Assembly: GCA_017625065.1 (NCBI GenBank)
Contig: JAGALS010000094.1
Coordinates: 1 to 36,301 of the forward strand
DNA length: 36,301 bases
Origin: Clostridia bacterium
GTDB taxonomy: Bacteria; Bacillota; Clostridia; Oscillospirales; CAG-272
Direction of reading: 5' to 3'
Part shown: positions 1 through 36,301 of the stretch, one piece after another
Numbering within the stretch: the first letter of the stretch is position 1
How the letters are laid out: every line of letters begins with the position of its first letter
The notes under the pieces: model-generated
Seen by the model: the letters and a program-made list of their open reading frames with translations, nothing else
Databases searched by the model: none
Told to the model about the DNA's origin: nothing
Program-made: the position numbers and the translations under genes

Positions 1-1
1 G

Positions 2-103
2 CCTGCTTACGCGCCCACGGCGGCGATTACGACCGTGGAGGGAGCGAGCTTGCCGCAGCAAGCGGCGGCCGCCGTTGTCGAGGTGCCCGAAACGGTTGGA
101 TGA
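2..103 (+). CDS. 3' end of an unidentified protein gene (partial)
   Basis: The window opens inside a frame that ends with TGA at 101-103. The visible 33 residues are rich in Ala, Val, Pro and Thr and end in PETVG. The two other forward frames are either arginine-rich or run on through the following terminator, so this frame is the best reading. A terminator directly downstream supports a gene ending here. The composition would suit a low-complexity tail of a secreted or ribosome-associated protein, but nothing identifies the family. Confidence 0.4.
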   Translation, partial: PAYAPTAAITTVEGASLPQQAAAAVVEVPETVG

Positions 104-108
104 GAGGA

Positions 109-154
109 AAATCGGGGGAAAAGCCAAGCGCTGATCCCCGATTTCTTATTTTTT
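109..154 (+). terminator. Rho-independent terminator
   Basis: AAATCGGGG (109-117) pairs with CCCCGATTT (136-144) and is followed by a T-rich run (146-154). It closes the partial upstream gene and separates it from the aldolase promoter. Confidence 0.75.
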
Positions 155-175
155 CGAGGAATTTCGCAAAAAGAC

Positions 176-204
176 TTGATTTTTTGCGCGATTTTCGATA
201 AAAT
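176..204 (+). promoter_or_regulatory. Sigma-A promoter of fba
   Basis: TTGATT (176-181), a 17-bp spacer and TAAAAT (199-204), about 40 bp upstream of the aldolase start. The ribosome binding site AAAGGAGAT follows at about 229-237. Confidence 0.65.
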
Positions 205-244
205 AATGGTTGGTAAAAATATATCAATAAAAGGAGATTTGATC

Positions 245-1204
245 ATGGCTCTTGTTACAACCAAGGAAATGTTCAAGAAGGCTTACGAGGGCGGCTACGC
301 CATCGGTGCCTTCAACATCAACAACATGGAGATCATTCAGGCGATCACCGAGGCTGCCGCTGAGGCAAAGTCCCCCGTGATCCTGCAGGTGTCCGCAGGC
401 GCGCGTAAGTATGCAAAGCACGAGTATCTGCTGGCACTCGCGCAGGCTGCTATCAAGGATAGCGGCGTTGACCTTGCGCTTCACCTTGACCACGGCGCAG
501 ACTTTGAGATCTGCAAGGCTTGCATCGACGGCGGCTTTACCTCCGTTATGATCGACGGTTCTCACCACGCATACGAGGATAACGTCGCGCTCACCCGCAA
601 GGTCGTTGAGTACGCTCACGCACACGGCGTCGTCGTTGAGGGCGAGCTTGGCGTGCTTGCAGGCGTTGAGGATGACGTCGTTGCAGAGCATTCCTCTTAC
701 ACCCGTCCCGAGGAGGTCGAGGATTTCGTCACTCGCACGGGCGTTGACTCGCTTGCTATTTCCATCGGTACCTCTCACGGTGCTTACAAGTTCACTGCAA
801 AGCAGTGCACCCGTAACGCCGAGGGCATTTTGGTTCCGCCCCCTCTGCGCTTCGATATTCTGGAGGAGATCGCAAAGAGATTGCCTCAATTCCCCATCGT
901 GCTTCACGGCGCATCCTCCGTGCCCCAGGAGTACGTCAAGGAGATCAACGCGCTCGGCGGTCAGCTTCCCGATGCTGTCGGTATCCCCGAGGAGCAGCTC
1001 CGCAAGGCGGCTACCATGGCAGTTTGTAAGATCAATATCGACTCCGATATCCGTCTTGCTATGACCGCAGGCATCCGCCGCGTGTTCAGCGAGAAGCCCG
1101 ACGTATTCGATCCTCGCGGCTACCTGACCGTTGCACGTGACGAGGTCAAGAAGATGGTCAAGCACAAGATCGTCAACGTGCTGGGCTCCCAGAACACGCT
1201 TTGA
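245..1204 (+). CDS. fba: Class II fructose-1,6-bisphosphate aldolase
   Basis: Cytoplasmic zinc aldolase of glycolysis and gluconeogenesis, interconverting fructose-1,6-bisphosphate with dihydroxyacetone phosphate and glyceraldehyde-3-phosphate. The protein has 319 residues, normal for the family. Visible motifs are HLDHG (catalytic Asp82, zinc ligand His83), VEGELG near 131, TSHGAYK (zinc ligand His178), HGASS (zinc ligand His221) and NIDSD near 264, which binds substrate phosphate. The ATG at 245 follows AAAGGAGAT at good spacing; the frame extends 23 codons further upstream without a ribosome binding site. Transcribed alone from its own promoter; a repeat element with a terminal T-tract hairpin follows. 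The related tagatose-bisphosphate aldolases share these motifs, so exact substrate preference is inferred. Confidence 0.95.
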   Translation: MALVTTKEMFKKAYEGGYAIGAFNINNMEIIQAITEAAAEAKSPVILQVSAGARKYAKHEYLLALAQAAIKDSGVDLALHLDHGADFEICKACIDGGFTSVMIDGSHHAYEDNVALTRKVVEYAHAHGVVVEGELGVLAGVEDDVVAEHSSYTRPEEVEDFVTRTGVDSLAISIGTSHGAYKFTAKQCTRNAEGILVPPPLRFDILEEIAKRLPQFPIVLHGASSVPQEYVKEINALGGQLPDAVGIPEEQLRKAATMAVCKINIDSDIRLAMTAGIRRVFSEKPDVFDPRGYLTVARDEVKKMVKHKIVNVLGSQNTL

Positions 1205-1280
1205 TCGTTTGCCGTACGCAGTTACTGGCATTGTGAGGAGCTGTCGCAATAAGGACAGTGTAAAAAAGGATGAAAATAGA

Positions 1281-1457
1281 AAAGGCTCCTGTCGTAAAAC
1301 AAAGAAGCCTTTGGCTTCTTTTTGAAGAACGCTTTGCGTTCTTCGTGGAGCATGTCGCGAAGCGACTGAGGGATTGTCTTTATCTAAAAGTTGATTTGAC
1401 AATCCCTCCGCCTCGCATTTGCTCGGCACCTCCCTTTGCACAAGGGAGGCTTTTTTT
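1281..1457. repeat. Palindromic intergenic repeat, copy A (long form), with terminator
   Basis: Fills the 306-bp gap between fba and the thioesterase gene. It starts AAAGGCTCC and ends GGGAGGCTTTTTTT. Inside are AAGAAGCC-TTT-GGCTTCTT, GAAGAACGC-TTT-GCGTTCTTC, GTCGC-GAA-GCGAC, and the pair GGGATTGTC / GACAATCCC. The last hairpin, CCTCCCTT...AAGGGAGG followed by seven T, should act as the fba terminator. Related copies lie at 2978-3106 and 8534-8696. Confidence 0.8.
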
Positions 1458-1510
1458 ACAATTTCACTTTTAATGTAACAGCTTTTTTGTAAATGCAGAA
1501 GGGGAAAGTT

Positions 1511-2233
1511 ATGATATACAAGGAAAACTATAACGTTCGCTGGCACGATACCGACGCGAACCGCGAGGTGCATCCAACGGGCATTCTGATGTTTATGCAG
1601 GAAACGGCAAACCGCCAATTTGAGGCGGCGGGCGAGCCGCTTGACCGCATCCGCGACGAGAAGGGCGTTGGGTTTATTTTGAGCCGTATCGTCATTGAAA
1701 TGCGCGAGCCCATCCACGCCTATGAGGATATCACGGTTGAAACCTTTACCTGCGAGAGCAAGGGCTACACCTTTCCGCGCGGATTTGTGATCAGGCGCGA
1801 AGGCAAAGAGGTGGCGCGCGGTATGTCGCAGTGGGCGCTGATGCGCCTTGCCGATCGATCGCTTGTGAAGGTCAGTGATTTTCCGCTTTCCTTTGGGGAT
1901 GAACCCGAGCTTGAAACAGAGATGCCGATCCGCTACCGATCCCCCCGCGATGCCGTGTGGGAGAGCGTCGGCGAGCGCCGCATCGCCTATTCGGATATCG
2001 ACTACAATATGCATATGAATAACACCAAATACCCCGATATGGTATGCGATTTTCTACCCGATCCCGCGCATACGCGCGTGACGGACCTGTCGCTTTCCTA
2101 CTGCCGTGAGGCGGCGTATGGCGACGTGCTGACAGTGGAGCGCGCCACGGGCGAGAATGGTATTTATTACATCCGCACCCGCAAGGGCGACACCGTCTGC
2201 CTTGAAGCAATGGTGAAAACAGAACAAATTTAA
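1511..2233 (+). CDS. Acyl-ACP thioesterase (double hotdog fold)
   Basis: Hydrolyses the thioester of acyl-acyl carrier protein to release free fatty acids, in the cytoplasm. The 240-residue protein has the two tandem hotdog domains of the plant FatA/FatB-like bacterial family. The N-terminal domain opens with NVRWHDTDANREVHP and has the helix GILMFMQETANRQFE. The C-terminal domain carries D-I-D-Y-N-M-H-M-N-N-T-K-Y, matching the catalytic Asp/Asn/His signature (Asp164, Asn166, His168). ATG 1511 is preferred over ATG 1493 because AAGGGGAAAG lies just upstream of it. It is flanked by a repeat and a terminator, so it is monocistronic. Preferred chain length cannot be read from the sequence. Confidence 0.88.
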   Translation: MIYKENYNVRWHDTDANREVHPTGILMFMQETANRQFEAAGEPLDRIRDEKGVGFILSRIVIEMREPIHAYEDITVETFTCESKGYTFPRGFVIRREGKEVARGMSQWALMRLADRSLVKVSDFPLSFGDEPELETEMPIRYRSPRDAVWESVGERRIAYSDIDYNMHMNNTKYPDMVCDFLPDPAHTRVTDLSLSYCREAAYGDVLTVERATGENGIYYIRTRKGDTVCLEAMVKTEQI

Positions 2234-2242
2234 AAAACAGAT

Positions 2243-2280
2243 AGGGCAGGGCTGTGCTGATAACACATCCCTGCCTTTGT
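2243..2280 (+). terminator. Terminator between convergent genes
   Basis: GGCAGGG (2245-2251) pairs with CCCTGCC (2269-2275), with an inner TGTG/CACA helix, followed by TTTGT. It lies between the thioesterase stop and the stop of the minus-strand small gene. Confidence 0.7.
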
Positions 2281-2281
2281 A

Positions 2282-2548
2282 TTATGTATCTCCATATATT
2301 GCTTCGATCAAATACTGCGTTGCGAATCGTATCCCTTTAATGAAGGCCATTCGTTCACAGATGTCACTAATCTCACTTAAACAATTATCATACGCTTTAA
2401 AAAATTCTTTTTGCTTGTCGGTTAAATGCTCATTCAGTATTTCTTCGTTCATAATAAGTTTTTGCAAAATTTCTTGTCCTTCGGTCGAGTTTTTTAAGAG
2501 ATTTTCCATTTGATATGATTTCCACAGATCTTCTAATATTTTTTTCAT
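2282..2548 (-). CDS. DUF6809-like small protein
   Basis: 88 residues, acidic and mainly helical, starting MKKILEDLWKSY. The C-terminal half, with the pattern F-x-A-Y-D-x-C-L-S-E-I then F-I-K-G-I-R-F-A, resembles the DUF6809 family of small Firmicutes proteins of unknown role. No signal peptide or membrane segment. AGGAGA precedes the ATG at good distance. It is transcribed divergently from the Cro/C1 regulator at 2657 from a consensus promoter whose -35 overlaps the regulator's -35, which suggests joint control. Local GC is lower than in the housekeeping genes, hinting at acquisition. Family assignment is from memory of the pattern and is tentative; function unknown. Confidence 0.75.
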   Translation of the reverse strand: MKKILEDLWKSYQMENLLKNSTEGQEILQKLIMNEEILNEHLTDKQKEFFKAYDNCLSEISDICERMAFIKGIRFATQYLIEAIYGDT

Positions 2549-2578
2549 GTTTCTCTCCTGTAAAAATAAGTTATCTTT

Positions 2579-2607
2579 ATTATAGCCCGTATACGGACAA
2601 TTGTCAA
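2579..2607 (-). promoter_or_regulatory. Consensus promoter of the DUF6809-like gene
   Basis: Read on the minus strand: TTGACA (2607-2602), 17-bp spacer, TATAAT (2584-2579), a perfect sigma-A promoter. Two perfect palindromes, CCGTATACGG (2587-2596) and GACAATTGTC (2596-2605), sit in its spacer and over its -35. Confidence 0.85.
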
Positions 2608-2629
2608 TAGGAAGACATTGGTTTATAAT
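2601..2629 (+). promoter_or_regulatory. Promoter of the Cro/C1-type regulator
   Basis: TTGTCA (2601-2606), 17-bp spacer, TATAAT (2624-2629). Its -35 occupies almost the same bases as the divergent promoter's -35, so polymerase cannot easily sit on both at once. The palindrome GACAATTGTC overlaps both. Confidence 0.85.
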
Positions 2630-2656
2630 AAAAATATCAAAGTAAGGAGAAAAAAG

Positions 2657-2863
2657 ATGATCGTTTTTGATAAATTGTGGAAAACTATGAAAGAGCGAGG
2701 GGTTTCACAGTACAAACTTATCAATGAGTACAAAATAAGTTCGGGACAGCTCGATAGATTGCGCAAAAACGGAAATGTGAATATCTTTACGATTAATTCC
2801 TTATGCAAGATTTTAAATTGTAAGATTGAAGATATAGCGGAATACATTGAAGAAGATCAATGA
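2657..2863 (+). CDS. Small Cro/C1-type HTH transcriptional regulator
   Basis: 68 residues, almost entirely one helix-turn-helix domain. It has the sequence order of the Cro/C1 family: a first helix (FDKLWKTMKERGVS), the HTH (QYKLINEYKISSGQLDRLRKNGN) and a last helix ending in LNCKIEDIAEYIE. This small stand-alone type is common on mobile elements and in defence or toxin modules. The ATG at 2657 follows AAGGAGA at ideal spacing. It is divergent from the DUF6809-like gene with interlocked promoters and candidate operators, so autoregulation and control of its neighbour are likely but inferred. Confidence 0.85.
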   Translation: MIVFDKLWKTMKERGVSQYKLINEYKISSGQLDRLRKNGNVNIFTINSLCKILNCKIEDIAEYIEEDQ

Positions 2864-2892
2864 AAAAGTAGTCATATTTTTTCTACGTGTTT

Positions 2893-2925
2893 AAAAATCC
2901 TCCCTGAGCAGGGAGGATTTTTATT
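2893..2925 (+). terminator. Terminator of the small regulator gene
   Basis: AAAATCCTCCCTG pairs with CAGGGAGGATTTT across an AG loop, followed by TTTTTATT. Strong intrinsic terminator. Confidence 0.85.
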
Positions 2926-2977
2926 GTAGTTTAAGTATGAATGGATGTCTAAGATAGTGAGGCGAAAGGTTTTAGCC

Positions 2978-3106
2978 AAAGGCTCCCTTGTGCAAAGGGA
3001 GCTGTCACCGAAGGTGACTGAGGGATTGCTTTCAGCACCCTTTCGCTTTTTACAATCCCTCCGTCTTGCTTTGCAAGCCACCTCCCTTTGCACAAGGGAG
3101 GCTTTT
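2978..3106. repeat. Palindromic intergenic repeat, copy B (short form)
   Basis: Starts AAAGGCTCCCTTGTGC and ends GCACAAGGGAGGCTTTT, so the ends are inverted repeats. Inside are GCTCCCTT...AAGGGAGC, GTCACC-GAA-GGTGAC, the pair GGGATTG / CAATCCC, and CTTGC-TTT-GCAAG. It lacks the two long AAGAAGCC and GAAGAACGC hairpins of copies A and C. It lies between convergent units (regulator on plus, glutamate racemase on minus) and may terminate both. Confidence 0.8.
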
Positions 3107-3189
3107 ATGCATTAATGAAATTCGGTGCGTCTTAGGATATTGTCGGTACTATGCTTTGGAGATGCTTGTGCAATCGCTTCAAGAGGTTG

Positions 3190-3969
3190 CTATGACTGAA
3201 AATATAGCGAAGTGAAAAGCGGTAAGGAGCGCGGATCGCTTGCGGTGATGGTCACGCCGCCGACGGCATCTTTTGGAGCGAGCAGACCGTCTGCCGCAAG
3301 GCGGTGGGCAAGCTCCCTCGCGGTTCCCTTTGCTCCGTCAAAAAGCGGTATGTTGTGTCCAAACACCCGTCGGATCGAGGCGGCTGCAAAGGGGAAGTGT
3401 GTGCAACCAAGCACCACCGCGTCGGGGGGATCTTGTTTAAAAGGAGCAAGGAGTCCGTCAAGATAAGCATCCATTTCGGGGGAGTCGGCAAGCCCCGCCT
3501 CAACCAGCCGAACGATATTTGGTGCGGGAATTTTGATAACGGTCGCGTTTTTTGCGTGAATTTTTTGCAAATGACCGAATTTTTCCAGACGCAAGGTCGC
3601 GGCGGTGGCAAGCGCCAATATGACGGGATGTGCTTTGATCAAGGCGGCAGGGCGCAGTGCGGGCTCCATACCGATGATCGGCGTGTCGGGGTAAAGTGCG
3701 CGTAATTCATTTGCCGCCACAGCGGTCGCGGTGTTGCAGGCAAGCACCAACGCCTTGCAATCCTGCAAGAGCCGTGCCGCGTGTTCCAAAACAAGGCGGC
3801 GGATGTCCGCCGTGGGGCGCTCACCGTACGGCGCGTTTGCCGCATCGCCAAAAAAAGTAAGCTGCTCCGACGGGAGCAGCTTTTTGACTTCTCGCAAAAC
3901 GCCGATGCCCCCTACGCCCGAATCAAACAGGGCGATGGGGGCGGCATTATTATGTGTGTGCGGCTTCAA
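3190..3969 (-). CDS. murI: Glutamate racemase
   Basis: Cofactor-independent racemase making D-glutamate for peptidoglycan, cytoplasmic. The 259 residues show the family signatures: FDSGVGG (Asp16, Ser17), GDAANAPYGER, the first catalytic cysteine in ACNTAT (Cys78) and the second in GCTHFPF (Cys189, with His191). Length is normal. The only in-frame start before FDSGVGG is TTG at 3969; a TGA lies two codons further upstream and there is no ATG or GTG, so a TTG start is forced. The ribosome binding site is poor (GAAAG adjacent), suggesting low translation or readthrough from dus, whose stop is 98 bp upstream. That gap holds a repeated 19-bp hairpin element. Confidence 0.93.
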   Translation of the reverse strand: MKPHTHNNAAPIALFDSGVGGIGVLREVKKLLPSEQLTFFGDAANAPYGERPTADIRRLVLEHAARLLQDCKALVLACNTATAVAANELRALYPDTPIIGMEPALRPAALIKAHPVILALATAATLRLEKFGHLQKIHAKNATVIKIPAPNIVRLVEAGLADSPEMDAYLDGLLAPFKQDPPDAVVLGCTHFPFAAASIRRVFGHNIPLFDGAKGTARELAHRLAADGLLAPKDAVGGVTITASDPRSLPLFTSLYFQS

Positions 3970-3999
3970 CTTTCAAAGCGCTACGCGCAGGGCAAAAAT

Positions 4000-4018
4000 G
4001 CGGTTTTCTCATACCGTT
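4000..4018. repeat. 19-bp hairpin element, copy 1
   Basis: GCGGTTTTCTCATACCGTT, identical to 13665-13683. It contains the stem CGGT/ACCG. On the minus strand both copies are followed by GCATTTTTGCC, directly here and after an extra 30-odd bases in copy 2. It lies in the dus-murI gap. Confidence 0.7.
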
Positions 4019-4067
4019 TCCCCCTATTCTTGTAAAATAAATGTCGAATGGTGTGCTTTTTTAAGGA

Positions 4068-5087
4068 TCAATTTGCGCCGATCAGCGCGTAAAGCACGGT
4101 GCGGATCTCGTCAAGGCTTTCGGCGTGTGTCAGCGCCTCCCTTGCGGCTGCGGCACCGCGCAAGCCCTTACAATACCATAGCATATGCTTGCGCGCCTCG
4201 GCAAGTCCCATTCGCTCGCCCTTTCTTTTCACCATATCGGCGGCGTGGAAGAGCGCTGTATCAATGCGTTCCTTGTCGGTCGGCGGTGTATAGGGCTTAC
4301 CCTCGTCCATCGCGATGATTTCGGAAAAAAGAAAGGGATTGCCCATCGCGCCTCTCGCGATCATCACACCGTCGCATTCTGTTTCCTCTCGCATGCGGCG
4401 CACGTCCGCGGCGCAGAACAGATCGCCGTTGCCGATAACGGGGATACAAACGGCGCGCTTGACCGCGGCAATGACACGATTATCGCTTGACGGTGCGTAA
4501 AATTGCTGACGTGTGCGCCCGTGCACGGTAATGAGATCGGCGCCCGCCGCCTCGAGTCGCTTTGCAAATTCGGGGGCGTTTTTGCTGTTTTCATCCCACC
4601 CCGCGCGGATCTTTGCGGTCACGGGCAGCTTCACCGCATCCTTCACGGCGCGCACGATCGCGGCGGCGCGCTCGGGATCGCGCATCAGGGCGCTACCCTC
4701 GTTATTGCCGACTACCTTATGCACGGGACAGCCCATATTGATGTCAATGGCGGCAGGGGAGCATTCGCTTTTCGCGCCGCGATAGCTGCCCGATTCCAGC
4801 AGCATCGCCGCTTCTCTCATAAAATCGGGCTCACTGCCAAACAGCTGGATCGCCATCGGGGCTTCCTTCTGCAGAATATCGGCAAGCGGTGCGGTGCGCA
4901 CGGGAGCTGTGGCTTTGGAGCGCTGCTCGAAGCACAGCGCCTTTGCCGAGACCATCTCGCTGACGGTATATTCGGCACCGTATTGGCGGCAAAGTAACCG
5001 AAAGGAGGTGTCACTCACGCCCGCCATCGGGGCGAGCAACAGACCGTGAGGGAGCGTGTGCGCCCCGATCTTCAGCGGAGCCATCAT
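4068..5087 (-). CDS. dus: tRNA-dihydrouridine synthase
   Basis: FMN enzyme that reduces uridine to dihydrouridine in the D-loop of tRNAs. The 339 residues form the Dus TIM barrel followed by the helical C-terminal domain. Motifs: LAPMAGVSD near 18, the catalytic cysteine in DINMGCP (Cys120), TAKIRAGWD, the FMN phosphate motifs GNGD and ARGAMGNP. It resembles the DusB branch most, which is the usual Firmicutes type. The start ATG overlaps the stop of the upstream SGNH hydrolase gene by 4 bp (ATGA), so the two are translationally coupled; a second ATG follows immediately. murI lies downstream on the same strand. Confidence 0.93.
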   Translation of the reverse strand: MMAPLKIGAHTLPHGLLLAPMAGVSDTSFRLLCRQYGAEYTVSEMVSAKALCFEQRSKATAPVRTAPLADILQKEAPMAIQLFGSEPDFMREAAMLLESGSYRGAKSECSPAAIDINMGCPVHKVVGNNEGSALMRDPERAAAIVRAVKDAVKLPVTAKIRAGWDENSKNAPEFAKRLEAAGADLITVHGRTRQQFYAPSSDNRVIAAVKRAVCIPVIGNGDLFCAADVRRMREETECDGVMIARGAMGNPFLFSEIIAMDEGKPYTPPTDKERIDTALFHAADMVKRKGERMGLAEARKHMLWYCKGLRGAAAAREALTHAESLDEIRTVLYALIGAN

Positions 5088-5728
5088 CCGTTATACAAAC
5101 GTGTCATACGGCACGCCTCGGTGTGGATCTTCTGGCAGAGCTCGGGCGGAAAGCCCGCTTCCACGCCGGGATCGCAAAGGTCATTTACGTTGATGATGCG
5201 CTTGCGGCCCGTCACGGTATAAAAAACAGTCGCGGCGGCAAGATAGCTGCCGATGGGGGTGGCGTGATTGCCGTCCTCGTGATAGAGGGTGTCGGGCGAC
5301 TCGGAGAGCAGGATGCGCGAAAAGACCTCACCCGCGGGGGCAAAGTGGCAGCCCGCCTCGCGGCAAAAGCTGTGGTAAGCCTCGGTCATCGGAAGCTGTG
5401 TCTCACGGTGGTTGCGCCCTGCCCAGGGCATATACAAATAAAACGCAGAGCCCGCCCGATCGGCAAGGTCCTTCAGCGCCTTGGCGCTTTCCCTGAACGA
5501 CACCGGATCAAACCCCGTGGCGCGCTCCTGCGCGATGATGGCATCGTATTTTCCGCAACGGATATTGAATACCGTGTGCGGATTATTTAAAAGATGGCGC
5601 AGATCCTTGCCGCCCTCGGTCAGCATCGTTACGTGCGCCTTTTGACCCGTCGCCTCCAAAAAGCGCATCACGGTCTCGGGCATCGAATTATAATATGTAT
5701 GGCTATTGCCGATGAATAACAGCTTCAT
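5084..5728 (-). CDS. SGNH/GDSL-family hydrolase
   Basis: 214-residue esterase-like protein of the SGNH superfamily, likely an acyl- or acetyl-esterase. Block I is FIGNSHT with the presumed nucleophile Ser9; block V is HEDGNHATPIG, giving Asp152 and His155 of the triad. It resembles the DUF4886 group. No signal peptide, so it is probably cytoplasmic. The ATG at 5728 has AGAGGTGG upstream; the frame could start 26 codons earlier but that stretch overlaps the promoter. First gene of the run with dus (4-bp overlap) and murI, driven by a consensus promoter at 5760-5788. Its substrate is unknown. Confidence 0.85.
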   Translation of the reverse strand: MKLLFIGNSHTYYNSMPETVMRFLEATGQKAHVTMLTEGGKDLRHLLNNPHTVFNIRCGKYDAIIAQERATGFDPVSFRESAKALKDLADRAGSAFYLYMPWAGRNHRETQLPMTEAYHSFCREAGCHFAPAGEVFSRILLSESPDTLYHEDGNHATPIGSYLAAATVFYTVTGRKRIINVNDLCDPGVEAGFPPELCQKIHTEACRMTRLYNG

Positions 5729-5759
5729 GGTCCACCTCTTGATAAATCTTTGCTTTACT

Positions 5760-5788
5760 ATCATATCATAAAGAAGGGAAGGTGTCAA
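5760..5788 (-). promoter_or_regulatory. Promoter of the SGNH hydrolase-dus unit
   Basis: On the minus strand: TTGACA (5788-5783), 17-bp spacer, TATGAT (5765-5760). Confidence 0.8.
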
Positions 5789-5988
5789 GAAGGATATGAA
5801 TGACATTTTTGCGATCGGCTGCTGTTGCGGCTCTTATGCGTAGCGCAAGGAAAAAATGCCAAGCACCCCAAACTTTTCATCGCAAAATACTGCCTTTGAG
5901 GGCGCTTGTTCCGTCTCCTTCGACCAAAAGCCTCGCAACATCCGTGTTTTCTTGCGTGTGCCGTCGTTTTCGGGCGACCGATTGGGGC

Positions 5989-6018
5989 TTGACCGCGGCG
6001 TGCCCCTTGTGGTAGTAT
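5989..6018 (+). promoter_or_regulatory. Promoter of the lipoprotein gene
   Basis: TTGACC (5989-5994), 18-bp spacer, TAGTAT (6013-6018), 45 bp before the ATG at 6063. The rest of the 334-bp gap (5729-6062) contains the divergent promoter at 5760-5788 and nothing else I recognise. Confidence 0.55.
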
Positions 6019-6062
6019 CGTGGCACACAGCCCCAAAACGGGCAAAAAAGGAGGAAGAAAAA

Positions 6063-6788
6063 ATGAAGACTTGGAAAATGGCAGGATGCCTGCTGCTCCT
6101 ATGCGTGATCATCTGCGGATGTGTGGTGATGGGCAAGAGCACTGAGGTATCAGCGGCAGAGAAACAACCGACCGAAGAAAACGAGCAGCAAGCAGAGCAG
6201 CCCGAGCAGCAGCCCGAGGCAGCTCCCCCGACAAGCGAGGAGCCCGTGCAAGAGGGCAGCACCACGGTGAACAAAAGCTATAGCGAGGGGCTGTATTTTC
6301 GCAGCAACGGTGACGGGACCTGCGCCCTTGCGGGGATGGGGAGCTGCACGGCGGCGTGCGTGCTGATCCCACCGCAAAGCCCGCTTGGCGACACGGTGAC
6401 CGAGATCCTGCCCGGGGCGTTTGCGGGCAGCATCGTGGGGTCGATCGAGATCCCCACGACGGTCACGGTGCTTTCCGCCGCATCCTTTTCGGGCTGCGAG
6501 CGCCTTGCTTACGTGCGCGTGGCGGCAGGGAACGAAGCGCTGCTTGAATCGGACGGCGCGCTGTATACGGCGGATGGCAGTATGCTGCTTTATTGCCCCG
6601 CAGGGAGAAGCGCGCGGAGCTTGACACTTCATAAAAGCATAAAGCGCATCGCGGCGGGGGCATTTGCAAGCTGCGGCGCCTTGGATACCGTTTATTTTAC
6701 GGGCTCCACGGCGGAATGGCATAACATCATCGTGGGAGATGAGAACAATGCCCTTTACGCGGCACGCCTTTGCTTTACGGCATCGTAA
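6063..6788 (+). CDS. Putative lipoprotein with leucine-rich-repeat-like (BspA-type) C-terminus
   Basis: 241 residues. A Lys-containing N-terminus and hydrophobic stretch end in the lipobox-like I-I-C-G-C (Cys20), so a membrane-anchored surface lipoprotein is likely. Residues about 30-65 form a Glu/Gln/Pro-rich spacer. The rest has short units such as VTEILPGAFAGS, TVTVLSAASFSGC and IKRIAAGAFASC. These match the BspA-type (LRR_5) leucine-rich repeat, where each unit has I-G-x-x-A-F-x-x-C. Such domains mediate surface contacts. AAAGGAGGAAG precedes the ATG. Ends with an incomplete repeat (TVYFTGSTAEWHNI), typical of the family. Partner unknown. Confidence 0.75.
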   Translation: MKTWKMAGCLLLLCVIICGCVVMGKSTEVSAAEKQPTEENEQQAEQPEQQPEAAPPTSEEPVQEGSTTVNKSYSEGLYFRSNGDGTCALAGMGSCTAACVLIPPQSPLGDTVTEILPGAFAGSIVGSIEIPTTVTVLSAASFSGCERLAYVRVAAGNEALLESDGALYTADGSMLLYCPAGRSARSLTLHKSIKRIAAGAFASCGALDTVYFTGSTAEWHNIIVGDENNALYAARLCFTAS

Positions 6789-6840
6789 AAAACGGCTTTT
6801 TGTCAAAAAGGTGCCAAACGGGTCGGTTTTTTCGCGTTTT

Positions 6841-6869
6841 TCATATTCCCGTTGCCGCTTGCATATAGT
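6841..6869 (+). promoter_or_regulatory. Sigma-E-like sporulation promoter
   Basis: TCATATT (6841-6847), 14-bp spacer, CATATAGT (6862-6869). The known Bacillus sigma-E consensus is KMATATT, 14-15 bp, CATACAHT; the -35 fits fully and the -10 differs at two positions. It lies 30 bp before a SipL-like gene, which in C. difficile belongs to the mother-cell programme. Confidence 0.6.
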
Positions 6870-6898
6870 ATAGCAATTCCGAGCAAAGGAGAAAACGT

Positions 6899-8440
6899 AT
6901 GGAAAGAAACGAGGAACGAAACGGCCGCGTGCAATTGGAATTCACCGATAAGACGCAGCCCGTGGAGCACACGGCAGAGATCGCTCTGCCCGATTATCGC
7001 AGTGAGATCAGTCGGCTGCTATGGGTGCGACCCATTTTTATGCCGCCCACGCATTTTATCGGGGGCGGCAAGGCGGATTTTTCGGGACCCGTTCGCTACA
7101 ATATTCTTTATACGGGCCCGGACGGTGCGCTTTACAGCGCCGATAGCGAGGAGGACTATGCCTTTTCGGTGCCGCTGGAATCGCTTGCGGATTTTGATAT
7201 GTCGGAAGGGATCGCGCTCTCGGCGGAGCTTTGTCCCGATGCCGTTATCAGCCGCGTAACGGGGCCGCGCAAGCTGTCGGTCCGCTGTCGGATGCGTGTG
7301 CGTGTCAAGGGGTACGCGGTCAAAAATCTGACCCCGCATCTGAAGGGCGATGATGAAAAAGAAGATGACGTTCGCCGTCTTTGCGATATGGCGGAAAGCG
7401 GTCGTGTGCTCATTGGCGAGAGCGAGCGATTTGAGCTGAGCGATCAGTTTGAGCCCGATGCGGGAGAAGGAGAATTGCGCCTTATTTGCGCGAACGGTAG
7501 CGTTTTTTTGCCCGATGTGACAGCTTCAAGCGATACGGTCCGCTGTCGGGGCGAGGCGGTGATCTCTGTGATGCTTTGCCGCGAAAGCAGCAGCAAAGAG
7601 CAGGGCGTGCCCTTCACGGCGGTGCGCCGCATTCCCTTTGAGCAGGAGGTCGATGTCAAGGGGATAACACCCGAATGTGATGCCCGTGCTATGGGCACGG
7701 TCGGGGGTATTGACGTCACGGTCGAGGATGGCAGGGTGCAGCTGAATGCGCAGCTCTCTCTGCACGCCGAGGGGCAGACCGAGGAGGGCGTTTTGCTTTG
7801 CCGCGACGTCTTTTTGCCCGGCTCGCGTGCCGAATGCCAGATGCGTGAGGAAAAGCTGTGGCGCGCAGGGAGCTGCGGCAACCGCAATTTCAGTGTTTCG
7901 GGTGAGCGTTCGCTCGCCGAGCTTGGCGTGCCTTCCGATATCAATGTCTTGTATAGCTTTGCCGATGCCGAGGTCAAGGAGCATCACACAAAGGGCGAGC
8001 GTGCTGCACTTAGCGGAGAGATGCATTGCCACGTGCTTTACAGCCGCGAGGGTGAATACGGCGTCGCCGAGCTTACGGTGCCGTTTTCCACAGCGCTGGA
8101 GAAGGACGAGGACGATATCAGCGTGCAGTGCTGCGTTCCCGTGTGTCGGGTAAGCATTTCGCGGGATGCGCTGCGCGCCGATGCCGAGATCCAGCTCGCG
8201 CTGCGCTGCAGCAAAAGCTCTCCCGTCAAGATTTTGTCGGAAGCGACCTTTGTCACGTCCCAACCGATGCCTCGCGCGGATCTTGAGATCTGCTATCCCA
8301 CGGAGGATGACACACTGTGGAACGTGGGTAAGCGCTATGGGGTGTCGCCCGATGTGCTCGCCGCCGCCAACGGCCTTTCTGCCGAGGCACCGGGCGAGGC
8401 CGATTCCTTGCAGGGTGTGCGCTATTTATTGATACCGTGA
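6899..8440 (+). CDS. SipL-like spore protein (SPOCS/DUF3794 domains plus LysM)
   Basis: 513 residues, close to the size of C. difficile SipL. The body contains repeated SPOCS (DUF3794) units, seen as beta-rich stretches such as LSVRCRMRVRVKGYAV, VRCRGEAVISVMLC and AALSGEMHCHVLY. The last 50 residues form a LysM domain (EDDTLWNVGKRYGVSPDVLAAANGL). In C. difficile, SipL binds SpoIVA through its LysM domain and is needed to assemble the spore coat around the forespore; the role here is inferred from this match. ATG 6899 follows AAAGGAG. A sigma-E-like promoter lies upstream and a repeat with T-tract hairpin downstream. Other clostridial SPOCS-LysM proteins share the layout, so orthology to SipL is likely but not proven. 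Confidence 0.85.
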   Translation: MERNEERNGRVQLEFTDKTQPVEHTAEIALPDYRSEISRLLWVRPIFMPPTHFIGGGKADFSGPVRYNILYTGPDGALYSADSEEDYAFSVPLESLADFDMSEGIALSAELCPDAVISRVTGPRKLSVRCRMRVRVKGYAVKNLTPHLKGDDEKEDDVRRLCDMAESGRVLIGESERFELSDQFEPDAGEGELRLICANGSVFLPDVTASSDTVRCRGEAVISVMLCRESSSKEQGVPFTAVRRIPFEQEVDVKGITPECDARAMGTVGGIDVTVEDGRVQLNAQLSLHAEGQTEEGVLLCRDVFLPGSRAECQMREEKLWRAGSCGNRNFSVSGERSLAELGVPSDINVLYSFADAEVKEHHTKGERAALSGEMHCHVLYSREGEYGVAELTVPFSTALEKDEDDISVQCCVPVCRVSISRDALRADAEIQLALRCSKSSPVKILSEATFVTSQPMPRADLEICYPTEDDTLWNVGKRYGVSPDVLAAANGLSAEAPGEADSLQGVRYLLIP

Positions 8441-8533
8441 TAGGATTTTTTGAACAAAATGCTTAAAAAAAGATCACAAGAGTCAATCTCAACTTACGAA
8501 GACTTGATGACCAGGCAAAGAACATTGGCAATA

Positions 8534-8696
8534 AAAAAGGGCTCCCTTGTCGTAAGACAAAGAAGCCCTTGGCTTCTTTTTGAAGAACGCTTTGCGTTCT
8601 TCGTGGAGCATCCCACGTAAGCGGGTGAGGGATTGTTTTTCACAACCCCCCGTCGCCTATTGGCGCCACCTCCCCTTGCACAGGGGAGGCGTTTTT
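8534..8696. repeat. Palindromic intergenic repeat, copy C (long form), with terminators
   Basis: Same layout as copy A: GGGCTCCCTTGTCGTAAGAC, AAGAAGCCC-TT-GGCTTCTT, GAAGAACGC-TTT-GCGTTCTTC, a short hairpin, GGGATTGT / ACAACCCC and the end CCTCCCCTTGCACAGGGGAGG followed by GTTTTT. The last stem carries compensating changes relative to copy A (CCCC/GGGG), so its pairing is preserved. Lies between the convergent SipL-like and dehydrogenase genes. Confidence 0.8.
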
Positions 8697-8715
8697 ATGT
8701 AGTGGCTCTATGCGA

Positions 8716-9834
8716 TCAGTTTTCCCAGGGGAACTTGTACTGCGTCAGACCCAGCTTGTCGCGCACAGCGCAGATCTCAGCCTGCACGGACTCGTTGATC
8801 GGAACGCCGGCCTCGCGTGCCAGACGGACCTCGTGCTCCTTCTCGCCTGCGGTGTAGATGCGCTCTGCACCGGGTGCGCGTTTAGCGGAGCGGACCTCGC
8901 GGATGATGTCGCCTGCCTTCTTGCGGCAAACGTCCTCGCCAAGGAAGTGATCGGTATCGATCGCGATGAAGAAGTGGCCAAGGTGGAAGGGAACCTTCTC
9001 GCCGTTCTTGCCCTTGCCGGAGAGTGCCTTGCCGTAGCTGCCGTCCTGCAGAACTGCGCTCAGGAACTCAACGAACATTGCGTAGCCATAGCCCTTGTAG
9101 CCGCCCTGCTCCTCACCGGGGCCACCCAGCGTGCAAAGAGCTGCCTCGCCGCGGCCCATAGCCTTCAGCGCATCGCCTGCAAGACCGACGTAAGCATTGC
9201 CGTCAGCGGCAACCAAAGCGCCTGCGGGTGCGTTCTTGCCAAGGCGCTCGTAGTACTCCAGCTTACCGTTCTGGTAGGTGGAGGTCGCGCAGTCAAGGTT
9301 GAAATCGAAAGCCTCGTCGGTGGGCACGCCCAGGGTCAGGGGGTTGGTGCCGAACATACCCTCAACACCAAAGGTGGGGGCAACGGTGGGACGCGCGTTG
9401 GTGCCCGTCAGGCCAATGCAGCCTGCCTTGGCAGCCATAGAGGTGTAGTAGCCTGCGATACCGTAGTGGCAGGAGTTGCGGACAACGACCATACCCATAC
9501 CGTATTTCTTAGCCTTCTCAATTGCCATCTTCATCGACTTGTAGCCGATGACCTGGCCCATACCGTCGTGACCGTCCACAACAGCGGTGGTCTCGGTCTC
9601 CTTGATGATCTCAAAGTTGGTAACGGGGTTCTGAATGCCTGCCTCAATGCGGTCCAGATAGATCGGCTTGAAGCGGTTGCAGCCGTGAGACTCGATGCCG
9701 CGCTTGTCGCTCTCAAGGAGCACGTCAGCGCAGATCTCGGCGTCCTCGCGGGGAATGCCGTAGCCTACAAAAGCGTCGGTTACAAAGTTGGTGATCGTCT
9801 TCCAATCGACGACCGTGGTTTTTACGTTTGCCAT
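8716..9834 (-). CDS. LDH2-family NAD(P)-dependent dehydrogenase (malate/lactate/ureidoglycolate type)
   Basis: 372-residue cytoplasmic oxidoreductase of the LDH2/MDH2 fold, which oxidises 2-hydroxy acids or reduces imines and keto acids. Visible are ESHGCNRF (catalytic His50 region), VDGHDGMGQVIG, VVVRNSCHYGIAGYY, the cofactor region TGTNARPTVAPTFG and GTNPLTLGVPT, and EEQGGYKGYGYAMFVEFLSAVL near the end. Known relatives act on malate, sulfolactate, ureidoglycolate or diketogulonate; the sequence does not decide which. The ATG at 9834 has GGAAGG at suitable distance and a promoter at 9901-9929. Monocistronic, no pathway partners next to it. Confidence 0.88.
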   Translation of the reverse strand: MANVKTTVVDWKTITNFVTDAFVGYGIPREDAEICADVLLESDKRGIESHGCNRFKPIYLDRIEAGIQNPVTNFEIIKETETTAVVDGHDGMGQVIGYKSMKMAIEKAKKYGMGMVVVRNSCHYGIAGYYTSMAAKAGCIGLTGTNARPTVAPTFGVEGMFGTNPLTLGVPTDEAFDFNLDCATSTYQNGKLEYYERLGKNAPAGALVAADGNAYVGLAGDALKAMGRGEAALCTLGGPGEEQGGYKGYGYAMFVEFLSAVLQDGSYGKALSGKGKNGEKVPFHLGHFFIAIDTDHFLGEDVCRKKAGDIIREVRSAKRAPGAERIYTAGEKEHEVRLAREAGVPINESVQAEICAVRDKLGLTQYKFPWEN

Positions 9835-9900
9835 TGCTTGATACCTTCCGTTCTTCATTTTTATATTTGGGAGCATCAGCAAAAGCTCCCGATCGTTTTT

Positions 9901-9929
9901 ATTGTAGCATAAATTTTGGAAAAAGACAA
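9901..9929 (-). promoter_or_regulatory. Promoter of the LDH2-family gene
   Basis: On the minus strand: TTGTCT (9929-9924), 17-bp spacer, TACAAT (9906-9901). Confidence 0.7.
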
Positions 9930-10126
9930 GCCCCCAACGCAACTTTTCCATCTTTTATATATTTGGGGAAGCTGCGCGGCCCTTCTTTGTGCAAGATGGA
10001 GATGGGACAAGATGAGAAAGACGAAAAAAATCCGTCCAATTGTTTCAAAAAAGTAAATAAATGATTTAAAGAGCGAATATTTTTTGCAAAAACACCAAAA
10101 ACAGAGAAGAGTTTCCAAAAAACTTA

Positions 10127-10155
10127 TTGACAAAAAGGGCAACTTATATTATAAT
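10127..10155 (+). promoter_or_regulatory. Perfect sigma-A promoter of the surface protein gene
   Basis: TTGACA (10127-10132), 17-bp spacer, TATAAT (10150-10155). Transcription should start near 10162, which argues against the ATG at 10167 and for the one at 10191. Confidence 0.9.
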
Positions 10156-10190
10156 GGTGACACAGTATGAAAAAAAGGAAGGTATTAACC

Positions 10191-11771
10191 ATGCGTAAAC
10201 TTCTTGCAGTCCTTTTGGCTGCTATAATGCTTGTTGGTGTACTTGCCGCTCTGCCTGCTTCTGCAGAAACCACCGGTACCCCCGGCGTTTCCGGATTTGA
10301 CGGCACGACCGCTGCGGACACCCCCGATCTGTTGATCACCGAGGTCCTGGTCAATTCCAAGACCAATGACCCCACTCTGAACGATCAGATGCAAGAGGGC
10401 GACGTTGCAACCTGGTTCTCTCCCGATGCGTTCGACTATATCGAGATCTACAACGCCGGCAGCGAGCCGGTGGACCTGTACAGCTACTCCATTGCAAGAT
10501 CGTGGAACAATAGCTTCTTTAAAGCTACAAGCGAAACTGTCGGCCAGTTCAACAAAGTGATGCAGCTCTGCGAGGGGCCTCTTCTGAGCCATCCCGATGC
10601 AACCGGCGTCGGCTTTAACAGCATATATGATTCTGTTTTAAATCCCGAGGCCAACGATGCAGTGCTGATGCCCGGTCAGTTTGCCGTGATCTGGTTCTAT
10701 GGCACGGGTACTATGGAGGTTACCGCCAAGAAGGGCGGTCCCATAGGCTTCGATGAATTCAAGAGCCACTACGGTATGCCCGAGGACACGATCGTTATCG
10801 CTGTTCCCGGTATCGTTAGTGATAAAGGAGAATCCTTTGATCTGGCTCCCAACTATACCTACGCACTGGTCAAAAATGGCTTCAATAAGGCAGACCGTGT
10901 GGCAAGCGGTCCTTGGGGTGACTCGCCCGCAATGACCGACAGCGGCAGAGAAAATGTCGTTTGTATGTTTGACTACATCCTTCATAACGCCGTTGGTATT
11001 TACAGTAATACCAACATGGACGATATGGCTGCTTACTACGTTCCCGCAAGCTGCAAGCCCGAGGTTCTGAATGCAGTCAACTGGAAGGGCTGCGTGACCG
11101 ACGAAGAAAAGGCGGCATACGTGGAGTTAAATGACTACGTAGAGGCAGAATTCACACACACCTACCGTAGCAGCGCGATCCTGTCCTACGCAAACGTGCC
11201 CTCCCCCGGCACGATGCCCGCATGGCAGTGGGCATACGTTGATCCGATCGGTGAAACGACCACGGTCGGTAACGTGCCTTACACCCACGGCTTGCAGGCG
11301 TTGAGCGCAGCCGCAGGCGCTGACTATGACAAGGTGATGCAGTCTTTGGTCACCGACTGGGATGACGAGGCGACTGCCGCTTTGATCAAGAAGGACGGCG
11401 ATCTGGATGTTACCGAGACCGATGGCAAGTTTGCATGGAGCACCAATTGCTTGAATGCTCTGATCACCGAAACCGCTGATGCGATCACCGGCGACGGCGG
11501 TAGCGCAGAGGTCAAGATCGACTACTCCAAGAACTTCGTCAGCCGTGACGAGCTGGAAAGAAGACACAACTTGAAGAATAAGAGCACAACCGAGGAAGGC
11601 GGCCTGCCGATCTGGGTACTGATCCTGATCATTGTTGGCGGTGTTGTTCTGGTTGCCGGCATTGCTGTGGTTGTCATCATTATTATTAAGAAGAAGAATA
11701 GACCCGTTGCCGCAGACGACATTGCTGCTGAGGGTGAGATTCAGGTCGTTGATGAGACCGACGCAGAATAA
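10191..11771 (+). CDS. Surface protein: signal peptide, lamin-tail-like domain, C-terminal membrane anchor
   Basis: 526 residues. MRKLLAVLL begins a classical signal peptide with cleavage expected after ALPASA. Residues about 45-110 match a lamin tail domain: LLITEVLVNS, then FDYIEIYNAGSEPVDLYSYSI. These domains occur in secreted bacterial proteins, often with nucleases or CotH. The middle has no recognised motif. Near the C-terminus GLPIWVLILIIVGG begins a membrane helix, followed by KKKNRP and an acidic tail, giving a single-pass anchor with the bulk outside. ATG 10191 has AAGGAAGG upstream; ATG 10167 has none. Perfect promoter and good ribosome binding site suggest high expression. Function unknown. 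Confidence 0.85.
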   Translation: MRKLLAVLLAAIMLVGVLAALPASAETTGTPGVSGFDGTTAADTPDLLITEVLVNSKTNDPTLNDQMQEGDVATWFSPDAFDYIEIYNAGSEPVDLYSYSIARSWNNSFFKATSETVGQFNKVMQLCEGPLLSHPDATGVGFNSIYDSVLNPEANDAVLMPGQFAVIWFYGTGTMEVTAKKGGPIGFDEFKSHYGMPEDTIVIAVPGIVSDKGESFDLAPNYTYALVKNGFNKADRVASGPWGDSPAMTDSGRENVVCMFDYILHNAVGIYSNTNMDDMAAYYVPASCKPEVLNAVNWKGCVTDEEKAAYVELNDYVEAEFTHTYRSSAILSYANVPSPGTMPAWQWAYVDPIGETTTVGNVPYTHGLQALSAAAGADYDKVMQSLVTDWDDEATAALIKKDGDLDVTETDGKFAWSTNCLNALITETADAITGDGGSAEVKIDYSKNFVSRDELERRHNLKNKSTTEEGGLPIWVLILIIVGGVVLVAGIAVVVIIIIKKKNRPVAADDIAAEGEIQVVDETDAE

Positions 11772-11801
11772 TTGATACACCCCTGTGACGGGGTGGTTCC
11801 C

Positions 11802-11834
11802 AAAGGGGTTGCCGCCGCGGGCGGCAACCCCTTT
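11802..11834 (+). terminator. Strong 15-bp stem-loop, probable terminator
   Basis: AAAGGGGTTGCCGCC pairs perfectly with GGCGGCAACCCCTTT across GCG. The T-tract is weak (TTTCCTATCTTT), so termination is plausible, not certain. A smaller ACCCC...GGGGT hairpin lies just before it. Confidence 0.6.
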
Positions 11835-11840
11835 CCTATC

Positions 11841-12110
11841 TTTGAAAAACCGCGCAATGCGGCGTTGCTCCTCGGATAAAGCGGCTTGACGTACGAAGGT
11901 ACGCCTTCGCCTTGCTTTCCCGCGGTGCGTCTTGCCTTGCACGATTTTTCTTCGATAGACTTTGAAAAACCGCGCAATGCGGCGTTGCTCCTCGGATAAA
12001 GCGGCTCGACGTACGAAGGTACGCCTTCGCCTTGCTTTCCCGCGGTGTGTCTTGCCTTGCACGATTTTTCTTCGATAGACTTTGAAAAACCGCGCGATGC
12101 GGCGTTGCTC
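11841..12110. repeat. 120-bp tandem direct repeat, 2.25 copies
   Basis: Units begin TTTGAAAAACCGCGC at 11841, 11961 and 12081, exactly 120 bp apart. The first two units differ at only a few bases; the third is cut after about 30 bp at GCGTTGCTC. Each unit holds CGTAC-GAAG-GTACG and CCGC...GCGG hairpins. Because 120 is a multiple of three, it creates a repetitive open frame on the minus strand that I do not regard as coding. Confidence 0.9.
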
Positions 12111-12134
12111 ATTAGCAAAGCCTTCCATTATAAT
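12105..12134 (+). promoter_or_regulatory. Promoter of the sugar isomerase gene, -35 inside the repeat end
   Basis: TTGCTC (12105-12110), 18-bp spacer, TATAAT (12129-12134). The -35 consists of the last bases of the truncated third repeat unit. A TGCCGC-GTT-GCGGCA hairpin (12145-12159) follows in the leader just before the ribosome binding site. Confidence 0.5.
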
Positions 12135-12173
12135 TAAAATGAAATGCCGCGTTGCGGCAGAAAGGAACTGATT

Positions 12174-13142
12174 ATGAAATTAAGTGTTCTTGCCAATCTT
12201 TATGGCGCAAAATCTCTTGACGAGACCCTCTCGATCCTGTCCTCTCTCGGCGTGCATACCGTAGAGATCGGCGCGGGTGGCTATCCCGGTAAGGCGCATT
12301 GCGACCCCGAAAAGCTGCTTGCCGACCCCGCGGCGCTTGAGGAATTCAAGGCGACCTTCCGCAAATACGACGTGGAGATCTGCGCGCTGGCGGCGCACGG
12401 CAACGCGCTGCACCCCGACAAAAAGATCGCCGCACAGTTTGACAAGGATTTCCGCAATGCGATCCTGCTTGCCGAAAAGCTGGGCGTTGATACGGTGATC
12501 ACCTTCTCGGGCTGCCCCGGCGACAGCGAAAATTCGCTTTACCCCAACTGGGTGACCTGCCCCTGGCCCGAGGATTTCCTCACGATCTTGGATTGGCAGT
12601 GGAACGAAAAGCTGATCCCCTATTGGAAGGAAGCCGGCGCGTTTGCCAAGGAGCACAACGTTCCCCATATCGCCTTTGAGATGCATCCCGGCTTTTGCGT
12701 TTACAATCCCGAAACGCTGTTGCGCCTGCGCGCGGCTGTCGGCGATGTGATCGGCGCAAACTTCGACCCCTCTCACCTCATCTGGCAGGGGATGGATCCC
12801 GTCGCAGCCATTCGCGAGCTGGCGGGCGCTATTTACCACGTGCACGCAAAGGACACCAAGATCGACACCTACAACACCGCGAAGAACGGCGTTCTGGATA
12901 CCAAGCATTACAGCGACGAGCTGCACCGCGCTTGGGTATTCCGCACCGTCGGCTACGGCAACGGCGAGACCTATTGGCGCGATCTTGTCAGCAACCTGCG
13001 TCTTGTGGGCTATGACCGTGTGCTTTCCATTGAGCACGAGGATAGCTTGATGACCATTGACGAAGGTCTGCAAAAGGCAGTTGCCTTCCTCAAGGGCATT
13101 ATCATCACCGAGGAAAAGCCCACCACAATGAGCTGGGCATAA
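12174..13142 (+). CDS. Sugar phosphate isomerase/epimerase (AP endonuclease 2-like TIM barrel)
   Basis: 322-residue cytoplasmic TIM-barrel protein of the family that includes xylose isomerase-like epimerases, IolE and tagatose/psicose epimerases. The metal-binding acids are visible in order: IAFEMHPGF, GANFDPSHLIW, YHVHAKDTK and VLSIEHEDS. The N-terminus (KLSVLANLYGAKSLDETLSI) and SLGVHTVEIGAGGYPGK fit the usual first strands. In related proteins the substrate is a keto- or inosose-type sugar, often from plant or host glycans, which would fit the carbohydrate locus further along; exact substrate unknown. ATG 12174 follows GAAAGGAAC. A strong terminator follows. Confidence 0.85.
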   Translation: MKLSVLANLYGAKSLDETLSILSSLGVHTVEIGAGGYPGKAHCDPEKLLADPAALEEFKATFRKYDVEICALAAHGNALHPDKKIAAQFDKDFRNAILLAEKLGVDTVITFSGCPGDSENSLYPNWVTCPWPEDFLTILDWQWNEKLIPYWKEAGAFAKEHNVPHIAFEMHPGFCVYNPETLLRLRAAVGDVIGANFDPSHLIWQGMDPVAAIRELAGAIYHVHAKDTKIDTYNTAKNGVLDTKHYSDELHRAWVFRTVGYGNGETYWRDLVSNLRLVGYDRVLSIEHEDSLMTIDEGLQKAVAFLKGIIITEEKPTTMSWA

Positions 13143-13147
13143 AAAGC

Positions 13148-13188
13148 AAAAGCTGTGCGCGATGCAATGCATCGCGCACAGCTTTTTT
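13148..13188 (+). terminator. Bidirectional terminator
   Basis: AAAAGCTGTGCGCGATGC pairs perfectly with its complement across AAT, followed by TTTTTTA. Shared by the convergent sugar isomerase and AbrB-like genes. Confidence 0.9.
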
Positions 13189-13206
13189 ATAATAGAAAAA
13201 AAGAGA

Positions 13207-13449
13207 TCAAAGCTTCTTCAGCTCATCCAGGCACGCGCGGCAGATGCGCTTGCCCGAAAACAGCACAATATCATCGGCATTGGAGCAAAAGGAGCAAGCA
13301 GGCTGATATTTTTGCAGAACAATGCGGCCTTCGTCGGTAAAGATCTCTAACGTGTCCTTGACCTTGATATCAAGGGCGCGGCGAATTTCGATCGGCAGTA
13401 CAAAGCGTCCAAGCTCGTCCACTTGGCGTGTCATTCCGGTAGATTTCAT
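13207..13449 (-). CDS. AbrB/SpoVT-type transcriptional regulator with a four-cysteine tail
   Basis: 80 residues. The first 47 match the AbrB swapped-hairpin DNA-binding domain closely: MKSTGMTRQVDELGRFVLP, then EIRRALDI and DTLEIF. The tail is unlike Bacillus AbrB: Cys52-x2-Cys55 and Cys70-x2-Cys73, a likely zinc site for multimerisation. AbrB proteins repress post-exponential genes; here the targets are unknown. ATG 13449 follows AAAAGGAGAG. A perfect promoter lies at 13510-13538, and the upstream region contains two TTGTCGAA sequences resembling Spo0A boxes. It ends against the shared terminator at 13148-13188. Confidence 0.9.
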   Translation of the reverse strand: MKSTGMTRQVDELGRFVLPIEIRRALDIKVKDTLEIFTDEGRIVLQKYQPACSFCSNADDIVLFSGKRICRACLDELKKL

Positions 13450-13509
13450 AATAACTCTCTCCTTTTGTCATTTTTTCATATTTTCTTGCAGGGTTCGACC
13501 CGTGACACT

Positions 13510-13538
13510 ATTATAATACATCGAAAATTGGTTGTCAA
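13510..13538 (-). promoter_or_regulatory. Consensus promoter of the AbrB-type gene
   Basis: On the minus strand: TTGACA (13538-13533), 17-bp spacer, TATAAT (13515-13510). Confidence 0.85.
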
Positions 13539-13596
13539 TGTCCAAAAATGGAAATTTATGGAATGTTCATATTTGCAAAAAATTTCCAACTCTTCA

Positions 13597-13683
13597 TTGT
13601 CGAACGGGGGCGATTTTTAGCGGCAAAAATGCACACCAACGTCGAGCCTTGTCGAAATTTGCGAGCGGTTTTCTCATACCGTT
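13597..13683. other. Intergenic region with two TTGTCGAA boxes and the 19-bp hairpin element, copy 2
   Basis: The 316-bp gap 13450-13765 separates the AbrB-type gene and a divergent small membrane protein gene. It holds TTGTCGAA at 13597-13604 and 13649-13656, both containing the Spo0A-box core TGTCGAA, and the 19-bp element GCGGTTTTCTCATACCGTT at 13665-13683. The second box lies inside the repeated element, so it may be part of the repeat and not a true operator. No ORF is convincing here. Confidence 0.5.
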
Positions 13684-13765
13684 ATGTATCTTTTTTGATT
13701 TTTGATTGAAAAAGGACGGGTCTGGCAAAAATGGAAAAGAGGTGCAAAAAAGGGGGGGAGAAAAT

Positions 13766-14029
13766 ATGATCAAGGGGTGCCAAAGGGAGATGATCGTGAT
13801 GCAAACGCAGGACAGCACACTGTTTGAAAGCGCGTATTTCATTTTGAGGCGCCAAAGAGTGCCGCCAAGCAAGCAGGATATGGTGGCTGAAGCAAATCGC
13901 ATCATTGGTGTGGGCAGCGGCTATCTTGCGGGCAAACGAAAAAAAGGGCGACGGCTGTGGCTGTTTGCATTGGGCTTTGCTTGCGGTGCTTTGCTTGCCG
14001 CTTTCTTTATACTTTTATTATATACTTGA
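13766..14029 (+). CDS. Small single-pass membrane protein of unknown function
   Basis: 87 residues. The N-terminal 60 are soluble and mixed in charge (TLFESAYFILRRQR, MVAEANRIIGVGSGYL). A basic KRKKGRR then leads into one membrane helix (LWLFALGFACGALLAAFFILLL) at the very C-terminus, as in tail-anchored proteins. ATG 13766 follows GGGGGGAG; upstream in-frame codons have no ribosome binding site. It precedes the RNase J gene on the same strand, and the RNase J promoter overlaps its last codons. I do not recognise a family. Confidence 0.7.
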   Translation: MIKGCQREMIVMQTQDSTLFESAYFILRRQRVPPSKQDMVAEANRIIGVGSGYLAGKRKKGRRLWLFALGFACGALLAAFFILLLYT

Positions 14030-14054
14030 CAAGAATTATAATTTGATGTATAAT
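14026..14054 (+). promoter_or_regulatory. Perfect promoter of the RNase J gene, overlapping the upstream stop
   Basis: TTGACA (14026-14031), 17-bp spacer, TATAAT (14049-14054). The TGA of the upstream gene lies inside the -35. A 5' leader of about 125 nt follows, with weak potential hairpins and no obvious known riboswitch. Confidence 0.88.
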
Positions 14055-14185
14055 AAAATGAATACGTTTGCTTGGAGCTTGCAGCAGACCGCCACCCGAT
14101 GCGGGGATGAGATACGCCCGATTTCAAGGGGGCTTTGTGGATATATCGCACAATGGTACGTGCAAAAATAAGATAAGGAGATTTT

Positions 14186-15868
14186 ATGCCAAGAGTCAAA
14201 AAAGATAAAGGTAAGATTCGCATTATTCCGCTTGGCGGATTGCAGGAGATCGGAAAAAATCTGACGGTTATCGAATATGAAAACGATATGATCGTGGTGG
14301 ACTGCGGACTTGCATTCCCCGATGAGGATATGCTGGGGATCGATCTGGTCATTCCGGACGTCACCTATCTGGAGCAAAACAGCGACCGCTTGCGTGGTAT
14401 TTTTCTCACGCACGGGCACGAGGATCATATAGGCGCCATCCCATACGTATTGCGTAGCGTTCAGCCCCCTGTGTATGGCACAAAGCTGACCATCGGGATC
14501 GTAAAAAACAAATTGGAGGAGCATTCGCTGCCCTTTGCCCCCGATCTGCGTACGGTAAACGCGGGGGATACCGTCAAGGCGGGTGCGATCAGTGTGGAGT
14601 TTATCCGTGTGAACCACTCGATCGCGGATGCCTGCTGTCTGGCGATCCACACACCGCTTGGAACCGTGTTGCACACGGGAGATTTCAAGCTGGATATCAC
14701 GCCCATTCAGGGTGAGATGATGAACCTCACGCGTCTTGGCGAGCTTGGTCGGCGCGGCGTGCTGATGCTGCTGTGTGAGTCCACCAATGCCGAGCGCCCG
14801 GGCTTTACCCCTTCCGAAAAGAAGGTCGGCAATTCGCTGGAATATATTTTCAAAACAAATCCGAGCAAGCGCATCGTGATCTCCACGTTCTCCTCGAACG
14901 TGCATCGCGTGCAGCAGATCATTGATATCAGTGCCCAGCACGGCAGAAAGGTTGCGGTGACGGGGCGCAGTATGCTGAACATTCTGGGGGCTGCCATCGA
15001 GCTTGGCTATATGAAGGTGCCCAAGGGCGTTCTGATCGACATCAACGACATCAAGCGCTTCAAGCCCGAGCAGCTGACACTCGTTACAACGGGCAGCCAG
15101 GGCGAGCCGATGTCCGCGCTTTACCGTATGGCATATTCCGACCATCAGCAGGTCACACTTGGCAGAAACGACCTGGTGGTGCTTTCCTCCAGCGCGATCC
15201 CCGGCAACGAAAAGCTGGTGGGACGTGTAATCAACGAGCTTTCGCGCAACGGTGTGGAGGTCCTGCACGACTCCGCGATGGAGGTCCACGTTTCGGGACA
15301 CGCCTGCCAGGAGGAGCTCAAGCTGATGCAGGCGCTGACAAAGCCCCGCTATTTTATGCCCATCCACGGCGAATGCCGCCATCTTGCAGCCAACCGTGAG
15401 CTGGCGCTTGAAATGGGCATTCCCGATCGCAATATATTCTTATCCGAGATCGGCAAGGTGTTGGAGATCGACGTGCGCGGTGCCCGTTTTGCAGGCACGG
15501 TGCCCGCAGGGCAGATCCTTGTGGACGGCTACGGCGTTGGCGACGTGGGCAACATCGTGCTGCGTGACCGCAAGCATCTCTCGCAGGACGGTCTGATCGT
15601 GGTGGTCGCCACGGTGGACGAGGAGCATCGCCTGATGCTTTCAGGCCCCGACGTGGTCTCGCGCGGATTCGTCTACGTCAAGGAAAACGAGCTTTTGATG
15701 GATGAGGTCAAGCAGGTGGTACAGCGCTCGATCGACAGCTGTCTGCGTTCGCGCGACTTCGGCGACCGTATGCGCCTTAAGACCCGAGTCCGAGACGATC
15801 TTTCCAAGTTCCTCTATCACAGAACAGGGCGCAAGCCCATGATCCTGCCCGTGATCATGAACGTTTAA
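14186..15868 (+). CDS. rnj: Ribonuclease J
   Basis: 560-residue zinc-dependent ribonuclease with endonuclease and 5'-3' exonuclease activity, central to mRNA decay and rRNA maturation in Firmicutes. The N-terminus (IRIIPLGGLQEIGKN) and metallo-beta-lactamase motif THGHEDHIG (His76, His78, Asp80, His81) are classical. The beta-CASP part is seen in LLCESTNAERPG, ISTFSSNVHRVQQI and VTTGSQGEPMSAL. HVSGHACQEEL and MPIHGECRHL give the remaining metal and phosphate residues. The C-terminal domain follows LVDGYGVGDVG. Length is typical of RNase J1/J2; only one gene is in view, so a J1/J2 distinction is not possible. ATAAGGAGATTTT precedes the ATG. Confidence 0.96.
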   Translation: MPRVKKDKGKIRIIPLGGLQEIGKNLTVIEYENDMIVVDCGLAFPDEDMLGIDLVIPDVTYLEQNSDRLRGIFLTHGHEDHIGAIPYVLRSVQPPVYGTKLTIGIVKNKLEEHSLPFAPDLRTVNAGDTVKAGAISVEFIRVNHSIADACCLAIHTPLGTVLHTGDFKLDITPIQGEMMNLTRLGELGRRGVLMLLCESTNAERPGFTPSEKKVGNSLEYIFKTNPSKRIVISTFSSNVHRVQQIIDISAQHGRKVAVTGRSMLNILGAAIELGYMKVPKGVLIDINDIKRFKPEQLTLVTTGSQGEPMSALYRMAYSDHQQVTLGRNDLVVLSSSAIPGNEKLVGRVINELSRNGVEVLHDSAMEVHVSGHACQEELKLMQALTKPRYFMPIHGECRHLAANRELALEMGIPDRNIFLSEIGKVLEIDVRGARFAGTVPAGQILVDGYGVGDVGNIVLRDRKHLSQDGLIVVVATVDEEHRLMLSGPDVVSRGFVYVKENELLMDEVKQVVQRSIDSCLRSRDFGDRMRLKTRVRDDLSKFLYHRTGRKPMILPVIMNV

Positions 15869-15988
15869 CACTTGATCACCGACGTGTCATACGGCGCTCA
15901 CACAGCGCCGTTATACTAAAAACAGACCCATTTGCGCGTTCGCGCAGTGATATAAAGCAAAAAATAAAATCAAAAGGTGGTTCCAACA
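15869..15988 (+). other. Short intergenic region with two hairpins
   Basis: ACGGCGCT (15891-15898) pairs with AGCGCCGT (15904-15911), and TGCGCG-TT-CGCGCA spans 15933-15946. Neither has a T-tract. They may attenuate transcription from rnj into the foldase gene; no clear promoter is visible. Confidence 0.45.
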
Positions 15989-17851
15989 ATGGGAAAAGGA
16001 AACAGAACAAGAAACGAGAGGGCAAATGAGACCCTCGCAACAGTAGTGGCGCCCCGCCAGGCATCCAAGAAGAAGGGTATGCCGACCTGGATGGGCACGT
16101 TGATCGTGGTTGCTGTATTGGCACTTTTGGTGCTTTTCGTCACCTTCGTCGTACTCAACTCGCGCGGTACCTTCCAGCGTATGCGTACCTTCGCCGAGAC
16201 CGAGCACTATGAGGTCACGGTCCCGATGATGTCCTATATGGTCTATACCAAGTACCAAAGCACCGTTTCTATGTACGATCAGTATTCCACGCAATTCGGC
16301 GCGAATATTCAGATCGGCGGCGGTGAGGGCGGCGACGCGCTGGATAAGACCAAGAGCCTGCGCGAGCAGATCTACAGCTCCACAACCGATGAGCTTGGCA
16401 ACGTCACGCAGAAGACCTGGTTTGATTACTTTGCAGAGGCGGCGGAAAAGGATGTTGCAAACTACCTGGCTTGCTGCGAGGAGGCACGTCTTGGCGGTAT
16501 GAAGCTGGAAAAAGAGGACAAGGAATTCATCAAGGAGCAGCTTGACGCGATCGAGGAATATGCCGCCGAGAACGGCTACAGCACGAACGGTTATGTTTCC
16601 CTTTTGTACGGTCAGGGTGTGATCCTGAAGGACGTACGCAACATGCTGGAGCTGATGCAGCTTGCAAGCAAGTGGTCCGAGCTGAAGGCAGAGGAGTTCT
16701 TCAACGGCGTTTCCAACGAGCGTATGGAGGAGTACTACGCCGCCAACAAGTCTACTTATGACATTTACTGCGATTACATCAGCTACACCTTTACCGCAAC
16801 CTTCGAACCCACCGAGGACGCGACCGAGAACGCAGCCGCTGCCGAGAAATATAAGGCAGAGCAGGCAAGATTTGCGGGCTACGTGGAGGAGCTGAGCAAG
16901 ACGACCGACGAGACCACCTTCCGCGCAAAGCTGCATGACATTTTGAAGCAAGAAGAGAAGTTGAAGAGAAGCGAGGAAGCCAATACGATGAGCGAGGAGG
17001 AGCTGGATGCACTGTGCGATCAGCTTGCCACCGCAAAGCTTGCCGAAGCCGTTTCTGTCAACAAGAGCGCCGAGGACGAGAAGGACGGAGAAGAGGACCT
17101 TTACAAGTGGCTGTTCGAGTCCAAGACCGAGGATGGCGTTAAGGTCTATCTGCGTAAGGCAGGAGACGTGAAGAAGTTTGAGGACACCGAAAAGGCATAT
17201 GAGGACCCCAAGGAGGGCGAGGAGATCGAGTACGAGGAGGCAACGTCCACCTATATCGCGGGCTTCTTCAAGAACGGAATGCACCGCAACGAGGATCTTG
17301 TTCGCAGCGTGGGACACATTTTGTTCAAGGCCGATACCTTTGACGGTCTCAAGACCACCGAAAAGCTGACCGGCGAGACCAAGGTACTTGCCGACAAGGT
17401 TCTTGCCCGCGACGGTGTCATCACCGCTTACGCGATGGCAGGCGAGCTTCTGGATACGCTGAAGAACGAAGGCAAGATCACCGAGGCGACCCGTCAGGAT
17501 GGCTCCAAGTACTACAAGATCGACAAGTCCGTGTTCCAGCAGTACGGCGAGCTGTACACCGAGGATAGCAACGTGTTCTACGATAACGTTTATAAGGGAC
17601 AGATGGTTGCGGAGTTTGAAAATTGGCTCTTTGATGCTGTTCGTGTTGAGGACGAGATCACCTATCCCGAGGCTGTTGAGACCGAGTACGGCTACCACAT
17701 TATGTATTACGTTGGTAACGAGATCGAGGGCTGGAAGAGCGATATCCGCATCGACCTTTCCGATGAAGATAACACCAAGTATCTGGAGCAAATCCAAGCC
17801 AACCATCCCGTCACCTTCAATAAGGATCTGTATCGCTACATCAAGCTCTGA
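15989..17851 (+). CDS. Membrane-anchored PrsA/PpiC-like peptidyl-prolyl isomerase
   Basis: 620 residues. A basic N-terminus precedes one membrane helix (GTLIVVAVLALLVLFVTFVVL, about residues 32-54), leaving a large extracytoplasmic part. That part has a SurA/PrsA-like helical chaperone region (residues about 65-300) with long charged helices. The C-terminal region has parvulin-like marks: VRSVGHILFKAD, then EFENWLFDAVRVEDEI and VETEYGYHIMYYVG. It probably folds exported proteins at the membrane surface. The charged insert (EKDGEEDLY, then EDPKEGEEIEYEEA) is unusually acidic. ATG 15989 follows AAAAGGTGG; a GTG inside that site is rejected. The downstream gene is a shorter paralogue. Confidence 0.85.
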   Translation: MGKGNRTRNERANETLATVVAPRQASKKKGMPTWMGTLIVVAVLALLVLFVTFVVLNSRGTFQRMRTFAETEHYEVTVPMMSYMVYTKYQSTVSMYDQYSTQFGANIQIGGGEGGDALDKTKSLREQIYSSTTDELGNVTQKTWFDYFAEAAEKDVANYLACCEEARLGGMKLEKEDKEFIKEQLDAIEEYAAENGYSTNGYVSLLYGQGVILKDVRNMLELMQLASKWSELKAEEFFNGVSNERMEEYYAANKSTYDIYCDYISYTFTATFEPTEDATENAAAAEKYKAEQARFAGYVEELSKTTDETTFRAKLHDILKQEEKLKRSEEANTMSEEELDALCDQLATAKLAEAVSVNKSAEDEKDGEEDLYKWLFESKTEDGVKVYLRKAGDVKKFEDTEKAYEDPKEGEEIEYEEATSTYIAGFFKNGMHRNEDLVRSVGHILFKADTFDGLKTTEKLTGETKVLADKVLARDGVITAYAMAGELLDTLKNEGKITEATRQDGSKYYKIDKSVFQQYGELYTEDSNVFYDNVYKGQMVAEFENWLFDAVRVEDEITYPEAVETEYGYHIMYYVGNEIEGWKSDIRIDLSDEDNTKYLEQIQANHPVTFNKDLYRYIKL

Positions 17852-17865
17852 TCCTTGCACACGCC

Positions 17866-17948
17866 CTCACCCTTCTCCATAGGATAAGGGAAGAGGGCTG
17901 CTGCGTGATAAAATCAAAATATGGCTCGGCATTTGCCCGAGCCATATT
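17866..17948 (+). other. Two intergenic hairpins between the foldase genes
   Basis: An imperfect hairpin (CGCCCTCACCCTTCTCC against GGATAAGGGAAGAGGGCTG) is followed by AATATGGCTCGG (17918-17929) pairing perfectly with CCGAGCCATATT (17937-17948). The second has a T-rich flank only on the minus strand. Possibly a processing or attenuation site between the paralogous genes. Confidence 0.5.
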
Positions 17949-17969
17949 CTGCAAAAGGGGGTATTGGCG

Positions 17970-19064
17970 TTGAAAGTGGATCGGTGTGTAAAAACACCAA
18001 CCGTATTACGTTTTTTTGCATCGCTTCTGTTATTTGCGCTGCTGCTGTCGCTCTGCTCCTGCAAGCGCGGCAGTGACGTGCCGCTCAGTCCCGGACTTAA
18101 GATGATCGAGGGAAGACCGATCTATGACGAGAATGTCGCAATGTCCACCGATCATTTTACGATCACCCCCGGTATGATGGCATATTTCTTTTATGATTAC
18201 GGCGGTCGGCTGATGGTGGAAATGGAGCAGAATAAGGCTTACGACGAAACGCGATCGCTCCACGATCAGATTTACAAGGACGGGCTCTCGTGGTACGAGG
18301 TCATGATGAATGCCACCTTGCAGCGCGTGTGCGAGATGCTGATCTATTGCGAGGCGGCGCACGCCGCGGGCGTGGAGCTTACCGAGGCCCAGCTTGCCAC
18401 CGTCGACAAGGAGATCTCAAGCGTGACGATGGATGCGGCGGCGATCTACTCCAAGACCCTGGATGAGTACTGCCAATCGCTTTACGGTCCCTTGATGACG
18501 GGCGAGGATCTTCGCTCGGTGCTGGAGTGCGAGCTGCTTGCCAATTCCTATTCCTTCACGGTGAAAGATACGTTGGAGGAGAGCATCACGGATGAGATGG
18601 TCAAGGATGCCTTGGCGCATCTGAGCCTTCGCGACGACACACCGTCCCGCAATATTTCCTACATTGCGGTGCCCTACGTGGGCGGAAAAGCCGATGATGC
18701 GAAGGTCGTTGAGATCCTTACAGCGCTGGAGGCGGCGCCGAGCGCCGAAACGCTTTCGGGCTTTTCCGGCGCGGGCACTGTCGGCAGCGAGAGCAATCTG
18801 ATCCCCGATAATACAAGCATCCAAACCATTTCCGATTGGCTGTTTCAAACGGGGCGAGATATTGGCGATTGCGGCCGCGCCGAGGTCGGTAGCTATTCCT
18901 ACGTGTTGCTTTACACGGGGAACGGTATGACCTACAGCGAGGTGAGTATGCGTATGCATCTTTACGACACCGCTTATGCCGATTGGTATAACGGCTGGGT
19001 AGAAGCCCTTGATTTTGGGTATAATTATGATGTCATCGACGGATACGACGTCGATGTGCAGTAA
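17970..19064 (+). CDS. Lipoprotein paralogue of the PrsA-like foldase, with a degenerate isomerase region
   Basis: 364 residues. A hydrophobic signal ends in the lipobox LCSC, so it is a probable membrane lipoprotein. The next 200 residues follow the upstream protein's chaperone region in order: ITPGMMAYFFYDY against VTVPMMSYMVYTKY, then TRSLHDQIY against TKSLREQIY, then MLIYCEAAHAAGVEL against YLACCEEARLGGMKL. The C-terminal region (ISYIAVPYVGG, then YSYVLLYTGNG) resembles a worn parvulin domain, shorter than normal. It may be a chaperone without isomerase activity. No ATG is available; TTG 17970 is chosen because AAAAGGGGG lies about 9 nt upstream. TTG 17964 is too close to that site; GTG 17976 is possible. 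Confidence 0.78.
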   Translation: MKVDRCVKTPTVLRFFASLLLFALLLSLCSCKRGSDVPLSPGLKMIEGRPIYDENVAMSTDHFTITPGMMAYFFYDYGGRLMVEMEQNKAYDETRSLHDQIYKDGLSWYEVMMNATLQRVCEMLIYCEAAHAAGVELTEAQLATVDKEISSVTMDAAAIYSKTLDEYCQSLYGPLMTGEDLRSVLECELLANSYSFTVKDTLEESITDEMVKDALAHLSLRDDTPSRNISYIAVPYVGGKADDAKVVEILTALEAAPSAETLSGFSGAGTVGSESNLIPDNTSIQTISDWLFQTGRDIGDCGRAEVGSYSYVLLYTGNGMTYSEVSMRMHLYDTAYADWYNGWVEALDFGYNYDVIDGYDVDVQ

Positions 19065-19093
19065 TCTTGATTTTTGATAGGAGTTTGCCTGTT

Positions 19094-19738
19094 ATGGTTC
19101 TCGAATCCAAACAAACCACGCTTGCTTACCGCTGTCCGCATTGCGGCGCGGGCGTGATGAGCGCGGTGAGCCTGTTCAATCTGAAGGGCTCGATGGTGCG
19201 CCTCAAATGCGATTGCGGCAAAAGCGCGATGGAGGTCCTGCCCACCCCCGACGGTAAGGTGAGACTGACCGTGCCTTGCATCATTTGTCCGCATCCCCAT
19301 CACTTTACGGTCAGCGAAAAGATCTTTTTTGAAAGCGAGCTGTTCTCGCTCCCTTGCGCCTATTCGGATATCAATATCTGTGTGATGGGCGAGGTCAATC
19401 ACGTGAAGGCAGAGCTTTCCCGTACTGAGCTGCAGCTGCTTGATCTGATGGAAAAAAGTGGCATCACCGATTTTGAAGCGCTTCACAAGGAAGCCGAGCA
19501 GACGGTCAGCGACCCACAGGTTTTGGAGATCGTGCTGTTTGTGATCCGAGATCTGGACGAGGAGGGCAAGATCAAGTGCCACTGCGAGGAAGGCGAGGAA
19601 CGGGAATACGATGCCGAGATCCTGTCTGACGGCGTGAAGGTCACCTGCAAGAAATGCGGCGCGACCCGTACCATTCCCACCGATTCGCTGCTGGACGCGC
19701 ACGAATTTTTGAACTGCGATCATTTGTTGTTGGAGTGA
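19094..19738 (+). CDS. Conserved-looking zinc-ribbon protein, unknown function
   Basis: 214 residues, cytoplasmic by composition. It is rich in paired cysteines: Cys14/Cys17 (CPHC), Cys39/Cys41 (CDC), Cys62/Cys65 with His-His at 69-70, Cys162/Cys164 (CHC) and Cys185/Cys188 (CKKC). This implies two or three zinc sites at the N- and C-terminal ends. Between them is a helical, acidic middle (LSRTELQLLDLMEKSG). Only 3 bp separate it from the C_GCAxxG_C_C gene, so the two are cotranscribed. AGGAG lies 10 nt before ATG 19094. I do not recognise the family; RNA or protein binding or metal handling are all possible. Confidence 0.78.
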   Translation: MVLESKQTTLAYRCPHCGAGVMSAVSLFNLKGSMVRLKCDCGKSAMEVLPTPDGKVRLTVPCIICPHPHHFTVSEKIFFESELFSLPCAYSDINICVMGEVNHVKAELSRTELQLLDLMEKSGITDFEALHKEAEQTVSDPQVLEIVLFVIRDLDEEGKIKCHCEEGEEREYDAEILSDGVKVTCKKCGATRTIPTDSLLDAHEFLNCDHLLLE

Positions 19739-19741
19739 GTT

Positions 19742-20197
19742 ATGACAAGAGCCGAAAAAGCGATTGAGCTATTTGAAAACGGCGCGAACTGCGCCCAAGC
19801 CGTGTGCTGTGCCTTCGCGGATCTGATGGGGCTTGATGAAAAAGCGGCGCTCCGCCTCTCTGCCCCCTTCGGAGGTGGACTTGGCAGACAGCGCGAGATC
19901 TGCGGCGCTGTGTCGGGGATGTGTATGGTGGCAGGGATGCTGTACGGCTATGATGATCTGAAAAACGACAAGATCAAGGGTGAGCATTATCGCCTCATTC
20001 AGGAGCTGTGTGACGCCTTTCGCGCACAGTACGGCACGATCATTTGCCGTGAGCTTCTGCAAACGAAAAAGCTTTCCACAGCGCCCGTGCCAACGCCTCG
20101 CACCGAGGAATATTACCGCACCCGTCCGTGCGCAAGACAGGTCGGCACCGCCGCCGAGATCATCGAGCATTACATAGAGACGCATCCTATTATATAA
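19742..20197 (+). CDS. C_GCAxxG_C_C family putative redox protein
   Basis: 151 residues with the family's conserved cysteines in order: Cys17 in NCAQAV, Cys54 in ICGAVSG, Cys61, then Cys102 and Cys130 near the C-terminus. Members are small cytoplasmic proteins suspected of redox or metal-linked roles; none of this is shown here. It starts 3 bp after the zinc-ribbon gene, with GGAGTGAG at the end of that gene serving as ribosome binding site. The cysteine-rich pair may work together. A 13-bp perfect terminator follows. Confidence 0.9.
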   Translation: MTRAEKAIELFENGANCAQAVCCAFADLMGLDEKAALRLSAPFGGGLGRQREICGAVSGMCMVAGMLYGYDDLKNDKIKGEHYRLIQELCDAFRAQYGTIICRELLQTKKLSTAPVPTPRTEEYYRTRPCARQVGTAAEIIEHYIETHPII

Positions 20198-20198
20198 T

Positions 20199-20229
20199 AA
20201 AAGCGGATCCCTGCACGGGATCCGCTTTT
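20199..20229 (+). terminator. Terminator of the zinc-ribbon/C_GCAxxG unit
   Basis: AAAAGCGGATCCC pairs perfectly with GGGATCCGCTTTT across TGCAC. Short T-tract. Confidence 0.8.
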
Positions 20230-20333
20230 GCTATGAAAACCAAACTAACAAATTCATTATATCATAAAAAAAGAGGTTTGTAAAGAAGAAAATAGTAAAC
20301 TTAGACAAATTCTGCGATTTAAACAAAAAATAA

Positions 20334-20375
20334 TTGTAAAATACTTACAAATTGCCTATTGCAAAGGGGTTGCAA
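20334..20375. promoter_or_regulatory. Two matching 6-5-6 inverted repeats upstream of the candidate ncRNA
   Basis: TTGTAA-AATAC-TTACAA (20334-20350) and TTGCAA-AGGGG-TTGCAA (20359-20375) share the form TTGYAA-N5-TTRCAA, with centres 25 bp apart. The second contains the -35 element, so a bound protein would block transcription. Confidence 0.55.
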
Positions 20376-20387
20376 ATGTGGTATACT
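20359..20387 (+). promoter_or_regulatory. Promoter of the candidate ncRNA
   Basis: TTGCAA (20359-20364), 17-bp spacer, TATACT (20382-20387); start expected near 20394. Confidence 0.65.
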
Positions 20388-20393
20388 AAAAGC

Positions 20394-20740
20394 GAAGAAA
20401 GGAGGTACAAGCCAATGGCAAGGTAAACAAAGCCGAAGAAACCTTAGGTGCAAAAAACAAAACACGGCGGTGTAACGCTTTATATAAAGGAGAAAACAAG
20501 TTCTATCAGATAAAGCCCGCGCCTTTTGCAAGCAGTGTGTGAAACGGAAGATGGAAGTGATCTTACGAAAAGATCGTCTCAAGTGAGAGAGTGGTGTGTG
20601 TCGGAGTGTTTGATGATGCTATGCAAAGGGTAGACAATAGAAAGAGAGGATCACAAAAGATGTTAGATATCAAGAGTGAACAGAAATGACCCTTGACCGA
20701 AGGTGAGCAACCACGGTCAAGGGTCATTTCTTTTTCTTTT
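20394..20740 (+). ncRNA. Candidate noncoding or peptide-encoding transcript of about 350 nt
   Basis: A unit bounded by a good promoter and a 16-bp perfect terminator but without a normal gene. It is purine-rich and lower in GC than its neighbours. Small perfect hairpins include GCC-AAT-GGC (20411-20419), ACC-TTA-GGT (20441-20449), CAC-GGCG-GTG and GATCTT-ACGAA-AAGATC (20559-20575). It also has two Shine-Dalgarno-like sites followed by tiny frames: AAAGGAGG then Met-Ala-Arg-stop (20415), and AGAGAGGATC then a 9-codon frame (MLDIKSEQK) ending in the terminator stem. I see no conserved core of tmRNA, RNase P or SRP RNA. Either a structured RNA or a micro-peptide message. Confidence 0.5.
20684..20740 (+). 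terminator. 16-bp perfect terminator of the candidate ncRNA
   Basis: AAATGACCCTTGACCG (20684-20699) pairs perfectly with its complement at 20714-20729, followed by CTTTTTCTTTT. Confidence 0.92.
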
Positions 20741-20749
20741 GACGCGTAC

Positions 20750-20778
20750 TTGACAAAAGGCGGAAGATATGATATGAT
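20750..20778 (+). promoter_or_regulatory. Promoter of the tRNA-Leu transcript
   Basis: TTGACA (20750-20755), 17-bp spacer, TATGAT (20773-20778). Confidence 0.8.
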
Positions 20779-20784
20779 AAATGC

Positions 20785-20933
20785 GCTTCGCGGCGATCCT
20801 TGCCGCGAAAAAGAGGGCGCTTGCGGAAGATCCCGAAGCGTCAAAGCAAGCGGGCGTGACGCGGACCCATTCCGCCACGCCCACGAAATTCGCGGGCGTG
20901 TGCAGATTCATTCCGCCGCACCCGCATAATAAT
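20785..20933 (+). promoter_or_regulatory. Structured 150-nt leader with segments antisense to the tRNA
   Basis: Between promoter and tRNA lie TTCGCGGC-7 nt-GCCGCGAA (20787-20809), GCGGGCGTG at 20850-20858 and 20892-20900, ATTCCGCCACGCCC at 20869-20882 and an 18-nt ATTCCGCC... segment at 20910-20927. GCGGGCGTG is also the tRNA's own 5' start. The 14-nt segment at 20869-20882 is exactly complementary to tRNA bases 20936-20949. The leader can therefore form alternative pairings with itself or with the tRNA 5' half. Confidence 0.7.
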
Positions 20934-21016
20934 GCGGGCGTGGCGGAATTGGCAGACGCGCCAGATTTAGGATCTGGTGAGCATTCGTGCAGGTTCAAGT
21001 CCTGTCGCCCGTACCA
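20934..21016 (+). tRNA. tRNA-Leu (TAG anticodon)
   Basis: 83 nt, class II. The acceptor GCGGGCG pairs with CGCCCGT (first pair G-U), followed by A73 and an encoded CCA. Anticodon stem CCAGA/TCTGG encloses TTTAGGA, giving anticodon TAG, which reads CTA and other CTN codons. A variable arm (TGAGCATTCGTGC) and T-arm GCAGG-TTCAAGT-CCTGT are present. The last 13 nt form the start of a perfect 27-bp inverted repeat. Confidence 0.95.
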
Positions 21017-21064
21017 ATACAAAAGGGGAGTCTTGCGCTCCCCTTTTGTATTGGTACGGGCGAC
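21004..21064. repeat. Perfect 27-bp inverted repeat containing the tRNA-Leu 3' end
   Basis: 21004-21030 pairs perfectly with 21038-21064 across TCTTGCG. The left arm begins with the last 13 nt of tRNA-Leu (GTCGCCCGTACCA), so the right arm carries an inverted copy of the tRNA end. The inner ACAAAAGGGGAG/CTCCCCTTTTGT stem with its T-run can act as the tRNA terminator. Confidence 0.92.
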
Positions 21065-21300
21065 AAGCTCGCAGAGCCTGCCTTGCGCGAAGCGCAAGGC
21101 AGGGAAAAAACGCGAAGCGTTTTTTCAGCGCAAGTCCGAAAGGACTTGGCGCAACAAGTAGGCGGCGGAGCCGCCGTCTGTCGCCCGGAGAGCGCTCTTG
21201 CGCTCCCCTTTTGTATTGGTACGGGCGACAAGCTCGAAGAGCCTGCCTTGCGCGAAGCGCAAGAGCAGGGAAAAAGCGCTTACTTTTTCGTGTTTTGAGA
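21065..21300. repeat. tRNA-Leu tail cassette: hairpin series with an 80-bp direct repeat
   Basis: In order: CCTGCCTTGCGC-GAA-GCGCAAGGCAGG (21077-21103), AAAAAACGC-GAA-GCGTTTTTT (21105-21125), CAAGTCC-GAAA-GGACTTG (21131-21148), GGCGGC-GGA-GCCGCC (21161-21175), then CTGTCGCCCG (21178-21187), a direct copy of tRNA-Leu 21002-21011. The stretch 21031-21109 is then repeated almost exactly at 21196-21274. No ORF is credible. Confidence 0.85.
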
Positions 21301-21383
21301 ATACCGTCTTGCTATTTTGGGTAAAATGATGCTTGTCGAGGCAATATTATTGCCGAAAGAGCATCTTTTCCTTTGAAAAGCAC

Positions 21384-21412
21384 TTGACACACGGGGTTTT
21401 GCGTGATATAAT
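21384..21412 (+). promoter_or_regulatory. Perfect promoter of tRNA-Gln
   Basis: TTGACA (21384-21389), 17-bp spacer, TATAAT (21407-21412), 29 bp before the tRNA. Confidence 0.9.
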
Positions 21413-21440
21413 AATAACGCTTTCCAAAAAAGCCCAATAT

Positions 21441-21515
21441 AGGGATGTCGCCAAGCGGTAAGGCACCAGACTTTGACTCTGGTATTCGTAGGTTCAAATC
21501 CTGCCATCCCTGCCA
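21441..21515 (+). tRNA. tRNA-Gln (TTG anticodon)
   Basis: 75 nt. Acceptor AGGGATG pairs with CATCCCT; discriminator G and encoded CCA follow. Anticodon stem CCAGA/TCTGG encloses CTTTGAC, anticodon TTG, reading CAA/CAG. T-loop GGTTCAAATC is normal. The last 17 nt are repeated exactly at 21670-21686. Confidence 0.95.
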
Positions 21516-21554
21516 ACAAAAAAGCCACCCACACGGGTGGCTTTTTTGTTGGCA
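21511..21554 (+). terminator. 20-bp perfect hairpin terminating tRNA-Gln
   Basis: 21511-21530 pairs perfectly with 21535-21554 across ACAC. The left arm begins with the tRNA's last five bases (TGCCA); the core AAAAAAGCCACCC/GGGTGGCTTTTTT is a classical terminator. Confidence 0.9.
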
Positions 21555-21686
21555 AAGACGGCAGAGCCGCGAAACGACGCAGCGCTCCGCGCGGCGTAGG
21601 GCAAGTTGCCAAAGGCAACTTAGCGCCAAGCGCGAAGCGTTTGGCAGACAAATAGGCGGCTTGCCGCCGTCCTGCCATCCCTGCCA
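21516..21686. repeat. tRNA-Gln tail cassette, 171 bp, ending in a 17-nt copy of the tRNA 3' end
   Basis: Between the tRNA end TCCTGCCATCCCTGCCA (21499-21515) and its exact copy (21670-21686) lie the terminator hairpin, ACGC-A-GCGC-TCC-GCGC-G-GCGT, AAGTTGCC-AAA-GGCAACTT (21603-21621), CCAAGCGC-GAA-GCGTTTGG (21626-21644) and GGCGGC-TT-GCCGCC (21655-21668). TTGGCAAAGACGGCAG after the terminator looks like a worn inverted copy of the tRNA end. The flanking direct repeats resemble attachment-site duplications. Its first 90 bp recur at 22698-22790. Confidence 0.85.
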
Positions 21687-21720
21687 GAAAAAAGCACTTG
21701 CGTGAGCAAGTGCTTTTTTC
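21687..21720 (+). terminator. Second terminator, after the duplicated tRNA end
   Basis: GAAAAAAGCACTTGC pairs perfectly with GCAAGTGCTTTTTTC across GTGA. It follows the copied tRNA end as a tRNA terminator would, so it may be the original tRNA-Gln terminator displaced by the cassette. Confidence 0.88.
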
Positions 21721-21723
21721 AAC

Positions 21724-21898
21724 GAAATTTGCCCTTCGGGCAAGTGAAATAGCTTCGCTGTGAAATATTTGCTCCGCAAATGTGAAATATTCGCTGACGC
21801 GAATGTGGGCAAATTTCATTTCACATTGCGACGAAGGAGCAATATTTCACAATTCACGAAGTGAATTATTTCACATTCGGCGTAAGCCGAATATTTCA
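21724..21898. repeat. Array of seven hairpins joined by GTGAAATA / TATTTCAC
   Basis: Stems: TTGCCC-TTC-GGGCAA (21729), AGC-TTC-GCT (21751), ATTTGC-TCC-GCAAAT (21767), ATTCGC-TGAC-GCGAAT (21789), ATTGC...GCAAT (21825), AATTCAC-GAA-GTGAATT (21851), ATTCGGC-GTAA-GCCGAAT (21875). The first four are joined by GTGAAAT(AT), the last three by its complement ATTTCACA. Stem sequences differ while pairing is kept. GAAATTTGCCC (21724-21734) and GGGCAAATTTC (21808-21818) enclose the first half. Confidence 0.88.
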
Positions 21899-21900
21899 CT

Positions 21901-22008
21901 AAAAGCTTACGACTCTGAAGTTTTTCGAAATTTTTGTAGATGCATTTCCGCGCGGAGCTTTGCTCGCGCATCTTTTCGGTCTGTAGACAGATTCGAACCG
22001 GCGAAATG
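21901..22008. other. Remainder of the gap before the low-GC gene; possible tRNA remnant
   Basis: Contains a GC-rich hairpin (GATGC...GCATC around 21938-21972, with GAGC-TTT-GCTC) and GATTCGAACC near 21990. The latter is the complement of a tRNA T-loop (GGTTCGAATC). It may be a degraded tRNA end on the minus strand. No ORF. Confidence 0.35.
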
Positions 22009-22037
22009 TTGAAATGTTTACAAAATTGTGGTATAAT
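22009..22037 (+). promoter_or_regulatory. Promoter of the low-GC gene
   Basis: TTGAAA (22009-22014), 17-bp spacer, TATAAT (22032-22037). Confidence 0.7.
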
Positions 22038-22060
22038 GATATCAGAAGGGCGGTGACGCT

Positions 22061-22540
22061 ATGATTTACGGAACAATCATACAAAAAGGAGAAAAATATT
22101 ACACCTTTCTCAAAAAGCTTTTTGAGTCAATCGATAATATTCAGTTGAATTACAAATGGCTAATTTCTCATCCGGAGTGCTACCCATTTGATAAGGATAT
22201 TCAAAAAACATTAGAACAAGAATATTGTATATTGACAGGAAAAGAGTTGACCGATTTGATCAACAAAGAAGATTTTCAATGGATATGGGGAACTTTTTCG
22301 GCATTTGATCCATCAACATCTGACAAAGATATATTAGAATACAAGCTTCCCGAAAACGATATGTACCCTGGATTTTGGAAAAACCCATTCACAATACAAC
22401 ACCCTTTAGCCAAAATAGAAATCGTTGCATTCGATTCATCATATACCTTGATCTTCACAAAAGATTTTACTTTACCTGAAAGATTCAAGGAATTTTATCC
22501 TTTGGCAGAGGATTTGGAGTTGGTTAATCGCTCTTTATAA
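22061..22540 (+). CDS. Low-GC orphan protein, possibly DUF2691-like
   Basis: 159 residues, soluble, acidic and aromatic-rich, starting MIYGTIIQKG. The pattern (FLKKLFESID, YKWLISHPECYPF, LTGKELTDLI, then DSSYTLIFTKD) recalls the small DUF2691-type proteins of Firmicutes, but this is a weak, by-eye match. AGGGCGGTG precedes the ATG. Base composition is far more AT-rich than the surrounding core genes and codon choice (ATA, AGA, TTA) differs, so acquisition by transfer is likely. It is flanked by direct copies of the tRNA-Gln cassette (21515-21604 and 22698-22790). Small orphan genes like this can be immunity proteins; nothing here shows that. Confidence 0.7.
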   Translation: MIYGTIIQKGEKYYTFLKKLFESIDNIQLNYKWLISHPECYPFDKDIQKTLEQEYCILTGKELTDLINKEDFQWIWGTFSAFDPSTSDKDILEYKLPENDMYPGFWKNPFTIQHPLAKIEIVAFDSSYTLIFTKDFTLPERFKEFYPLAEDLELVNRSL

Positions 22541-22697
22541 TACATAGGCTTCGTTACAAGCATGGCGTTAAAAGTCCGGTAGAACGCGGAGTCTTTTAAC
22601 TCCCATCATCGCCAAGGGGGTAGTGTACCCTCTGCAAAATCATCGTGCGTCTAAATCAGCCACACACGGTTTTGCATCTAAATCGGACACACGTCAC
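22541..22697. other. Gap without a recognised gene
   Basis: Contains a short degenerate direct repeat, TCTAAATCAGCCACACACG and TCTAAATCGGACACACGTC (about 22650-22693), just before the second cassette copy. AAAAGTCCG near 22570 pairs loosely with a later stretch. No ORF or clear RNA. Confidence 0.35.
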
Positions 22698-22790
22698 AAC
22701 AAAAAAAGCCACCCACACGGGTGGCTTTTTTGTTGGCAAAGACGGCAGAGCCGCGAAACGACGCAGCGCTCCGCGCGGCGTAGGGCAAGC
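22698..22790. repeat. Second, truncated copy of the tRNA-Gln tail cassette
   Basis: Matches 21515-21604 over about 90 bp: the AAAAAAGCCACCC terminator hairpin (with one extra A), GGCAAAGACGGCAGAGCC and the GCGC-TCC-GCGC hairpin, ending at GTAGGGCAAG. The second half and the tRNA-end copy are missing and no tRNA precedes it. Confidence 0.9.
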
Positions 22791-22816
22791 ATTTTTTAAC
22801 AGGCAATATAAAGAAT

Positions 22817-22855
22817 TTACATCGTAATTTGCCTTGCAAAAATTTTCCTTTCCAT
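22817..22855 (-). pseudogene. Possible remnant of a gene start downstream of the GH43-like gene
   Basis: On the minus strand AAGGAG sits 6-7 nt before an ATG (22855) that opens only 12 codons (MERKIFARQITM) before TAA. The cassette copy begins about 25 bp further. This looks like the head of an operon gene whose remainder was lost next to the inserted repeat, or a chance micro-ORF. An IR TTCCATAAC...GTTATGGAA (22850-22877) overlaps it. Confidence 0.3.
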
Positions 22856-22901
22856 AACCGTTCTCCTTGTTATGGAATATGAAAAGGTAAAATACCAAAG
22901 A

Positions 22902-23969
22902 TTATTCATAATCCTCGATCCGCCACTCATCGTGCCAATCAAGATACGCCATTTCTCCGTCAAATCGGAATGGCAGCCAAACGTAGTCTGCCTCGTTGGT
23001 GTTTTCTTGAAGAGTGCCGAGAAGCTTGAACGCCGCAGACCTTTCCTTGGGTGTGGAATCATAACCGAAAGCATCGGCATAAGCTTTTTCGTACAGTTCG
23101 TAAGGCAAATGCATTTTGTGAGGCTGCCAACGGTCCGCACAGGCTATGTAGAGATCCTTTTTGCCCGGAACCTTGAATACGCTGGAAACCTGACTGTGGA
23201 ATGAAGTGTGACTTTCATCTGTGGGATGAGGGTCTCCAAGCACCGTAAACGGGCCGTGCCAGGTGTCGGCAATGGCCAGCTCGGAAGGATTAGGCAGGTA
23301 GCAGGTGGTTCCTGAGGTGATAAGATAGTGCTTACCCTTTCTCATAAAGTGCGCGTTGGCTTCACGGACATAGGGCGGATAGGGACGCGGAAAATGGGTT
23401 GAATAATATCCTGTAACGTTTGTGTAATCCTCTGTCAGATCAGCACAGATGGTCTCTGAATGGACGCGCTCAAAATAGTAATATGCCTTTCCGTCGGGAG
23501 CTACAACAAGGTCGAAATCTCCCGCACTCATATTCAGGGGATAAAGCCTTTCACGAACAATGGTGTAGGGCCCCAATAAACTGTCGGCTGTGAGCACGGT
23601 CTCACACTGTGTGCCATCTTTTTCAACGATCTTGAGCCAACAAACGAACTTTTTTGTTTTCTTGTTATAAATGATATGAGGCCGATCCATGCACGAGGAT
23701 GGGTGCAGAGTTGAACTTGGATCATCGGTGTTTGGGGGGATGATCAGTCCAAGATCCTCCCAGTTGTAAAGATCGGTGGATCGGTAGCAGCGCACACCCC
23801 AATGCCAGATATTCTTTTTGGGGTCGGTAAATTCTTTGTTCTCTCCGTACCAATAATAGACTCCGTCAAGATACATGATCGAACCGCCGTGAGCATGGAT
23901 ACGTTTGCCCTCGGTGTCAAGCCATACCTGACCCGGGCGTATACTGTTGTATTGATTGTACATTTTCAT
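22902..23969 (-). CDS. GH43-like glycoside hydrolase (galactan exo-1,3-beta-galactosidase type)
   Basis: 355 residues forming a five-bladed beta-propeller. The start HAHGGSIMYLDGVYYWYGE, CYRSTDLYNWEDLG, CMDRPHIIYNKKTKKFVCW and SAGDFDLVVAPDGKAYYYFE fit the GH43 subfamily that includes exo-beta-1,3-galactanases. VREANAHFMRKGKHYLITSG carries the expected glutamate. No signal peptide, so the enzyme should act in the cytoplasm on imported oligosaccharides. The ATG at 23969 follows AAGGAT and a promoter lies at 24075-24103. It opens the carbohydrate locus that runs to 34294. Exact substrate is inferred only from family resemblance. Confidence 0.82.
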   Translation of the reverse strand: MKMYNQYNSIRPGQVWLDTEGKRIHAHGGSIMYLDGVYYWYGENKEFTDPKKNIWHWGVRCYRSTDLYNWEDLGLIIPPNTDDPSSTLHPSSCMDRPHIIYNKKTKKFVCWLKIVEKDGTQCETVLTADSLLGPYTIVRERLYPLNMSAGDFDLVVAPDGKAYYYFERVHSETICADLTEDYTNVTGYYSTHFPRPYPPYVREANAHFMRKGKHYLITSGTTCYLPNPSELAIADTWHGPFTVLGDPHPTDESHTSFHSQVSSVFKVPGKKDLYIACADRWQPHKMHLPYELYEKAYADAFGYDSTPKERSAAFKLLGTLQENTNEADYVWLPFRFDGEMAYLDWHDEWRIEDYE

Positions 23970-24074
23970 ATCCTTTCTGATGATTTGTTCATATCGTCGA
24001 CAGTCTTAGCAGCGGCATTGGATACAATACTCTTTTTTTCCAAGACCGTGGAAGAAGCAATCCTATTTTAAATC

Positions 24075-24103
24075 ATTATAACAACATTTCATCTTAAAGT
24101 CAA
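24075..24103 (-). promoter_or_regulatory. Promoter of the GH43-like gene
   Basis: On the minus strand: TTGACT (24103-24098), 17-bp spacer, TATAAT (24080-24075). A leader of about 100 nt follows. Confidence 0.78.
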
Positions 24104-24150
24104 TATAAAGCAAAACAAATCATATAGCCGAATATGAGCTGCACAAAAAA

Positions 24151-24232
24151 CGGTAGGGGACCGGCGGCCATCGACGCCCCGAGAACGCGTTCTCTTGTAA
24201 CGGGCTGTCGAGGGCGCCAGAGCCCCCTACCG
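24151..24232. repeat. 82-bp imperfect palindrome element
   Basis: Ends CGGTAGGGG (24151-24159) and CCCCTACCG (24224-24232) are perfect inverted repeats. Inner arms GGCCATCGACGCCC and GGGCTGTCGAGGGC also pair, and GAGAACGCGTTCTC (24181-24194) is a perfect palindrome near the middle. MITE- or REP-like; no coding capacity. It lies in the 378-bp gap 23970-24347, whose other content is the GH43 promoter and CCTTCATGAAGG at about 24262. Confidence 0.75.
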
Positions 24233-24347
24233 AGCTTGATATATAAGCTTGAAGCTTGGTGTCCTTCATGAAGGCATACGAACCACTGACTTCATCAAAG
24301 ACAGGTCATTATGGATCGAAGCTTGATTTTCTATAAGGTGCAAGAAT

Positions 24348-26366
24348 TTAATATTCGATGATCTCCACAGACATTGGCTGCAGCGTAAGATGAAGCGTGT
24401 CCGGACAAGAGACGCCATATTCGCTTGGGAACAGCCGAATTTCGGCGTCGGCGGTCTCCTTGGATACATTCACGACAAGCAGCACCGTTTTGGATCGGTC
24501 GTCCATCTGCCAGACGCCGCCGACCACCTGCCGCATGGTAATGTCGGAGGAGGTGATGGGCGGAATGTTGGATTGGATATGCGGCGGACGAAGCAAGCTG
24601 CCCTTGTTGAAGATATCGGTATAACGATAGCGTGTATGCACGACTTTTTCCAAGAATTTCATGCGCTCCTCATTGTAGACAACATGGGCATTGAGCCAGC
24701 CGAGCTGTTGTCCAAATACAAGTGCTTGCGCAAGATGGTAGCGGAAATAATCGTCATCATCCCGTTTGGCGCCGTCCGTATATCTGCCGATCATTTGGAC
24801 GTATCCTGCATAAATGGCAGGGAAAGCGGGCACATCGTCACCCATGGTCCACACCCAGGTCAGGAAGCCGTCGAAGGATTTGACATACGCCTCCGCATTG
24901 GACTCGGTAAAATAGAATTTATCATCGGGCTTGCGGGCGTTGATCTTCTCCATCATCAAGCGGTATCCGTCGGACCAATAGCTGCCTCCGCCGGGAAGAT
25001 GTGAATGCTCCGGGTTTCGGCAAGGATAGGAGGGAACTGCGGCGATCTGGTCAAAATAGACCCCATCAATGGGCATAGTGGCTTCCATTTCCCGTACGAC
25101 CTCATCTATGATCTGATGCCAACGGGAAAAGGAGGGGCAAATGGGCGCAAGACGCGTATCCTGACCGCTTGCCTTTTTCTGGGGATATTTGACGTAATAA
25201 AGCGCTCCGTTCGACTTGATCACGGCGCCGTGGATGCCAACATTGCTGAAATTTTCCGCAAAGCCCTCATCTGCGTCATCCATTTCCCAGCTGACCGCAT
25301 TGATGTAGGGGAAGACATACAATCCGGCGTCCTTTAGCTTGCGCATTCCCTCTTTTGCGATGTCGCGCGCAGGCAAAAAATGAGGATAATTGATGTTGAA
25401 GGGGATATCGTGCCAATTGTATACATGATAAGCCACGGGCGTGCCAAGACGCTCCTTCAGCGCGATGGCTGCATTGATCCAATAATCCTTTTCATACCGT
25501 TCGGATACGGCAGCCAGCGTCATGGGGCGCGCCTCCATTTGCTTTTCGGAATTCGGAATGTAATCGCAGATCCAATAAGGGATCTCCTTGAGGGATCGCG
25601 GCGTGTCGGGACGTCCCTTTTCGGGCAGCCATTTTGCCGATCTGCGGACGAACGAGGCATACAGCATGGTTGCGTCATACCAATCCCCGGTGATGGCCTC
25701 CCAACGGATATAGCCCGCCACGCAGAAGGAATTGGCGACGGTTCCCGATCCAATGGCGGGGAAAAGGATCTGCAGATCTCCGCGATGCTCCTTTGCCTGT
25801 ACGGCGAAGAGCTTCATGCAGGCATCGGGGTCGTGAACGCCGAGGTAGATGCCGCCCTTTTCGCCCCACCACGCAAAATACTGCATGGACATATTGTGCC
25901 CCGGATAGCGGTCACGCTTTTTGAAGCCGCGCTCTCCCGCATACATAATAGCCCGTCCGCAGCAGTCGGGGACAAACAAATGCAGCGGCTCTCCCTTGAG
26001 CAGGGGAGTCGGATAGGAGATCTCCGTGACAGAATATGTATCGGAATGATTGATCACCTCCATGTACCAGGAGATCCCTTTTTCATCGGGCTTGCCTGTG
26101 ACGGCGACTGTAATATCTCCGTACAGTGCACAGCCCGACAGCCAAAATTGGAGCTGCGTATCATCGTGAACGCAGCGCACCGCGCTCCAATCGGACGCAG
26201 AATCCAAGGTGAAGCTTTCGTGGTCGAGGTTCTCCAAGCACAATTTGAAAACAGGGGAACGAAGGACAGACAATTCCCGAAAATGACCGCCCTCAAAGCA
26301 GATCCCCCCATCCGTGACGGAAATATCAAGTGACCAAAAGGGCTTTTCCAAATGTAATACTTCCAT
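24348..26366 (-). CDS. Large glycosidase-like protein (DUF6259-type)
   Basis: 672 residues. An N-terminal beta-rich part (to about 250) precedes a TIM-barrel-like region: GTPVAYHVYNWHDIPF, GLYVFPYINAVSWE, then MPIDGVYFDQIAAVP with a likely catalytic Asp, and FYFTESNAEAYV. A C-terminal beta domain ends in TLQPMSVEIIEY. The layout recalls alpha-galactosidase-like clans and matches my recollection of DUF6259 proteins, whose activity is uncharacterised. No signal peptide. ATG 26366 follows GGGAGG; the open frame extends 23 codons further but into the leader. It is divergent from the GH36 operon with promoters about 100 bp apart. Activity and substrate unknown. Confidence 0.75.
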   Translation of the reverse strand: MEVLHLEKPFWSLDISVTDGGICFEGGHFRELSVLRSPVFKLCLENLDHESFTLDSASDWSAVRCVHDDTQLQFWLSGCALYGDITVAVTGKPDEKGISWYMEVINHSDTYSVTEISYPTPLLKGEPLHLFVPDCCGRAIMYAGERGFKKRDRYPGHNMSMQYFAWWGEKGGIYLGVHDPDACMKLFAVQAKEHRGDLQILFPAIGSGTVANSFCVAGYIRWEAITGDWYDATMLYASFVRRSAKWLPEKGRPDTPRSLKEIPYWICDYIPNSEKQMEARPMTLAAVSERYEKDYWINAAIALKERLGTPVAYHVYNWHDIPFNINYPHFLPARDIAKEGMRKLKDAGLYVFPYINAVSWEMDDADEGFAENFSNVGIHGAVIKSNGALYYVKYPQKKASGQDTRLAPICPSFSRWHQIIDEVVREMEATMPIDGVYFDQIAAVPSYPCRNPEHSHLPGGGSYWSDGYRLMMEKINARKPDDKFYFTESNAEAYVKSFDGFLTWVWTMGDDVPAFPAIYAGYVQMIGRYTDGAKRDDDDYFRYHLAQALVFGQQLGWLNAHVVYNEERMKFLEKVVHTRYRYTDIFNKGSLLRPPHIQSNIPPITSSDITMRQVVGGVWQMDDRSKTVLLVVNVSKETADAEIRLFPSEYGVSCPDTLHLTLQPMSVEIIEY

Positions 26367-26458
26367 TTGCTTTTCCTCCCGAATGACAGATACGATATCA
26401 AACGGTCTTGCCCTTGCGTGAGCGCGCGTGGGCACAATGCCGTTAGCGAGTTGCTTTC

Positions 26459-26486
26459 ATTATATCATAAAATGCAATAATGTCAA
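26459..26486 (-). promoter_or_regulatory. Promoter of the DUF6259-type gene
   Basis: On the minus strand: TTGACA (26486-26481), 16-bp spacer, TATAAT (26464-26459). Confidence 0.8.
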
Positions 26487-26580
26487 GCAACCTGTGGTTG
26501 AGAAAAAGGGCGTTCACCGCCTTTTTTAAACAAGTTGTGTACTTACGGCATGCTTGGAGCCCGATATTTTTGCGACATTA

Positions 26581-26609
26581 TTGACAAGCAAATGAAATGA
26601 TGCTAAAAT
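26581..26609 (+). promoter_or_regulatory. Promoter of the GH36-GH95 operon
   Basis: TTGACA (26581-26586), 17-bp spacer, TAAAAT (26604-26609). ACATTATTG occurs next to the -35 of both divergent promoters. A hairpin (AAAAAGGGCG...CGCCTTTTTT, about 26503-26526) lies between them. Confidence 0.8.
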
Positions 26610-26638
26610 GAATAAAATGGCAGAAAAGGAGCTTGCAT

Positions 26639-28795
26639 ATGTCTATTAAGGTTACCAATAAGAACAAACGGTTTGTCCTGAACACCAAAAACACGACCTA
26701 TGCCTTTGAGGTCTTCAAGGGACATTATCTGATCCATAACTATTACGGCAGAACAAAACAGCGCTTTCAGGGCGTAAAGCCGAGAAGCCTGTCCTTTGGC
26801 GCATATGAGGCGCAATACGGCAAAAGATACTCTCCCGACGCGCATTCGATGGAGATCTCCTTCTACGGCTCGGGCGATTTCAGAGATACCTCGCTCCGTA
26901 TCTGCGGCAAGGACGGCACGGGCGTGACCGATTTCAGATACAAGTCCTTCCGTATTTTTGAAGGACGCCACAAGATCGACGGACTGCCCTGCGCGCGTCC
27001 CGACGCGGATAGCGAAACGCTGGAGATCCATCTGCGCGACAAGCTAAGCGGCTGCGACCTCTACCTCTATTACACCGTTTTCCCCGAAAGCGACGTCATC
27101 AGCCGCCATATGGTGATCGAAAATAACGGTAAGCATACCGTGCGGATCGACCGCTGCCGCCCGATCGAGCTTTGCCTTGAGCGCGGCGATCTTGATATGA
27201 TCACCCTTTGGGGCGCGTGGAATAACGAAAGCAATTATCAAAGAGTCCCTCTCCATCACGGCGTGCAGTCGGTCGGCTCGCGCAGAGGCGCTTCCTCGCA
27301 TCAGTATAACCCCTTCATGGCGATTTGCGAGCATAGCGCGACCGAGGAAAAGGGAGAGGCTTACGGCTTCAATTTCGTCTATTCGGGCTCGTTCCAGAAC
27401 TCTGTCGAGCTTGATGGCAAGAACAGAACGAAGGTACAAATGGGTCTTTGTCCCGACGATTTTGCCTACACGCTTGAGGTCGGTGAGCGCTTTGAGTCGC
27501 CCGAGGCGGTGATGACCTACTCGCCGTCGGGACTCGGACAGATGACGCGGAATTTCCACAATTTCGTGCGTAAGAATATTATGCCTGCTGTTTCGCACAA
27601 GCCCCATCCCGTGGTGCTGAATACTTGGGAGGCGTGCTACTTTAACATTGACGAGCAAAAGCTGCTGCAATTCGCGAAAAAAGGCGCTGAAATGGGCTTT
27701 GATATGCTGGTCATGGACGACGGTTGGTTTGGCGAGCGCCACAACGACAAAGCAGGGCTTGGCGATTGGTACGAAAACAGGGAAAAGTTCCCGAACGGAC
27801 TTGCCGCGTTTGTGCGCGAGGTCAAAAAGCAGGGCATCCAATTCGGCATCTGGGTCGAGCCCGAAATGGTCAATCCCAATTCCGAGCTTTACCGCGCGCA
27901 CCCCGATTGGGCGCTTCACGTTGCGGGCAGAGAGCCGTTGCTTTCCAGAAATCAGCTTGTGCTGGATATGTCGCGTGACGATGTGATCGAGTACTTGATG
28001 AATATTTTCGATAAGACCTTTGACGGGGTGGATTTGGACTACTTCAAATGGGATATGAACAGACACCTTTCTAACGTTGGCTCGGCACTTTTGCCCCCCG
28101 AACGGCAGGGCGAGGTCTCTTTTAGACACATCAAAGGCGTATACCGTTTGCTGGATTGGTTTACAAAACGCTTCCCGAACGCCGTGATCGAGACCTGCTC
28201 GGGCGGCGGTGGGCGCTACGACCTTGGTATGATGCAGTACGGCATACAGATCTGGACAAGTGACAATACCAACCCGTACAGAAGAACGATGATCCAATCG
28301 GGTGCCATCACGGCATACCCCGCGCTGACGATGTCCTGCCACGTTTCCAATCCCAAGGAGGATATGAGATCGCTTGATTATCGCTATAAGGTGGCGCTTG
28401 AGGGTATGCTTGGTTACGAGCTGAACATTCTGGAAATGTCGGACGAGATCAATGCCGAGATCTCACGGCAGATCGCGGAATACCGCACGTTGGAGCACGT
28501 GATGCGAGAGGGCGATTTCTTCCGTTTGGCGGCTCCCGAAAAGGAAACCTATTCGGCGTATTATTATGCGACCCCCGACCGCTCGGAGCTGCTTTTGACG
28601 CTTGTGGAGAAAAAGGACTGTAAGGCGGGCACATCGAAGCCTTTGAAGCTGAAAGCCGCCAAGCAGGACGCCGTTTACACGGATGTGTTCAGCGGCGAGC
28701 GCTACACGGGCAAGGAGCTTGCAAGCGGTCTGACGCTTTCGCTTACGGGTGAGGCAGATAGCGCGAAATTACTGTATTTGAAGGAAAATCAATAA
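26639..28795 (+). CDS. Alpha-galactosidase, GH36
   Basis: 718 residues, normal for the clostridial GH36 enzymes that cleave terminal alpha-1,6-galactose from raffinose-type sugars, galactomannan or glycans. The N-terminal beta-supersandwich (to about 320) is followed by the TIM barrel: VVLNTWEACYFN, VMDDGWFGERH, FGIWVEPEMVN, the nucleophile in YFKWDMNR (Asp472) and the acid/base in TSDNTNP (Asp542). The usual form of the last motif is SDNTDP. No signal peptide: cytoplasmic. ATG 26639 follows AAAAGGAG. 51 bp before the GH95-like gene in one operon. Confidence 0.93.
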   Translation: MSIKVTNKNKRFVLNTKNTTYAFEVFKGHYLIHNYYGRTKQRFQGVKPRSLSFGAYEAQYGKRYSPDAHSMEISFYGSGDFRDTSLRICGKDGTGVTDFRYKSFRIFEGRHKIDGLPCARPDADSETLEIHLRDKLSGCDLYLYYTVFPESDVISRHMVIENNGKHTVRIDRCRPIELCLERGDLDMITLWGAWNNESNYQRVPLHHGVQSVGSRRGASSHQYNPFMAICEHSATEEKGEAYGFNFVYSGSFQNSVELDGKNRTKVQMGLCPDDFAYTLEVGERFESPEAVMTYSPSGLGQMTRNFHNFVRKNIMPAVSHKPHPVVLNTWEACYFNIDEQKLLQFAKKGAEMGFDMLVMDDGWFGERHNDKAGLGDWYENREKFPNGLAAFVREVKKQGIQFGIWVEPEMVNPNSELYRAHPDWALHVAGREPLLSRNQLVLDMSRDDVIEYLMNIFDKTFDGVDLDYFKWDMNRHLSNVGSALLPPERQGEVSFRHIKGVYRLLDWFTKRFPNAVIETCSGGGGRYDLGMMQYGIQIWTSDNTNPYRRTMIQSGAITAYPALTMSCHVSNPKEDMRSLDYRYKVALEGMLGYELNILEMSDEINAEISRQIAEYRTLEHVMREGDFFRLAAPEKETYSAYYYATPDRSELLLTLVEKKDCKAGTSKPLKLKAAKQDAVYTDVFSGERYTGKELASGLTLSLTGEADSAKLLYLKENQ

Positions 28796-28846
28796 ACGGT
28801 TTGCGTTTTTTGTGACACAGAATGACGATTTTGGAGGTATAACACA

Positions 28847-30946
28847 ATGAAAGAACACATACTGACAATACGTGAGCCCGCAAAGGCGGTTCCTTCCAAC
28901 AAGCTTTCCGACGGCGCGATCACGGGCAACGGTGACGTGACGGCGGTGCTGGCGGGCAGCGCGGACAGAGTGCATATTTATATCGGTAAGGCGGATTTTT
29001 GGAAGGCGGATGGCGTCGTGGAGAAGGGAAAGCTGCTTGGCGGTCCTGTTCCCTTAGGACTTGTGGAGATCCTGCTGCCCCATCTTGCCTATGCGGACTA
29101 TAAGGTAGAGCAAAATATCGACAAGGCTTACATTAAGCTTGATCTCACCGAGAGGGGCTTTGGCGCCAGCCTCAAAATCACCGCTTGCGCTGAGGAAAAT
29201 ACGTTCATTTTTGAGCTTGACCGCAGTCATCCTATGGTATCCGCTTCGATCTCCTTGCTGCCCTTAGAAGGGAATGATGCAATCGTTGACCTCGGCTCGG
29301 AGCAGGACGTTAGCTATTCGATCCGCGGCTTTGATGCGCCCGAGCTACGATTCCCATCCTACGGCATCTGCGCGCTGCGACAGATCTCGCGCACGGTGGG
29401 GGATGGCAAAGAGCGCATCGTATGGGCACTAACGGTCCGCACCAATCACGATACCGCCGCTTATAAGAGACAGGCGATCGAGTATGTGAGAGATCTGGAT
29501 GGGCGTGCTTGTGATAAGCTCTTGAAGGATCACGCCGCGTGGTGGCAGCGCTTCTGGGCAAAGAGCGGTGTCGAGCTGCCCGACGAGCAGCTGGAGTTGT
29601 ATTGGTACGCAAGTCTTTACGCGATCGCGTGCTGCGCGAGAAATAAGAAGTTTCCCCCCGGCATATGGGGAACCTACTGCACCGCGGACGGTATGCGTTG
29701 GTCGGGCGATTATCACCTGAATTATAACTACGAGGCGCCCTTTTATGCGTTGACATCCTGTAACCATACTGAGCTGATCGAGTGCTACTGCGCACCTTTT
29801 AACGACTTTTTACCCACCGCCCGACGCTTTGCGAAGGAATTTTTGGGCATTGACGGGGCATATTTTCCCGTTGGCATCGGTCCGCTTGGCCTTGAAACGG
29901 ATCAGCGCCCCGGAACCAAGGAAAACGGGCACCTTTTCCTTGGGCAAAAGAGCAACGGCGCGTATGCTGCGGTGATTCCCATGATGCATTGGTACGGTAC
30001 CAGAGACACGGAGTTCGCAAAACGCGAATATTACGGTTTTCTCTTGTCTGTTGCCGAGTTTTGGGAAAATTATCTTGTCTTTGAGAACGGAAAATATCAG
30101 ATCTACAACGATTGTCTCAACGAGGTCGGATGGTGGGCAGGACCCGATCACATGCCCCACGGGCACGACGAAAAAAATCCTATCGTATCCCGAAATCTTG
30201 TCAGAATGCTGATGAAGCTGATGATCGACCTGTCGTTGGCACTTGGCGAGAACACCGATAAAATACCGAAGTGGCAGCACATCCTTGACCACACCCCGAT
30301 CGCCGACACCTTCCTGCATGAGGGTGAGACGGTTTTGCGCGGTGTGGATGGCTGCGAGGTTATCAGAGAGGTCTCCTTGGAAGCGATGTACCCCATCGGC
30401 GGCATCGGAAAATACACCACGCCCGAAATGTATGAGGTGGCAAAGAATACCCATAAGCAGTATCAAATTTGGGAAAGCGGCAACCGCTTCTGCTCCTACT
30501 ACCCCATGGCGGCAAGGCTTGAGTATCCACCCGAGGAGATCATTGCGCATATACACGAAAATATCGAGAAGTACGCCCTGCCCAGCGGAATGTTTCGTTT
30601 TGGAGGCGGCGGACTTGAAAACAGCACCGCGATCCCCGCAACGGTCAACGAAATGCTGCTGCAAAGCTATGAGGATATCATTCGCTTGTTCCCCGTGTGG
30701 GATCGAAACAAGGACGCGAGCTTCCACGGTCTTCGCGCCAACGGCGCGTTTGTGGTCGACGCCACGCTGAAGGGCGGTAAGATCCGTGCCGAGCTTCTCA
30801 GCGAGCAGGGCAAGACCCTCACCGTTGAAGCGCCGGGCGTCGGATACGTGCTTTTGACGGGGGATGGAAAAGAGCTTCCCCTGACCGAAAAATTCACAAC
30901 CGTTGACACGAAAAAGGGTGAACGTATTAAGATTTTTGCAAAATAA
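28847..30946 (+). CDS. GH95-like glycosidase (alpha-L-fucosidase/alpha-L-galactosidase type)
   Basis: 699 residues with the GH95 layout: an N-terminal beta domain (ITGNGDVTAVLAG), an (alpha/alpha)6 barrel and a C-terminal beta domain. Typical marks are HAAWWQRFWAKSGVELPD, LYWYASLYAIACC, PPGIWGTYCTADGMRWSGDYHLNYNYE split across two blocks, VNEMLLQSYEDIIRLFPVW and SFHGLRANGAFVVDA. GH95 enzymes cleave alpha-1,2-fucose or alpha-L-galactose from plant or host glycans. No signal peptide, so cytoplasmic. GGAGG lies 9 nt before the ATG. It follows the GH36 gene in an operon and ends at a 32-bp palindromic terminator. Divergence from characterised members makes the exact sugar uncertain. Confidence 0.8.
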   Translation: MKEHILTIREPAKAVPSNKLSDGAITGNGDVTAVLAGSADRVHIYIGKADFWKADGVVEKGKLLGGPVPLGLVEILLPHLAYADYKVEQNIDKAYIKLDLTERGFGASLKITACAEENTFIFELDRSHPMVSASISLLPLEGNDAIVDLGSEQDVSYSIRGFDAPELRFPSYGICALRQISRTVGDGKERIVWALTVRTNHDTAAYKRQAIEYVRDLDGRACDKLLKDHAAWWQRFWAKSGVELPDEQLELYWYASLYAIACCARNKKFPPGIWGTYCTADGMRWSGDYHLNYNYEAPFYALTSCNHTELIECYCAPFNDFLPTARRFAKEFLGIDGAYFPVGIGPLGLETDQRPGTKENGHLFLGQKSNGAYAAVIPMMHWYGTRDTEFAKREYYGFLLSVAEFWENYLVFENGKYQIYNDCLNEVGWWAGPDHMPHGHDEKNPIVSRNLVRMLMKLMIDLSLALGENTDKIPKWQHILDHTPIADTFLHEGETVLRGVDGCEVIREVSLEAMYPIGGIGKYTTPEMYEVAKNTHKQYQIWESGNRFCSYYPMAARLEYPPEEIIAHIHENIEKYALPSGMFRFGGGGLENSTAIPATVNEMLLQSYEDIIRLFPVWDRNKDASFHGLRANGAFVVDATLKGGKIRAELLSEQGKTLTVEAPGVGYVLLTGDGKELPLTEKFTTVDTKKGERIKIFAK

Positions 30947-30971
30947 ACTTCCGAAAAAATCTTGAAACACA

Positions 30972-31003
30972 AAAAAGAGCTTCGATCGATCGAAGCTCTT
31001 TTT
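30972..31003 (+). terminator. Bidirectional 32-bp perfect palindrome terminator
   Basis: AAAAAGAGCTTCGATC followed directly by its complement. Serves the GH95-like gene on plus and the AraC gene on minus. Confidence 0.92.
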
Positions 31004-31006
31004 GCG

Positions 31007-31882
31007 TTAGAGCGCTTTATATTTGCGTCGGTATTCCGATGGCGAAAGCTTTTGCTTTTGGCGGAATACACGCGAGAGGGCAAAGACGTCCCGAAAGCCG
31101 GTCTGCTCCGCGATCTCGGATATCGAAAGCTCGGTATTCAGAAGCATATCCTTTGCAATGGAGAGGCGATGGGAGATCAGATAATCGTGGGGGGAAATGC
31201 CGTAGGTTTGCATAAACAGCTCCGACATATAAGTGCGCGACAAGAAAACGGCATCTGCGATATCCTGTGTGGAGATCGGACGGTTGTAATTTTGCCGAAT
31301 GTAAGCGGCTGCCCGCTGTATAGCATGTGCCGATTGCTGTTGGTGCGCAATTTGATTTTTACCGGAATGAAATGCAATTAAAATATTGTAGATCTGTGCG
31401 GAGATTGCGGCATAGTCCGGGGCGGTATCCTCCTCGGTCATTTGAAGCAGCGCTTCCAAGCGCTCGTCGGTGTCGCAAAATATTTGGCCGGTCAAGGGGA
31501 ATACGGGGCCCAGCGTCTGCTCGGTATAGCGCTGAAGCGCCTCGCTGACGGCGCCGCTGAAATGAAGATATTTGAATTCCCACCCGCCCTTTTGGGCACT
31601 GTATTCGTGCGGCAGCTTGTTGTTGATCAGCATAGCGGTGCTCGGCGCAAGGTCATAGTCCTTGTCCCGATAGTGAAGGTGCCCCGCGCCGCTTATGGTG
31701 ATGAGCAGCTGGATGGAGTGGTGATTTTTTCGCATCACGCGAAAGGTATCGGTGCATCGGTAATGCCCGACGTACTGCGCATCAAAATGGCAGCTTTTCA
31801 GCGAAAAGGGGGTAATGATCTCGTTTCGCCGATAGGAGATCAGATTGTCCTTTTCCCATTGGGGTATTTCCTTGCTTTTCAT
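31007..31882 (-). CDS. AraC-family transcriptional regulator
   Basis: 291 residues. An N-terminal cupin-like sensing domain (YVGHYRCTDTFRVMRKNHHS, then GAGHLHYRDKDYDLAPSTAML) is followed by the AraC double HTH from about 190: AAAYIRQNYNRPISTQDIAD, FLSRTYMSELFMQTYGISP, MLLNTELSISEIAEQTGF and FSRVFRQKQKLSPSEYRR-like end. Typical of regulators that sense sugars and activate adjacent glycosidase genes. ATG 31882 follows CAGGAGG. It is divergent from the MGH1-like operon and its own promoter region contains a 16-bp perfect palindrome. Likely controls this locus; inducer unknown. Confidence 0.92.
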   Translation of the reverse strand: MKSKEIPQWEKDNLISYRRNEIITPFSLKSCHFDAQYVGHYRCTDTFRVMRKNHHSIQLLITISGAGHLHYRDKDYDLAPSTAMLINNKLPHEYSAQKGGWEFKYLHFSGAVSEALQRYTEQTLGPVFPLTGQIFCDTDERLEALLQMTEEDTAPDYAAISAQIYNILIAFHSGKNQIAHQQQSAHAIQRAAAYIRQNYNRPISTQDIADAVFLSRTYMSELFMQTYGISPHDYLISHRLSIAKDMLLNTELSISEIAEQTGFRDVFALSRVFRQKQKLSPSEYRRKYKAL

Positions 31883-32005
31883 ATCAACCTCCTGACAAAA
31901 AGCCAAAAAAGAACGACATATTGCTATGGAATACAGCGTTAAAATTTGATATTATACAGTTGTAAGTTGTTTTGATGAGAAAAGAAGTATATTTTCTTCA
32001 AACTC

Positions 32006-32033
32006 ATTATAACACATTTTTGCAAAAATGCAA
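32006..32033 (-). promoter_or_regulatory. Promoter of the AraC gene with a 16-bp palindrome in its spacer
   Basis: On the minus strand: TTGCAT (32033-32028), 16-bp spacer, TATAAT (32011-32006). CATTTTTGCAAAAATG (32015-32030) is a perfect palindrome filling the spacer and touching the -35: a candidate operator. Confidence 0.6.
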
Positions 32034-32059
32034 GTTAAAAGCACAAAAAGGAGGATGCT

Positions 32060-33397
32060 ATGGAGTTCCATTTTCCCAAATTCAGGTCCGTCGATGCAGA
32101 ATTAGACAAAACCTATCATTATAGGTGTGAGCTATATAATCGCCACATCAAGCAAACGCCCGCAGGGCGCGTTGTCACCGAGTTTTTGGTGGACGTGCCG
32201 TGGGCGGGCATCTATAATACAATCAATTGCGCGGCAATGCACCATTTCCGTGAGGGACGGTGGCTGAGCTCTGCCGAGGTCTTAAACGAATATGCAAGAT
32301 TTTGGTGCACCGAGGGCAATCCCCGTTTGTATAGCTTTCCCATTGCCGATAGCATTGTGGCGCTTGCCAAGGTGACGGGGGATCTGTCGCTTGCCGACGA
32401 GCTGTACCCACACCTTGTTCGCATCCACGACGCATGGCAGGACCATCGGCTGGAGAACGGCATGTACTCACAGAAATGCGGCTATGACGGTATGGAATAC
32501 TCGATCTCGGGCAACGGTATTCGCCCTACGATCAACTCTTATATGGCGGCTGACAAATATGCGCTTGCCCTGCTTGCAGAGCGTGCGGGGGACCCGGAAA
32601 AGGCGGATCTTTTCCGGCGCGAGGCAGATATCCTGAGGCAACAGATCAACGAAGTGCTGTGGAACGAGGACATCGGTATGTTCGGCGTGATTTCAAAGGA
32701 AGGGGAAAAGCAGAACGTGCGCGAGCAGATCGGCTATATTCCGTGGACGTACGGGCTTGCCGATGACGGACGGGACGGATGCTTTCAAAATTTGTTGGAT
32801 CCAGCCTGCTTCCTTGCCCCACACGGGCTTCGCACCGCAGACGCGTCGCATCCCGATTACAGAAAAGAGTTCCACCACGAGTGCTTGTGGAACGGCCCCA
32901 TCTGGCCCTTTGCGACGGCGCAGACGCTGACCTCCGTGATCGAATATTTGAACACGACCGAGCATCCGACGATCACCCCGAAGGACTTTACACAGCTGCT
33001 GCTGCTGACCTACGCCTATTCGCACCGCGATACCGACGGATCGCCGTATCTGGATGAGAATATGGACCCCGACACGGGCATCTGGCTTGCGCGCGAGATC
33101 ATGCGCGGATGGAACAATCCCAAAAAGGATCCCGAGCGCGGCAAGCATTATAACCATTCGTCATTCATTGATCTTGTTATGACGGGCATTTGCGGCATTC
33201 GTCCCGCGCTTGACGGTACCTTGACCGTGCGTCCCCTTGGCACCTCGCTTTCGGGCTTCGAGGTCAGCGACGTGCCTTACCACGGACGTTTACTTGACGT
33301 GGAATGGGATGAAAAGCTTGGACTCAAATTGGTCGTGGATCAAAAAAAGGAATATCGCAGCGCGGCATCCGAGGCGAAGATCACGGTAAAAATTTAA
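32060..33397 (+). CDS. MGH1-like (six-hairpin) glycoside hydrolase
   Basis: 445 residues forming an (alpha/alpha)6 barrel of the type found in mannosylglycerate hydrolases and GH63/GH37-related enzymes. Marks: VVTEFLVDVPWAGIYNTINCAA, DVPWAG, SISGNGIRPTINSYMAAD, LWNEDIGMFGV, HHECLWNGPIWPFATAQTL and HYNHSSFIDLVMTGICG. The Trp/Asn/Gly-rich active-site strands fit an inverting glycosidase. No signal peptide. AAAGGAGG precedes the ATG. 18 bp before the propeller enzyme gene, so cotranscribed. A promoter could not be assigned with confidence in the 177-bp gap. Specificity unknown. Confidence 0.8.
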   Translation: MEFHFPKFRSVDAELDKTYHYRCELYNRHIKQTPAGRVVTEFLVDVPWAGIYNTINCAAMHHFREGRWLSSAEVLNEYARFWCTEGNPRLYSFPIADSIVALAKVTGDLSLADELYPHLVRIHDAWQDHRLENGMYSQKCGYDGMEYSISGNGIRPTINSYMAADKYALALLAERAGDPEKADLFRREADILRQQINEVLWNEDIGMFGVISKEGEKQNVREQIGYIPWTYGLADDGRDGCFQNLLDPACFLAPHGLRTADASHPDYRKEFHHECLWNGPIWPFATAQTLTSVIEYLNTTEHPTITPKDFTQLLLLTYAYSHRDTDGSPYLDENMDPDTGIWLAREIMRGWNNPKKDPERGKHYNHSSFIDLVMTGICGIRPALDGTLTVRPLGTSLSGFEVSDVPYHGRLLDVEWDEKLGLKLVVDQKKEYRSAASEAKITVKI

Positions 33398-33415
33398 AGA
33401 AAAGGAATAATAGCA

Positions 33416-34294
33416 ATGGAAAAAGTAAAGGATTCTTTCAAAAAGCACCCCGATCCCATATTTGGCGGTCCCGAAGTAGGCACGATGTTTGATGCGTTCG
33501 TGCGTGAGAGAGACGGCAAGCTGCGCATGGACGTATCGTGGCGTCCGCAAAAGGCGTTGGCGGTGAGCTTTTCCGAGGATGGCTTGCATTGGAGCGAGCC
33601 GCAGATCACGTTGCGCAACGACCCCGATTCAAGCTGGGAGCACAACTTAAATCGGAACTGCGTGATACCTGCTCCGGACGGAAAGGGCTATTGGATGTGG
33701 TATACCGGTCAGGCAAGCGGTCATTCGTGGATCGGCGTTGCCAAGTCCGAGGACGGCATTCATTTTGAGCGATTCCGCAAGGACCCGATCCTTTCGCCCG
33801 AAACCGATTTTGAGGGCGAATCGGTTATGAACCCCTTTGTTATGTATGAGGACGGGAAGTTCAAAATGTGGTACGCTGCCGGCGAGACCTATGAGCCAAA
33901 CGTGATCTGCTATGCCGAATCGGATGACGGTGTGAATTGGAAAAAATATGAGGGCAACCCCATTTTCTCTTGCAATCCCGAAAAGGAATACGAGCAGAAC
34001 CGCATTGGCGCTTGCGACGTTTTGCGGGATGAAAAGGGATATCTGATGTTCTACATCGGTTATCGCGATATCCATACGGCTTGCGTTTGTGCCGCACGCT
34101 CCGAAAATGGTATCACCGATTGGAAGCGCGTGAAGGAAAATCCGCTTGTCACACCGACACCCGGCACGTGGGATGAGGATTCCTGCTACAAGCCGACCGT
34201 CGTGCGCACCGCGGACGGCACCTACCGCCTGTGGTACAACGGCCGCCGTAAGGCACCGGAATACATCGGCTACGCCGAGGGGAAGATTGAATAG
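33416..34294 (+). CDS. Five-bladed propeller glycosidase or phosphorylase (GH43/GH32/GH130-like)
   Basis: 292 residues with repeated blade motifs: FSEDGLHWSEP, YWMWYTGQASGHSWIGVAKS, SEDGIHFERF, FKMWYAAGETYEP, ESDDGVNWKKYEGNP, YLMFYIGYRD and RLWYNGRRKAPEYIGYA. These are typical of clan F/J and GH130-type propellers. The first strand KHPDPIFGGPEVGTMFDAFV gives an early Asp. No signal peptide. AAAGGAAT precedes the ATG. Second gene of the MGH1-like operon, ended by a perfect terminator. Could be a beta-mannosyl phosphorylase or a sucrose/arabinan-type hydrolase; not decidable by eye. Confidence 0.75.
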   Translation: MEKVKDSFKKHPDPIFGGPEVGTMFDAFVRERDGKLRMDVSWRPQKALAVSFSEDGLHWSEPQITLRNDPDSSWEHNLNRNCVIPAPDGKGYWMWYTGQASGHSWIGVAKSEDGIHFERFRKDPILSPETDFEGESVMNPFVMYEDGKFKMWYAAGETYEPNVICYAESDDGVNWKKYEGNPIFSCNPEKEYEQNRIGACDVLRDEKGYLMFYIGYRDIHTACVCAARSENGITDWKRVKENPLVTPTPGTWDEDSCYKPTVVRTADGTYRLWYNGRRKAPEYIGYAEGKIE

Positions 34295-34295
34295 A

Positions 34296-34332
34296 AAAAA
34301 GTCCGCTAACGGATACCGTTAGCGGACTTTTT
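34296..34332 (+). terminator. Bidirectional terminator
   Basis: AAAAAGTCCGCTAACGG pairs perfectly with its complement across ATA. Shared by the glycosidase operon and the convergent gatB. Confidence 0.92.
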
Positions 34333-34345
34333 GCGTTTTTGTTAT

Positions 34346-35782
34346 TTACGCTTTGTTAATTTCGTCGATCAGCATCGTGCGCAGGACCTGCGGGTCGCAG
34401 TTGCCCTTCAGCTGCTTCATACACTTGCCAAAGAGCGCCATCAGCGCCTTTTCCTTGCCGCCCTTGAAGTCGGCAACGGCCTTGGGATCGGCGGCGATCG
34501 CTTCCCTCACGGTCTTCTCAATCAGCCCCGTGTCGTTGGACACGATGAAGCCGTTCTCCTCGGCGTACCTCGCGGGGGAGAGCTCCTGCTCGAACATCGC
34601 TTCCAGGATCTTTTTCGCGTTGCCGCGGCCGACCTTGCCGTCACTCACCAGCACGATCAGCTCGCCAAGCGCCTTGCCACTTACCGTCAGTTGATCGGCG
34701 GTGAGCTGCTTTTTGTTGAGCACGTTCATGCAGTCCGAGATCAGCCAGTTGGCGGCTTCCTTCGCGTTACCGCAAACGGCAAGCGCGCCCTCAAAGCAAT
34801 CGCACAGCGCGCGGCTGCCTGTCAGGATATCGGCATCGTAATCGCTGAGCCCAAGACCTGCCGTGTAGCGCGCCTTCTTGACCTCGGGGAATTCGGGAAG
34901 GGATGCCTTGATGGAGTCATACCAAGCATCGTCAATGACGATGGGCATAATGTTGGGATCGGGGAAGTAGCGGTAATCGCCTGCGGTCTCCTTGGAGCGC
35001 ATCGCAAAGCTCTTGCCCTTCACGTCGTCCCAGCGGCGCGTTTCCTGCACAAGCTCCTCGGTGCCGTTCTCAATTGCGTCGATGTGGCGCGCGGTCTCGT
35101 ACTCAATGGCGCGAACGATCGCGGAAAGCGAGTTCATATTCTTCATTTCGGTACGCACGCCAAGCTTATCGCTGCCCTCGGGGCGAACCGACAGGTTGAC
35201 GTCGCAGCGCATCGAGCCTTGTTCCATACGGCAATCGGAGACCTTCGCAAAGCGCAGAAGAGAGCGCAGGCGCTCCAGATACGCGACCACCTCGTCAGCG
35301 GAGGAAAGGTCGGGTTGGCTGACGATCTCGATCAGCGGTACGCTTGTGCGGTTGAAGTCGACAAGCGAGGTGCCCGTCCAATCGTCGTGTACCAGCTTGC
35401 CCGCATCCTCTTCCATATGGATCTGCTTGATACGGATCGGCTTTTTGCCGTTTGCGGTCTCGATCTCGACCGTGCCGTTGACGGCGACGGGCGCAAACCA
35501 CTGTGTGGTCTGATACGCGGCGGGCAGATCGGGGTAGTAGTAGCTCTTTTTGTCGAAAGTCGTGGTGCGGTTGATGTGACAGTTCAGCATCATACCGGCG
35601 GTCATACCAAGGTCGACGACCTTTTTGTTGACGATGGGGAGCATGCCGGGCATACCGCAGCAAGCGGGGCAAACGTGATCGTTTTGCTCGCCGCCGAACT
35701 CGGCAGAGCAGGAGCAGAAGATCTTGGACTTGGTCGCCATCTCAACGTGGACCTCAAGTCCGATCACAGTTTCAAATTTCAT
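34346..35782 (-). CDS. gatB: Aspartyl/glutamyl-tRNA amidotransferase subunit B
   Basis: 478 residues. GatB activates mischarged Glu-tRNA(Gln) or Asp-tRNA(Asn) for amidation by GatA-derived ammonia. Motifs: ETVIGLEVHVEM, the zinc cluster CSCSAEFGG and CPACCGMPGMLP, KSYYYPDLPAAYQ, IHMEEDAGKLVH, DFNRTSVPLIEIVS, VRTEMKNMNS and the C-terminal YqeY-like tail GKALGELI. AAAGGAGGG lies inside the end of gatA and serves the ATG at 35782, one base after the gatA stop. Typical of bacteria lacking GlnRS; the tRNA-Gln at 21441 would be a substrate. Confidence 0.96.
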   Translation of the reverse strand: MKFETVIGLEVHVEMATKSKIFCSCSAEFGGEQNDHVCPACCGMPGMLPIVNKKVVDLGMTAGMMLNCHINRTTTFDKKSYYYPDLPAAYQTTQWFAPVAVNGTVEIETANGKKPIRIKQIHMEEDAGKLVHDDWTGTSLVDFNRTSVPLIEIVSQPDLSSADEVVAYLERLRSLLRFAKVSDCRMEQGSMRCDVNLSVRPEGSDKLGVRTEMKNMNSLSAIVRAIEYETARHIDAIENGTEELVQETRRWDDVKGKSFAMRSKETAGDYRYFPDPNIMPIVIDDAWYDSIKASLPEFPEVKKARYTAGLGLSDYDADILTGSRALCDCFEGALAVCGNAKEAANWLISDCMNVLNKKQLTADQLTVSGKALGELIVLVSDGKVGRGNAKKILEAMFEQELSPARYAEENGFIVSNDTGLIEKTVREAIAADPKAVADFKGGKEKALMALFGKCMKQLKGNCDPQVLRTMLIDEINKA

Positions 35783-35783
35783 C

Positions 35784-36301
35784 TTATTTGCCCTCCTTTT
35801 CAAAGCTCTCGGCAAGGGCGAGCAGAGCGCCGTCCGAGAAGGCGGGTCCCATCAGCTGAACGCCGTTCGTCACCACTGCGGGCAAGCCCGTCACCGAGGC
35901 GGGCGCGGTGTAGACGTTTTCTTCAAACGCGCAGTCACCCTCGGTGTATGCCATCTTGGAAACGGCAGGGAGCAGCACGGCATCAAACTCGGCAAAGATC
36001 TTAGCAAAGGCTTCCACGATCACGCGGCGCACGCGCATCGCCTTGTCGTACTTCGCCATATAGTTTTTGGTGGAAAGCACGTCGGAGCCGTAAAGGATCG
36101 CGGTCTTGAGCGCAAGGCCGAAGGATTCGGTGCGGCTGTTCGTGTAAAGCTCGTCAAGATTCTTATAATTTCCCGTACGGTAGCCGTATTTCACGCCATC
36201 GTAGCGCGAAACGTTGTTGCAAAGCTCGGCGCACATCAGCATATTCCAAGCGGCGTTGGCAGAGGCGATCACGCCCGCGTCAATTTCGCAAATTTCAATA
36301 C
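35784..36301 (-). CDS. gatA: Aspartyl/glutamyl-tRNA amidotransferase subunit A, C-terminal part (partial)
   Basis: The frame is open to the window edge; about 172 C-terminal residues are visible. They match the GatA end: SANAAWNMLMCAELCNNVSRYDG, YGYRTGNYKNLDELY, SFGLALKTAILYGS, VIVEAFAKIFAEFDAVLLPAVS and TAPASVTGLPAVVTNG. The amidase catalytic Lys-Ser-Ser triad lies in the missing N-terminal part. Stop TAA is one base before gatB, so the two are cotranscribed; gatC is expected beyond the edge. Confidence 0.93.
   Translation of the reverse strand, partial: IEICEIDAGVIASANAAWNMLMCAELCNNVSRYDGVKYGYRTGNYKNLDELYTNSRTESFGLALKTAILYGSDVLSTKNYMAKYDKAMRVRRVIVEAFAKIFAEFDAVLLPAVSKMAYTEGDCAFEENVYTAPASVTGLPAVVTNGVQLMGPAFSDGALLALAESFEKEGK

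Follow-up and report, generated by a model that had tools for sequence, protein, structure and literature searches.

The closest known kind to the units described here are the tRNA-linked repeats (TLRs) of Escherichia coli. These repeats were first described in 1978 and, according to PMC8144298, they comprise 22 units at ten loci, in which the 18–19-bp 3' end of the repeat is the same as that of the tRNA or rRNA gene upstream. The same paper describes the unit rrB as lying between dual terminators, being transcribed by readthrough and interacting with Hfq and CsrA, and it states that before the work of 2021 on three rRNA-linked TLRs no function was known for any TLR (PMC8144298). The element rtT has been connected with the BIME repeats (PMC2965389). 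A passage search of PMC8144298 did not find the word "inverted", and an older description of an inverted copy in E. coli may exist.

The window analyzed here, that is, the whole stretch of 36,301 bases, is an entire contig (G000:C89) of a genome of 1.99 Mb in 97 contigs with a completeness of 88% (G000). In it, a cassette of hairpins stands behind each of the genes for tRNA-Leu and tRNA-Gln and carries backward and forward copies of the 3' end of the tRNA that precedes it. These cassettes represent a genus-wide variant of the E. coli TLR layout, and the link to TLRs is new as far as the searches show; a survey of titles and opening passages, mostly in openly accessible literature, found no such units in like bacteria.

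The tRNA-Leu and tRNA-Gln units

The features of both units are collected in Table 1, where A denotes the 3' half of the tRNA, T1 the first terminator-type hairpin, A' the inverted copy and T2 the second terminator-type hairpin. The order proposed in a preliminary description of this DNA (tRNA end, terminator hairpin, inverted copy, hairpins, a GGCGGC..GCCGCC hairpin and a direct copy) is present in both cassettes, and the tRNA-tail layout of the window is confirmed as real.

Table 1. Features of the two tRNA-linked units in the window (positions in the 36,301-base stretch)
Feature	Position	Strand	Basis or remark
Sigma-70-like promoter upstream of tRNA-Leu, TTGACA-17-TATGAT	20750..20778	+	Consensus promoter scan, 11/12
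tRNA-Leu(TAG)	20934..21016	+	ARAGORN; 3'-most 14 nt inside first arm of 28-bp inverted repeat
T1 of tRNA-Leu, terminator-type hairpin: perfect palindrome, 7-nt loop	21017..21051	+	By eye; absent from consensus terminator scan
A', inverted copy of tRNA-Leu 3' end, TGGTACGGGCGACA	21052..21065	+	
Leu hairpin body, last hairpin GTAGGCGGC..GCCGCC	21066..21177	+	
Direct copy, 10 nt of tRNA-Leu 3' end	21178..21187	+	Predicted fold: paired with A'
Second tandem unit, beginning only (right terminator arm, A', first hairpin)	21188..21275	+	80 nt at 93%
Sigma-70-like promoter upstream of tRNA-Gln, TTGACA-17-TATAAT	21384..21412	+	Consensus promoter scan, 12/12
tRNA-Gln(TTG)	21441..21515	+	ARAGORN
T1 of tRNA-Gln, terminator-type hairpin: perfect 20-bp stem, takes in the final 5 nt of the tRNA	21511..21554	+	Absent from consensus terminator scan
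A', inverted copy of tRNA-Gln 3' end, partly decayed	21550..21564	+	90% over 30 nt
Gln hairpin body, last hairpin ATAGGCGGC..GCCGCC	21565..21669	+	
Direct copy of tRNA-Gln 3' end, exact 17 nt through CCA	21670..21686	+	
T2, second terminator-type hairpin: perfect 15-bp stem, T run	21687..21720	+	Absent from consensus terminator scan
Partial second copy of Gln T1, A' and first hairpins	22697..22789	+	92 nt, 99% identical; overlooked in the preliminary description

Behind tRNA-Leu there is a perfect inverted repeat of 28 bp (21003–21030 and 21038–21065), of which 14 nt lie within the tRNA; the repeat had been recognized before, with lengths of 27 bp and 13 nt that did not stand. The recurrence of 10 nt of the tRNA end, CTGTCGCCCG, at 21178–21187 is as reported, and this direct copy is limited to those 10 nt and ends before the CCA. 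The longest exact matches of the tRNA-Leu end are 14 nt for the inverted copy and 10 nt for the direct copy, and the maximum in the swapped controls is 7 nt for each of them. Past the direct copy there is a repeated stretch of 80 nt (21196–21275, 93% identity) that had been overlooked.

Behind tRNA-Gln, the perfect inverted repeat of 20 bp, with 5 nt in the tRNA, was correctly described and continues to 30 nt at 90% identity (21501–21530 and 21535–21564). The final 17-mer of this tRNA, TCCTGCCATCCCTGCCA, has an exact second occurrence at 21670–21686, again as previously claimed, and the second terminator that was placed after it is indeed a terminator-type hairpin with a T run. This direct match of 17 nt exceeds the swapped-control maximum of 12 nt; the inverted copy beyond the hairpin has a longest exact match of 6 nt, with a control maximum of 9 nt, and is by that measure not above control.

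The three hairpins (T1 of each tRNA and T2) were called terminators by eye, on the basis of a G+C stem and a T run, which here pairs with an A run, and they are not among the calls of the consensus terminator scan of the window. Open reading frames of at least 100 aa over the two units overlap tRNAs and hairpins and, by eye, seem spurious. An RNA driven by a promoter on the opposite strand was also considered, given that A' and A form an inverted repeat, and it was rejected after a scan of 20700–21800 gave a single weak minus-strand promoter (9/12), located at the 5' end of tRNA-Leu.

Occurrence of the units in the genus

The source loci come from 20 genomes of the same genus and from 18 genomes that belong to the order but to other genera. 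With other tRNAs masked, every terminal tRNA that had 350 nt or more of downstream sequence was scored for inverted and direct copies by local alignment, and tRNAs of other isotypes served as the background. Four genus genomes (G000, G004, G018 and G020) gave 156 tRNA hits, and in them an inverted or direct copy stands above background at 53 of the 106 terminal tRNAs with the required downstream length (26 inverted, 45 direct, 18 both). These loci were taken by tRNA, but the genomes were hand-picked: G018 and G020 consist of few contigs, and cassettes had already been seen in G004 and G020. The swapped-tRNA control in the same genomes gave a mean of 1.3 per 106 (range 0–4, 40 rounds). The positive loci are distributed as 9 of 21 in G000, 12 of 29 in G004, 12 of 28 in G018 and 20 of 28 in G020. 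In the larger genus set, which was partly recruited by similarity to the cassettes of the window, 84 of 154 terminal tRNAs exceed the 99% background (49 inverted, 65 direct, 30 both), and the corresponding figure for other genera of the order is 1 of 23 (loci from 15 of the 18 genomes, mostly tRNA-Leu and tRNA-Gln). The units form a genus-wide class behind about half of the sampled terminal tRNAs. The swapped-tRNA controls exclude chance, or a generic richness in hairpins, as an explanation of the class.

In G000, direct copies of 10–18 nt occur no more than 400 bp behind tRNA-Gln, Leu-cag, His, Gly-gcc, Thr-ggt, Tyr, Ser-gct, Leu-tag and Ala; tRNA-Gly(tcc) and tRNA-Val(tac) also have direct matches of 11 nt, which fall in the next tRNA gene and were left uncounted. 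One locus (L131) was called tRNA-Tyr and has an end identical to that of tRNA-His. The preliminary description had made its reading depend on duplicated ends at other tRNAs of the genome and its relatives and on the existence of empty sites. Many other tRNAs of this genome and of its relatives do have duplicated ends, and tRNA-Gln is found without a cassette in six loci of the same genus (L101, L103, L107, L109, L112 and L114), where other DNA follows; these six are cassette-free loci and not proven clean empty sites.

Boundaries of the copies and tracking of tRNA alleles

The inverted copies begin at the final A of the CCA in 37 of 49 cases. They reach back 26–29 nt, to the start of the T-arm, at 21 loci, less than 23 nt at 14, 23–24 nt at five and 30–36 nt at nine. 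The direct copies, in turn, run exactly to the tRNA end in 31 of 65 cases (12–30 nt, some mismatched), and 44 of the 65 start in the T-loop or T-stem, at a distance of 17–18 nt (10 copies), 21–22 nt (23) or 25 nt (11) from the tRNA end. At several loci there are tandem second units that lack the CCA and the left terminator arm.

When each copy is compared with its own tRNA and with the allele of the same tRNA in another species, the own allele fits better, equally or worse in 102, 17 and 6 comparisons for the inverted copies and in 105, 11 and 0 for the direct copies; the copies are shown to track the tRNA allele of each species. In 30 loci there are 15 positions at which the tRNA and the direct copy differ, and at all 15 of them A' sides with the tRNA, a count that is biased in that the loci were selected and aligned by their match to the tRNA. 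A changed T-loop, GCGAGAA, in the A' of tRNA-Gly(gcc) recurs across species and, together with the common skeleton of these loci described below, makes A' look inherited, not recopied, and points to selection. The change of the inverted T-loop to GAGAAC is present at 16 of the 84 genus loci and also in E. coli tyrT and proK. It was rejected as a general A' motif and is retained as a hint, given its presence in both E. coli and the genus, of a shared constraint on the RNA.

Hairpin bodies and predicted folds

The bodies between the copies consist of hairpins of several kinds. The GGCGGC..GCCGCC ending belongs to one of them, and the pattern TAGGCGGC..GCCGCC has seven matches in G000, four in cassettes and three outside. 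In the body class named B, compensatory changes are found at 7 of 14 predicted pairs (20 sequences). A class-B model built from cassette sequences finds matches in three of the four genus genomes, with 150 candidates scored per genome, and 19 of the 24 matches with E up to 1e-5 lie at most 450 nt downstream of a tRNA on the same strand, which is partly so by construction. The five remaining matches are located on contigs C15 (three), C14 and C10 (one each) of G020; the one in C14 lies about 1.7 kb behind tRNA-fMet and is accompanied by a copy of the tRNA-fMet end. Outside the genus, where the filters were stricter than in the within-genus search (28 candidates scored per genome), class B was found in a single genome (G034) among 196 others of the order. 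The match lies in a genome of another family, at positions 1–170 of a contig (L297, G034:C40), and is a cassette of tRNA-Arg(ccg) that hardly differs from its counterpart in G020, a result of either transfer or contamination.

Bodies behind different tRNAs are related to one another in 152 blastn alignments with E up to 1e-6, of which 28 are within-genome and at least one pair reflects a miscalled tRNA; this relatedness shows that some spread or gene conversion takes place. In tRNA-Gly(gcc), 14 aligned loci from 11 species have a common skeleton formed by A', a hairpin, a branched class-B arm (replaced in some loci by a shorter or longer element), another hairpin and the direct copy, with stems that are outright different between species and keep their pairing. 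Of 13 tRNA-Gly loci folded singly and read by eye, 8 have A' and the direct copy paired with each other so that they enclose the hairpins, and 5 do not. Since the stems fail to align with one another, the RNAalifold consensus of the 13 loci comes out weak (-9.5 kcal/mol). In the window, the predicted fold of the Leu unit pairs A' with the direct copy, and that of the Gln unit leaves A' unpaired with it. The median fold z-score is -2.9 for cassette regions vs. -1.7 for cassette-free downstream regions, with overlapping distributions, and values below -3 are reached by 14 of 30 cassette-bearing and 10 of 30 cassette-free regions; stability alone separates the two poorly.

Comparison with TLRs and other known systems

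Among 48 genes of E. coli K-12, whose loci were hand-chosen and some of which share one copy, an inverted copy is above background at four (tyrT, tyrV, lysQ and lysV) and a direct copy at six (tyrT, tyrV, argZ, argY, argV and proK). The inverted copy of tyrT and tyrV reads GGGGAAGG[GA]TGAGAA[CG]CTTCGA, and these two loci have the same layout as the genus units, inverted copy included. Two tyrV units pair A' with the direct copy when folded, and the argQ and rrfB units do not.

The likeness extends to other traits: the genus units sit immediately downstream of a tRNA, with exceptions away from tRNAs, they are tandem at some loci and rich in hairpins, and where T2 is present their position between two terminator-type hairpins is comparable with that of E. 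coli rrB between two terminators. The 18–19 bp that E. coli units have in common with the gene end have a variable counterpart: 31 of 65 genus copies reach the tRNA end (12–30 nt, some mismatched), and in the window the Gln copy has 17 exact nt through CCA and the Leu copy 10 nt that end before it. There are also differences. The genus units are denser, with 20 of 28 terminal tRNAs in G020 compared with 22 units at ten loci in E. coli (PMC8144298), and the genus tRNAs usually adjoin a hairpin of the terminator type with a long inverted copy, whereas inspection by eye showed none right behind tyrV of E. coli. The covariance model of RtT (RF00391) gave no hit over its gathering score in any of 21 genus genomes, with a positive E. 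coli control, the two sub-threshold loci have no tRNA in about 3 kb, and RtT is not among the 39 Rfam matches up to E = 5 in 20900–22900 of the window. The genus units have a TLR-type layout with unrelated sequence, that is, the layout is shared and the RtT sequence family is not.

Other systems resemble the units in single traits. Integrative elements that target tRNAs likewise have a direct copy of the tRNA 3' end, which marks their far boundary, and the genus units differ from them in their size of about 170 bp, the inverted copy, the host-tRNA-specific ends and the fact that no integrase was seen in the genus units; a canonical element of this type was rejected in view of the small size and the missing integrase. 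The dispersed hairpins recall REP/BIME repeats with their RAYT (Y1) transposases, and GTAG, a hallmark of REP sequences, precedes the final hairpin of the Leu unit, but the genus units are anchored to tRNA ends. A search for Y1_Tnp in 21 genus genomes gave a match in 10 and none in G000 (88% complete), G004 and G018, and since these three have 9, 12 and 12 positive loci a REP/RAYT system was also rejected.

As to known RNA families, Rfam at the gathering score returned tRNA and Gut-1 (RF01706) only, and a known family was rejected as the identity of the cassettes. The two Gut-1 matches, at 21720–21793 on the plus strand and 21813–21901 on the minus strand, form one palindromic hairpin array right after T2, and arrays that look similar by eye also follow tRNA ends in L101, L122 and L077. 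Such palindromic arrays adjoin the cassettes (21720–21901 in the window) and belong to a separate Rfam family, the cassettes themselves having no match to RF01706. The Leu unit gave no match to phages, the Gln unit gave two short weak matches of 34–39 nt to plasmids, and a phage or plasmid origin was rejected on these results.

Origin and possible function

The likeliest origin of the units is replication template switching between neighboring palindromes, the T-arm and the terminator, a reading that we infer from the anatomy and to which we give about an even chance; the main rival is a maintained readthrough RNA, and a copying origin and an RNA function can both be true. Behind a tRNA, the noncoding units run from A through T1 and A' to the hairpin body and the direct copy of A, in many cases with T2 after it. 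Their arrangement A-T-A'-A would arise if the nascent strand folded back at the terminator and copied the acceptor strand and the T-arm backwards, after which a second fold-back, at the T-arm, would permit forward copying. Later fold-backs would keep renewing the match between A' and the tRNA, tandem units would be created or removed as direct copies recombine, body hairpins could be exchanged among loci, and occasional readthrough of T1 might yield a small structured RNA ending at T2, as in E. coli rrB (PMC8144298).

Two fold-backs would give rise to an A' that runs from the CCA to the T-arm, to the tracking of the tRNA and to perfect terminator stems, and an A' that matches the tRNA where the direct copy differs, as seen in the 15 of 15 positions of the biased comparison, is a prediction of fold-back from the adjacent palindrome. 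It has been argued that a single event of template switching can create perfect hairpin stems, and the part it plays in their maintenance is called less clear (PMC8794818). The frequency of the units in the genus, the folds that pair A' with the direct copy and the like layout of E. coli tyrT and tyrV also count in favor of this reading. Several observations stand against this origin: no switch event was caught between sister strains, the A' of tRNA-Gly(gcc) looks inherited, both copies are above background at just 18 of the 53 positive loci (30 of 84 in the larger set), the origin of the bodies and the incomplete tandem second units are unexplained by the model, and the Gln unit of the window folds without pairing of A' and the direct copy. 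The preliminary description had offered two readings and is partly supported: template switching at hairpins agrees with the anatomy and is itself inferred, and the mini-element class using tRNA tails stands as a class, whereas a usual mobile element is not supported, given that no encoded recombinase was seen, that the ends are tRNA-specific and that the copies track alleles. The likeness to TLRs was not drawn in that description.

It is possible, although we consider it clearly less probable than template switching, that the units are maintained as structured RNA, in which readthrough of T1 would produce a branched RNA from T1 to T2 with a closing stem made by the tRNA's own end. Such an RNA would act as a small RNA or in tRNA maturation, and selection would hold A' and A matched. 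The compensatory changes of class B, the skeleton kept at 14 tRNA-Gly loci despite the turnover of stems, with A' and the direct copy paired in 8 of 13 folds, and the position of 19 of 24 class-B matches behind a same-strand tRNA (partly by construction) are consistent with this, as is the readthrough of rrB between dual terminators and its interaction with Hfq and CsrA (PMC8144298). But about half of the sampled terminal tRNAs have no unit, the bodies vary widely across tRNAs and species, the RNAalifold consensus is weak, the fold z-scores overlap, and template switching could itself maintain the pairing.

That a trans-acting enzyme inserts mini mobile elements at tRNA 3' ends, leaving the direct copies as target duplications, seems unlikely. 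Such insertion fits the 31 of 65 direct copies that end exactly at the tRNA end, the cassette-free loci of the genus, the related bodies behind different tRNAs, the copies away from tRNAs (G000 C94 and G020 C15) and two weak matches (1.5e-4) in which a body is inverted behind tRNA-Gly(ccc) of G020 C14; the tRNA- and allele-specific ends, however, are unlike a fixed attachment site, no Y1 transposase was found in G000, G004 and G018 in spite of their positive loci, and a phage search with the Leu unit returned nothing, a plasmid search with the Gln unit two short weak matches. We regard it as very improbable that the cassettes are the edges of larger tRNA-anchored islands, built by successive insertion of gene-bearing modules after the CCA. 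This reading would account for the tRNA-fMet end copies of G020 C14, which lie beyond ORFs of 117 and 235 aa, and for the alternation of cassettes and ORFs with a recurring GCATCTAAAT..CACAC motif in G020 C15 and at position 22697 of the window, but it leaves A' unexplained, and most cassettes read adjoin the tRNA directly with no ORF between.

The units suggest that tRNA 3' ends can undergo repeated backward and forward copying, which matters when duplications of tRNA ends are taken as marks of integrated elements. The genus, which is unrelated to E. coli, also offers many natural replicates, in the form of alleles, cassette-free loci, tandem arrays and shared bodies, so that the origin (copying vs. 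insertion) and the function (selection vs. drift) are directly testable. More tentatively, TLRs might be a general class present in unrelated bacteria, that is, RNA units closed by backward and forward copies of the tRNA 3' half, renewed by fold-back and read through between dual terminators, an extension that we find doubtful.

Related sequences at other positions

Cassette-like sequences were also seen apart from the ends of tRNA genes. On the minus strand of L054 (G000:C94:41000-43500, ~1480–1220), a Gln-type cassette follows another terminator-type hairpin, with no tRNA found nearby, and a truncated second unit comes after it. In L276 (G020:C15), ORFs alternate with class-B cassettes at 4982–7700, an array for which integron gene cassettes were considered. 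Of the three terminators in it, two have GCATCTAAATTGACCACACTAGCC ahead of them, and the motif GCATCTAAATCGGACACACGTCAC, which is related, stands before position 22697 of the window. In L277 (G020:C14), two copies of the tRNA-fMet 3' end are located within 396–2600, 1.8 and 2.1 kb downstream and past several ORFs, the product of one of which presumably resembles small four-helix-bundle proteins. Finally, L004 (G000:C51:109595-112667) contains a run of tRNAs at 110893–111488, two of which are followed by the near-identical spacers AAAGGCGCAGACAGCGATTTTTTTCGCACCGAGG; this run is possibly a phage-like tRNA cluster.
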